A stretch of DNA of 64,000 nt from Marchantia polymorpha subsp. ruderalis (Eukaryota > Streptophyta > Marchantiopsida > Marchantiales > Marchantiaceae): the NCBI GenBank assembly GCA_037833965.1, contig AP031354.1, positions 21,492,001 to 21,556,000 of the forward strand. The letters are read 5' to 3'. Positions 1 through 64,000 of this stretch are shown here, piece by piece; position 1 is the stretch's first letter; every line of letters begins with the position of its first letter. The notes below the pieces were generated by a model, which ran no database searches, was not told the origin of the DNA, and worked only from the letters and a program-made list of their open reading frames with translations. The translations under genes and the position numbers were made by a program.

Positions 1-946
1 CATGGGGGAGGAAAAAAATTCGAAATACAAGTTCCCTGCGGGGAAGGGAGGCCGCGAGGGAAAGAGCCCGACGGTCGAGCGGGAGTGGGGCGAGCTAAAG
101 CGGGAGGGCCTCCATGGTCGAAGCGGTAGGTCGGGCTGGGGGAGGGGGTCGGGATGCGGGCCCGGGCGGGCAGAGCTCGCGTTCCCCTTTTATGACGAGC
201 TGACAGAGGCAGAGCGGGATGGTCTTCTCTACCCACTCTCTTCGGATGCATCCCCTTGCCTTAGTGTTTGAGTTCTATCTCTATATAAACTCCAATTCTT
301 GAATAGTAATCATCCTTGTTGTTCACTCGAATTCTACCTGGTTGGTTATAGTACACTTCATCTTGATCTTGTCATTCAGAAATTTAAAAGTTCCAGAGTT
401 GATGTACAATTGCCCCAACATGTCGAGACGAGATCATTCTTACAACTGGAAGGGATGTTTCGTAATTTTCGGTAAGATGCTGTTGGGCATGTTCTGTGTA
501 TCAGCCAGTCCATGCATGCACATCTAGCTAATTTGTTCAGCTCTCTCGTGGTTGTACTCGATTGATTGTCAACATTTCTCCTTCATTGGGAAAATGGGAT
601 GGAGAGGCAAGTTACAGTATTCTCGTGTCAGGTCATGTCGATGATTTGTTCTTGTCCATGTATGAACATTCAGGTTCCAAGTAAAGCTCTGCTGGAGAGT
701 GTATCTTGAAGAATTTGCTGTTCTGTGCATGTTGAGGGACCATGTTGAGAAAATGCGTTCGGGTTCGCATGCAAGACGTTGAACTGCCCTCTGAACCTGT
801 TTGTTTGCCTAGCCGACAGAATTTACCGTGCTAAACATTGTCATTGAGATCGATATTGATCATGAATTTACATCCGTTACATTTTATCAACACTCTTGTC
901 GATGCGTTGAGCCTTCCTTTTCTCAGTCCGACTAATCCTTGGCGAT
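1..946. other. Non-genic flank upstream of the NPF relic
   Basis: No supported gene. The first 270 bases are GC-rich and purine-rich and hold a glycine/arginine-rich open frame of low complexity that resembles no family I know. From about 270 onward the sequence becomes AT-richer. No splice-compatible 5' exon for the NPF fragment beginning near 947 could be found. Confidence 0.4.
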
Positions 947-1180
947 ATGACTGTTGATTCAGCATGCGAGGTGGGAGAGAGAGTAGCATATTACGCCGTA
1001 TCTTCCACTCTCACTGTCTACCTTACGACAGTCCTGCAAGAGACCGTGGCCGAGGCAGCCAGAAACTACAACAACTGGGCAGGAACTACGTTTCTTACTT
1101 CCTTTATTGGAGCATTCATTGCGGATGCATTCTTGGATCGTTGTTGGACCATCGTCTGGTCCATGATAACAACTTTCCTG
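947..1180 (+). pseudogene. NPF (NRT1/PTR family) transporter, isolated N-terminal exon relic
   Basis: The frame reads a first-membrane-helix region typical of NPF proteins: it contains ACEVGERVAYYAV, with the E-x-x-E-R proton-coupling motif, followed by NNWAGTTFLTSFIGAFIADAF (given here in full, length 21 shortened in family use to WxGT...IGAFIADA). NPF proteins are proton-coupled plasma-membrane carriers of nitrate, peptides or hormones with 12 helices and about 550-600 residues; only about 78 residues survive here. The exon ends at a plausible GT donor near 1181. No upstream start exon and no contiguous downstream helices were found, so this is a relic. A second relic piece lies at 1816. 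This exon lies outside the duplicated arm and has no copy near arm B. Confidence 0.6.
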
Positions 1181-1815
1181 GTATATATCTCTACTTGACG
1201 ACAAGTTTTTTTCATTTTGAAGCTCGGTGCCTAATATTCTGGAGCTGCTTCATGCCAACCAAAGACAATCTCTCTAATTCTCCGTATGTTTTGAAAATTT
1301 AATTCTAGGATTTAAGTTTCCTATATTCAAAGATTGTGCAAATATTCTGCAAACTGTGGACTGAAAGACGGATGCTCCATGGCTCAGTTGACGCGATTCT
1401 GAATTGTGAGTGATTTTGTGAGTCTTTCTTATAATAAGGTTTTTCCTGATATACGGCAAAGTATCTTTCCAGTAGCTTTGATTTGCACCCTGCCTGACAC
1501 ATATGTGGTGTTGCTTGACAGAGGTTATTATTCAAAGTTCGAAAATATCGATGCGTGGCTGAAGACTGATGAACAATTTCTCATCCAATCTAATAATTTT
1601 GAGACATCTAGGCTCGAAGGGACACGTCAGCTACGAATTCAATGAAAAGAGCTTTGCATTTGTAATACAGCTTGGGATCATGTCAGTACACTAGTAGTCT
1701 GGAGCAAATCTTACGAGTCCTAGACTCATCCAAAAATGTTCGTTTCGTACCTTTTCGGTGACGAAATCATGATGAATTCAATTTACTTTGAGAAGAAATC
1801 TGAAAATCAGTTGGT

Positions 1816-2070
1816 ATGGCATTCATGCATTGGTTCGCTCCTTTGATGGTTGTGGGAACAACAGTACTCATGCTTGTGGCACACTGGAAAGGCGTTTACT
1901 GTCATACGAAACGTAGATCTACTCATGTTGCATTACACACGATCGTCCTGAGCATTGAAGGTGTTCTCTTAAGACCTCTGTTCAGCAAAGCAAGTTTTAG
2001 AGGAGACCAATACTCCGGAGAAAGGCCAACTACAAGATTTAAGCGGAACCCCGTACTCTTTCGTAGCTAA
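1816..2070 (+). pseudogene. NPF transporter, second relic fragment (arm A copy)
   Basis: This 84-codon frame holds a hydrophobic helix followed by a basic loop (GTTVLMLVAHWKGVY, then a TKRR stretch and VALHTIVLSIE). The pattern resembles the NPF region where a helix ends in a G-x-x-x-Y-x-x-K loop before the large central loop. It lies downstream and on the same strand as the 947-1180 relic, but the exons expected between them are absent. An inverted copy is at 16660-16914. The family assignment is tentative; the frame is short and the rest of the gene is missing. Confidence 0.45.
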
Positions 2071-2939
2071 TAGTCAAACATGTACAGGGGATTGTGAGTC
2101 ATCAGTTAAATGAGACATAGGAGGGATACATGTCTGAATTCTTCTGAATTGTCAGAGAATGTAGCAGTTCTTGTGCAGGCAATGAAGTGATATCTAAGCA
2201 CATATTTCAACTCACCCGAAAACCCCCGGGGTGTTTTGCGGTCTATTCCCGGACGAGACGTTTATAGGTGGAGTAAATAGGTGATTGGTGGGGATTTAAT
2301 TAATTCCTCACGGGAATTGCACATCTCAACTCATGCCCTTACGATGAGGTGGAGATACTGTATTTCCAGTAGTCACTCCATTTCCGGCAGTGTTCAATTA
2401 AGGCATTGTCAAGAGAGAACGAGCAAATTGCGTCTCACCGCAGTTATTGATCCCTCCGTGCTCTCGTTGATAGAATCCCTGGTTTCATCGATCCACCTCG
2501 TCCTATTTTATCTTCAAAGGAAGATTTGCCCGTGCAGTCTCCTGGTAAGCCTTTCAATGTCATCCTGAATACTTGCAGATCGGCGATCCAGTCTTGTTCC
2601 AAATCTCACATCTTCTTGTTCGATCGTTACTCTTGCAGCAGAGCTTCGCCGCTTCTCTTTTAACAGCCGTCGTTGAATGACGATCGGTGCGTATACCGGC
2701 CATCCTCTCCCGGGATGGGACAAGCGCTTTGCGTCGGCTGGGCGAGGAATGAATTTTTCTCTGAGCTAAGCTTCTACTCCTCAAATCGACTGTTTCGGCA
2801 ACACAGGAAATGAATGTGCCCATGGATGTAGAACTCTCAAGACCAGAAATTTCAGATTTCACATCAGCGTCAGCATCCGCATCCTCTGACTATTAGCACC
2901 TCTTCCGTGAAGTTCTTCACGAGGAGTCTTAGCCGTCTC

Positions 2940-3174
2940 TTCGTAGGTAGTGTTGGAGGCACAACAAAATTCTTCCAGGCATGCCCATGTCCTCTTTCAA
3001 CGTCAAAAGGCATGCCTGTATTAAAATACATATATTTTACGTATCAGAAAATCTACCTCTATGGATATATATTAATTCTTACATACGAGCATGACATGTA
3101 TAGAAGAATGCAAATAACGCAGGCCCCGCCCTGTGGCAGCCTTTGAGGTTATGACTCTAACTTTATTCGTAGGT
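2940..3174. mobile_element. Small insertion in arm A flanked by a 9-bp direct repeat
   Basis: The gag pseudogene is interrupted by 226 bp that arm B lacks. TTCGTAGGT occurs at 2940-2948 and again at 3166-3174, while arm B has one copy in the same context. This is what a target-site duplication looks like. Nine bases is the usual duplication length of Mutator-like elements, but no terminal inverted repeats are visible and the insert encodes nothing. Confidence 0.6.
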
Positions 3175-3246
3175 CTTGTCAACCGATATGGCAGGTTCCA
3201 AGGTGGAGTTATTATCTGCTTGCAAGTAATACTTGCGAATGGATTT

Positions 3247-3487
3247 TGGCAGCAGAGGCCAACACTTTACTTCAAATCTGCAACCAGACCATAACCATCT
3301 GCGATCTAACGTCACCCATGCTATTCAAATTTAATAATTTACCCAAATTATTAAATAATCCAAATTCCTGGTTGGATCTTGACAAACACTGCCCTTAGCA
3401 TTCCTTGTGCCCATCCATGGAAAAATAATGTCACCGAAAACCCAGGGGCATGGGTACGGGCACCCAATGTCGGGCTCTGGATGGCAG
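3247..3487. mobile_element. Second small insertion in arm A flanked by a short direct repeat
   Basis: About 235 bp absent from arm B separate two copies of TGGCAG (3247-3252 and 3482-3487). Arm B has a single copy between the same gag codons. The insert is non-coding and contains an AT-rich centre near 3330-3360. No terminal inverted repeats or poly-A tail are clear, so the element class is unknown. Confidence 0.5.
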
Positions 3488-4572
3488 TCCCTTCAAGTAC
3501 CACCAAAACCTTCAATCTTTCAGGATAGGGTTCATCGACACTCTGCAATTGATTGATCAACCTCGTCAGTTTGATCGAGCATTTTCTAATGGATTCATCA
3601 GGCTTCTTCTTTATCCTGCTGAGTTCGGTCAGCAATCTGTGAGGATTTCGACGAAATTTCTTCACAAGCGCAGCGCGGAGGCTCTCCCAATCTCCTCGTT
3701 CGTCTGGATTCAAAGACGTGTACCAACTGAGAGCTCGTTCCTTGAGCAAATTGGGAAGAGTTCGCAGTTTGTCTTCATCCGAGACCTGTTCATTATACAT
3801 GCCTTCGAAATCTTGGAGGAAGTACTCGACATCTTCAGATGGACTTCCATTGAAATCTGCGTACTCAATGGTGTAATTCTTTTCGCAGTGGGAGTCATCC
3901 ATTCTCAGCCTAACCGGAAACGTTGGTCGTATGAGGCCCCAGAGCATTTCGTGCCCCTCATGACAGATTCTGCGTCCAGCTCTAGCCGCTTTCCCACCTG
4001 CATCGAGCCTCGTCCTCTTCCTCTGCTTTCCCAGAGGTTCTCACTCCGACAAGTTAGAGATGGCCGACCACGTCGGTTTAGAACAGCGCTTCCATGCCCA
4101 CCCCTGCTTCGAGATAAAGTTTTCAGAAATCGAGAATGAATTGTTCATTTGCCCGTGCACTGAGTTATGTACAAACCAGAGTTCAGCCGCAGTGATTTCA
4201 AAAGTGCCATGTGGAGCAATTAGCTCGCTTTCAGAAAAGCCCAAATTCTGTCGAAATGTCTGAATTGAACCTGTCGGTGGTCTTCTACGAAACGAGACAG
4301 TGCCTCTGATATCTAAGCATTCACGTCTATAATTTACAATCATCGGTGTTTCTCTGCAGAATTCTATTTACCTCTTTCTCTCGATTCAACAGCCACACGA
4401 GCCCTCTTCGGCAGTCAGATTGAAGAGCATCATCGAACAGCATTGCGACGATTGCAGAACGACAATTTTGCAGAAAAAGAAGCTCAGGGCTTCTACTCAA
4501 TTCGAGTGTTGAGAGAGATGGTCAGAATCTCATCCTCCATCCACAGTGCGTACCTCACCTTAAGTTAAGACC

Positions 4573-5296
4573 ATGGGTCAGACTGCAGCGATAGTGTCTT
4601 TGACCGTTGTATTTCTAGTTACCTTCAGAGCAGCAATCGCAGAAGAATGCATTGTTGGAGATGAAAGTCGTTGGGTACTTGCAAATCGAGCCAATGCCAT
4701 TGGCAACAATTATACGACTGGGGCCGACAGTGTCATCTTCAAGGTCGGAGACTACGTGGGTAAGTCTGTGGGATCCAACTTTTCAATCTGCTTCAGAATG
4801 GATAAACTTTCACACTCTAACATTTACGAATCTATTTCCATTCTAATGATCAGGACCAATTATATGAATCATTTCTCGGGCCTCACTAGGAAGTACGATC
4901 AGAGTGGACTGTGAATCTATTTCTGTAATAGTTGCAGAATTCAAGTACAAGAAAGAAAATCACAGTGTGCTTCAGATGAATGGACCTGCAATTCCGGATT
5001 GCATCACATCTGACCATCCAGGTTCATGGAAAGACTCCAGTACTTCCATCGAGTTGAACACGAACAGGACGGTGTGGATCATCTGCCGAGCTCCTGGTCA
5101 CTGCGAACACGGACAGAAGTTCAGAGTAACTGTCCTCGCTAGCTCTCTTCCTGTCTCTGACGGACAAACGCAAATTCCTCGCGCATCTGGTCCTCAACCT
5201 GGAGCTGGGAAGGGCAATATCGAGGTCCTCAAACTCTGCTGCCATCATCGGGAGTATCATTGCACGAGCATTCTACCTCCTGTAAATTCGGATTGA
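4573..5296 (+). CDS. Phytocyanin (blue copper protein), stellacyanin-like, with shifted C-terminal tail
   Basis: Two exons: 4573-4759 and 4938-5296 (GT donor at 4760, AG acceptor at 4936-4937, phase 1), giving 181 residues. Residues 1-23 are a secretory signal peptide ending AIA. The cupredoxin domain follows, with VGDESRW at the N-side and KVGDYVEFKY spanning the splice junction, the usual phytocyanin intron position. Copper ligands are His71, Cys112, His117 and Gln122 (C-x4-H-x4-Q), and Cys84-Cys118 would form the disulfide. A Gln axial ligand is the stellacyanin pattern; such proteins are extracellular one-electron carriers, usually GPI-anchored. A Pro/Ser/Gly-rich linker follows. The annotated frame then ends in a Cys/His-rich tail, but a hydrophobic GPI-type tail reads in the +1 frame and stops at 5283-5285. 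This suggests a frameshift or sequence error between about 5150 and 5235. Confidence 0.85.
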
Positions 5297-7434
5297 ATCA
5301 TAGTTCGTATAGGAATCAATCTCGTTTGCATATGTATGAACTTTGCAAAAGAAGTGGCAACATTTGGAGTACCGTCAGTCTCAAGTATCTGATAATAAGA
5401 TTCTTTACACATAATTTTAAGAGATAACATCTTACAACCTTTATAAAAAGAAAACTCGCAGTTGCAGTACTTGGTAATATCCATATCTAGAAAGTTAAGA
5501 GTGTGGTTTTCACTATGATCGAATAATCTTAAGGATTAAAAGTGACTTATAATCCCACCCTCTTGATTTGATTTTCCATATTTGTATGATATCACATCAT
5601 TGATTCACAGAATCCAAGTAGTAATAATTTCAGAGTGAAAAGTGAAATGTGTTTCGGTCTTTATTTCAAATCTGGATGTTTTATGTAACCAAAGTCATGA
5701 GTTGTTTGAACTTTAGAGAGTTTTGATAGTTAGCAAATATAAAGTCTCAAAAAAATGTATACAGAGTCTATTAGTTTCTTTGCGTATTTATAAAATTTTA
5801 TATGATTGTAAAAGAAAAGCTAATCTACTTGAGGTCAAAATTTCATTTACAGATCATGTCTAACAAAAAAGTTATTATCTTTCAAGTTTTAAAGGTCTCA
5901 AAAACATGAATTGAGTGCAAAACTTTTTGCTTTAGTTGTTTGCGAGTTTTGGTCATTTACAAAACGTTTTGGAATAAATCTTTAATCACATTATTAACAA
6001 ACTCTTGTAAAAAAAATTGGAGAATTAGATTATCCAAAGACTCTCAAGTCTTGAATGTTATAGTTTCCCTAGACTTTAAACTGGAGTAAATTCAAACTAG
6101 AGTTTTATTAGAGAGTAGTAAATCAATCTTTAAGAATGAACGCAAAATGTGTTTTTATTACAGACACTAAGTACACAAGTTTGTTAATTGTATTTTGCGT
6201 AACAAAAAATGAAATTTCAGGAATCAAAGAAATTTGAAAGATTTGAAACATCATTTGGGATTATCTTCTCCACACGATTATAAAAACACAATGTATTGTG
6301 ACTATTGTGGAGTGATTTGTGATCATTACAAGTGAAACACAAATGCATCGATATCAAGGCATTTCTTGAATCATTGGTAGAAAATTTGGATGACAAACTT
6401 ATTAAGGAGACTAAGAAGTTGATATCGGCGGGCTCAAATTCAAATTGAAGATTGAGATCTTCATTTAGATGATTGAGAAAATTTTAATGAGACTAAAACT
6501 CATTGTGTGTTTGAAAAAGAAAAAAAAACAATGACTATTGATGAACTAATCAAGGACCGAATTATTGTTATTTGTGTTAAGTTAGAAAGTTTCATATAAA
6601 TTTCTAATAAAAAAAAATTAAATTAAATTAGAAATGGCGAAACTTACGGAATTGTATGTCAAATATATTACTAAAGGTATTCAATACTATCTCCACTCTG
6701 AATCCAAACTCTCCATTTTTGCTTCAAAACTCCATGTCAATTTGCCAATTCTCATCTGCCGTGGAATTGAAATCTCTCAAACCTACCTTCCACTCTCCAG
6801 AATTTCCAATGACTTGTAATTGCTAATTGACTTTAGCACTCGAAGATTACTTAGCTTCGACATCTTTTGTTAGTTGAGAATTCACTAAACTGCTTTACAG
6901 TTTAACATGGTAATATAGTTGGGAGAACAAAAGTGATTAAACTATGCAAACATGGCTTTCTATACCATTGATCTAATATTTATCATTCTAATAATTATTC
7001 TTTGAAAAATATTAAAAAACTCTACTACTATTTTACTAAATTGAAAAAATTTAGACTCACATGCTTTTCTATAACCACCAATTGTTTAGGTTTTTACAAT
7101 TAAATTTCTTCACTATATTTGATCAATGTGAGTATCGGACTGTCATACAGCACCACAATCCTAATTTGGCACATTTGTAGGTTGATGTGCAACCCGATGT
7201 CGAGATCACATACATGACACTTGAAACCGCAGACAACGCGCCGAGATTAGTGATCTAATCAGCTTCACATGGAGGCGAAGTCGATCAAACCGTACATAAA
7301 CCAGCTCAGAGCACCGAATTCACGAAAAAACACATCGCTCTGGAGGCCTCTTGCTTGCCGTATCAATCCCACTCCATTCCGTCTTTCCTTGTTCTAGCCT
7401 GCCTGCGCTTCTTTGTTCTATCAACAATCTCAAG
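5297..7434. other. AT-rich intergenic DNA
   Basis: About 2.1 kb with no supported gene. It is strongly AT-rich from 5480 to 7150 with many homopolymer runs and only short chance frames. The last 250 bases before the metallothionein are less AT-rich and should hold its promoter. A CATAAACC stretch near 7295-7302 is the only TATA-like candidate I noticed, and it is weak. Confidence 0.5.
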
Positions 7435-8109
7435 ATGTCTGGCTGCAGACACTCTGGTTGCTCATGCGGCGCTGCCTGCAAGTGCGCCAGTGGCAACGGG
7501 TGAGTCAGCTTCTGCTGCTCGAGGTCTATAGCCGAATGTGGAGGGCTTCATCTGACGGTGTCGTGTCTGGTTTTACACAATTGTTACGCTCGTTTTTAGC
7601 GTTACTCATCGGCAATTGAGGAGAAGAAAATTCTGAGAACTATTTAGGTGTCCAATGAGTGAATAATTAATAACTAGCCAAAATTATTTTATCTTGTGAT
7701 TAGGGGCCACTGGAAATTCTCGTGTCTCTATGAATAGTCTGCAATGAGCCTTTTTGGCTTCAATCATTCGAGTAGCATCTGAGCTACTTGAATTAGTATT
7801 CCAGTCTAATCTGCTCGTTTTGTGAATGAAGCTGCGGCTCTAAGAGGTCCATGGACGACTTCGAGAGTTCGAAGATGAGAGGGTATGATCCAATATTCTT
7901 TCATGCACCACATTGAAGTAGACACGACCAATCCTTTTTAGATGATCGATATTCCACAACTGCAACCTGATTCGGCTCTTCGGCTCTTTAGCTCTGATGC
8001 ATTTTTTGCTCATAATGGTTCTAATCGTGGTAGTTTCAGCTTTGAGGGAGCCAACGACGGACGCAAGTGCGGTGACAAATGCTCATGCAACCCTTGCACC
8101 TGCAAGTGA
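7435..8109 (+). CDS. Plant-type metallothionein, three small exons
   Basis: Exons 7435-7499, 7832-7882 and 8040-8109 (phases 2 and 2, all GT-AG) join into a 61-residue protein with 11 cysteines. The N-terminal cluster starts MSGCRHSGCSCGAACKC and has Cys4, 9, 11, 15, 17 and 23. A cysteine-free, charged spacer covers residues 24-48. The C-terminal cluster is Cys49, 53, 55, 58 and 60 (KCGDKCSCNPCTCK, with the stop at once). Two Cys-x-Cys-rich clusters joined by a spacer is the plant metallothionein plan; these cytosolic proteins bind copper and zinc and buffer metals and oxidants. The spacer is encoded mainly by the middle exon. A poly-A-like AATAAA at about 8357 would fit the 3' end. The family is clear; the subtype is not, because the spacing does not match flowering-plant types 1-4 exactly. 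Confidence 0.88.
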
Positions 8110-10210
8110 GAATACCGCTGATCTACAAACTTCAGACCTCCACCTTGCGGACGATGGATAGAGATGCGACCTGATTGCTTAGTTAGCAATCAGCTCATGG
8201 TCTACAGCTATGCAGAGGACGTAAGGCGGGCCTGTTGTTTATATGCACGCACTACAATGTTCAGAGAATATAGGAAGTGTTGTCTTGTGCGTCGAAGGCT
8301 GAAGGAAGAGCTCGACTTCAAGACGACAGGGTTCGACTGTATATCTGTTCACCAAAAATAAAGACATAATCGTCTAATAAGAAGTCCAACATCACGGCCC
8401 ATTGCCGTTTGATTTCCATGGGTTTGCGATAGTGGGTGAACTTGCAAGCTTACAAGTCTAATCTGATCATGATGGCCTTACCTTGCCTGTTGAGGACCCA
8501 GGAACGGAAGGGCAGGTATGTGAAAACAAGAGAAAAATTGCTTCCAAGAACGGGGATCGAAAATCTTAATTTGCAGTGCTTTATAGTACCTAGTTCTGGA
8601 CAGGAGGCACCAAGGGGTCAAATCCTCGAATGGAGATCTATAAGCAGCCTATTAAACAACATTGGTCTGATTCTGTTTGTCCCAGTAAAGTGCTGCATCA
8701 CTCGTCCATTGGAGGTGTTGAGAGAATCACAGCCGCGTAGGACTTTGTCACTTCTGCAGCTTCGTATTATCATTTCGAACGTAAGTTATGATATCACAGA
8801 AACAGTATTCGTCATGGGGTAGTGAGGTGAGGTAAGAAAAAAAATGTTAGCAGGGATTTGGATCGTAGCCAATGAGTCAGACGAGGGGCTGGAATATACA
8901 TCCTCGTTATATGCAACTGCTTACTTCAGCTGCTCAAAGATGGAGAGACAGCAATAGCATCACCATCATTACATAGACAGAGATGGTTTGCACATGCCTC
9001 CACGAGAGGTGATGAGTTGCCATAATGACCTCAAGCCAATATCTTTTTGCATTCTTATTTTACATTTAGTGTTTGTTGGATTTCTGATTCTATATATGCC
9101 ATCTAGTATGCTCGCATGACAGGCTCTCACTTCATCTGCACTTCAAATAAGGATGCAAGCATTTCAAGATTTTGAAATGACCACTGTTTCTCTTGGTGGT
9201 GGTCTCATTTCCCTCGACACGATAAAAAGATATTACAACTATTAACGATAGCGCCATTTGAAGAATAGACCCAAATCCACCCACCACAATCATCCAACCC
9301 GTCACATTGTAGCTGTTAGGTCGGCTTCATCACAAAAAACGGGTTCTGATGACAAAAGTCCGTAGGTGGGAAGTGAGCGAAGCCGAGCAGCTACGGCAGT
9401 GAAGATGGTCCTGAGTGTGGCTCTTTAGACCTGGAGATGGAAGAGCACCAGATGTCGAACAACAATATGCTGTAAGCGATGGCAAAACGGATGAATCTGT
9501 GTTGGTCTTGGCGGATGATCCAATCGTCCGGTAGTGAAGGGACGCGAGATGGCCGTCTGGTGGTTGAATCAGCACACGCTCTCGCGCTGGTTGCTGGAGG
9601 TCCTGTGTTGGGGCCGTATGGTGTACTAACTGTGCTAACTATACTCTGAACCTTTGGTCGGTGACTTTTCCCAACACGTATGCCCTTTCGCGCCGGTGTG
9701 CTTCATCAATTTTAACTCGTTCGGCCTTTCGCAACCCGATGGATTGAGACTGGACTTTGGAAGTGGATGGAACACCTTCTTACCCCGAATCTTCTGACAG
9801 GACCATCTTGCAAGGCGACGCGCTACCTGCACTACGTAGGCCCCCACATTGGGATTCTCGTTGCAGCTCGAGGAACTCTAAACGCCATCTGTGATCCCAG
9901 AGTGCCCAGACGATAATCTAATATTCAACTAGAATTGAGGATCTCTCTCGACCAATTTCTACTCTTGGATTGTTCAAATTAGACAGTCCCAGACTCGGCT
10001 TCATCCGCGCCGCGTATGCACAATTCAACAAAAATCGAGAACATTGACATCTGCAGGTGCTCGATGCATGGGCATTCTTTGATCGACCCTTCGCTTGCCT
10101 GTCTCGTGGTTGGTCGAGGAACAGTCAAACGATCTTTTATAGCGACCATAGTGCTGTGTAAATATGTGAATGCATGCGCGGATGTAGTGTGAGGTAGTTT
10201 GAGAGCCGAG
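8110..10210. other. Intergenic DNA after the metallothionein
   Basis: The first 260 bases are probably metallothionein 3' UTR. Open frames at 8164-8361 and 8436-8822 have no recognisable motif or splice context. Nothing else could be supported up to the start of the repeat protein at 10211. Confidence 0.45.
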
Positions 10211-10915
10211 ATGACCCCGTGCCGGATTATCAAATGTTCACAGAACGAGAGTACGAGTAGAGCTCAGCGCGATCACAGAATAAGCCCCGCCGAGCTAGAA
10301 AAACGATTCCAGGAGCTATCGGCAGTTCTGCAAAAGGCGCGAGATTCTTTCAGCTGTCGATTGGACGAAGACCAACAGAACCCTCTGGTAGAGCTGCGCA
10401 CGCGCTTGTTCAAAGCCAAAGATCGCTTCCAATCTCGGCTGGCTATGGCTGAGAGGTTCCCAGACCCCGGAGGCTTCTACCCCGTGGAACCAGAGAATCC
10501 GTTCCAGGAACTGCGATCCGTGTTGAGAAGCGCCAGAGTCAACTTCGTTCCTCTCTTGGATCAATACATTCTGGACAACAACAGCAGCAGAAGCAGCAGC
10601 CAAGGATGGAGTTCGAGTCACAGTCGTTCGGATGGAAGAGGAAAGAATCCCTTTTCCGGACAGCCTCCGCCAATTGAGAATCTGAAACTGGACGATGACA
10701 ATGATGTGAATTCGTTCCCACATCGACTGCATTGGCTACTGGAGGAGGAAACGCGTTCCAGACGCAGGCAACTTGAGGCGGACCTGGATTCCCGAGACCC
10801 AGTAAAAGATGCTGCTGTCGCCTCTTCCTCGCCTGCTGAGCGATTGGACTCGCTCATCAATGAGGAGTTGAATCGCAAGAGGGGGCCAGGCCTTGATCGT
10901 AAAAATTTCCTTTGA
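10211..10915 (+). CDS. Unknown protein with three 21-residue repeats
   Basis: A single open frame of 234 residues from the first ATG at 10211. I do not recognise the family. The N-terminal half has three similar 21-residue units at about residues 32-52, 58-78 and 97-117. Their shared pattern is P/R-F-x-E-L-R-x-x-L-x-x-A-R/K-x-x-F-x-x-x-L, as in RFQELSAVLQKARDSFSCRLD shortened here to FQELSAVLQKARDSF, and PFQELRSVLRSARVNF. The units look amphipathic and helical. The C-terminal half is polar and probably disordered (Ser-rich near 125-140, acidic DDDNDV, Arg-rich RSRRRQ). No signal peptide or membrane helix is visible, so a soluble protein is likely. Codon use is GC-richer than the flanks, which supports real coding. 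It could be one exon of a larger gene. Confidence 0.55.
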   Translation: MTPCRIIKCSQNESTSRAQRDHRISPAELEKRFQELSAVLQKARDSFSCRLDEDQQNPLVELRTRLFKAKDRFQSRLAMAERFPDPGGFYPVEPENPFQELRSVLRSARVNFVPLLDQYILDNNSSRSSSQGWSSSHSRSDGRGKNPFSGQPPPIENLKLDDDNDVNSFPHRLHWLLEEETRSRRRQLEADLDSRDPVKDAAVASSSPAERLDSLINEELNRKRGPGLDRKNFL

Positions 10916-13900
10916 AGGTTTCGGAGAGATCATGGCTGGAGCAAGTTCCGAACTTCGGGCGTACCAATTTGTGGGATCACGACAGACGAAATCTGGTCGC
11001 CGAAAGTTTTCTCATCCCCGGCAGGATGTCACCGTGATCCTTCTCCCTTACAGATCGTGTGGAGCTCATTCTAGTTTACATTCTGAACACGTTCACGGGA
11101 GAATGAAAGTTTATTTTCAAGTGGAATCCCCACATCACACCTTGCAGATTTTACACATGCATGGTCAGAGAGCTGGCTCCTCGAGAACTTCTCGAGACCA
11201 GGAATCTTCTCGGTTATGAATGCTGCGAAGATAGTCTGATGGTATTCGGGAATCGAATTAACCAGCATCCAAAGGCAGTGGAGCGTGCGATGGTTTAGCT
11301 CGATCAAATGCTGGGCACCGGAATTCATGGACCGTGTGAAGCTAATTATCCAGCGAGGCGGTACAATACTGGAGGAATCAGGCCAATCTAGAGCATTTGT
11401 GCTGGAGATTTCAGGAGAAGGTATTCGGGCTCGTATTTTTCAATTTTTGCCTTAGATACCTCGTTTCCGTCTCCAGCTTCAGTCCACTCCTTCATTGGGG
11501 TCGTTACAAATACACGCTTGCCTTGATGTGTTTCACCACATCACAGCTCGAGGTTCCCCACCTCATCTTCTCTGCCTGAAATAAACGATAGCATCAGATC
11601 AAGTGAAGAAGAGAGAATTCAGAAACAAATTGAGGTTCTGGATATGCCCTTCTATTTCCAAATACAGGACATCAGCTCGGCATCTTCACTCTGATAGCAT
11701 TTAACGACATCATCGGATAATGATTCACAAAGCCCATGTCCAAAGTTTCCGTTGATAGTCTTCCATCAGAATATAAAACATGTTACTCCATCTTTCGAAT
11801 TCGGAATTTGCTCCTGAAGTAAAACTTTTCTCGCTTTAGCATAACCTATAAGTTGGGTTTGGAACCGGAGGACAGGATGTTTACACACTCATCATTGCCT
11901 CAAATTTTACGAGTGTTATTTCAATTCCTTGGGTAATTGTTGAAATCGCTGCATTGCATTCAGATAGTGGTATGGTCCACCAGCTTTAGCTTCAAACGAA
12001 TTGTGAGATTGCAATAGCAAGAGAAAACCCACACACACCCAAAAAAAAACCCCGGATTTCAAATGATTGCCAGTGTATCTTATTTTCGACCGAGTCACGA
12101 GCAAAAGGTCTGAACGCAATGACGACGTCGATTGACCTGCTGGGGTACAAAAGGTCATGATTCCTTAGACTGCTGTTGAATGATTGGAATGATGAATTCT
12201 ACTACGTTTAGCTGCTTACGATGGTTGCTAGCAGTCAACTGACGACCCTACAATTTTTGGCATGGAAAAAGAGTACGCGGGTTTCTCTTTACTTAAGACC
12301 GAGAAGAAATCTAAACTCAAGCATGTCGAATACCTGAAAGAGTATTTTACGATACAAATCTTCTGCAATAAAACTTATCACAACTACGAGGTCTGCGTTT
12401 TTTAGAAAGAAAATTCATGACCTTTTCAATTACGATATACGAGCTTTTAGGCTAAAGTCAGACTTAAGGGTTTGCAATTCCAGTGAAATATAGTTACCAG
12501 TATAATTTAGATAATTCTTAGACCGAATCTAAGTCAATTTTTTTCCAAGAAATTAGAGATAGAAAGTTTGAATACATAATTCAAACAATGCTTGTTGTGT
12601 TGAAAATACAGGATAATTTTTAACTTTAAAGAAAAATGTTCGATTTCTTATAGTTCTATTAGGGTTGTATTATATTTGTTATAGATTATCATTGTTCTTT
12701 TGCACCAAGTCCCTAACTTAAAATGTCCTTACACAACCGAGGGTCCGAATCAATCTGTCAGCCTATTAACAAAAGTTTACTGTTTACTGAAACGTAATAT
12801 TCAGATTCTGGTTCATAATAATATATGAATTTACCTACTGAATAAATCAAGAAGATCCTGATTTTAGGAGGAAAAAAATCCGATTTGACTTTTGTTGATA
12901 CAAAGGAAAATTATGTTCAATATAAGGGTTATTTATTTCTTAGATCTTTACTGGGCTGGGTGCAAATTAAATTCGGTGCTTGCCACCTACACCTCCTTAT
13001 TTGACGTTTCCAAATATGTTTTTATGACATACGTCTAATTCATTATATAAAAGCGTTCTGATATTTCCGAGGTTGATTTCATATTTTACTCATAGTAAAA
13101 CAAAATTCACGTTCAAAAAGGTTCAGTGTAATACATCACGATTAATAACACTGTCATTGAACTTTACATGGAAGATCCGCACATATTCAAATAATGATGA
13201 GGAGAAAAGTGATAGTGTGAGCTCCTCATAGTTTTCAGATATGACAAAAGAATTAGTCCTAGATTCTATTGACGATTTATGTGATATCATACAAATGAAT
13301 TGAAAGATTTCATGACTGCACGGATATGTTACACTAGTTTTTTGTCCTGTAATTCTAGTAAATACAGAGTTTAACCTCCCATCAGTGACTTACATTGTTG
13401 CTAGGTTGTAAGTCTTTATTGGGAGTTGTCATTCACAAAACAAAAGTGTGCAGCATTGACTATCAATTTCCAATAATGACATATATTGGTGCTAGGATTA
13501 TACTTCATTATTGAGAGTTGTAACTCACAAATAAAACTTTGTAAAGTTCTTATGGAACGTTACACCCTTCCTAGAACATATTGTAAGTTCTTTCGAAGTT
13601 TAAATGAATGTATGTGATTTCATTATTTAATTTCAAAGCTTTGTATTGTAATCATGATAGAAATTGTACTTCCAAAATTATATTTGGAAATTTCATTATT
13701 GGATAATCTCATGTCACTATTGTACATGGGAGGATGTTACTCGTACAAGGTGACACTATTGTAGACTCCTGCTTAATTACTCAATTTATGAAATTGCCAT
13801 GTATCAACATTTTTTAACGTAACATATCATGAATCGTCATGAGGTGTACATTTTGAATTTTTTTTGCGTCTGGCTTTGAGTACTACTTCTCAGACCTTGG

Positions 13901-14837
13901 CCTAAAACTCTTCAAGTAATTTTTTGATATCTTTGAAAAAAAATTTGCCTTAGTTTTGAACAATAGAGCAAAACATCTGAAATCCAATATCAAAAAATAT
14001 CTTTTACAAAGAATCAATTCCATGAAATTCAACTTCTTCATTGTTTTTCTCATTAATCTGAACATATTCTTCCAATTTTGATTGGTTGATAGGTAAAATA
14101 AAGCTTCCTATGATTAAAACTAACTTAGTGGCAATGACGTTAATTTTGCTTTAGCCCCTGGTCCCAGTTCCAAGTTCATGAGCTCCGCACTACTGAAGGA
14201 GTTTATTGATAGACCTTGACGAGACAAAATTTCATGTTTCTTTTACATAACTTGCGGCATCCAGCAGTAACGCTGGATTTCACTAGAAAACTATTGCTTT
14301 ATCTCGTCTTAGTTGATTTCCAATTTTCTTTCCGTTGTTTTAAATTCTGACCAAGCTCGTAAAAGTCAAGGATATCTTTAAAGTATAAATATGTGTATCG
14401 TTTCTTGAGAGAGAGATAATGATTCCCATATCACAAGATTGTTTCTAGTTAATAGAGTTAGAGAAATAAAAATTACACTGATGTTGTCGCGTTTGAGGTC
14501 ATCAATATTATAATTCAGTAGGAGAACAAGATGTATTGTTGTTCTTTTGATTTCTGGAACAAAAGACTTCGGTGAATCATTTTCACCAAGTTTTCAAGTC
14601 TATCTATAAGTTCCATTTATTGAAAGAAGTAATTGGATAATATCAATATTTAATATACAATGAATATTTTGAATTTCTAATATTTACGCAATGAATTTCA
14701 TGCTTTCTACATATGTTGGCGTCAATTGTGAGAGAATCACTAGAGTTAACAAGACTCTTGTGTTTAGATTGTAGTTGGTGTCCATGAAGATGAAATATAC
14801 GAGAAGTAGACTAGAAGATCTAGTCTAGAAAATTATG
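10916..14837. other. Long AT-rich intergenic stretch
   Basis: The 3' flank of the repeat protein (to about 11900) has short unremarkable frames only. From about 12170 to 14837 the DNA is strongly AT-rich, with no open frame of credible length or composition on either strand. I see no gene, RNA or clear transposon here. A small perfect 8-bp foldback (TAGACTAG/CTAGTCTA) lies at about 14806-14826, just outside arm B. Confidence 0.5.
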
Positions 14838-15238
14838 AGTAAAATAGAATTGTGAAGAGAAATAGCGATTGTTGTGGATTATAGACACTGTCTCATATCG
14901 TAGAAGATCACCGAAGGTTCAATTTAAACATTTCGACAGAATTTGGGCTTTTCTGAAAGCGAGCTAATTGCTCCACATGGCACTTTTGAAATCAGCGGCT
15001 GAAATCTGGTTTGTACATAACTCACTGCACGGGGAAATGAACAATTCATCCTCGATTTCTGAAAACTTTTATCTCGAAGCAGGGGTGGGCATGGAAGCGC
15101 TGTTCTAAACCGACGTGGGCGGCCATCTCTAACTTGTCGGAGTGAGAACCTGTGGGAAAGCAGAGGAAGAGGACGAGGCTCGATGCAGGTGGGAAAGCGG
15201 CTAGAGCTGGACGCAGAATCTGTCACGAGGGGCACGAA

Positions 15239-16222
15239 ATGCTCTGGGGCCTCATGCGACCAACGTTTCCGGTTAGGCTGAGAATGGATGACTCCTACTG
15301 CGAAAAGGATTACACCATTGAGTATGCAAATTTCAATGGAAGTCCATCTGAAGATGTTGAGTACTTCCTCCGAGATTTCGAAGCCATCGCGCAGTACAAC
15401 GAACAGGTCTCGGATGAAGACAAACTGCGAACTCTTCCCAATTTGCTCAAAGAACGAGCTCTCAGTTGGTACACGTCTTTGAATGCAGACGAACGAGGAG
15501 ATTGGGAAAGCCTCCGCGCTGCGCTTGTGAAGAAATTTCGTCGAAATCCTCACAGATTGCTGACCAAACTCAGCAGGATAAAGAAGAAGCCTGATGAATC
15601 CATTAGAAAATACTCGATCAAACTGACAAGGCTGATCAATCAATTGCAGAGTGTCGATGAACCCTATCCTGAAAGATTGAAGGTATGGTGGTACTTGAAG
15701 GGACTGCCAACATCCATTTGCAAGTATTGCCTGCAAGCAGGTAATAACTCCACCCTGGAAGCTGCTATATCGATTGCCAAGACCTACGAAGCGACGGCTA
15801 AGACTCCTCGTCAAGAACTTCACGGAAGAGGTACTGAAAGGTCAGACGATGCGGATGCTGACGCTGATGCGAGTTCTGAAATTTCTGATCTTGAGAGTTG
15901 TACATCCATGGGGACATTCATTTCCAGTATTGCCGAATCAGTTGATTTGAGGAGCAGAAACTTAGCTCCGAGAAAAATTCATTCCTCACCCAGCCGCCGC
16001 AAAGCGCTTGTCTCATCCCGGGAGAGCAAGACCAGTATACGCACCGAACGTCCTTCAAAGACGGTTGTTAAAAGAGAAGCTGCGAAGCTATGCTGCAAGA
16101 GTAACGATCGACAAGAAGATGTGAGACTTGGAACAAGACTGGATCGCCGATCTGCAAGTATTCAGGATGACATTGAAAGGCTTACCAGGGGACTGCACGG
16201 GCAAATCTACCTTCGAAGATAA
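15239..16222 (+). CDS. Ty3/gypsy-type gag polyprotein, open frame without pol
   Basis: An uninterrupted frame that encodes 327 residues from the first ATG (15239). The reading frame is open back to 15146 but has no earlier ATG. Residues about 37-170 match the retrotransposon gag core: a W-Y motif (ALSWYTSLN), the F-R-R-N-P helix and a lysine-rich stretch, followed by WWYLKGLP. After this comes an acidic run (DADADADASS, near residue 205) and a basic, polar tail; no CCHC zinc knuckle, protease, reverse transcriptase or integrase follows. After the stop, host-like NPF sequence on the other strand begins within 450 bases. In Ty3 elements pol normally follows gag directly, so this is a gag-only remnant or a captured gag gene. 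Whether it is expressed is unknown. Confidence 0.7.
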   Translation: MLWGLMRPTFPVRLRMDDSYCEKDYTIEYANFNGSPSEDVEYFLRDFEAIAQYNEQVSDEDKLRTLPNLLKERALSWYTSLNADERGDWESLRAALVKKFRRNPHRLLTKLSRIKKKPDESIRKYSIKLTRLINQLQSVDEPYPERLKVWWYLKGLPTSICKYCLQAGNNSTLEAAISIAKTYEATAKTPRQELHGRGTERSDDADADADASSEISDLESCTSMGTFISSIAESVDLRSRNLAPRKIHSSPSRRKALVSSRESKTSIRTERPSKTVVKREAAKLCCKSNDRQEDVRLGTRLDRRSASIQDDIERLTRGLHGQIYLRR

Positions 16223-16659
16223 AATAGGACGAGGTGGATCGATGAAACCAGGATTTCTATCAACCAGAGTACGGAGGGATCAATAACTGCGGTAAGAGAT
16301 GCAATTTGCTCGTTCTCTCCTGACAATGCCTTCAATGAACACTGCCGGAAATGGAGTGACTTTTGGAAATACAGTATCTCCACCTCATCGTAAGGGCATA
16401 AGTTGAGATGTGCAATTCCCGTGAGAAATTAATTAAATCCCCACCAATCACCTATTTACTCCACCTATAAACGTCTCGTCCGGGAGTGGACCGCAGAACA
16501 CCACGGGGGTTTTCGGGTGAGTTGAAAAATGTGCTTATATATCACTTCATTGCCTGCACAACAATTGCAACATTCTCTGACAGTCCATAAGAATTCACAT
16601 ATGTATCCCTCATGTCTCATTTGCCTGATGACTCACAATTCCCTGTACATATTTGACTA

Positions 16660-16914
16660 TTAGGTACGAAGAGTACGAGGTTCCGGTAAAATCTTGTAGT
16701 TGGCCCTTTCGCCGGAGTATCGGTCTCCTCTAAAACTTGCTTTGCTGAACAGAGGTCTTAAGAGAACACCTTCAATGCTCAAGACGATCGTGTGTAATGC
16801 AACATGAGTAGATCTACGTTTTGTATAAGAGTAAACGCCCTTCCAGTGTACCACAAGCATTAGTACTGTTGTTCCCAGAACCATCAAAGGAGCGAACCAA
16901 TTCATGAAGGCCAT
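16660..16914 (-). pseudogene. NPF transporter relic (arm B copy)
   Basis: Inverted copy of 1816-2070, 84 codons, with the same helix and basic loop (GTTVLMLVVHWKGVY). The 3' quarter has drifted from the arm A copy through a frameshift after SGERA. It has no neighbouring NPF exons. It is a fragment moved or copied together with gag. Confidence 0.45.
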
Positions 16915-17406
16915 ACCAACTGATTTTCAGATTTCTTCTCAAAGAAAAATTGAATTCATCATGATTTCGTCACCGAAAAGGTACGAAACGAACATTTTGG
17001 ATGAGTCTGGGACTCGTAAGATCTGCTCCAGACTAATAGTGTACACTGACATGATCCCAAGCTGTATACAAACGCAAAGCTCTTTTTATTGAATTCGTAG
17101 CTGATGTGTCCCTTCGAGCCTAGATGTCTCAAAATTGTTAGATTGGATGAGAAAAATTTTCATCAGTCTTCAGCCACGTATCGATCTTTCCGAACTTTGA
17201 ATAATAACCTCTGTCAAGCAACACCACATATGTGTAAGGAAGGGTGCAAATCAGAGGCTACTGGAAGGATACTTTGCCGTATATCAGGAAAAACCTTCTT
17301 ATAAGAAACTCACAAAATCACATTGAAATTGACTGCGCTCCTGGAAACGGAGAGGGCTGGAAGCGTGAGGGACAAAGTAGAAGTTAAGGATACAGCATAC
17401 AACCCG

Positions 17407-20400
17407 CTAGGAGTGCCAAGGATTGGAGGCTATTACCGCAAGAATTTGAGTGTAGGCCTTAAATCCTGTCAAAAAGCGGATGTACGTGCTTGTCTTGCTT
17501 TGGCTTTCTGCAACTGCCCTGATGCGAGGTACCAAGAAACTTGCAACCTTCAAAAGGAACATCATAAATTAGAGGCTAATCCCATATCATCAGAGAAAAA
17601 AAAATGCTCTCATGGATCCTAGGATACACAATAATCACAAATTTAACACTTACATTCGCTTAAAGCATATACCAGAACAGACACACATTCATCTTCAGCA
17701 GTTCCAGTCACAAACCTTATCTGCTGGTTCAGCTAAAATATTGACGAAGAATTTTGCCTGCGACGAGGTGAAGAGTTTTTCATGAGTAAAATTCTTGAAG
17801 TTTCTTAGATTTACTTTTGTGCATGGGCCATGAATGACGGGCAGTTTCACTTAATCTGTCCTCACCATGCACCTATCATTAGCTTACTAAAAAAGACACA
17901 AAATAGAATTCAAAAACAATTAAGTCAGATTATCAGCCAACAAACACAGATAAATACCTGCCCTGTTTCAACACCCGACATAAGAAGGTCCGTAGTCACC
18001 ATGCCCGGCTGTTTTACATTCACAACAAAACCTCGCTGATCAATTATGTAATGCGGAGTTCAATTCCCTCTGTAAGGGCCTGTCCAGTCGTCTCAAGAAT
18101 CATTATATATTTGTGTATGTATGTGGTGATTCACAAACGCTGCTGATAAAAAAAAAACAGCGAAACACACGTCTCCCATCAACAAACACTTAAGAAAATC
18201 ACCACAGGAGATGAGAGCTGCAGGGTCCGAGCTCTATAAAGACCGCCTTACCGATAGATTGTGAACAACCACGTTCTTCACCCCTTGCATGCGCAACTCT
18301 GCCTGGCGGATCAAAAGATGACAGACGTTTTGTTGATGAAAATCTCACAGCATGAAGGTAATGATAGTCGGCAAGAAAATAATTGATACTATTGATGCGG
18401 TGAAGCTTCTTCAGCTTCTTCATTTATCTAGTCAAAGCTGTTATAGCCAGATCTGTGACGAATGTGACAAGAAATCAATACAATTAGTTGGACACTCCTC
18501 AGGACTAAACCTGCAAAGATTTCGTGAACTGAGCTAGGCTGCGTTTGGTTGCTCCATACACTGCGAATCTGCAAACATAAGCCATAATTGGTTAATTTCG
18601 AACAAAATGTCCTCTCCATAGAACATGAGAATGTTGAAGAAAAGATTATGGAGTAGAAAGAACGTTGAAAACGTTCTGTACAAAGTTCGGATTTCATAAG
18701 AAAACTAGATTCATTAGCATCTGCCTGTGACATAGACCATAGAACCCGCTCTCTGCCGAACCAGTGCTTGCCTAAGAAGATAAAAGCTTTGACATATTCA
18801 GTAGCAACAAAACTTCATCACTATTAAGTAAACAGAGAAAGTAAAACTATCAACGAGTTCTTAAGCCAGACCTGGGAGTGGCATTCCCATCAGCACCCGC
18901 ACCGTCCATGTTAAATATGTGTCCTCCGCGGGGCTGCTCTCTCATTGTTCTAATTGCCTGAACTCAATCCAAGAACTCACTCAGCATCAATAGAGCTCTC
19001 CAGTTCTAGTTTAGTTGTAGATAAGGATCTACAACTAAACAACAAACTACAACTTGAATCTTACATCTGTAAGACATCCCAATTACCTGCTAGAACAAAG
19101 TTCAGAATATCAAAATAACAAACATCAGGAGGTGAGATGAAGGTGCTATCGTGTACCTGCCGGCAACAAAGCATGACACCTAGCGTATTGGTCTCCACAA
19201 TTTCCCTGCAGGCAGACAACTGAATCTATGAGCAAGTGAAGAATAAGTCGAGCACTCTTCTTTACTGCTAGATTACCTTGAAAAATAAATTTCAAACCTT
19301 CCAACTAAGATCAGCCAAAACCTACACTGTCACTTGTACTTACGCAATATCTGCGTCTTCTGTATCTACCAGCGGTTTATACGAGTATGCATTCGACCCA
19401 GCATTGTTGATCTGCGTATGCAACATAGATAACTCAACGTCAATGTCGTTACGTCCTTACCCACAGTCAGATATACAGTGCATTCCAAAGACATGTGGAA
19501 ATGACTGCCCTTACCCATATATCAACGTAGCCAATCTCGGATTTGCAGAAGTTGGACAACGCTTCCACGCTTTTGGCGCTACTTACATCACAAGTAGTAC
19601 CCTGTCATAAGAGCAAATTTGTTAACGTCATGTTCTCCAAAACTTCTTCCGGGAGCTTGGATCAAAGAAATCTTCTTTACAGTTTTTCCAAATGTGGTGA
19701 TATGAGCAATGTCGATTCATGTGATCGTTTACAATAACTTACCCAAACCCGTCTTTCTCCAAATTCTTCGGTAAGCTCCTTCAAAACATTCTGTACACGC
19801 TCCTCTGGAAATTTAGGGAATCATCAAGTGCAATACAGCGAGCAGCAGGATCCACATCTCCATCAGTGCCTTGTGGCATTGGAGTAAGAATGGTAGGAAC
19901 ACTGTCCACACAAGGGGCCAAGAATTGGCAAGTCTGAAGAAGGCAAATTGCCATCTTCCAGGCCTTTAGCTCCAAGCAAGCAGTATATGCTTGTGTGCCA
20001 GACTCAGGCAAGTAAGCTACAGAACCAACAAAAAGCTACCCCTCGAGACCAAAAATTGCATTTCTATTTCTTGTCTCTTTCCATCATCCGAGAAACTTAT
20101 CTCAACACAGCACATTCTCACTTCTTCAGCTCATTCTTGTTCCAAAGAGTGACTTCGTCAAACAAAACTAGTTGAAGGTAAAATGAACTCAATTAGCGTT
20201 ACGTGCCTGAACGAGAGCAGATAATCACATTGTCCCCTTCTTGTAGGAATACTTTAGCAAGCGCGTACCCAACACCTGTGGCGGGCAATCAAGGAATCAC
20301 ACATGTTGAGAACTTGCTGTGACAGACCTTGAGCGGAATGAGATTACAGGAGACTATAACTGAAATACAGCGGAGAAATGTCAAGAGAAATTTCAGAATA

Positions 20401-20770
20401 CAATGTTGTATCTTCAAACCAAAATATCGAAAAATCTATGCATCTGCATTACACCTTTCGTGGAACCAGTGATGAGAACGTTAAAGGGAGGACGCATCTC
20501 CTCCTGCAACACAGTCGAAGCTCGAGCAGTCTGCTCTTCCGACGCTGCAGCGGCATTGGCCCGAACGGGATTCCCACAGCTATGAAACTTCTTCTCCACA
20601 CGGGCCAGAGACAATCTCTCATCGAACTGTCGTCCTACTCGAACTCTGGACCAGGCAACGACATGGCCACATGCATTCTGACGCTCTGGAGCTGAGAAAG
20701 AAGAGTCTGCTCGGGCAAGAGCCGAACCGCAGAGGGATGAGCCCGAAAGCCCAGCAGAAATCATTGCCAT
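17407..20770 (-). CDS. NOL: Chlorophyll b reductase, NOL type (short-chain dehydrogenase)
   Basis: Twelve exons in coding order: 20455-20770, 20207-20275, 19743-19804, 19515-19601, 19344-19411, 19157-19205, 18872-18957, 18511-18568, 18252-18302, 17958-18008, 17716-17757 and 17437-17547 (350 codons, frame kept throughout). The NOL/NYC1 enzymes sit in the thylakoid membrane and reduce chlorophyll b to 7-hydroxymethyl chlorophyll a, the first step of chlorophyll b and LHCII breakdown. Residues 1 to about 90 are a Ser/Arg-rich plastid transit peptide. The Rossmann motif TGSTKGVG is at 101-108, NNAG at 180-183 and the catalytic YGATK at 250-254; HNLSPGMVTTDLL is also typical. Exon 12 ends at ...FKAYTQILA. 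The usual short basic last exon was not found; reading on gives nine residues and a stop at 17407. Intron 2 (19805-20206) has a GC donor. Family assignment is secure; the 3' end is uncertain. Confidence 0.9.
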
Positions 20771-23377
20771 TCACAATCCAATTCGACACAGAGAAATCTC
20801 TCGGTGCGAATTTGCTGAGACTGACGAGCTTCCGATTTTCCCTGCCTCTGCCGCTCCTCCGTCCATAATCCTCGAGGCCTGCCTTCCGGCTGACAGCAGA
20901 ATCTATCCGCTCCACTCTAACCAAGGCTCCTTATGACACAAGAACGTTCCCGGTCATCATCATCATCGAAGCCGGTTGTAGTTTGCCCACCGTGTAAAAG
21001 TGGCCGAAATGTTAGATAGTCAACATTCGGCCTTGTTCTATCCTTCTTCAGTGAATGGCGAACACATGGTGTAATGGTTTCAACAAAGATTTGTTTTTGC
21101 AATCTTTCTGAAGAAGAGGGAATAATAAACACTAAGAGATATCATCAAGTGAGTGTGAAAATGTACTGGAGCAACTAAGCAAATGAAAAGTGAAATTTAT
21201 TTCAACCACATTCAATTCAAGCCGAAACACACATGCTATCAATGGTTAAATCTAAAATTTTTATCCATATTAATGGTGTAGATAAAGTCAGTCATAGATT
21301 GAAACAAATATAGACCTATCTACCCATTTACCATTTTACGTTAGTTCATAATTGAGTATACATTATTACTTCGTGAATATACATCAACTATTAAAAAAAT
21401 TTGAAGACCAGAGATTTCACTGATCACTTCATTACATTTCATTTTGAGAAATAAAATGTAATGAAGTAAAATGTTTTCAGCATCAGATTTAGACATGAAT
21501 TTCAAGTTGAATATTATAATCAATCAAATCCTTCTAAGATAAATCAATTTAAGTGAAATTAATCAATGAAAAGATGTCTAAAATATTTTTTCATTATCTT
21601 ATAATGAAGAGAATTATTTTCTTCAACTACTAAAAAGTTCAAATCTCTTGAGTGAATATCTCAAATAGATGTTCTTTAAAACTACGCTAGATTTCAAGCT
21701 GATTGATTGAAAACTCCTTCTCATTTCCTACCAAAGCGCAACTATTATACGAAGATGTGAAATATGAGAAACGTGGAGTGAAACCTACATAGATATAATT
21801 TTATTTATATTTATAGACATAAGATTTATTATGGTGAGGATTATGGCAAAATTACTTGATAATTTTAGAAAAAATTGATATATATATATATCTTTGTTTA
21901 AAAAAATTTGTGATCTTGATATTATAAATCTATCTACTGAAGTGATCTGTCATAACTGAGAGATTATAAAATATTATTTAAATAAAAAGATAATGTAATC
22001 AATATATAATATTAATTTTTAATAGTTTTTCAAATTGATAATATATTATTATTATTGTTTTTATAAAAATTTGTACAAGTTGTAAAATTTCTTTTTAAAA
22101 ACATCTTCTTGAACTTAGAGTTTGTTACATTGATATTCCAATCGTAATGTATCAACAATGTTCCAAATAAATGTTACAATGTATTTCCAAATCAATTACT
22201 ACATTAGCTCATATTTTCACAACATTTGTTTGACTATTCTCCCGCAATAAGACATCCCAACCAATGTGTTTCACATTCAGGTATTTATAGTGAATGCGCT
22301 CTCCTATCAAACCAACCACTTAGCGTAATCATTCAAGATACGTTTTCCATATGAATGGAGGTTTTTCTGGAAGGTGCATTTCAAAAAGTAAATTTCAGTT
22401 ATTTATTTTCCTATTCTCATGAACCCTAAGATGGCGATTGTGATCTGCCATCATGCTAAAGGCTAGCATACTATATTGTCAGTAAAAATGGTTACCATTC
22501 ACTTCCTCACTACGTAGAAGTGAAAATGCTTGTTTACGAAGGAATGAAAACAACTAGCTCCAGGGAATGACAAAAAATCATGATAATATAGTCCAGGACA
22601 AGTGCTAGAAGTTGAAAGTAGTAGTAAGCATGAATGATGAAGGAAAAAATTGAAGAAGAAAACGTCAAATAAACTGAAGAAGAGAACGTCTCGTGGGATA
22701 TTGATAAGTTCACAACCTTTTTCTTACAATAGTGCCTCTGGAAAATTTCATTCGTTCTTCGTATCTTAAAGAAGGATCTTTAACATCCTTGATATCAACC
22801 CTGTGCTCTTTAAACAGTTTGTAACGTTGTTTTTTAAGATCATTAAGATTGTTGTGAATTTGAACAGATAAGTTGTGAATTCGAGAGGAAATTGCTCAAT
22901 ACAGAATAGAGATTGAGTCCAAGAGGGAAAAGTAAGAGAAGACGTGAGAACTCGTCGCTGCAGTCTTTCAGTCGAATGTGCGATCGATGGTCGTCCGAGG
23001 GGGAACCCAATAATTGCCCGAGACGTATCTCCCGACGGAATCTCGAGGGAAAATACGGCTACGGTATCGTATTCGGCGTCGAGATTCCATCCAAAAAAAG
23101 ACGCTCGACAATGTGAACGACAGAGGACGAGCTCTTGGGACCGAAACTGGAATGCAGCAGCGAGGCATTCGGGTCCGCTCCGGCTCTGGCTCTGGCGCTG
23201 GCCAATTCAAGAGGAGGATCGGCTGAGGGCCGAAGTGTGAGAGAGGAGCCCGGGCGCAAATCGGAGACACGGGACGGGAGAGAGCGAGGGAGGGGGAGAG
23301 GGTGAGAGGGTGAGAAAGGAGGTCGGAGCGTGCTTCCCTCGCAAATTGGATTGGGTTTGGTTTTGAATCTCGTCGCG
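20771..23377. other. Divergent promoter region between NOL and aminopeptidase P
   Basis: NOL runs left and APP1 runs right from this 2.6-kb gap. The NOL-proximal 350 bases are GC-richer. From 21130 to about 22700 the DNA is very AT-rich, including an (AT)n run near 21877-21890 and a 14-bp foldback at 21426-21467. From 22900 to 23377 the sequence is GC-rich and purine-rich and is likely the 5' UTR of APP1. No gene was seen. Confidence 0.5.
21426..21467. repeat. Perfect 14-bp inverted repeat, AT-rich
   Basis: ACTTCATTACATTT at 21426-21439 is matched by its exact complement at 21454-21467 around a 14-nt loop. It lies in AT-rich DNA upstream of NOL and APP1. It could be a cruciform, a transcript hairpin or the remains of a small foldback transposon. 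Confidence 0.6.
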
Positions 23378-26300
23378 ATGGCCGAGCGTAAGGTGGATCC
23401 TCTGGATGCAATCAGAGCCTTGATGGCAAATTACTCGCCAGTGATCGATGCGCTCGTCGTTCCGTCCGAGGATTATCATCAGGTCGGTTATACTGCTGTT
23501 TCTTGTTTTCTCGGACTCTTCTTCCTTCCTGCTTTTAATTCTGTTCTCTGTCCATCGGTTGGGTTCTGTATCTGTGACGTCTGGCTCTGGCTCTTTCCTG
23601 ATCTGCCTGCCGTGTTGTCTTACGATTTTGAATTCTGGTGGACTGATCTTACGTCGGTTTCGGCGTTGGTGGTCGTTTTAACATGTTCCACCTGTTTTTA
23701 TCATTTTTTAAGCTGATTTCTAACATTTCTGGAAAGTCGTCAGCAATATTACTCAATCTTGCTTTGGTTGCTTGGATTTGCCCGCTCATGAGTCGATATT
23801 TGAATATTTGAATTGATTTGATGCACAGTGGCCAGACATGTCTACTGGCGAGTTATGCCTATTAGTGTTCCGACTGATGTGTCACAGAAGATACGTCTTT
23901 TTTTTCTGGAGCAAGATATTTTACTTGAGTATGCTCAGTAAGTAATATTCTCATGGAATGTGGCCTAAGAGTATTTTGAAGCCCGGGACTTGCTCCAAAT
24001 TTCGTTGGAAACTGGACGGTCAGTGTGGTGGGAGATTAGTGAAGCGCTGCAATGCAAGGCAGGGGCACCTTTTCCTGAAACCTTTCTCCATCCCTCAATG
24101 CACAAGCTGGGTTCTAGAAACGTATGGGTTTTCATTGGTTACGCAGCTGCAACGTACTTGGTTCAGACGGTTCAGACTGCTCACTGCCTCTTGTTGACAA
24201 AGTAATGATATTTTCGAGGATGTGGTTGTATTTGACTTCAAATCACTCTGTTCTGTGCCTAGTTGATTGCCAACGTTGAGGTTCAATAGTTGATGTTTCG
24301 TGTCCCTCGAGACCAATTTGGTTTGATCTTATGTGTACCTGTGTGAAGTGTTAATTGATGTAGAGAACTTAACTTCGAAGTAATGTGACTATCGGTCAGT
24401 GGGGTGTGATTTTAGTGGCTCTAGTTCTTCAGATGTTTCGTATCGTTGCTGGACTGTCATATAATTCCCTTGTTTGCTGTACATTGATGAAAATATGATA
24501 TGTTGTAACAGTTGTGTTCACTACTTTTACGAATTCTGCCAGTGAATGTGGTGTGATGTTCGACAACTGATTCTGTCATGGTATATAAATGAGTTCAGAG
24601 TGAGTACACAGCCGACGCCGACAAGCGGCGGCAATTTGTTTCCGGGTTCACTGGAAGTGCAGGTACGCTACTGGTAGCGTTGTCCATTAATTTTGTTGTG
24701 TACCGTAGCTAGCCAGAAGTATATATTGAGAACCTCTGCTGCACCTACTCTACTCTCGTACCACCATGTTTAATAGCCATTTTCTGCATTTGACAGTTGT
24801 TTAGTTGGGGGACCAAAAATATACTGAAACTAGTTGTCTTGTTCAATTCGCATGAAACCACGAGTAGAAAAACTATATAGGAAGATACAACATATATTAT
24901 TTCGGAAGGCTCAGATGGCGGCAGGAAAAGTCGTGGAAAGAGGCTTTAGAACCAGCTGAGATAAGAGGAAGATCAAAAATATTCGCAGAAGCTTCTTCGT
25001 GGACTGGCCTTTTTATAACAAATTCCCGCATTGAGTAAAGAAAGAATATGGCCGGCGAGGTGTCTCAATGCATGTCCCGTACATGCTTTCATCAGTAAGC
25101 GGACTCTGGGCTGCGGTATGTTGAAATAGCACTTCATGGTCCCTGCACAGGTGTAGCCGTGATCACGAGTACAGAGGCTTTGCTGTGGACTGATGGACGG
25201 TACTTTTTGCAAGCGACTCAAGAACTCAGCGACAGATGGAAACTCATGAGGATAGGAGAAGACCCTTCCTTGGAACAATGGTTGGCTGATGTAAGACGGA
25301 GTTGTGCATCATTACAAATCAATGCGTACATACAACCATGCATGTTCATTGTGATGGTTTTGGCTTGATTCTTTCAGTCTTTCATGACCTTGAGTTCTAG
25401 TCAACGCATGGGATTGGTATTACTATGTCTGGACTCCGCTTGATATACTGTGTGCTCAAAATTGAACTTCTGAATTTGCCAGAATTTGGACAAGAATGCA
25501 CATGTGGGTGTGGATCCTTGGTGCATATCCGTTGATACTGCAAACAGATGGGAACAAGCTATTTCCAAGCAATCTCAGAAAGTTGTACCACTCAAACACA
25601 ATCTTGTTGATGCTGTTTGGGAAAGTCGTCCATCCGCGACGATTGTTCCTGTAACTGTCCATCCTTTGGAGTACACAGGTCGGTCTGCAACAGAGAAAAT
25701 TGCAGAGTTGCGGGCAAATCTGCTAAAAGAGAATGCATCTGCAATGATTGTTTCCACTCTAGACGAGGTAAGTGTTCAAATCTGAAAGATTTCACACTAC
25801 TCTGCGTATTTATGCTTTGTACGCTGCTGTTTGCGAATGTGAATATTGTTTTTCTTGAAGAAAAATAGAGCAAGTGAATTGGGACACTCACAAAGCCAAT
25901 TGCCGCGTTGGTACAGGTTGCATGGCTGTATAATATAAGGGGTGGGGATGTTCTGTACAACCCAGTCGTGCATGCATTTGCTATTGTTACTCACAAATAT
26001 GCCTCGATCTATGTGGACAAGAGAAAAGTAGATTCTAAGGTAATACTCTCTCTCTATCAAGTATATTTTAGAAATATGTAAATTTGAGCCTTTTGTAAGA
26101 AACGATCGTAGTTAAAAAAATCGATGGTTCCGCAGATTTTCAAAGATCCCCAGTTATCTCTCCTGTTACATCGTTCAACTAACTGAAGTAGCAATACGTT
26201 TTTTTACAGCAGACATTTCAAGTATATTTTCTAACTGCCAAATTCTGCTAGGGAGTTGCAAATGCAGGGAGTGGTTACGCCGTTAGTTAGCCAGTTGGAG

Positions 26301-29300
26301 AACGCAAGATGCGTTCTCCAACTGGCGCACCTGGCGCAACAACAACCGCTTTGAAGTACGAATGACGGAATGCATTTAACTCGGTTGAGATTGATCTGTC
26401 GGTGTAGGTCGAGGCTTATTTGGCGGAGAATGGCATCGATGTATACGATTATGACTTGAAAGCCATACTGCAAGATGTTGAAGGACTTGCAACGTTAGAT
26501 GCTCCAAAGGATGATATTGTATCAGATAGAGTTGAAAATGGAATTGGTTCTGATGGACCGTTGCCGAATTCGGGTCATGAGAATGGGTTCAGTTCTGTAC
26601 AGGAGGATAACAACAGCCCCATCAAAATTAGTACTCCACTTGTCTGGATGGACCCAGCAACCTGCAGCTTTGTGTTGTATGCCAAACTTCCTGCGGACAA
26701 AGTGTTCTTACAACAATCACCTCTGGCGCTTGCCAAAGCACTTAAGGTAATTTGCAACTTCTTTCAAGTTTTTACCTTGTTTTGTTCTTTCTGTACAATA
26801 TCTTTTTCCCAAGGAGATGGACTGAGTTGAGAAGCTCCGCACGCATTCAGCCATAGAAGATAGTCCCGAAAGAAAGACATACATTTGAATGGGTATTGGC
26901 AATCCGCTGGTTATCCTCCATATTTTGGGACCATCTTCTATAGTTGAAAATGTTTAAGTTATTTACTCTATCTATATCTCTACCTTCATAAGGACCCATA
27001 AATTCCTGAACTTCACTGTAAATATGTGATTTCTATGGATCACATTTTCACATTGTTCAAAATCCTATAATCCAAGAATATCTTATCAAATTGATTACAT
27101 GAATGTCACACACAACATTGTGTAACGACTTTTTTATTCTTCTTTGATCCTTCACAGCATCCAGTGGAGCTTGAGGGCCTCAGACGATGTCACATTCGAG
27201 ATGGAGCTGCTGTTGTGGAGCATACGGCCTGGCTTGATGCACAGGTAAGTAGATCCTACATTTTCTTCGCTGGACAGCATGTGTTTTTCCTAAATCTTTG
27301 CTCGGACATACTCATGCATCTGTTTCAACCTTCACGAATGAAACTGCAATCGGTGACGGTGTATGGAGAAAGGCTGAACAAGTTTCGAGGATGTTGTGGA
27401 TATTGTTACCTTGCGTGGTGTCAGCTCAAGAAATCAACGGTTAATTGGTTAAGATGTTGTTAATCTGGTGATGTACAGATGCAGGAATTGTATGGAGCTG
27501 CAGGTTTTTTCACAGAAGCCAAGGATACTCTTAAACGCAAGCGCACGTGAGTTGCTGCAGTCAACCTGTAGACGTATATTCTTGGATGCGGACTTTCATT
27601 AGATGAAGGTCTTTAGAAACTGAGTCCTGAAATGTACTTATTAAGGAGCAAGTCATAGTCATTGTCCTTCGTCATTTCTATTCGCTTGGAGGACTGCTTA
27701 TGTCGAGTTCTTAGGATGTATTACAACTTCAGTTAACTGGTGGCAGACCTAAGCCCATGAAGTTCGAATAGTGATAAGCTGGCTGAAGGTACGTCATCAC
27801 GGTTCTTGACCTTACTAGAATGCCAGAACTGTTGCTCTTTGTCTTTCAATAATATTCTCTGCATTGTTTTTGGGTAACATTGCAGGGAAGCAGAGAAGAT
27901 GACAGAAGTATCTGTTAGTGACAAGTTGGAACACTTCCGCTCACAGCAAGAGGTTGGGCAAGAGTTTGAAGTGCTCCTGTTCAGCTTAAATTTTTACCGT
28001 TACTTTCATTTCACAAGTTCTCTGTGATCTGAAGATTGTGATTTTGGAGCTGAACCACTCTTGGGTTCAGATCTCACCATAGATGTCAGTATGAACATAG
28101 TCTTTGAAATGTATATAGCTACATTGACCTAGTGCAGCATGCATATGACTTAGACTACTCGTACTTACATATATGTTCGGATCCATGTTGCAGTTTTTCA
28201 GAGGTTTGAGCTTCTCAACAATAAGTGGTGTCGGCTCCAACGGAGCTATTATCCACTACCATCCAGAGCTTAAGACCTGTGCAGAAATGCAAGCTGATAG
28301 CATGTACCTCTGTGATTCTGGAGGGCAGGTACGTTAAAGGCTTAAGGTATTTAGTACTGTAGGTACTGACTCGTACACTGCCGAGATCTTGGACGTCAAG
28401 TTGATGTTTTTGAACCTTGCATCAGTTTCTTGTAAATGATGATTGACTTTGTAGAGTTGAGATCCCAGTTTGTGATACCTTCATATACATGAAAATCAGT
28501 ACGAACAGGTTTTTCTCATTCAAGAATGTAGATGTTTGTAGATACTGATCCCAGTGATGTGCTATTTTCACCTAATAACAGTATTCAGACGGAACCACTG
28601 ACATCACACGAACAATGCATTTTGGTAAACCGACAGCACATGAGAAGGTCTGCTATACACAGGTAAAGTATGTTTCTCTGAACAATATCAAACGATTAAT
28701 TTGTCTGCTTCAACACCTCCGATGGTTGACAAGGAATTACATACCCAAGTATTCACCAGTTGGTTCATAGGGATGTGAATTATTCACATTTTTCACTTTG
28801 AACAGAATTCCTTTCCCTTTATTCTTAGGCTGTTGCTCCATCTATATCTGCTGTACTTGCACATGAGGATAATTTAGTGGAAATTTTTACAGTAAAAGCC
28901 CTTTTGTGCAGGTTTTGAAGGGCCATATCGCTCTGGACATTGCTATTTTCCCCAATGGCACAACTGGTATGTTACAACAATTCAAATGCGTATTCTGTTT
29001 ACAGTCTTTCATTTCTTCCTCTCCGCAAGAGATCATCGTTTGGTTTCCAGTGTCCCTCCTCAGAACCCACAAACCAAACAAGAAATAAAGTTTAGCCAAC
29101 TGATTTTGAAACTTTCGGTATCTCTTCCCGCAGGGCACGCCCTTGACATCCTAGCAAGAGTGCCTTTGTGGACAGAAGGATTGGATTATCGACATGGCAC
29201 CGGACATGGTGTCGGTAGCTTCTTGAATGTGCATGAAGGTTTGTTGGCCTCCTTCTGAAACGGTTATTAAAGTGAAAATTTTGAAAAGTATCACACATAC

Positions 29301-30290
29301 GAAAGAGTTTGTACATCTAATACTTTATCGTATCTTTGACATAAGAGTGTTAACGTAAGTAGCTCTTTTCAGTTTAAGTCATTGATTATCAATATCATTT
29401 GTGTCAATGTTTTTCTTCGTGCTTCAAGATCTTCTTCTGCAATTCAATATTTTTCATGCCCAAATCTGTGTGGCTATACATATTTAATCTTGACACGAGT
29501 GTTGATATTGGAATTTTGGTTTGCTTCGTATAGGTCCTCATTTGATCAGCTTTAGGCCTCAGGCTCGCAATGTTGCTCTTCAAGCAACCATGACCGTTAC
29601 CAATGGTAAGAGTCCATCAGTTGACGACTGTATTTGATCCACCGTGTTATATTCCGCCTAGATTTACAACCCAACCATTAGTGTCTGAATTTGTTGCAAT
29701 GGATTAGTCTTGAAGCATATTTTGGAATGCTTTGCGAGGCTAATTAGGAAGCCAGAGCGATAATAATTCAAGAGATGAAGTTTTGTGGAAATAGAAACTT
29801 AGAGATCAGCTAAGGAGCAAGTTGTCTTTCTATCTGGAACAGAGCCGGGTTATTACGAAGACGGTAATTTTGGGGTGAGGATAGAGAACGTGATGATTGT
29901 GAAGGAGGCAGAAACGAAATTCAACTTCGGCGACAAGGGTTATCTCGCTTTTGAACATGTCACCTGGGTACGCATCACATCCTTATGATCAACTTTGGCT
30001 GTTTGCAGTTTTACATTACTGATATACTTCTCTCTTCTTTTGTGGATGGTGATTATGTCGACTGTGGAGGTGCTCCATGTAAATTTTTTTCAGCCTAGGA
30101 TTGAAATTCTGCCCCTGTTTATTGGCAGGTTCCATATCAAACAAAGCTCATGGATCTTTCTCTTCTCTCGGAGGCCGAAAAAAACTGGATTGATCTGTAT
30201 CACAAAGAATGTCGGGAGAAATTGACACCTCTCCTCTCTGGCTATAGTCTGGATTGGATGATGAAAGCTACTGAGCCGCTTCCTCGGTAA
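23378..30290 (+). CDS. APP1: Aminopeptidase P (Xaa-Pro aminopeptidase), cytosolic type
   Basis: Sixteen exons: 23378-23482, 24599-24662, 25151-25290, 25483-25767, 25917-26039, 26408-26746, 27158-27244, 27479-27546, 27886-27952, 28194-28328, 28582-28662, 28912-28966, 29134-29238, 29534-29605, 29843-29967 and 30129-30290. All are GT-AG and frame-consistent, giving 670 residues. The enzyme removes an N-terminal residue preceding proline and works as a dimanganese pita-bread-fold metalloprotease. Motifs: [12 protein letters not shown] (exon 3) and VGVDPWC (exon 4) in the N-terminal domains; the catalytic domain shows metal ligands Asp467 and Asp478 ([17 protein letters not shown]), His541 (GTGHGVG), Glu576 (NEPGYYEDG) and Glu590 (VRIEN), in the family spacing. 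No transit peptide is evident, so the cytosol is likely. Exon 6 holds a polar insert of about 50 residues (near EGLATLDAP to NNSPIK), which makes the protein somewhat longer than usual. Confidence 0.95.
26290..26326. repeat. Perfect 17-bp hairpin in APP1 intron 5
   Basis: GCCAGTTGGAGAACGCA (26290-26306) and its exact complement (26310-26326) flank a 3-nt loop. It sits about 80 bases upstream of the exon 6 acceptor. A GC-balanced 17-bp stem with a 3-nt loop is unlikely by chance in this AT-rich intron. Confidence 0.8.
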
Positions 30291-32149
30291 ATCCAGCTAT
30301 ATTTGCCAGCTCAGTTTCTTCACATGTCTCATTGATGGCACTATCTAGGGTGCAATCACCCGTTGTAGATAAGTGAGCATGCTGGAAGCTTTATGCTTGT
30401 ACATATCCAGCTTGAAGTGATCACTGTCATCAGATATTTAGGAGAAGTCAGGGAACTTATGAGCTGCCAAAAGTTGGCCTCTTTGTCCAGAGAAGAAGAG
30501 TTCAACGTCGCAGATCAATAGAGACGGGACGACAGGTTTTCAATGACAAGCTGAATGTGAATGAAATTTCAGTTCTTTTTTTGCACATTGGAGAGAATTT
30601 GGTTGACTGTGCGCATTAATGTGTTTTGTATCTTGTCCTTTTACTTTTTGAAAAGAACAAACCTCGACCTGTAGATCTTTCTCGTCCTGGCCAAGTGGCG
30701 ATAAGTAAACAATTATGCACATGACATCTCCTTCCTCACTCGTTCTCAGGTGGCTTTGCTTCGCACCTCCGGCCCGTTCCCGGCAGGTCGAGCATTATGT
30801 TCTAAAAATATTTCTTTGTCAACTTTTTTAGCATAATAAACTGAGGATAGCAAATAAAAAGTTTACTTCGAGGAATAGGATAATCTCGCGGCCTCTTGAT
30901 CCATGAGGATATGGAGGATAATGTCTAACGGGTGAAACTAGTAATTGTAGGGGTTATCATATACGTAGCAGTAAGATGCAAATGGGAGAGTTTTGATACC
31001 TATGGCAAAAATTTCGTGACGGGTCTCTTCCATTTTATCAATTTGACAGTTTAATGGCCGGCCGTGGAATATCTACCCAACAAGTTCCTTATTGTCGCTT
31101 AGTGGATTCAAAATCACAAAGAAGTGGGTATCGCAAACGTCAACTTTCAATGTGTATTTCGATGGCGGATATTCGAGATTTATCAATTTAATCGAATTTC
31201 AGCTCAACGATATCCTATTAAAACTTGAGACTGACAGTCGATTTTTCACGGAAAGTCTAAGGGAGTTGGTCAAATTTCTGGTAGTGGAGGTGAACATGTT
31301 CACTGTTAATTTTTTATCACACATTTTTTTCTATTCTAAATTTTTTACGACATTTTTTGGAAGATTTTACAATATTTTTAGTACACTTTTGCCATGGTCG
31401 GTACCATAGATAGTTTCACTCCTTTCTATAAATTACCAACTTACGTTTTTACTTACTGTAATTACTCAATTTTAACAATTTGATTTTTCTCGAATATTAT
31501 CTGTAGCATATAATTCTTTCGTACGTTTGTACATCTATGTATACAAACGTAGATTTAGACATATAAACGTACAAAGGTGTTATATGCTTATTAAATGTTT
31601 TGAAAAGATGAATTATTTCGAAATAAATGTGATATTTAAATATTGGTGTGAAATATATGTTTTATGTTTTATATAATTTTATTTTTTTTCCTACTATTTC
31701 TAAGTTATAATAATAAAATGGTTATTATATGAGATTTTCAATTTTTTAATCATATGTTTCACATCATGTTTTTCTCATAAGTGGAAGAAAAGGGTCAAAC
31801 TTATAAAATATGTAGGGGTAGATGCATGTTGCAGACGACCATTTGTCTCACATAAGACCACAATTACAATCCATCAATTTGTTTACTTCGACACAGTATA
31901 GAATTTAACCTCAACCGTTTTATTACAATTGTACAGTCTTTCAATAGAGAGTATTCATACACATTTGAGGTCTAATGTATAGTACAGAAAAGTTTCTCTT
32001 CTCGTCCCCTTTGACAATTATTGGGAAAAAGCTCCTGACGATGACAGCAATTAGCAGTCATTCCTTCAGCACATGATACGCTCCCGTTCAAACTTCGTTT
32101 TCAGTATTGATGTGCGGCAGCTGCTGCACCTTAGAGCTGAATGGATCAC
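30291..32149. other. Intergenic DNA between APP1 and the lumenal LEA-like cluster
   Basis: APP1 3' UTR is expected to about 30700. The rest is AT-rich with no credible gene. An imperfect foldback around 31518-31560 (ACGTTTGTA and TACAAACGT, then a further related copy) may be a transposon scrap. Both genes' 3' ends face this gap, so no promoter is expected. Confidence 0.45.
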
Positions 32150-33580
32150 TTACTGGGGGATAGAGTCCTACAAAATGGACAGTAAACACAATCATCAGTC
32201 ATCTGGCGTTAAGTATTCTATAAGCTATCGACTTCTACAATAAGAGAGTACTTGGTCTATAAACTATGAGGCAGGAGGGCACGCTTTGATTTCATAGATG
32301 TCTCGACCGCTCTCCGAATTTCATGTTCACATTATCTTTAAGAAGGGACTCCATGTGAGCTCGAAATGTGACTGGAGAATGATGACTTACTGTGATCTTG
32401 TCCTTGAGGTTACTCAAAAAATCTTTGCCTCCCTCGACGGCATCGCTGGCCTTATCCTGAACCTGATCAGCGACATTGCCAGCCTTGTTGCTAGCTTGCC
32501 TGGTCACACCCTGGGTCGATGCGATGTCACTCTTGACCTTGTCTCCTGTAGTCTCGACGTCGGACTTCACCTTGCTGGGTCCGTTGTTCACGAGGTCCTC
32601 GATTCCTCCTCTGACATTGTTGGCAGCATCCTCGATCGAGCTGGTTGACAAATCTCCAGCATTGTTGTTTCCCTTGAACAGGTCTCCGAGTCTGCTTCCA
32701 GCTTCCTCAACATTCTTCTTCGCCGTTTCGATCGTCTTGTCTGCTCCGGCTTGAAGACCTTCGATAGGTCCACCTCCGGCCCTGTGTGCTCACACATGTC
32801 AGATTTGGCACCAGCTGAGGAATTCTCAAATCAAAGGCGATCTATTCATCTCAGCGCAACAATTCATGCATCGAGAAAGTATTGACACTTACTGCAGGGC
32901 GAGCTTGTCGGGCTTCAGGAGAGATCCTTCGGGCAGGCGCTCACCACCGAACCGCTGCGGTGATTCGTTGGTGGTGAAATCGTCTCCGGCTTTCAAGAGA
33001 TCGTTGGCCTGCTTGGAGGTGATGGCGGCTCCGTCATTTCCTGGGCCCGAGGCAGCCAAGGAGCTCCCGGCTACCATGAATGAGCTGCCAGCGACAGCCA
33101 AAGCAGCACCGGCTGCCACTAAACCTGCCAGCATTTCCTTCCTCGCTGACCTGGGTTCCTGCGGTCGTGAGCATCCGGGGTTACGTTACTCCACCATGTA
33201 TCAGATTCGCCCACTTGCTACTCGAGGATACAATCTGATCAATCACATTTCACCAAAAAATCTACAATCCACATATTCAATCGACTCCTAGATCATTCCT
33301 GGGAAGTGAACTTGAAATTCCTTTCAGCCTCAAAATTTACAGACTGGAGACAAGAACTCGAGTGCTACACTGATTACCAGACTTCAGACAATTAAGCATC
33401 AGGATTCAGAGCAACCCTTACCTCGGATGCACTAGCCCTGATGCTCACGACGCCTCTCCGGGCAGTCTTGCATGGAGCAACACTGACGACCGGGGTGGCG
33501 AAAGAAGTCCGAGACGAGAGGAGGGAAGGGGCAGCCACAGCGCTGCTGGAGAGGGTAAGAGATGCTGTAGATGCTGCCAT
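32150..33580 (-). CDS. Putative thylakoid-lumen LEA-like protein, paralogue 1
   Basis: Four exons in coding order: 33422-33580, 32893-33158, 32391-32781 and 32150-32167 (phases 0, 2, 0), 277 residues. Exon 1 is a 53-residue Ser/Ala/Arg-rich plastid transit peptide. Exon 2 opens with EPRSARKEML, a twin-arginine-like signal with Arg-Lys in place of Arg-Arg, followed by a hydrophobic Ala/Val/Gly segment and an Ala-x-Ala type site near residue 88 (SLA/ASGPG). The mature part, about 189 residues, has the motif ANDLLKAGDDF and then a Lys/Asp/Ala/Gly-rich helical domain with 11-residue steps such as KVKSDVETTGD and KVKSDIASTQG. The last exon adds only DSIPQ and the stop. Function is unknown; the composition suggests a hydrophilic, LEA-like protectant in the thylakoid lumen. 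A TATA box and two G-boxes lie upstream. Confidence 0.85.
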
Positions 33581-33764
33581 GATTGTAAGTGAATTCGACG
33601 AATTGATAGGAGTACAGAGATCAGAAAGTTGAGCTGCAATCTGCACTGGAAATCGTAGAAATGATCTAATTGAAGAATTGGAATCGGAGATACTGCTTGA
33701 TAATGCTTACTACAGATTGCTGCTGCTCGAATGCTGTGTGATACAAGTGGCACGGCGACCGGAG

Positions 33765-33772
33765 CTTATATA
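33765..33772 (-). promoter_or_regulatory. TATA box of paralogue 1
   Basis: TATATAAG on the minus strand, 185 bases upstream of the ATG. Paralogues 2 and 3 have TATA boxes at similar distances (141 and 146 bases). Confidence 0.7.
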
Positions 33773-33848
33773 CGTGAGAGCTTCGAGGCCCGAACATCCA
33801 GCGCCGAGGCCCGATCTGACGGCCTTGAGCCTGCGACTCAAGGCCCGG

Positions 33849-33854
33849 CACGTG
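33849..33854 (-). promoter_or_regulatory. G-box/ABRE, proximal, paralogue 1
   Basis: Palindromic CACGTG in the context GGCACGTGGT, 77 bases upstream of the TATA box. Plant bZIP (ABA or light response) and bHLH factors bind this core. Confidence 0.6.
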
Positions 33855-33918
33855 GTCTAGAGGCAATGGAGCTGCGAATTGCGCCCGAGGAACAATGCGT
33901 TGAGGATAATCAACGCCC

Positions 33919-33924
33919 CACGTG
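33919..33924 (-). promoter_or_regulatory. G-box/ABRE, distal, paralogue 1
   Basis: A second CACGTG (context CCCACGTGTC), about 70 bases further upstream. Two ACGT-core elements within about 100 bases is the classic ABA-response arrangement. Confidence 0.6.
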
Positions 33925-35429
33925 TCGCGAGGAAAGTCGGCTCGCAGCCTTCGTATTGGCCCGGGGATTTCGGCCCGAGGACGAGGTCGCGATTCTGCTG
34001 TAGACGCACGACACTTGGCTCCAACGATGGTACGATGTCACGGCTGCGGGCACTTGGCACTTTGCATGCCCATGCTCGCCTTCGTTCTCGTGCTCGTGCT
34101 CCCTCCCTCCGTCTGAGACTCTGAGACTCTGAGCGAGCGAGCGAGTGAGTGAGTGAGTGACTGCCGCTGACAGTGGTCGCCTAGATCGATCTGTTGTAGC
34201 CAGGCAGAGTGGGCCTCGGGGTCGTCGAATCGAAAACGTGCGGAGTTTCGTTTCGTGGTCGTTTGGGGTCTATTGATCTGAAACTTCACTATTGATCCCT
34301 TGGATTGAGACTCGTGTAATTCGTTTGTCTCCGGTGTTCGACAATTACTGTACTCCCCCCCTCCGACATCCCGATCTGGGCTCGGGTTGTTGGGGATTCC
34401 CGTACGAGGATGGATGCCCATGACATTAGTCCGGTCTGCCTGCCAGACCGACGAAGACGGCCAATCTCCTGAAGATGCATCAGGGTCCATGGAATGCATT
34501 TGTTCCAACTGATGAGTGTCTTATCTACAGCGTATGCATTCGAGCAGACCATCAGTGCTCCATGCTGAACGATCGGGCTTCTTGCTTGCGCTTGCTGTTA
34601 GTGCGAACTGGGCCAGTAATGAGCTTGTGAAACATGGTCAGGCCCATGTTAATTTACTAGATAATTAAAGTTTAAAATGAGCATTTTAATGTACAGTGAT
34701 CAGATTATTGTTATCATGAGAACTTTCGAAATCATAATTTTGAGCTTATGATTGTGAAGTACATTCCGGTTAAAGATAAATGCTACATATTTTGCCATAG
34801 ATTGTAATAAAAAATTATCGTGAAATTGTTATGGATAGATTGTTTGATGATATACTTGAAGATGGAAATTAGGTTGTTTTAATATATTATATTGAATGAT
34901 GTTTTATCCTTTGTAGTAGAGTAATTTTATTTTTCTTTAGGTGAAAGAGAGAAAGTGTAAATATTTATTACATATATTTTGTAATGTCTAACTTGTGTTT
35001 CGGCGGTTTGGAGACGATGATTGTGAAGGCTAGTATCAAAGTATTTCAATCAGATTTGTCTTTGTTTCTGGTTGTTTCTAAACTTCATTCACTCTTGATA
35101 ATTTCGCATGGAGCTGTTCGGTACTGAGCGATTGGTGAGACATTGTGTAGATTGGAACATTAAGGTTTTATTCATAATCGTGTCATGCATATGTTACAAC
35201 TGTACAACCTCTTGCAGAGGAACGTCGTCGAGCTTTGACGGAAAGAACGTCGATGGCTCTCTATCCTCTACGATACACTACAAAACGCGCCTACTGACGC
35301 TCGCCTTCGTATAAACCCATGAGTACAATATACAATCGCCATCGCCATGTAGTCTCTTCTCTGCTCTTCGTGGCACGGTTGCTTCGCTCGCTCGCTCGCT
35401 CTGCGCTGCCTCGAAAAAATGTCGTCTGT

Positions 35430-36686
35430 CTACTGAGGAATAGCATCCTGCCACAAACATAACCAATTCTCACATTCAGTGCGTGCAAGTGAAACACTCC
35501 ATGAGATAGTCGAAGGTTATCGATACTTATGGAGAATGTATCACATGAACGAGTGAGTGCTAAGCAAGGCAACTGTCAGACGAGATTATGGCAGAAGAGG
35601 ATGGTTGCTTACAGTGACCATGTCTTTGAGGTTGCTCAACATTCCCTTGCCACCTTCGACGGCATCTTTGGCCTTGTCTTGGGCCTGGTCGATGACGTTG
35701 CTGGCGTTGTTGCTAGCTTGCTTGCCCAAGCCCTTGGTCGAGGCGATGTCGTTCTTCACCTTGCCGGATCCGTTCTTAACGAGATCGTTCACTCCTCCCT
35801 GAACTTTCTCCACGGGGTTGCTGGCCAGGTTGTTGTTCTTCTTCCCGAAGATTCCGTCGATCCGTGCCTGTGCGTTTCTCAAGTTCTTCTTCGCTCCCTC
35901 GATCGTCTTGGTGGCAGTGTTCTCCGCTCCCTCTTGAGCTCCTCGAACTCCGGATCCAGCTCTGCGAATTCGTCGTCATCAAATCATTAGCTTCCATTCT
36001 CTCATTTCAATACAAACAAATTCAAATAGCGCTCTGTATACTCTCCAAATCCTCTGCCTAGTCTGGGCTCAGAGGATGATCGACTTCCAAAAGCACGAGT
36101 GCACGAAAGAATGCCCCTTACTGTTGAGCGATGTTGTTATTTCCCGTGCGCAGTCCATCGGGACCAGCGAATCGTGGAGGAGAGTCGTTGTTGATCAGGT
36201 CGTCTCCGGCCTTCAGAAGCTGATCGGCCTTCTTAGCAACTCGCTTCGCTCCCTGGTTCCCTGGGCCTGATGCAGCCAGAGCATTGCCAGTGGACACCAG
36301 CACTGCACCTGCGGCCAGCAGACTAGCCAGCATCTCCCTCCTAGCAGCCTTTGGCTCCTGAACAATAACCCACCGATCATCGACGTCAGCACGTGGATCC
36401 GAGACACACATTCGATAATCTATCGACAAATCCATAGCACTACGACGACACCGAAACTCAAGAGAATGTATACGAGAACAGGGGAAATATAATTCTGAAA
36501 ATGTCATGAATGACGGCGGTTCCTCACCTCTTGAATGGAGGCACAGATGGTCATGGGGCCGGTGCGTGCTGTCTTACATTGTGCAACACTGACAACTGGG
36601 GACGAGAATGCGGACCGGGATGAGAGGCTGGACGGAGCGACCGCGCTGGTGGCGGCGAGAGCCATAGTCGATGCGCAAGCTGCCAT
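35430..36686 (-). CDS. Putative thylakoid-lumen LEA-like protein, paralogue 2
   Basis: Four exons: 36528-36686, 36122-36357, 35613-35961 and 35430-35447 (phases 0, 2, 0), 253 residues. Exon 1 is a 53-residue plastid transit peptide of the same length as in paralogue 1 (SSPVVSVAQCKTAR against ATPVVSVAPCKTAR). Exon 2 begins EPKAARREML, with a true twin arginine at 59-60, a hydrophobic stretch and the cleavage-type site NALA/ASGPG at about 81. The motif ADQLLKAGDDLINNDSPPRF and the ARIDGIFGKKN block are shared with paralogue 3. Compared with paralogues 1 and 3, one 11-residue unit is missing between GKVKND and IASTK. The terminal exon encodes DAIPQ and the stop. Same inferred role: soluble, highly charged helical protein of the thylakoid lumen. 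Confidence 0.85.
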
Positions 36687-36826
36687 GATAATTTTCGTCG
36701 AATTTAAAGACTACAAGAGACTTACTGAGCTGAAAGTGAGAGAGAGAGGAAGTAGAGGTTTGATTACAGAGGGGAGAGAGGGAGATGATTGCCTGCCGAT
36801 GATGCCGAGAGTCTCGACCGGGACAG

Positions 36827-36834
36827 AATATATA
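36827..36834 (-). promoter_or_regulatory. TATA box of paralogue 2
   Basis: TATATATT on the minus strand, 141 bases upstream of the ATG. Confidence 0.65.
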
Positions 36835-36916
36835 GTGCAAGGCTCCTTGAGAGTGCAGCGTTCGAGGCAGAAAACACGGTCAGATTGAGCGATTTGAACA
36901 TTCCGTCAAGTTCCGG

Positions 36917-36922
36917 CACGTG
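36917..36922 (-). promoter_or_regulatory. G-box/ABRE of paralogue 2
   Basis: CACGTG in the context GGCACGTGGC, 83 bases upstream of the TATA box and nearly identical to the proximal element of paralogue 1. Confidence 0.6.
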
Positions 36923-37500
36923 GCTTGCTCAGAATGGGTGTCCATTCGTGGAGTCAGATCTGGAGGGCGTCCGTCCTTTGCAATGGTGTCGAAGACCCAC
37001 GCGTCGTGAGTACAACTGGACTGATGCGCATGCCCCCTCCTAAACCTTCCCGAAGATTTGACACTTGGCCGCAGCATGAGAGCCATAGCCAGCCAGCCAA
37101 TTCCTTGCCTTCGCTTCACAAGAATCGTCTTATTAGACGCTGGAGCCCGTGACAAAAGACGTAAATGGACTCGAGAGTCTACACAACGAATCATCTCCAT
37201 GCTGATAAGCCTCGATGTAATAATCACCCTGAGCCATAACCATCCCGACACGAGTGTTATTACTGCGCCCTCGGCTTCCTCTTCTGATGATCTGGATCTA
37301 GGAAGTTACTTCCATCTACGAGGTCCATTCATCGTACGCTCGGCTTTCCTGAACTTTCTATCATTCGTATCGCAGTTTTTCATAATCATCATTTTGTCTG
37401 TTCCACTCTTTTGTTCTCATGCGAGAGCGAGAGCCTTTCTCTTCCCGCCAGTGAAACTGATCAGTCGATGGTGACGATGCCTTCTTCACGATCCCTCCCG

Positions 37501-37528
37501 GAGAGATCATCAGAGTCGATGATCTCTC
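37501..37528. repeat. Perfect 11-bp inverted repeat
   Basis: GAGAGATCATC at 37501-37511 pairs with GATGATCTCTC at 37518-37528 across a 6-nt loop. It lies in the spacer between paralogues 2 and 3. No flanking duplication was seen. Confidence 0.5.
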
Positions 37529-40098
37529 AATCAATCTTATGGGATGCTAAGCGGGTGACGTTTTCATCGACGTATATCTCGCTCTGGAGCCAAGTGTCGG
37601 CTCTGGACGTGCTCGATGAAATCGACGCCTGTTTCGTAGTTCGATCTGTCCTATGTCCAATTACAACCATGCACTTTAGGAATCATTCGTACATGGAGAA
37701 CACGTGCTGTACCTACCTACCTCTTATAGCTTTCAGACAGCAGAGTTGCAGTGGGTTTTGGGACTCACTTCCGTGGTGGAGCATCTCTCAGAAGATACCC
37801 TTCCAGATGCCTATCCTCTTGGCTATGGTTGTTTATGTGATCGTCGGCTCATGACGCAAGTTGCGATTGAGTAACTTGGTTGCACTCATTCTCGGCAAGT
37901 CTTCATTGACTTCAGCTAGTCGGGAATTTTAATACGTCAGTCTACACTTATGCGGTTCGATGACAGTTTTCATGCGTGATGTTGTAAGTCCGTGTGACCA
38001 CGATTACATTACGTGGATAGATCAACGACGGCAGCAGAAGTGATTTACGCGGACAAATTTCGAGCCGCTCTTGATTAATACCTTCAAGTTAGTCGAGGTG
38101 ATTTGAATCTTGTGCTGAGTAAGATATCGATATGATACGGCTAGGTCTGTTATGAATTTACGAATGGTTCTCTTTGATGTGTGACCCTGAAAGGTGGAAG
38201 TAGAAGTTTTGCAATTTCTTTTAAGTTTGCCGTTTCCATCTGACAACCATTCGATAACTCTCGAGTGAGTCAGCCGATATGGAATTGTGATTCTGGAACG
38301 ATCGAGCGACTGCAGTGCAGCTGTTCATTTTACAATTCTGCAAATGCTCCTAGTTTTTGCAGCTGTGTGCTGCAGAGACTGTATAGCTTCGTAGAAGCAA
38401 TTGCTTGTGGTAGTTTATCTTGGGCACACGAGAATCTACAGAAGACAAATATCTGGGAAGCTCTGATAGTACGTACGTTCAGTTTGTACACAAACCCATT
38501 GAGTGCGCACGATCGCTCTTACCCACTCCTCGTGATTGCCCAAGAATCATAAGCTGTCGTCAGCAGCAGCAGCTCTGCATTATTATGCAGTCAGTCAACA
38601 AAGCTTCCTGTCATCGTTTAGAGCTCAATTGGTTATGCGAAGCGCATTTGGTCAAATCGATTTTAGCGAGAACTCCCTCAGCGACACTTGGGTCAGATCG
38701 GATCACCCACACACGTTTTCGTACCTCGGCCATGTGCAGAAGCGTAGGACCAGCTACTACTACACTCTCGGAAGTTAGTTGCTGGGACCGACGCTCTCGA
38801 TCGATGCTGAGGAAGAAAATAAACGAAACGAATTTAAGGTCGGCCCTCAGCATTGCAGAGTTTGTGTCAACGCAGTCAAAACAAAATGACAGCATGAAAA
38901 GCTGCATGTGCTGAGCCCCAGAAGAATGTTCGAGATACACCAGAGTTCCCGGTTCGTACGGCCATGAAAGGTCAAGTAGTAGAGAAACAGGACGTGGTCC
39001 GCCCTCGGCATCTCGCAGACGTATATTGCGGACGTACTCGATTCATACAAAAGTTGTGGTACGTGTCCACAAGAGAAGTCTATTGAGGCTCGTGAGTCCT
39101 TGCTTGCCAAGATATGTGGACTTTGCTTTATGGCATCTGGATTCATCGTTGGAGTTTCTCGATCGGACACTTGGCTGCTCGAAGGAATCTCTCCCCTGCA
39201 GACCGAGGTGAAAAATCCGTAGTATGGTCGACGATCCAAGCTTGAAGTCAAACGTCTTTTCTTGAGTACATTTCTTCAACATTCTTCGAGGCATATAAAG
39301 TGGTGACTGGCCATCCATGAATTCTAAATAATACTGATCGAGTAGAAAGTAAAATAACGACAACGATGGTAATAATAGCCCCTATCCTGTCTAAACCAAC
39401 CCACTGTGAAATATGTTACACTACACATTAAATATATGTTTTAAACTGAAAAAACGTTCCAGAAACGAAGGCTGGATTGAAATAAAGGCTTCGGCAGTTG
39501 CAATTTTCACGATTGTATAGAAAGAATCATAGTTCATTTTGCCTTACTAATAGATGATGCCTTTATTCGAAGATTTTTGGGCTCTGTACCCTCCCAAACT
39601 ATGATTTTTATTACTAGAAATCCAAGTACGCCATCTAGAACAAAGTACGATACGAATTACCAAAACGTAGCATTTTAATTTTTTTCACAATTCTGTAATA
39701 TGTAACCACAACCACGGTGGCTTCACCGCCCACAGGCTATAGGGGTGTTATGGAGTCACGTAGATTACCTTAGGCAATAGTCCGGCAATCGATAACATAA
39801 TGAAAAAGTTCTCACTCGTCTTTGAACGATATTGGTCTCCATGCTTTTGCATTCAAAGTTCATTTCTGTGGCCCGATGTAGCACTTCCATTTCTTCCTTT
39901 AGTGATGAAGTGAACATCGGCTGCAGTCAAGTGGCATGCCCCGAGCTGTTCACAAGATCAGAGTCGCAACCTTGTTCTGTGATCATAACTCCGAGCCCAA
40001 TATAGACTTTCCATAAATCAGGGTTGCTAGTACATGGTTGACACGTATCTTCCTCGATAGCTAACGCCAATGTAAGCAGAGAAACCTAAGAACATGAC

Positions 40099-40104
40099 CA
40101 CGTG
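40099..40104 (+). promoter_or_regulatory. G-box/ABRE of paralogue 3
   Basis: CACGTG in the context GACCACGTGTTG, 69 bases upstream of the TATA box. Confidence 0.6.
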
Positions 40105-40172
40105 TTGTCATACAATTTGGCCAGGGCTGAAGTGAGATCCAGGCCAGGTCTCGCGATGGCTAATCTCCAATG

Positions 40173-40180
40173 TATAAAGG
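40173..40180 (+). promoter_or_regulatory. TATA box of paralogue 3
   Basis: TATAAAGG, 146 bases upstream of the ATG at 40326. Confidence 0.65.
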
Positions 40181-40325
40181 ATGTCATTCCTCTGAGTGTA
40201 ATCATTGAAAATTCAACCTCTCAAGCACCAACTTCCGCACAATTCTCCACACCAATTGTCACCCAGGAAGTGAGCAGCTTTCCCAGCAACTAAGTACTTC
40301 AGTCTTACGACATCACCAGCGAAGT

Positions 40326-41770
40326 ATGGCAGCTTCAGCACGAACAATGTCGCTGTCCAGCACGGCTGCGGTAGCTCCTTCCCGCCTGTCTTCTCTTGCC
40401 GCATTCACAAGTCCCGTGGTCAGTGCAGTTCCATTCAATTCTGCTCCATCTCTGAAGAACTCGATCAACATACGGGCCACTTATGAGGTACGTGATCTTT
40501 ACAGAAGATTATTGAAGATTAGACGGTCAAAATATCAGAAGAATAGAAGCGGTGATCTGCAATGCATCAGATTTCACGTCACAGGATTAGAGCTCTTAGA
40601 GCTTCGATTGTCTCTCGTGTCAGTCAGAGCACTCAGATGAATCTTGGCAAGTAGCATGCGCGTCATGTGTACGGACAAGCTTGTCATCCTCCAATCATTC
40701 AATTGTTTTCCATTTTCTTGCGTGCTCATTGCCATCCTGAAGCCCACAGCATCTCTCGTCGGTATTTCGAGCACTATGTTAATATGTTGCTCTCTTGAAT
40801 GTACTGCCATGACCATAAATGACTTCAGGAGCCACGCGCTGCCAGAAGAGAAATGCTGGCTGGTTTGATTGCCACCGGTGCCGCTTTGGCTTCAGCAGGA
40901 AGCGCCTTGGCCGCATCGGGTCCAGGAATTCCAGGAGCGAAGCGCACCGCCCAAAAGGCAGACGAACTGCTCAAGGCAGGCGATGACCTCATCAACAACG
41001 ACTCTCCTCCACGATTCGGTGGCTCTCGCGTCGAGGGCTCTCTCAAGAACTCAGGCAAAATCGCTCAACAGTAAGCATCCATATCCATCAATATAGATTT
41101 TTCTGATTCCCTGCACAATGACGAACCTCGATGATGACAAAGGATCCAGTTTATTACCTGCAAGGAGGCAACCATTTAAGAGTCTTATAAAGAAATTAAA
41201 GCACCACTTAACATACTGGAAATCACAGGGCTGGATCAGGGGCTGTTGAGGGACTCCAAGACGGTGCCAGCAAGACCATCGAAGGTGCCAAGAAGAATGC
41301 AAAGATAGCTCAAGCACGAATCGATGGAATCTTCGGAAAGAAGAACGTAGTGGCCAACAATCCCTTGGAGAAAGCAGCTGGCAGTGTGAAGGGTGGCGTC
41401 GACGATCTCCTGAAGAACGGATCAGGCAAGATCAAGGCGGACGTGAGAACCGCCGCAGACAAAGTCAAGAGCGATGTCGCATCTACCCGCGGTCTGGGCA
41501 AGAAAGCCAACAGCAAGGCCGGCAACATCGTCGATCAAGCCCGAGACAATGCAAGCAACGCAGTTGAAGAAGGAAAAGGGGTGCTGGGCAATATCAAGAA
41601 CCAAATCACTGTAAGTAACAATTTCACAAACTTCTGTTTGCGGTTGTGTATCAGTGCTGTCGCTGATTTCTCTTAAAATCTTAAGCTTGTGTGTGGTCCT
41701 GCCGAATCAGGAACTGACAGATCGTCTCTGCAATTCTTATATCCTTTTGCAGAACGCTATTCCTCAGTAA
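40326..41770 (+). CDS. Putative thylakoid-lumen LEA-like protein, paralogue 3
   Basis: Four exons: 40326-40487, 40829-41070, 41229-41610 and 41753-41770 (phases 0, 2, 0), 267 residues. Residues 1-54 form the transit peptide. EPRAARREMLAGL carries the twin arginine at 60-61, and SALA/ASGPG gives a lumenal cleavage site near residue 82. The mature part, about 185 residues, contains ADELLKAGDDLINNDSPPRF, ARIDGIFGKKN and the charged helical region with 11-residue steps (KIKADVRTAAD, KVKSDVASTRG) and DQARDNASNAVEEGKG. It has no cysteine in the mature part and no obvious catalytic motif. The 18-nt last exon encodes NAIPQ and the stop. It is oriented away from paralogues 1 and 2 and is followed by a decayed copy. 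Role inferred as for the others. Confidence 0.87.
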
Positions 41771-43023
41771 TCAAATTGATAAGCGGACCATGATCACAAG
41801 AGAGTGAAGTTATCAAGTGTAATATAGTGGGCTATGAATGATAGGTTCCTAGGAAGTACAACTTGTACACTTGCCTGTACATTAGACTGCTGGAAGCACG
41901 ATGTGAGTCCTCGAAAGGGGATTATTGTAACATAACCATTTTTTAGCTCAAGTGCAGTTAAAGCCGGACAAAAGCCCAAATTTTCTCAAAGAGCGAGTGG
42001 CTGTTTCTAAAAGTGACATGAAAATTGAGTTGAATTTGAACGTGCAACATACAATTGTTATATTGTGATAATTAAAACAACGAAACTGCCAGTGAATGTT
42101 TCCGGTGTTTGTAATCAACTTGATATAACCTTTCATCATGAAACTATGTACAAAACGAAGATGTAGAAAAATGGAGGAGAAATTTGATATAACGAGTATG
42201 TTGTACGTGAAGGATACTCCCCTCCGTTTGTAAAAGAAGGGGAAGGAAATAATCTTAAAAAATGTTCTATTTTGTCAGTCTAAAAGTGTCGAAAGCTCAA
42301 GCCTTTGTGCTTTAGAAAGCCAGCAAATCACCATCTTGTCTCTTGATAATAACACTATACATGCTCGAGACATTCAATTGGATTCGTACAGGGAGAAACG
42401 CGTCTGTTGTTCTCTCTTCGCAGGACATGTCTAGCTCCTATAGGATCATGGTCTCTTGGAAACAATATCATGAGCGATTGCGTATAGCAAGATTTGGGCA
42501 TATAGAAGGCTCTCATCTTCACAACCATCTCGACGGGAAAGCAATAGCAACCTCATCAGTAGTCATAGCTCTTTCCGGCAGTTCCGTGACTTGTGACCTC
42601 TCATCTTCTGCAGGCTTTGCACTTCCCATTCCAGTCCGAAGGGAGTCTATCAGCTTCCGGGCCGCTTTATCTGAGGTGAGAAAATTCCGAAGAAGGTATT
42701 CGATCCTGACTCTGGACCAGGACTTAATTATCAGTACAAGAGTTGCTGCGATGATCAGTTGATTGGATGATCGTCATGACATCATGCCTCAACCTGAGCG
42801 AAGGATTTAAGTGCTAGCACTTGATTACCTTCTGGCTATATTACTCACGAATTTCGGGCTTTTCCAACTTTCATTCTATGATTCTCTGAAATCTCTTCAC
42901 AACGGTGCTGGTCCGTGACTGGACAGTCTGCTGAACAAATCTTTGAGTGACTCTTTGCTGAGTTCTGAGGCCTGCACCATCAGCTCACCTCATCTCGAAT
43001 TGCCGATTATTCCAAAGGCCATG

Positions 43024-43080
43024 TTGTTACTTGTTACTTAATTGTTACTTGATTGTTACTTGCTTGAGCCTACTTGTTAC
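43024..43080. repeat. Short tandem repeat of TTGTTACTT-like units
   Basis: About five imperfect copies of a 10-12-bp unit containing TTGTTACTT lie just upstream of the exon 2-like block of the decayed paralogue. It looks like a small minisatellite. Confidence 0.6.
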
Positions 43081-43581
43081 AATTACTGTATGTAATGGAC
43101 GTCGTAACTTGCTTTTCCATCAAGAGCCATAAGTTGTTTGAAGTTGCTGGTTTGATGGCCACTTGTGCCGCTTTGGCTTCAGCAGGAAGTGCTCTGGCTA
43201 CGCTGCATCGGGTCAGGAGTTTTAGCAGCAAAGCAGCAGACGGTACTCAAGGTCGATGAGCAACTGAAAGCAGGCAAGGAATGACTCTCCTCCACGATAT
43301 GGCAGTTCTGGGTTTGGAGATCTCTGAATTGGTATGGCAGAGTTGCCAATGCTAAACATCATCGTCCAACGACTGAGAATTTTCCACTTCCCCGATCACT
43401 GTCAACCGTTTGACGAAGCAACCCATTCTATAACACGTAACAATGACGATGGACTCTGAGACGCGTAGATACTCAACCGGTATGACTTGACGACATTACA
43501 GTGACGGATCAGGAGCTTTTCATAGACTTCAAGATGGTTCCAGCAAGACAACCGAAGGTGCGAAGAACAATGCTCAGATGA

Positions 43582-43606
43582 GACTGGATGGAAATTCCAT
43601 CCAGTC
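43582..43606. repeat. 25-bp palindrome in the pseudogene
   Basis: GACTGGATGGAA at 43582-43593 and its exact complement at 43595-43606 flank a single base. Paralogue 3 has no such sequence at the aligned place, so it was probably produced by an inverted templated insertion. Confidence 0.6.
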
Positions 43607-43770
43607 ATCTGCATTCCATCATGGAATCCAGTGGCGAGCAAGCCTGTGGATGAAGCTGCGGGGTTGACGATCTACATAAGCACGAACCAAGTGAGATGAG
43701 GTGAGGTGAGATCGGACGTGAGCACAGCAAGTCAACATCGTCAATCAAAACAAAACTTCGCAACGAACTC

Positions 43771-46700
43771 GAGCCCTTGCGAGGTCATACCACTGATTGA
43801 GTGGATTTCTCAGATAGTTCAGTTGTCGGCCCAGCCTTGAGAACGGGTGCAAAGCCTTCTGTCTTCTCACCCAGTGTATTGAGCAAGCCTAATTTCACAT
43901 CCAATCCTGAAACTTTCTGCAAGTCACAATGACTCATGACTAGTTTGTACAAGAGATTCAGAATTATGTGTCAAATTCGAAGAAAATCGTACATTTCTAA
44001 TGCATGGAATAGCTTATAATGATGTAATTAGCAACATGGTGTTTGCCAGTGGTGTTTATGTCAATACTAGAGTTAGAAAGAATCTACATTGGTTAGTGAA
44101 TATCATATTAGTTTATTTTACTGGATATAAGTTTCATCCAAAGAGTGGTACGAAATAACACCTCAGTAATGAGAAATAAAGTTACTGAAGATTGAAAAAA
44201 CGAAGATTTATAGAAATTATATTATTATTGTGATGAAGATTGAGAGGTGTGGTTATAAAACTTCCAGTTGCAGTAACCCAACATCACCCAGTATAGAGGT
44301 TTGTACTATAGCATAACTCAATCTTTGTTATCAGGCACTGGGTTTACATAGAGAGTATGTTAACCCTCCAACATTCATGTACCACGTTAGTTTCAATATC
44401 TTCATGTGTGGTTCATTCTGACGTCTATTTTAGTTAAAGCGTTTAAATTACTGAAAAAATTGCACTAGGTTGAGCTTTATATAGTATAAAGCAATTGTTT
44501 ACCTCTTGGATGAAAGAGTTTAGATTTTCCAGGTCATTGTAAGCTTTAAATCTTATTGACATTAATGCATATAACTCTTAAATTAACTGTTTCATACTCG
44601 TAACCTCTGATAAGAATTTGCGAGCATTTCGCTATTTATCTGTTACCTTAACAATCACGAGGATTGATTCTTATAACGAACATAATCTTTGAGATTTAAT
44701 ATACAATTTTGAATTCAAAATGACTTTCCAAGTTACATAGATCCAAGTTATATGTAAGAGAATAATTTCATGGCATATGTGTCTCTCATGTTTATATTTG
44801 AGATTACTTTACATTATGTAGTAATTTAGGAAAATTTTGCTACAGTTACTAAACTTGTTTTATGATATAAGAAGTATAATGCCTATAGTTTTAGATGGTA
44901 GAATGAAAATATGAATCATCTAAAAAAAGATGTCCATGTCTTATAACTGAAAAAGTTTTAATTGATAGTTATTTGATAATATTTAGAAATTTGGAATTAA
45001 TAATTTGGAAATTATCCAATTCCAAATTAATAAAATATTTTAATAATTCAATTGATAAAAAAAATTGATGTTATAGAAATTATAGCATAGGCATGATGTA
45101 ACTTGAAGTAGAACCTCATGACTCAGTCCTGATTTGAAATACAAGATAGATTCTTCTGCGTTAGTAATGGCTTTGAACGTATGTTGTCATGATTGAGAAA
45201 TATTTTTAAGCATTAGAGCATGCATGATTCCAATTCCAACCAATTAATCACTTGCAAAAAGTTTATTACTAACCCAGCAATATATTAGCAGATTCCGATG
45301 AGTTTGCAAACTCTTGAATATATATATGTTTGTATATATTAATGCTCATAGAGAATTGTAAGCTTGAAAACATTTGGGCCTTTCGGTCAGAAAGTTAATA
45401 CTTGGGAACCATAAAAAGTTCCAAGCCACTTAGACTTTGTTGAGGAAAGCTTTAATTCACAAGTTATTTGACTACAGAAAAGTATTATAATCTATGCTTC
45501 GGATATACTTAGTTTAATACATGCATATGATAGATGAGAAAAAATCAAAGCATTTTATAATTCATCTTAAATCTTTTGCTTTTGAAAATTATGTGATATA
45601 GAATTTACTGTACAAATTTCCGATATTTACAGAATTTAGAACCAATCACAAGGAGGTTGTATACTTGAAGTAGATTTGTAATTTTTTGACAAAGTCGTCT
45701 TTTATATATTGGATAATCACGTAAAATTTTTACACAAGGTCAACTCTCCTGGCAACAGGTTCCTCCCAATCATTGTTGTATTTATCAGCATGGTTTGATG
45801 AGGATTTTTTTTAATAGTCACAGCTTGGCACTTTCTGCAATGGAGTTAGAATCAATGATCCACTTGGGTGAATACATCCAAGTGGATCGTTGATTCTCTG
45901 AAAAGAATATAAGTGCAAAAGATTTATTTTACTTGAAATTTATTCAAGGCCAAAATAATACACCCACTTCGCCTCGATCGTATTCTATACCCATTTACAA
46001 GTCAATTCAAGAAGGTTGAACAAAGCAAATACATATAGGAAACACACTTGTGGTTGGGTTCGGGATGTATCATTGTATGAAGAAAATAAAAGCAATACAA
46101 GCAACGATCCACTTGGGTGAGTACACCCATAAGCAAACTAAAAGCTTTTTAAGTTTGCTTCTGACTTTTAGTTTAGACGATCTTGAGAAGGATGCCAAGA
46201 GAAGTCATCTGAAGAAGCAGAAAGGGTCTTCAAGTTTGTGACTGAGATTCAAGAATGTCACGAGTTTGATTACAAGGCTCTTTATTCAGCAGTATGATGT
46301 TTGAGAGAGATGGTGCATGATCAATGTGGGGAGAAACACAATATTCACTTGAATGCAATCTTTGCAATATTCAGATGAAGTAGTGCAACATTCCAATCGA
46401 GCACATTCACATGGTCAACTCCAAAACTTGGACTTTCATTTGAATCATTTCAGTCTATACATTGACGTCAACTTGCCTCACAACAATGCCAGAAGTAGAA
46501 TACTTTTACTTGTGCTCACTTATAAAAGTAGGAGATCTGCTTGAGACTCTTCGATTACCTCGTTGTCTCCCTCATAAAGGTGTTGGTATTTTGTTGCTGG
46601 TAATACATATAATCATTATGTATGGATCACATCATACCACATCGACTAAAATGAGAGACAAAGGAACAATGTTTTTACTATAAAATTTTTTGGGGGTTGG

Positions 46701-48294
46701 GTCAACGTACCTTTAATGAACTTGAAGACGACCTCTAATGAAATCATTCCTCCATTCCACTACATATTCGAGGAGTCGTATCTAGTCATAGCTCTTGAAG
46801 GCAAAATCTATGTACTCTGCCATTGTACAATTCATTCTCGAAGCAGGGAAGTTCGTCTCACAAGGACGAGGACAGGAACGAGCAGCGCCAGGTTCTTCAT
46901 CAGGGTTGCTAAAACCGCCAATCGAGAGATTTATAATCAAATCCACTTGGAGCAAAGAACTTCGCTCGATGATAATTTGAATGTCACAATATTTGCAAGC
47001 TTTGATTCACGAAAACAGCAGCATCCAGAGCTGGATGAGTGATGGTGATGGGCAAGCACCCCTTGTCGGATCGACAAACCAAAGAGAGAGATGCATTTAT
47101 TGCAGTGCGATTTGCAATATGACCTAAGACTTCTTTCAAGGGGCAGTGCTCGTGACTGTCAGTCAGATCGAGCTGCGGATATGGATGGCAGAGGAAGTAA
47201 TGCAAGGATAAGTGTAACCCCTCGACGGTCGTTCTAGTTGTCTTATCGTGTGTGGGACTAGACTAGACTCGCAAGCGCAGAATGATACCAACAAGTATAT
47301 AAAAAGCCTTCGGTGCAGGAAGCTAGGACTGCGGCTTTGGGAGGGTTCTCACACGGATCCCAGATTCACTTCCGTCTGGAGAATCACAAAACAGCTTCGT
47401 TTCGACGCCAAGGCTCGTGAACATATGCACAATGCACAACCCTGTGTTGTGAGACCTCGTGCCCACTCGCCGCCGCCAGGGGAAACTTAGCTCGATTCAC
47501 AGTTGCTCACTGATTTGATCGGTGTACTTGCTAGTGTAGCACACATCACGCCCTCGAAGGTAGCGGTGCAATATTTTCTGCTGTGCTGCAGCCGCCAGCA
47601 GTGCTTTTGACAGTCTCACGGCCACAGTGGGAAAAAGAAAGCTTGGACCTACTGTATTCTATCTCTCTTGTGGTGATGTGATGTAAAATGGCCAGTGGTC
47701 GCCACTCCCGTCCCTTGCACCTGGCGGACAGAATTGGGCAGTGAATTTGGTCATCTGTCGATCGACATGGTGTCCCGTGCAACTCCCGTACATCGAGCGT
47801 GTATTCCTGTTGAGACCTTGCCGGTTCATGGAAAGCTATACTCGGCAGGCTGGTTAGCTTTAGATTAGTGAAAGCCAAATTCTGTATACTCAGTGTTATA
47901 TGATGGATCCGTGCTCGGATCGATAGGTCGGTCGACTAATCGACGACCTCGTGAGCCCTCGAAGGTCTCGTCATCAGGGTCCATGACGATTCGGAGTAGA
48001 CCCGCATGGTCGGCACAGTTGAGAGAATCCCTGTCAAAATTGTAAGCTTCGCATTGGTGAGCTGAAACCCGGGTCTCTGGCCTCAGTCCACTGCAGACTG
48101 CTGTGCTGGATCCTATACTATCCTCGTTGCTCATGATCCCAGTATGAGTCGAAAGGAAAATGCGGTGTAGCAGCGCCGTGGAATTCACTTTCGAGTACTC
48201 TTGGCCACCGAAAGGCCATATCTATGCATCGAGGAACGCCCGAACACTGCAGACATTTTTATCGCAAATCTGAGGACAGGCGAGGACGCAGGAG
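43771..48294. other. Long non-genic stretch between the LEA-like cluster and the ARM gene
   Basis: From 43900 to 46050 the DNA is strongly AT-rich with no gene. A 20-bp foldback at 45848-45897 and a direct copy of its arm at 46102-46125 stand out. Frames at 46050-46241, 46716-47042 and 47248-47490 have no recognisable motif. The 47540-48290 part is GC-richer and is probably the 3' UTR and downstream flank of the ARM-repeat gene. Confidence 0.45.
45848..45897. repeat. 20-bp foldback with a nearby direct copy of one arm
   Basis: AGAATCAATGATCCACTTGG at 45848-45867 pairs with 45878-45897 over all 20 positions, one of them a G-U wobble, around a 10-nt loop. A related sequence (CAACGATCCACTTGGGTGAG) occurs again at 46102-46121 as a direct repeat. 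Confidence 0.65.
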
Positions 48295-50283
48295 CTATGG
48301 ACGGAATGTCAGAGTCTCTTCCATGGAGAGAAGTATTCTGAGGATCGGAATGACTTGCGGCAGCTTGGTGGGCACCGTGGCGATGTCTTCGTCTTGGTAG
48401 AGGTTCACGAGCGCCCAGGCTGCCTTCTCCTGCACGCTGGGATACTCGAACCTCAGCAGCAGGCCCAGCAGAGCTGCCACAGCATCCTCGTTCGCACCGA
48501 CCTTCCACTTGTTGCTTTTGTCTAGGGTTAGATTGCCCAGGGCCAGCGCCGTCTGCTCCAAAATCACGCTCTCCATGCCGCTGCATCTGTACCCGGGGCT
48601 GCTGTACTCGAGGATCACGTTGGCGAGGCTCGAGACGCACTTGGACGTGACATTCAGCTGCGACAATCCGTCGATGCTCGTGAGATTCGACAGCGCCCTC
48701 GTCACCTCCTTGAGCATGCAGGTGTTCTCGGTTTTGGACAGCAATGGAACGAGGCAGGTCCACGCATCGGGAAATCTCGCTATAATGGCGTCGTTCTCGG
48801 GCGCGTAGGAGAGATTGGCCAGCACCCTCGAAACCTGTTCCTGCGCACCGGGGCTCTCGTCCCTCGTCAGGACGTGAATCAGACCTCCCACGATGCCAGG
48901 CCAATCTGCAATATTCATGATCACTGGCAGATTCTCCGGCTGCGCCCGCGACAGGTTGCTCAGCGTCCACGCAGCCTGCTCCTGCCCATCGGGATCCGAA
49001 TCGTTGAAGAGCATGTCGACCATGGCCGGCAGAAATCCGGGGCACTCGACGAGCTTCGACCTGTTGGCCTTGGCCAGCGACAGATTGCCCAGGAACATGG
49101 CGACATTGTCCGTCCGATTGAACCGGAACGTCAGAGCTGCTTCGAGCACATTGGGATGGTGGGCGATGGACGCTTGGATCTCCTCGTTGATTGCGAGATT
49201 CGACAGCGGCAAAATTGCCGATGCATTGAATTGCACCAGCAGGCGGATTAGGCGCTCTAAGGTCCGAGGAAAGTGCACGCAGCGCACAACCATCTGCCCG
49301 TGCTCTGGAGTGGACGAGAGGCACGAGAGCGCCTTGCAGACATTGTCCTGTAAAGCAGGCCTGCTGTGGTCGAGGAGGAGCCCCGAGAGAGCGCCCACGA
49401 TGCTGATGGGAAACTCCAGAAGCCTTTGCACATTGTCCTCGACCATGGCGAGGTGGACGAGCACTCTCGTGGCGGCCTCTTGGGATCCCCTCCTCTGGTG
49501 CATGAACAGCAGTCTGATCAGCCCTTCGAGGGCGTACGCGTTCGCCATGATCATCGCCCCGCCTTCGGTCGTGGACGCGATGTTGCCCAATGCCATCGCT
49601 GCCTCTTGGTGGACCTGCACTGTGATCTCGCGCGATCTTTCATGGGCACCGGCCCGTCCATCTTCGAACAGCAGGTTCACCAATCCCGCCAAGGCTTGTG
49701 GGTAGCGCAGAAACCATAGCTGCTGTTCCTCGTCGTCTTGGGCGAGGGCCAAGTTGCCCAGCGAGAGCGCTGCGTGAATTTGCAGGTTGGGGCTGTCGCT
49801 TTTGAATAAGAGCTTGACGAGGCCCTCGAGCGCTCGATTGTGTTCCAACACTTTACACTGCTGCTCCTCCTCGCTCGAGAGCTGCACCAGAGCCCTCGCC
49901 GCCTGCTCTTGCAGCACGGGGCTGTCGTCCAGGAAGAGCAGAGGCACAATGTCCTTCAACTGCAAACTCCCGCTCGCTCGTCGGCGGAATCTCAAGCACC
50001 GCCTGACTGCGGCTTTCAGCTTGCTGGGAGAATTTCCGATTCGGAAGCCCAGCAAGCCATCCTCGTGATCGGACCTTGGCCTGAAACTCTCCTCGACTCT
50101 GAACCAACCCGGGGTCGTCGTCGTCGTCGTCGTCGAGGTCTCTGCGGTTGCTCCTCCATCTCGAGATCTGTCCACCGGTGGTGGCGAGGACGCTCGAGTC
50201 ACGAAAGCCAAACCCAGCACCTCGCCCGATTCCCCATCGCCTCCATCTAAAACAACTACGCACGGGACACGATTATCGCCCAT
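48295..50283 (-). CDS. Armadillo-repeat protein, intronless
   Basis: One uninterrupted frame of 662 residues from the first ATG (50281-50283); the frame is open further upstream but has no earlier ATG. Residues 1 to about 95 are polar, with a threonine run (eight Thr) and a basic stretch (RRCLRFRRRAS), and are probably disordered. From about 100 to the end there are roughly eleven armadillo repeats of 40-60 residues, each with the hallmark helix of the form ALGNLAL: ARALVQLSS, ALSLGNLAL, AAMALGNIAS, KALSCLSS, LPLSNLAI, AMFLGNLSL, AAWTLSNLSR, SRVLANLSY, TRALSNLTS, ALALGNLTL and AAWALVNLY. Such solenoids are protein-binding scaffolds. There is no U-box, F-box, kinase or importin-beta-binding motif to suggest a specific role. 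A single-exon gene is compatible with an origin by retroposition but does not prove it. Confidence 0.9.
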   Translation of the reverse strand: MGDNRVPCVVVLDGGDGESGEVLGLAFVTRASSPPPVDRSRDGGATAETSTTTTTTTPGWFRVEESFRPRSDHEDGLLGFRIGNSPSKLKAAVRRCLRFRRRASGSLQLKDIVPLLFLDDSPVLQEQAARALVQLSSEEEQQCKVLEHNRALEGLVKLLFKSDSPNLQIHAALSLGNLALAQDDEEQQLWFLRYPQALAGLVNLLFEDGRAGAHERSREITVQVHQEAAMALGNIASTTEGGAMIMANAYALEGLIRLLFMHQRRGSQEAATRVLVHLAMVEDNVQRLLEFPISIVGALSGLLLDHSRPALQDNVCKALSCLSSTPEHGQMVVRCVHFPRTLERLIRLLVQFNASAILPLSNLAINEEIQASIAHHPNVLEAALTFRFNRTDNVAMFLGNLSLAKANRSKLVECPGFLPAMVDMLFNDSDPDGQEQAAWTLSNLSRAQPENLPVIMNIADWPGIVGGLIHVLTRDESPGAQEQVSRVLANLSYAPENDAIIARFPDAWTCLVPLLSKTENTCMLKEVTRALSNLTSIDGLSQLNVTSKCVSSLANVILEYSSPGYRCSGMESVILEQTALALGNLTLDKSNKWKVGANEDAVAALLGLLLRFEYPSVQEKAAWALVNLYQDEDIATVPTKLPQVIPILRILLSMEETLTFRP

Positions 50284-51027
50284 CCGACCTTCCGGACCCG
50301 CAAATTGTCTGCACCCCTCGAGCACACCCACAAGCTCGTCTCGTCTCGTCTCGTCTCTGCCGATCACAGCAGCTCAAGGATTTGGGTACTGTTTTTGAAT
50401 GTCCCAAGATTGGAATAGACGGGGGTCATCATTGCACCGCCCTGGTGCAGCTTTGCATCTTCGAGATTATCTATCTGTAGTGAGTGAGTGAGTACTGTGA
50501 GCTCGTCGGGAGCACACTCCGAGTCCGGAGGACTGGCTGCAGATGGGGTGGGAGAGGGAGTGGGCGCGAGAGGGCTTGTGTACTGGGGCAGAGCCGGATC
50601 CACGCACTGCATGCAATTAAATTAGCAATCGGGCAGTCAGTCAGTCCAGTCCAGGTTCCTTTGGAGATGTCGATAAGATTCAACGGAAGTCGCCTCGTTC
50701 AAAGTCCAAACGGAGGAGCTTGTCGTACATGGATTTCTGATCGCTGTTGGGGTTAACGTGGCGCTGAAGACAGAAAGTCAATGGGTTTGTGATGCGGTCA
50801 AGATTGGAATATGTTGAATGCCATTTGGGTGGCCCTACGACCAAGCTCTCTGGCCGCTTCTGTAGGCCTTGCCTTGGCGTATTTGGACGAGTGGGCTCTC
50901 TATAATTACTCCTCTCATCAACATCAACCGGTTGCCTGATTCTCCGATTCGCCACAGAAGCATATTATCTCACAAATATGTTGCGCTTCCGAGCCCCCAA
51001 AGGAGATTGAGCCACAGATTGGTTCTC

Positions 51028-51030
<3 letters not shown>

Positions 51031-51058
<28 letters not shown>
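51031..51058. repeat. (CT)14 microsatellite
   Basis: Fourteen perfect CT dinucleotides, about 750 bases upstream of the ARM gene's ATG; on that gene's strand it reads (GA)14. GA/CT runs are common near plant transcription starts. Confidence 0.9.
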
Positions 51059-51061
<3 letters not shown>

Positions 51062-53190
51062 GTTGGAAGGAAGCTGCGAGTGAGAGAGTGCACTTCACGC
51101 CACAGCGTCGAAAACAATTCTCGTTCGATCGTGCAACGCGGTTATTTGGGAAGAAGTGCGCATTGCTAACTCCTCTTAATATGTTTAAAGCAATTTATTA
51201 TTCTGCTAACGATGTTCCTCTGTACATGGTTCACTCTATGTTTAATCGAACTCGGAGATTGTCCGCAAGGGAACAACTCGGAGAGGAGGAAGCAAGCGAG
51301 TTATGTTTCCAAAAACTCACGTTAGAATTAATTCAGAAACTCCATGGCGCTTGGTCTCTCCCAAACTTGTGGTTCGAGCCTCATTCAGTTGGAAGTGATG
51401 GAAGATTCTGGCGTGGGAGTCAGCTTGCATGATTATTATAGATTAGAACTTTAAATAATGAAGGATGAAGCTTTCACATAATGAATGAAATGAAACATAA
51501 GACTTGGTTCTGGGCTGCATTGTCCTAGATGCACTCCAGTGAACTCCAATAGACCTACAATGGTCATGATTGTAATTATAATTGGCTAAGGTCTACAAAA
51601 CTCGTGAAAGAAGTTTCGGCCGCGAGGGGAGCATAACGAAACTCTGACATCGAAGACTTGCCCTGCTTCTAGATTCGAGTTCTTTAAGGGAACATGTGAC
51701 AATCGTCCACATTCCGCAAGAAAGGATTGAGGAGGCAACGACTTGGATTCAGATCGCGTACTTTAGTGGAAGTACAGATGTTGAATAGGATTCCAAGTTT
51801 TAAATTTCGTTTGAAAAAGATCCAACCCATCACAATCGAATAAGAACATGTCAAGACCTAAACAGATCATGAGTTTCGAGCATATTCTCCATGTTCGACG
51901 TAAGATGTACAGCCTGCAAAGCTGAGTAAGATCTAAGAATCAAAGTACTAATACCGCCCTTGACCGACCAAATGGAGGCATAATGTATAATCTATAACGA
52001 ACGGGTGGAAGTTTATACTCTTTAAGGTTACGAAGCTGGATTTCGATAGCAACTCTTTCGAGATTTTCTGCTTATCATTATGATCGTGATGAAAAGAACG
52101 ACTTGACAGGGACGAGGGATTGACGTACATTCTATTTAGTGCTTCTGAAAAGGAAGGATTGTTCACGACAATCAGAGTTCCAATGCTCGGGTCCGTGAAT
52201 CTGCTCATCGCGAAAGGGGCTGCCTGCCGGATGCTGATCCGGCGCGCGCACGACCAGCTCCAGATTCAACACGACCGAGTCGTCTTCGTCGTTTCTGTCA
52301 AATGGAGAGATCGAGATGTGCGGGTGCATGTTGACTAGATCCGCCGGACAGACCTGCGGTTGGGTTCCACCGCAGATGACCGTCCGATCCTGGCTGCTTC
52401 CGGTCACCCATGTCAGGAGGAGCAGAATCAAAGACGGCTCTTGGACAGCATTGACCACCGCTTTCCTTCCTTCCTTCCTTCCTTCCTGCGGCTGCGCCAT
52501 TTCCGCTGCCGCAAACATAAACCCTCCACGACATGCGGATGCGGATGCGGATGCGACAGAGGAGTCAATGCCCGAACGCTGCGACGGATGTTTGTTGGAT
52601 GATCCTTGTGATTCATCTTCTGACCTCTAGTCCCCCTCCCCCTCCTCCTTCCTCTCCCTCCCTCCCTCCCTCATCGCCGGTCAAGGCCCGAATGTTGACC
52701 CCCAAAAGTTGACACTCAACACGCAAGTGTTCTAAACGCCTGTGCTCGACGCACGTCGCAATTCAGGCTTCCAGTAGATTTCCAGTTCTCGTTCAACATT
52801 TCGGTTCCTTCGCTGATTGATACACTACTACTGATCCTTCTGAAGCTGGAGGTCATGGCTGCGAGGCGAGAGAAGGAGCGGAGTTGGAGGCCACGATGGG
52901 GCGGGGTGAGTTTGGAAGCTTTTAAGCTCGGTCAAAAATGTCCTTCCTCCACCGAAGAAAGTCGTCGGGTCGGTCGCCAAAGCGCCTCGAGAGCCTACTA
53001 AAGACGTCCGGCATGCAAATAATGGATTTTTCGTGTCGGCTGTTCACTGTGGTTCCGCTGGTCCGTTGATGGATGATGTCCCTCGGCCGGGTGCGAGATA
53101 TGGTGATCACCTTTCTACGTTCGTCATCCACAGTCCAAGTGCAGGGTTCATTTTATTGAATCTGATCTGAAATTTCCGTTCTTCGTCATC

Positions 53191-53215
53191 TTCTTCTTCT
53201 TCTTCTTCTTCTTCT
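53191..53215. repeat. (TTC)n microsatellite
   Basis: About eight consecutive TTC triplets in non-coding DNA. Confidence 0.85.
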
Positions 53216-54600
53216 GCAGTAGCTTTCTCAGTTTTCAACCCTCAATTGTTTGGGACGGGCTCCGATCGTCAAGCTCAGTGCCGCGCAGTCGGTCGGTCAG
53301 TCAAAGAAAGGAGCTCTCGTCGTCCTCCTCCTCCTCCTCCTCGTCGACCTCGACCTGTCTGACGACCAGCCTGCATAATTTGGACGTACGATACTATCAC
53401 TCCCAGTCATTCCTCAGGCCGGCCTGCATTATCCGAGGTCTTCGGGCAGACTTCAACCCAAGCTCCATCGCTCTGTCAAATACCTCCAAAACACGCCGGA
53501 TTTCTACGGCACTTCCTGCGGTCTTCGCCTTGAGTGCATGTAGCTGGAATGCTTGAATGGAGAATGATTGTTCGGCACATTCCTTCCGTCGTCTTCCACG
53601 AAAGCGTGGTTCCTGGCGTCGGAAGCTGTCCGGGCTGGCCTCCGTCGAGTCGGTTCACTGCCGATCGATCGATCGATCATCGCTTTGCCGATTTAAGAAC
53701 CGGAGTCAAGGGAGTAGGCGGAAATCTTCGAGAGATCCGACTGTAGACTGGAGTGTGTAACGGACTGGAGTGGAGTGGATGTCGCAGTCGCGTGCTTCCA
53801 TAGCCGGGAGACATTCGGCTGACTGACTTACAGTTAACAGAAAGTGAAATTGCGCATGACCGGGACGACTTGCACTGCATTTAGTTCGGTGAATTCTCAA
53901 CAGAGTTCTTCTCTATTCATGTTCAAAGCTTCAAAAACCGGAGTTGGGGGCAATCAATGCCATGACGAAAAGAAGTGAAGAAAAGCTTGCGATCCAATCA
54001 CGACCGCAGCAGGACCACTCTCGCGTCCCCCGGGGTCCCACACCACGAAAGCGGACTAAACAATCACCAGAATGATCATACCCAATCATACATTCCCCAT
54101 CATTCGACAACCTGCGCAGCTCGATCGATCGCTGGCCTACCGAGCGATCAAGCTAGCGGGACCCTCCCCTCCCCTCCCTTCTCTCCTCTTCCATTCCCGT
54201 CACCACATCACATCGAGCATCTCGCCATGCACCATCGATCAGAGTTGAACGAGCAAGGGTCAATTTCATCAAAGGGGACCGATGCATGCATCGGTCGCAC
54301 GTCAAGCCCTGGCCCCCAAAGCGTAACCCGACTCACCCTCCCACCTGTACGTTACGTCCAAAGAGCAAAGCGCCAAACTCGTTTTGCCCATACATTCGTA
54401 TGTACGGTTGTGTATAGACATACGTATGATACTGCACCCCTGTCTTATTGTGGTACAGTACTGTATCCGATTAATATGGCTATGTACGCGTCCAGTTTGT
54501 CCATCTTGAAGTTTGAGGGAACCGAGTAAAACAGCCAAAAGGTATAGAAAAACCCCATCAAGTCGCACATGGAGGAAGATGGGCTAGTTATCAATAGCAT

Positions 54601-57600
54601 CTCAGGGAGGGTGTACATGTTATATCACTAAACCAAGAAAAATTTACTATCTAATAAGATTATTCTCCTATACATTGGAACATCTCATGCTCTCTAAATA
54701 CCAAAGGTATGTATAATACTAAAAATGGTAACTCTTTTTGTCTCTTGTAGTGAACTCTTGCAAACAGTCTCACGAATTTGTAATGTGAGTGTAACTAAAG
54801 CTAGAGCAGTAAAGAACTCAGCTGTATGCATACCACTACAATTGAAAACGTTAGATGATGAAATTCTATCTGACGTTCATTTAAGAGTATCAGATCTCAA
54901 GCTTTTATTTTGCTTTCATGTGTAACATTTGTAACAACACTTTGTGTAACACTAGCATGGTTATCTCAAACCACATAAAGCTCTGTCGTAACAAACCAAT
55001 TGCAAGGCGTACATATGCTTACTTTATGTAATATATACATGCTCTCAAGATATAACAAAAACTACCTCCATAATTTCATCACCGGTAATCTATCATTTAC
55101 TCTAAATGAACAATAAGTTTTATTGATCTTTTGTGCATCTAAGATTATCATTTTTATTTTCGACTACTGAAATTGCATGTGTGAATAAAGCTAAGACATG
55201 AATTCAAAAGTTCAATATTCTCATTCTTAGTACTCACATACATTTCATTTCAAGGATGGTTCGCTTTGAAATAACAATTTGGAAAGATAACAAAAGTTTC
55301 ATAAGTGTCAAACTAGCAAAAAAAAAACTGTATTTGAAATCTACTTTGGTAACATATAGTTCTGCATTGAAACAGGATTTAATGCCTGTGTGCGTGCTAA
55401 ATCTCCTCTAACATCCACGGTTCTCAAATAAAAGATATCAGTCATAATATAATAAAAATGTTGGTGAAGTAGAATCCATGAAAAATAAGTAATGAGTTAT
55501 AAAAGAAACCAATTGATCAAATATCAAATTTAGAAACCTAGTAGATAAACTTTGTCCACATGCATTAGTCTTGGCATTTATCATATCTAGCTAGTGTAAC
55601 CTCACAGTGATTTCATATCGGAGTGGAAAAAGGTGAATTTTCAAGAAAGATTTATGAGATATTACGTGTACCGCTACGCTAACGGAAATCTGATGTCATT
55701 TGCAGGTTCAAATCTTTTGACCTGCGAAGTCATGGAACGAGTCTCTAAACGCCTCAAAGCGAGATATATTAAATCTTTGAGTACACTAGTTAAAAGGATT
55801 CTTGCTGTTGTTGCCCAGTTCAGCCAGCCCGTAGCTCGGGGCCTATGTGCTGGCATGGGATGAGGCAGCGCCTTCTCTTTCTCAAGAGGCGTCGCCGATT
55901 TATTGGCGCCGTTAATTATGTTGCCTTATCTCTCTAAACTTGTATTGAGATTTATTTGTGTTTATGATGTTCTTGGTTTTGATTATACAAAATTGCTATG
56001 GGTTTCTCAAGAAGAATGTTCTGCGGTGAGGAGTATATCAAATACAATAGTCTTCTGTTGCAACTACGTCGCCATTTGGTTTCGAGACTTTCAACTTGTT
56101 CATGTATGGGTCACATCTCACCTTGTTTTATACTTATGTACTCTCATGCATCTAATTCCCTTGCTTTAAAATAAAAAAAAAAGGGGGAAATTAAGTGTTT
56201 TTACGTACATAGAGCTAATAAAACAATAAAACATAAAGTGTCAGAAAGAATAGAAGGAAGTGAAAAGGTAAGACGAGAGAAAGAGAGAACATAGACTTAT
56301 CCTGACTCGACCATGGTTAGAATAGATAAAGAGTAGTCCTTGGACCAAGTTAGTTTAAGCCTTGGACAAAGTCAAGTTAAGAGATTTGGGGATAAAAGAC
56401 ATTCATAGCCCAACAAAGGGGGCAACTCCTTCGACAAGTTATGCTATTTAAAGCATAGAAAAACAATCTTTAAATGGATATAAGTTCTAAGTAGTTGTCT
56501 TTGTAAACTAATTTCGTTTGTTGCCAAGTTTCTTCTGTGCGTTTGGGTTGTGACGGTAACAAGTGCGTTACTTAGAACACGAGTAAGTACATAGAGAGAA
56601 AGAGAAGTACAGTCTGGACAACGTACATTGCTTAATGCGAACAGCACCTGGACGATTATTTCAGCGTAGGTGGAACCGCTGTACGCCAAGAAATGCAAGT
56701 ATTTTATCTCGATAGGCTAAAGTTGAATATGAGTATTATATGAGTATTTCTTGCTTCCACCAAACGGTTGGAGTCATTCGCGCGACCAGAACTAGAGAAG
56801 GAATCATCTGCACCATCCGAATCGCATGGGATGGTCCTGGCATTTTTTATTATGCCACCTCGAATCACACAACGAGGATGCATTTAACTAGAGTACTTCC
56901 CTTTCATTTTCAATCTAGATCCTCACAAAGTGGGTGTGACATTCATTTAATTTACACTTCGTGGGCATGGCTCAAACCGGTATCGATTTTCATTATTTTC
57001 AATGCTCATGTATTCATCAAGTGAAGCTTCTGGAAACTTCTGCGAACCACCAAGTGAAGATTCTGCTACTGGAACATACGGTTCCTCCGTCTTGAAGCCC
57101 ATGGCGATGGAATCATAATTTTGCGTATTGGTTGGCACGAAAATTCCAGTGTAGCTGATTTACAAAAAACTTAGCTGAATTTCGTCTGCATGTATTCACT
57201 CGTTTTTTTGAAGGATCTTATAAATTACAACACAGTCTATATTATAATTAATTATTACTCTGAGAACGAACTTTTGGTTTATTAAACCTTGTAGTTTGGA
57301 CAACTTGACATTTACTGTACTAGAAGTTTAATGTATTTGATGAGTTCCTTTTCTAACGGAAAGCTTATTTGCCTGCCACTTCAGCTACCAGATCAACGTG
57401 GCGGTATCTTTCAAATGAATGACATCATATACACATTTTTGTGTGCGTATCTCTATTTCGTACCGACGGTACGAAGTAAGTTAATTGAAAAGAAACAAAA
57501 GGGGGAGCATTTCAAGAAAAGCACATGCAGCATGGACTTGATGTGTTCAAACGGAATGTTCGAACTGGTCTGTCCGCAGTTTCAGGATGCAACCCAGATT

Positions 57601-60600
57601 GTAATGTAAGACCCGGCTTCTCTCGTACTTTTTATAGAATAGCTACAAAAATAGACAGTGAATCAGTTACAGTACTTGGAAGAAACTCAGAACGTATAGC
57701 GAATTTGGCCCCAAGATATGGATGTGTCAGCTATGCATTTGGCCGGACGGAATTCGATTGAACCAGTTCATGTCTAATGTGGACATGAGATGTGCATAAT
57801 TGAGTAGAAATCTGGTCTTTTGTTTCATTCGATCTTACGGTATTATGCGTATAACTAGCCCCTCCCTAATTCTAATATGATGATACACATTTCCAGAATA
57901 CAACTACACGCAGCAATTGGCATCGTGGTTCATCCCGATTATTGAGAATATATCTCCTCAACTTAGCAATACTTGTAGGTACCGCATTATTTTTTAAGTG
58001 ATGATCGTGTGATCAGAAAAAAAACTCGACGATTTCGGCTCAAAACACAAGGTTGAGTGACTGTCACAAAGTTCAAAAAGAAAGAAAAGTACCGAGAAAG
58101 AGTCAAAATACCAATAAAAAATAGAATAAAATAATATTGTCAAATCGTTCAGCTTGCCTACGGAACTTGTCCCATTTAGGAATCAATCGGATTCTACATT
58201 CATGAGTCTCACGCATTTCAAGAACGTATTCTTCTCGATTGTGCTCTATAACACTAGGAGGAGTTATTAGTTAAGAATATGTATATGTGTATATATATAT
58301 GGCAGAGTGCGTCGAATTTATTTTGATATTATTCGGATATTGGTACGTGAGTTGAAGATGGTAAAAAGACATGTTATTGAGTTCCTTAAATTTTCAAATT
58401 TTGTGATATATCTTTAATCCAACACATTGTTGTGATTTTTTATCTTTAGATTATATTATAGGATTTTGAGAGTAGTCTTTCAGTTCATTTTGTGCTATAT
58501 ATAGTTTCAACTGTCTCTAATAACATCTAGAGTAGTGATAAACAATATCTGGTATGTCTTTGTCTGTTAGTCTCGCAATCCATCTCCCGAGAGAGATACA
58601 TATGGACAAAATGCACAAAAATATGATTAGACTAATGAAACAAATTCAAAATACATATTTTGACAACTTGTAATTTACTACATAAATAACATTGTAGATC
58701 TCAGCTGTGGACAAATAACCGAAAAACAGATGTTCAAATATTTCAAGTATCATCAAATACCGTTACTCCAAACTCATGAAAGTAGAGTGTTGGAATCTAG
58801 CTCCAAGCTAAACAACTATCTCTATTATCACCTTTTGAGCTTTTCATTTTTATCCAATGCAACTGAGCTTGCTTTAACCTGTTTAGGTAGATTCTTTTCC
58901 TTTAGTCCAACACTGGGTGCATCATGATTGTTCACCAACAATTTCTTTCTCAAATATCGGTCTGAAACATATAACCTTTGATACCTAGGCCACCGAGATC
59001 TTTCTTATTTTTAAAAGTTGGGAAAAAGACAACTAAATTTGGTACATTTATACATACGTTAATGTGAATCTGCTATTTTGAGTCATTTAGAAAATCGAAT
59101 TCCGCTACACTTTTAGAAACCATATTTATATGAGAAATCATATTGATATGTTTGCTAGAATATAACCACTCCAAGGGTTATCATCTTTCATCAAAAAAGC
59201 GATTTTTGTAGGCTGAAAATAGCTTCAATTGCCTATTGAAGATATATGAAAGATAATATTTACTTGAAAATATGCTTTAATAGGAAATGATAGCATCCGT
59301 TGTGCTATCACACTATCCACCTGCCACACCACTTAATCCGACTTGGCCCGAGTTCTCCTTTCTAGCTTTTCTGACCAGCTGTCGGTCAGGATGATTAATT
59401 GTTCATTCTTCCTCTCTGTTCTCTCTATTCACTTTATCCGTTCTTTCTCTCGATAACTCGTCTCTAAATGTTTTCCACCCAAACTCCTTTTCCCTTCCTT
59501 ATCTCTACAAATTTCTGTCTCCATGTATCTCTGCTGATGTGAAAATACATGAATATGCCCGTTATGTGGAAAAACTTAAAAGTATGCCATTTGTTTTCTG
59601 AGCAAGGGATTCACACATATGGCAGTGGAAAGGGGAGGAACGATGTGGGTTGTGGGTATGTGACAGTACACGAGTGAAAGTTGGTTACTAGTTTAGTTTC
59701 TTTGTGTGTGGCGGGTGGATGGGCAGGACGTGACTCTCCACTGTAATACACCTGACTAGTTGATTGGCTGCAATTTGTTCAAGTGCCTAGACGGAGCTAT
59801 AATCTACTTGGTATTACAACAACCATAGTTGCAGCGTATTCGCATTACACATACTGCAGTAAGTTGTCGACCACCTGTCTCTGAAGTATCTGGCGAAATG
59901 CTTGACTCTAAGCTAGGTGTCCACATTCTTCCATCGTGTTACAGTCAATGAAATTCACCGCCACCATCGGATCCGAACCTTTGATTTCAGTTTCGGTAAC
60001 TTGGTACGATGTTTCACACGGTTCATAATCAGACCGCAGACTCTTTCCACGATATATTTCTCACTGTCGTGGAGAGTAGATGATACTTGTATGATGGTGA
60101 CACTGTAATCTGACTAGTTAACAGAGGTCTTGTTCAGGATGGTGATCAGGATGATAGTCCAACTCCAGTTACGAAAGACTGCAAAGAGTGACGATTCTAG
60201 TTGATACTCTACTTCGTTCTGAACGAGATGTTCATGCTTACATTCTTCACAAGCCACTTTTTCAACTATTTCATTTTCTTTTTCTTACGAAAGTACTATA
60301 GATCACGGCTCCTCTACTTAGTTCGGCATCTGAACCATATGCCTATATCATGAGATGCCGTTGCTGCACATAACTCTTCTTCTTCCTGAACCTGCTCACT
60401 TTCTTCGCACAAATTCTGATACGCGGCGCATCCTGAGTAGTCTTCAGGATAGCGTCGCAGCATGATCCAGTTCACAGATACAGAAGGATACATTATCATG
60501 AATGTTTCTTTCCCTAGTCTCCAGATCTATTAGCAATCCTGATATTCCAGGGTAAAGTCCAACCTGATTTCGTAGGTTTTTCAAGCATTTATCAGAAGGA

Positions 60601-61179
60601 CATCTAGGTTTAAACTTGCCTTAAACTTTAAGAAGAATGTCATCACAGTGGAATCGTAATATCAAGTAGTAATGCGTCCTGTCTCATAATAAGTAACAAA
60701 TCTTTTCTGTCCTCTTTGGATACTTCCGTTCTTCTTCGCTACAGAGATGACCCTATCCTAACCTATGATACAAGAAAGAAGGCAAAGTTCGATGGTACAA
60801 CATCACAGCCTTCATTGGAACCTTAAAGCCTTTGCGTCATGCAAGACTCAAAAAATGAATTCTGTCACCATTCTCAACTCAAATCGTGAATACAAAGCAT
60901 CCTTTGCTGCCAACGATCATCTGTACAAGCTGTCCGGACATGGATGTCACCTCCAGTGTTTGGGGAATATCGACGAACAATCTATGCCTGAAGATCCCTT
61001 TGATAGAACTCAAATAGCTTGAAATTAAGAATTTCAAGCCATTTCCGCTTGCCAAGGGTAGTCTGTCAAAAACTGGATAAATGGAAGAAGTTGAGAAATC
61101 GTGACAGGAAACTTCAACTTTCTGCTCCTCCTTCACTCTTCTGTTCCGCTCCCAAACTGAGGTGTTTCTTGCAGGTGTT
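54601..61179. other. AT-rich intergenic DNA
   Basis: About 6.6 kb without a supportable gene. Long AT-rich blocks alternate with short frames of no recognisable content (55633-55863, 57331-57609, minus 60314-60499). A polypurine run at 56170-56190 followed by promoter-like sequence may be a retrotransposon end and is listed separately. The last few hundred bases are the likely 3' UTR of the ADP/ATP carrier gene. Confidence 0.45.
56170..56720 (+). mobile_element. Possible LTR remnant after a polypurine tract
   Basis: The run A(10+)GGGGGAAA at 56170-56190 resembles the polypurine tract that precedes the 3' LTR of plant LTR elements. The following 500 bases contain TGTTTTTACG near its start, paired short direct repeats (CCTTGGAC near 56338 and 56374) and a TATTTAAAG TATA-like site near 56446, the usual LTR layout. 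No second LTR, primer-binding site or coding domain was found. A second purine run, CAAAAGGGGGAGC, lies near 57496. This is a weak call. Confidence 0.3.
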
Positions 61180-63119
61180 TCACCTGCCAGATGCTGAGCC
61201 GTAGGCTTTTCCAAAAAAAAGGAGCTGAAGCTGGTCATAACCTGAAAGGACGCCTGCTCCAGCAATACCAAGCAAGATGTTCGCAACTGTACCTCTGAAA
61301 AGAGCTGTTACTCCTTCTTTAGCCACAATCTGCCTGAAGGCATCGACAGTGCCCTTGTACTTCACAGCTTCACCCGAGGTCATCATCATCCTTCGCCGGA
61401 CCGTGTCAAAAGGATAAGCAACAATGCCAGCCGCAGTAGTAACAGCCCAACCAAGGAGAAAACTGCAGATGAAGCTATCCTGCAGGAACCAGGACCTCAC
61501 GTTTCAGACCACTGAAGTATCAAACGCCTACCTGAAAATCAGACGCCGAATGCATTCTTTCCCTGATATGAGGTAATGTTGCTCTAGGGGAGCAAGCATG
61601 TACTTCCAGACCGTACAGCCTTTCATTTGACTCAACTGGGAACGAAGAAACCCAACGGCACATGTATAGAGATAGTTGTTTTTCAGTTCAATTGAAAACT
61701 AAAACTGGGCCTTGCAATCTTGCTGTCCAGTGGACTCATTGGTCATCACTGTTGAATTTACAAGCTTCGCACTCTGGTAGCGTCTTCAAATTTGAGAGAT
61801 AAATGATGCGTTACTACCCTTCAGACTTCCTATTCGCATATGGTACCACAAACAAGAGATGTTACCTCCATGGATCCCACCAAAAGTACTGGCTTCGCAG
61901 AGTCGTACATTCCGAAGTAGAGCCCTCTATACACAACAATGCCAACGATAGAAGCGTTGAAACCCCTGTACAATCCAATAACTCCGTCCGAAGCAATTGT
62001 TTTTTGATAGACATCGACGAGCCCGTTGAACTGGCGGCGGCCACCAGTTTGCAAACTTTTCGCATCATTGGTTAGTCGAGTCCGAGCGTAATCCAAAGAG
62101 TACACGAAAAGAGAAGAAGCAGCACCGGCTGCCCCTCCAGAAGCCAAATTTCCACCGAACCATTTCCAGTAACCATCCGTCTCCTGACTGTAACCAAAGA
62201 GGCTCTTGAAATAATCCTTGAAGGCAAAATTGAAAGCCTGCGACACCCAGAAGCCATCAAATTTTTGAATCAAGTACTAGCTTGCACTCAGAAATAGAAG
62301 ATTCGCCTTGCGAAAGGTTGGATTGCTAAGCTCCTCATTTCTTTGCTATGTAATCCAGAGTACTTCATCAACATTTTAAAAGGAATGAGGGACTTGATAA
62401 CATCGCTGACATGCGATTCGCGTTGACTGTAATAAAAGCAGGCCACCAGCACGTCGAAGTGTATTCAAGCCGGATCGATCAAACACACGGTGTTCACATT
62501 ACAGTTTCAAGCTACAAGTAAAACCAACCCGAGCTGCAGATAGGAATGTATCACAAATCGAAGTAGCCAACCTGGACCTTTCTGCATGCATATGGGCTTG
62601 CTGCAAGTTTCCTAAAATTCAGAATTCGAAATTAATATGGAGAAAAAATAGCACCTGAGTTGGGAAATATCGTATGACGTTAGTGAAATTACCCCTCCAA
62701 AAGGCAAGTAGGCCTTCATCTTTCATAATTCTTTTGAAACAATCTCCAATGCCCTTGTATGGATCGACTAAGCGACCAGTCTTGAGCAACTCTCCCTGAT
62801 TTTGGACCAAGAGCTTCACTCGCTCGATCGGAGCGGCAACGGTTTTCGAAACAGCTGCTGATGCTCCCCCCATCATGAAATCTACAATGAATGAGTGCTC
62901 CATCTCCCTAGAAGAAGGTACAAAGATGGGAGAGAGCACCGGATGTGTGCACTGATATGGTGCAAAATTGGCAACATTTTTACAAAAGGTGGAGGTCCCA
63001 GCCGAGGATGAATGACTATTGTACAAAGCCGTTTTTCTTCTGCAGGGGCCTAGAATTCGCTCGTAGATTTCCCTCTGCTGGAAATTTTGAGCAGTGAATC
63101 GTTCCGGGACAGAAGCCAT
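61180..63119 (-). CDS. ADP/ATP carrier (adenine nucleotide translocator), mitochondrial carrier family
   Basis: Three exons: 62655-63119, 61866-62237 and 61180-61479 (phase 0 throughout), 378 residues. Residues 1 to about 73 are a basic, Ser-rich extension as in plant carriers. Three carrier repeats follow, with signature motifs [11 protein letters not shown] (repeat 1), [10 protein letters not shown] (repeat 2; Ser for Pro is usual in plants) and [12 protein letters not shown] (repeat 3). RRRMMM at about 307-312 is the mark of ADP/ATP exchangers, which swap cytosolic ADP for matrix ATP across the inner mitochondrial membrane. Equivalents of bovine Lys22 and Arg79 are present (Lys92 in SKTVAAP, Arg150 in NVIRYFPTQ). 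The equivalent of bovine Arg279 is Leu349 ([11 protein letters not shown]), which is unusual. Otherwise length and layout are normal. Confidence 0.93.
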
Positions 63120-64000
63120 TGGCGGAAAGTTTTCACTGCTGTGTCAAATGTGCACGATTGGTGTCACAAGATCTGCAGAGGTTGAAAGCAGATTTGCCTG
63201 CTGTTCCTTCCCACAGAGGCAGGGCACGTCCCTGCTCTCTTCGAAACTCTCAGTTGCGGGGACGGGCATCATGACAACGCAACACGCAACAAGATGTTCG
63301 ACTCCCCTTTATATCTCAGAATCTCAAAATTCTCGGACGATCCACCACAAACAGACGCCTCCATTCGGAAAGCTTTGCTTGTACCAGTGACACGAAAATC
63401 TCGATAGGGGAGAGAATCAACATCCGACAGATTCGAAATGTTCAGAGATCTTTTCGCTCTTCCTCATCGCTCCGGGGGCCATCTCAGAATGACTAGCTTG
63501 TGAAACCCACGCCGATCCTCTCGAAGGTCCGGCGTCTTGAAACTCAGAAGCCGGAGCAATCCACAATGGATCGATCGGACAGAAACTCCACCTCATCATC
63601 GTCCCCGGCCACTTCTGCCCTGCCCTGCCCGGCACTGTCTAGCGGGATGTGACCCAGCTCCCTGTTTTCTCGTCCATCCCACCAACATGCCTGCCCTCCC
63701 TGCAGGCATACGCCGCATCTCTTCCAAGGGCCACTATCACGCCACATACGACCCTCCTTGATGCTGTTTCCTACCGTCCTGTTCATAGTCTCCATTTCCC
63801 CTGTTTCACTAAGTGACCTGCTCTTGAAACAGCTTTTCCGCACTCAATAATTCGCTCCCGTCTTATCTGACTCCAGCTTTTCCCCGCCCAGCCTTATCTC
63901 TCGCTGTCCATCAAACAAACAGCCCGACTCCCTCCCTCCCTCCTTTGACATCTCCTCCCACCGCTGCACTTGGCACTCGGCCTACAATCCTCAATCCCCA
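63120..64000. other. Upstream flank of the ADP/ATP carrier gene
   Basis: Probably promoter and 5' UTR of the carrier gene near 63120-63300. The rest is pyrimidine-rich with short frames of no recognisable content. A CCTCCCTCCCTCC stretch lies at about 63930-63943. Confidence 0.45.

What the first reader, a model, noticed from the sequence alone, without database searches (positions are those of the whole stretch)
32150..43770. Cluster of LEA-like proteins apparently sent to the thylakoid lumen by a Tat-type signal
Three intact genes and one dead one share an unusual design: plastid transit peptide, twin-arginine signal with Ala-x-Ala site, then a hydrophilic, Lys/Asp/Ala/Gly-rich helical domain with 11-residue periodicity. 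The targeting elements and repeats are seen directly. LEA-like proteins are known in chloroplast stroma and elsewhere, but I know of no named family dedicated to the lumen through the Tat route. Tat carries folded proteins, which would be odd for a disordered LEA protein. Cluster expansion, G-boxes and a desiccation-prone plant group would fit a lumen-protection system.
Basis: partly seen in the sequence, partly recalled or inferred. Interest (0 to 1): 0.85.

Follow-up and report, generated by a model that had tools for sequence, protein, structure and literature searches.

The report
Liverwort thylakoid-lumen LEA-like gene cluster
A liverwort carries a cluster of three working genes and one dead copy for a little-known family of floppy, helix-forming proteins apparently sent into the innermost compartment of the chloroplast; relatives occur in green algae, moss and ferns, including a protein named from fern green spores, and they may protect photosynthetic membranes when the plant dries out.

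Summary
The cluster is real. Gene C is Marchantia polymorpha MPTK1_4g15760. Three genes (A, B on -, C on +) have four exons, the same intron positions and phases, GT-AG introns and a shared end ...IPQ; a fourth copy is broken. Exon 1 looks like a plastid transit peptide, exon 2 holds a lumen-type signal and a conserved core starting [S/T]GPG, exon 3 a hydrophilic amphipathic-helix tail. Two corrections. (1) Only B and C have RR and Ala-x-Ala; A has RK and Ser-Leu-Ala, and RR stands in 15 of 27 readable family signals: the lumen signal is the family trait, the Tat motif is not. (2) It is no Marchantia novelty: relatives are in Riccia, Calypogeia, Sphagnum, Ceratopteris, Osmunda and, by identifier, two zygnematophyte algae. 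The Osmunda entry is titled '22-kDa protein of chloroplasts in green spores'. No hit named a seed plant. The three genes reach no Pfam cut-off, LEA included. Best reading: a streptophyte family of lumenal, LEA-like amphipathic-helix proteins guarding thylakoids on drying. Location rests on sequence alone; function is inference.

The parts
32150..33580 (-). gene A (277 aa): exons 33580-33422, 33158-32893, 32781-32391, 32167-32150; signal ARKEMLAGL... with RK, likely cut SLA|ASGPG; mature pI 4.7
   Evidence: orthologue in M. paleacea P0011
35430..36686 (-). gene B (253 aa): exons 36686-36528, 36357-36122, 35961-35613, 35447-35430; signal ARREMLASL..., likely cut ALA|ASGPG
   Evidence: database protein P0004 and M. 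paleacea P0003
40326..41770 (+). gene C (267 aa): exons 40326-40487, 40829-41070, 41229-41610, 41753-41770; signal ARREMLAGL..., likely cut ALA|ASGPG
   Evidence: P0001 MPTK1_4g15760 100% identity over 98% of the query, M. paleacea P0002
40829..41070 (+). exon 2 of gene C: lumen-type signal plus conserved core (SGPGxxGAxxTAxKADxLLKAGDDLxxxDSPPRFG), the part shared by the family
41229..41610 (+). exon 3 of gene C: variable LEA-like amphipathic-helix tail
   Evidence: model of the gene B protein
43126..43740 (+). pseudogene: exon-2 remnant 43126-43349 and exon-3 remnant 43506-43740, frame broken
33849..33924 (.). two CACGTG boxes upstream of gene A (33849, 33919)
36917..36922 (.). CACGTG box upstream of gene B
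40099..40104 (.). CACGTG box upstream of gene C

Best explanation
The cluster encodes three members of a streptophyte family of small, hydrophilic proteins of the thylakoid lumen. Exon 1 carries the protein into the plastid (inferred from composition); the exon-2 signal carries it across the thylakoid membrane and is cut just before the residue that precedes [S/T]GPG (inferred from the conserved site). The mature protein has a conserved core of about 60 residues with one confidently predicted helix, and a variable tail of amphipathic helices that are not predicted to pack on each other. As in LEA group 3 and COR15-type proteins (comparison from general knowledge), the tail would be mostly disordered in water and fold on the lumenal face of the membrane, or around lumenal proteins, as water is lost, keeping thylakoids and extrinsic photosystem II proteins from fusing or aggregating in dry green tissue and green spores; the core would be a docking element. 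B and C probably cross by Tat; A more likely by cpSec or weakly by Tat. ABA/drying control through the G-boxes is a prediction.
For: Gene structure and open frames; dN 0.25-0.34 against dS 1.34-1.56 between paralogues (dS near saturation). Conserved signal and core in 31 rows: the Ala before the likely cut, GPG, and single core A, D, P and R residues unchanged in 31 of 31. Homologues in liverworts, Sphagnum, ferns and, by identifier, two zygnematophytes. Osmunda homologue titled '22-kDa protein of chloroplasts in green spores'; its mature part computes to 17.8 kDa, and running large on gels would be usual for LEA-like proteins (recalled). Tail periodicity best at 96-101 degrees in 14 of 15 tails, P<0.05 at 98.2 degrees in 12 of 15 (16 of the 31 rows were given, one tail too short). 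AlphaFold: isolated helices, pTM 0.25. Tail likeness to a designed helix bundle (E 1.3e-8) and apolipophorin III (6.2e-5) in a profile search of solved structures, which I read as shared amphipathic-helix pattern; much weaker likeness to PsbQ, PsbW, PsbP and PsbTn precursors in the signal region (E 0.011 to 3.2), not decisive.
Against: No targeting predictor, import assay or expression record could be used. No LEA Pfam model was listed. Charge-hydropathy puts A and B just on the disordered side, C at the boundary, and 3 of 6 homologues on the folded side. The first AlphaFold run was under pLDDT 50 in 261 of 267 residues; the second reached 70 or more in 80 of 246, so structure is suggestive only. 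The tail is short in Mesotaenium (19 residues past the first 60) and not periodic in Spirogloea, so the LEA-like part is not what defines the family; the core may have a specific job unrelated to drying. G-box enrichment is weak per gene.
Confidence: 0.5

Rival explanations
1. A lumenal accessory or assembly factor of photosystem II or another lumen complex: the conserved [S/T]GPG...SPPRFG core is the working part and binds a partner; the helical tail is a spacer or low-selection extension.
For: Core is conserved to zygnematophytes while the part past the first 60 mature residues varies from 19 to 269 residues among 16 proteins (the 269 is an uncurated Riccia gene model); some core residues are unchanged in 31 of 31 rows; signal region resembles photosystem II extrinsic subunits weakly.
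Against: No Pfam family reaches its cut-off for the three genes; no hit in three searches names a seed plant, unlike core photosystem II subunits; tail amphipathicity is kept in most members tested; between the two Marchantia species tails are nearly as conserved as cores (for A 121 of 129 against 58 of 60; B 101 of 112 against 51 of 57; C 102 of 125 against 53 of 60).
Confidence: 0.27
2. A stromal or inner-envelope LEA-like protein (COR15-like) whose hydrophobic stretch is an anchor or is not used as a lumen signal.
For: The hydrophobic stretch is not proven to be cut; RR is not general; chloroplast LEA-like proteins are known from the stroma (recalled).
Against: Small-x-Ala followed by one residue and [S/T]GPG is kept in all 31 rows although the stretch before it varies in length and sequence, as expected of a cleaved lumen signal; the exon 1/exon 2 border separates transit peptide from signal in all three window genes.
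Confidence: 0.13
3. Dedicated Tat cargo of the lumen: the family is defined by Tat transport.
For: RR in genes B and C and in 15 of 27 readable signals, including Spirogloea, Sphagnum and Calypogeia.
Against: RK in gene A, its M. paleacea orthologue and both Riccia proteins, one clade with support 99/94, RK in one further row, KR in one and no pair in six.
Confidence: 0.1

Closest known systems
Osmunda japonica '22-kDa protein of chloroplasts in green spores' (P0010)
   Same: Homologous: mature start ASGPG, KAxDLLK, APKRFGPG, AQKAGSGA, amphipathic tail
   Different: Deposited sequence begins inside the signal, so its n-region is unknown; only the database title was seen, no paper on it was found
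LEA group 3 / LEA_4 (Pfam PF02987, accession recalled) and COR15-type chloroplast LEA proteins
   Same: Hydrophilic, Ala/Lys/Asp/Gly-rich, 11/3-helix amphipathic tail
   Different: No Pfam LEA match listed; conserved non-repetitive core; lumen-type signal instead of stromal targeting
PsbQ, PsbP and PsbTn (lumenal photosystem II proteins with bipartite targeting)
   Same: Plastid transit peptide plus thylakoid signal, RR in many members; weak matches in the targeting region
   Different: Mature part shows no likeness in those calls
Apolipophorin III / apolipoprotein A1-type exchangeable helices
   Same: Amphipathic helix pattern; E 6.2e-5 for apolipophorin III, best 0.00047 for the Pfam apolipoprotein model, matched by 5 of 29 members
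   Different: Animal lipid carriers; likeness most probably convergent

Membership tests
Family of the Osmunda green-spore 22-kDa protein | Conserved core after the signal ([S/T]GPG..GA..A..L.KA.D...P.R) | tested here: met
Family of the Osmunda green-spore 22-kDa protein | Abundance in chloroplasts of dry green spores | not testable with these tools
   no expression data; only the entry title
LEA_4 / LEA group 3 | Pfam LEA model above gathering score | tested here: not met
   no LEA family listed at E<=10 for the three genes, nor among the 20 families listed at E<=1 for 29 members; HMMER's filters drop most matches above about 0.1
LEA_4 / LEA group 3 | 11-residue amphipathic helix periodicity | tested here: met
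   literal lag-11 identity significant in A only; 3 of 15 tails not significant at 98.2 degrees
LEA_4 / LEA group 3 | Disordered in water, helical on drying | tested here: inconclusive
   charge-hydropathy borderline; AlphaFold pLDDT 36.6 and 60.3, pTM 0.21 and 0.25
Thylakoid Tat substrates | Twin arginine before the hydrophobic stretch | tested here: inconclusive
   met in B and C, not in A (RK); 15 of 27 readable rows in the family
Thylakoid Tat substrates | Transport driven by the proton gradient through TatC | not testable with these tools
   needs import assay
Thylakoid lumen proteins | Transit peptide, hydrophobic signal, small-x-Ala cleavage site | tested here: met
   Ala-x-Ala in 22 of 31 rows, Ser/Gly/Thr-x-Ala in 9 of 31; transit-peptide composition counted for the three window genes only

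The most novel reading that the evidence does not exclude
An undescribed family of thylakoid-lumen desiccation protectants that arose before land plants, was kept in algae, bryophytes and ferns with dry-surviving green tissue or green spores and was lost in seed plants; it would be the missing lumen-side counterpart of stromal LEA proteins, and in its RR members a natural, largely disordered Tat cargo, with a switch to RK (probably cpSec) in the Marchantia A/Riccia lineage.
Probability: 0.33. Interest if true: 0.78.

Novelty: new variant of a known kind. Interest (0 to 1): 0.58.

Why it matters
How green tissue keeps its thylakoids intact through drying is an open question. A lumen-targeted LEA-like family shared by algae close to land plants, bryophytes and ferns would give a directly testable set of genes in Marchantia, a transformable model. 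The natural mix of RR, RK, KR and unpaired-Arg signals in front of one kind of hydrophilic cargo is also a ready set for asking what thylakoid Tat and Sec will carry.

Tried and rejected
A genome-wide search for a degenerate Tat-like DNA pattern was badly designed and told nothing. Weak own-genome matches outside the cluster, L019 (E 0.15) and L020 (E 0.41), look like chance on reading. Likeness to PsbQ, apolipoprotein, DivIVA, alanine zipper and others was set aside as signal or composition matches; for the three genes and the first member all are below the curated cut-offs, but one search does not show cut-offs for the other 28 members (best E 0.0003, alanine zipper). A fold search was not run because no model reached useful confidence. 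In the tree Spirogloea falls beside Marchantia B (92/86) on a very long branch, which I take for an artefact; the RR label needs 5 changes on that tree. Paper searches: LEA protein + thylakoid lumen + twin-arginine, 0 papers; Marchantia + late embryogenesis abundant + thylakoid lumen, 1 paper, whose passages speak of LEA homologues and of lumen pH separately; late embryogenesis abundant + thylakoid lumen + desiccation tolerance, 6 papers by listing, of which only that one was opened; five spellings of Marchantia locus names, three of them guessed neighbours, 0; five locus names of relatives and one of gene B, 0; searches for the Osmunda protein listed no paper on it (and 29, where 20 of 78 were listed). 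One of those, on desiccation of green fern spores (PMC6764020, passages), says that to its authors' knowledge only one study had looked at molecular mechanisms there, LEA proteins in Onoclea. A Marchantia/LEA search gave 11 papers by listing, none opened; one search gave 7, of which PMC6708511 was opened for passages. From memory only: work on a 22-kDa green-spore protein by a Japanese group in the 1990s.

Full report
What is there. The window is part of a 241-Mb, nine-contig genome, and gene C is 100% identical over 98% of its length to Marchantia polymorpha MPTK1_4g15760. I rebuilt the genes by hand: A (-, 277 aa), B (-, 253 aa), C (+, 267 aa). Each has four exons; all nine introns are GT-AG; introns sit at the same places with phases 0, 2, 0. 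Exon 1 ends just before the thylakoid signal, exon 2 holds the signal and a conserved core, exon 3 the long tail, exon 4 five codons and the stop, [D/N][A/S]IPQ. M. paleacea has the three orthologues under neighbouring locus numbers (Mapa_013168, 013170, 013171), each on a contig of 869,991 bases, so most likely the same one; the cluster is then older than the split of the two species. In the own genome 10 of the 12 listed places are in this cluster (one of the ten, in the pseudogene, at E 0.105); the other two have E 0.15 and 0.41. Paralogue dN/dS is about 0.2 with dS 1.34-1.56, near saturation. A broken copy lies at 43126-43740.

Targeting. Exon 1 of the three genes is Ser/Thr/Ala-rich with one acidic residue. 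B and C then read ARREML... and ALA|ASGPG; gene A reads ARKEML... and SLA|ASGPG. I compared 31 rows (3 window genes and 28 of the 40 database proteins; dropped were three proteins equal to or cut from A, B and C, one exon of B, and eight fragments lacking signal or core). The script tallied RR 15, RK 5, KR 1, none 10; four of the ten 'none' rows begin inside the signal (P0007, P0010, P0024, P0032), which leaves 27 readable rows, 15 with RR, 5 RK, 1 KR and 6 without a pair. Rows are not independent and some are exon-like fragments. Gene A, its M. paleacea orthologue and both Riccia proteins form one RK clade (support 99/94; that tree used 27 of the 31 rows and warns of long branches). Ceratopteris and Mesotaenium have only unpaired Arg. 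So the lumen-type signal is a family trait, whereas twin arginine is common but not required. For B and C Tat is likely; for A it is doubtful. A review's passages (PMC6708511) say that thylakoid Tat proofreading seems less stringent, unfolded proteins also being imported, and that disordered segments of 100-120 aa were tolerated, with efficiency falling with length; the mature parts here are longer (172-189 aa). A hydrophilic disordered cargo is thus not excluded, but not established either.

Mature protein. In all 31 rows the Ala before the likely cut, GPG and single A, D, P and R residues of the core are unchanged. Past the first 60 mature residues the tail varied from 19 to 269 residues in the 16 proteins I tested (the longest is an uncurated Riccia model). 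Hydropathy of the tails of A, B and C is periodic at 98.2 degrees, the 11/3 helix, beyond 2000 shuffles. Of the 16, 15 had tails long enough; the best angle was 96-101 degrees in 14, and P at 98.2 degrees was below 0.05 in 12; Riccia sorocarpa (0.56), P0027 (0.07) and Spirogloea (0.22) were not. AlphaFold on the M. paleacea C orthologue with 12 rows gave pLDDT 36.6; on the gene B protein with 29 rows 60.3 and pTM 0.25, with three better helices (core 81-103, tail 137-162 and 207-243, numbering of P0004). Low pTM suggests no fixed packing between them. Charge-hydropathy is borderline. This fits a chain of conditional amphipathic helices, but does not prove disorder. No Pfam family reached its cut-off for the three genes.

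Who else has it. Three protein searches (each capped at about 8000 scored candidates) found relatives in Marchantia, Riccia, Calypogeia, Sphagnum, Ceratopteris and Osmunda, in contigs without organism names, and in two EukProt entries whose identifiers (Mesen1/ME000320..., SM000417...) I recall as Mesotaenium endlicherianum and Spirogloea muscicola, both Zygnematophyceae. Only 10 of the 32 rows carry an organism or genome label. No labelled hit is a seed plant or prokaryote; the searches need shared exact words, so absence is provisional, and no labelled Physcomitrium, hornwort or lycophyte was seen either. The Osmunda entry is titled '22-kDa protein of chloroplasts in green spores': an independent hint that the family is a chloroplast protein of tissue that can survive drying. 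No paper on it was listed in the held library. Exon-like fragments from Sphagnum (P0023, assigned by its likeness to the named Sphagnum proteins) and other contigs (P0035-P0037) end at the same place as exon 2 here, suggesting an old shared gene structure; this I judged by eye.

Regulation. Each gene has a CACGTG between -344 and -227 (two in A), 4 of 7 in the window; against shuffled 1-kb upstream regions P is 0.03, 0.14 and 0.14. Suggestive of ABA/light control, no more.

Mechanism and verdict. Shown: gene structures, conserved signal and core, amphipathic tail, phylogenetic spread. Inferred (my estimates): lumen location about 0.85, Tat for B and C about 0.6 and for A about 0.25, protective LEA-like role on drying about 0.5. 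The main rival is a partner-binding lumen factor in which the core, not the tail, matters. No LEA model matches, so I call it LEA-like, not LEA. A new variant of a known kind: LEA-like chloroplast proteins, but on the lumen side, with a defined core, and apparently present before land plants.

Noticed in passing
41229-43225: The database model MPTK1_4g15760 (P0001) joins exon 3 of gene C to pseudogene stretches, giving a 33-residue foreign C-terminus in place of NAIPQ: an annotation chimera or a real read-through transcript (matched by eye).
   Followed up: partly
15152-16219: Ty3-type retrotransposon gag reading frame (Pfam Retrotrans_gag 1.1e-11); a similar frame lies on the other strand at 3351-3947 (by eye).
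   Followed up: no
48298-50367: Open frame of 690 aa with armadillo repeats on the minus strand.
   Followed up: no
61833-63119: Two open frames matching the mitochondrial carrier family on the minus strand, probably exons of one gene.
   Followed up: no
32150-41770: Mature proteins differ sharply in charge: A pI 4.7, B 9.7, C 9.8, hinting at divided roles between an acidic and two basic lumenal paralogues.
   Followed up: no
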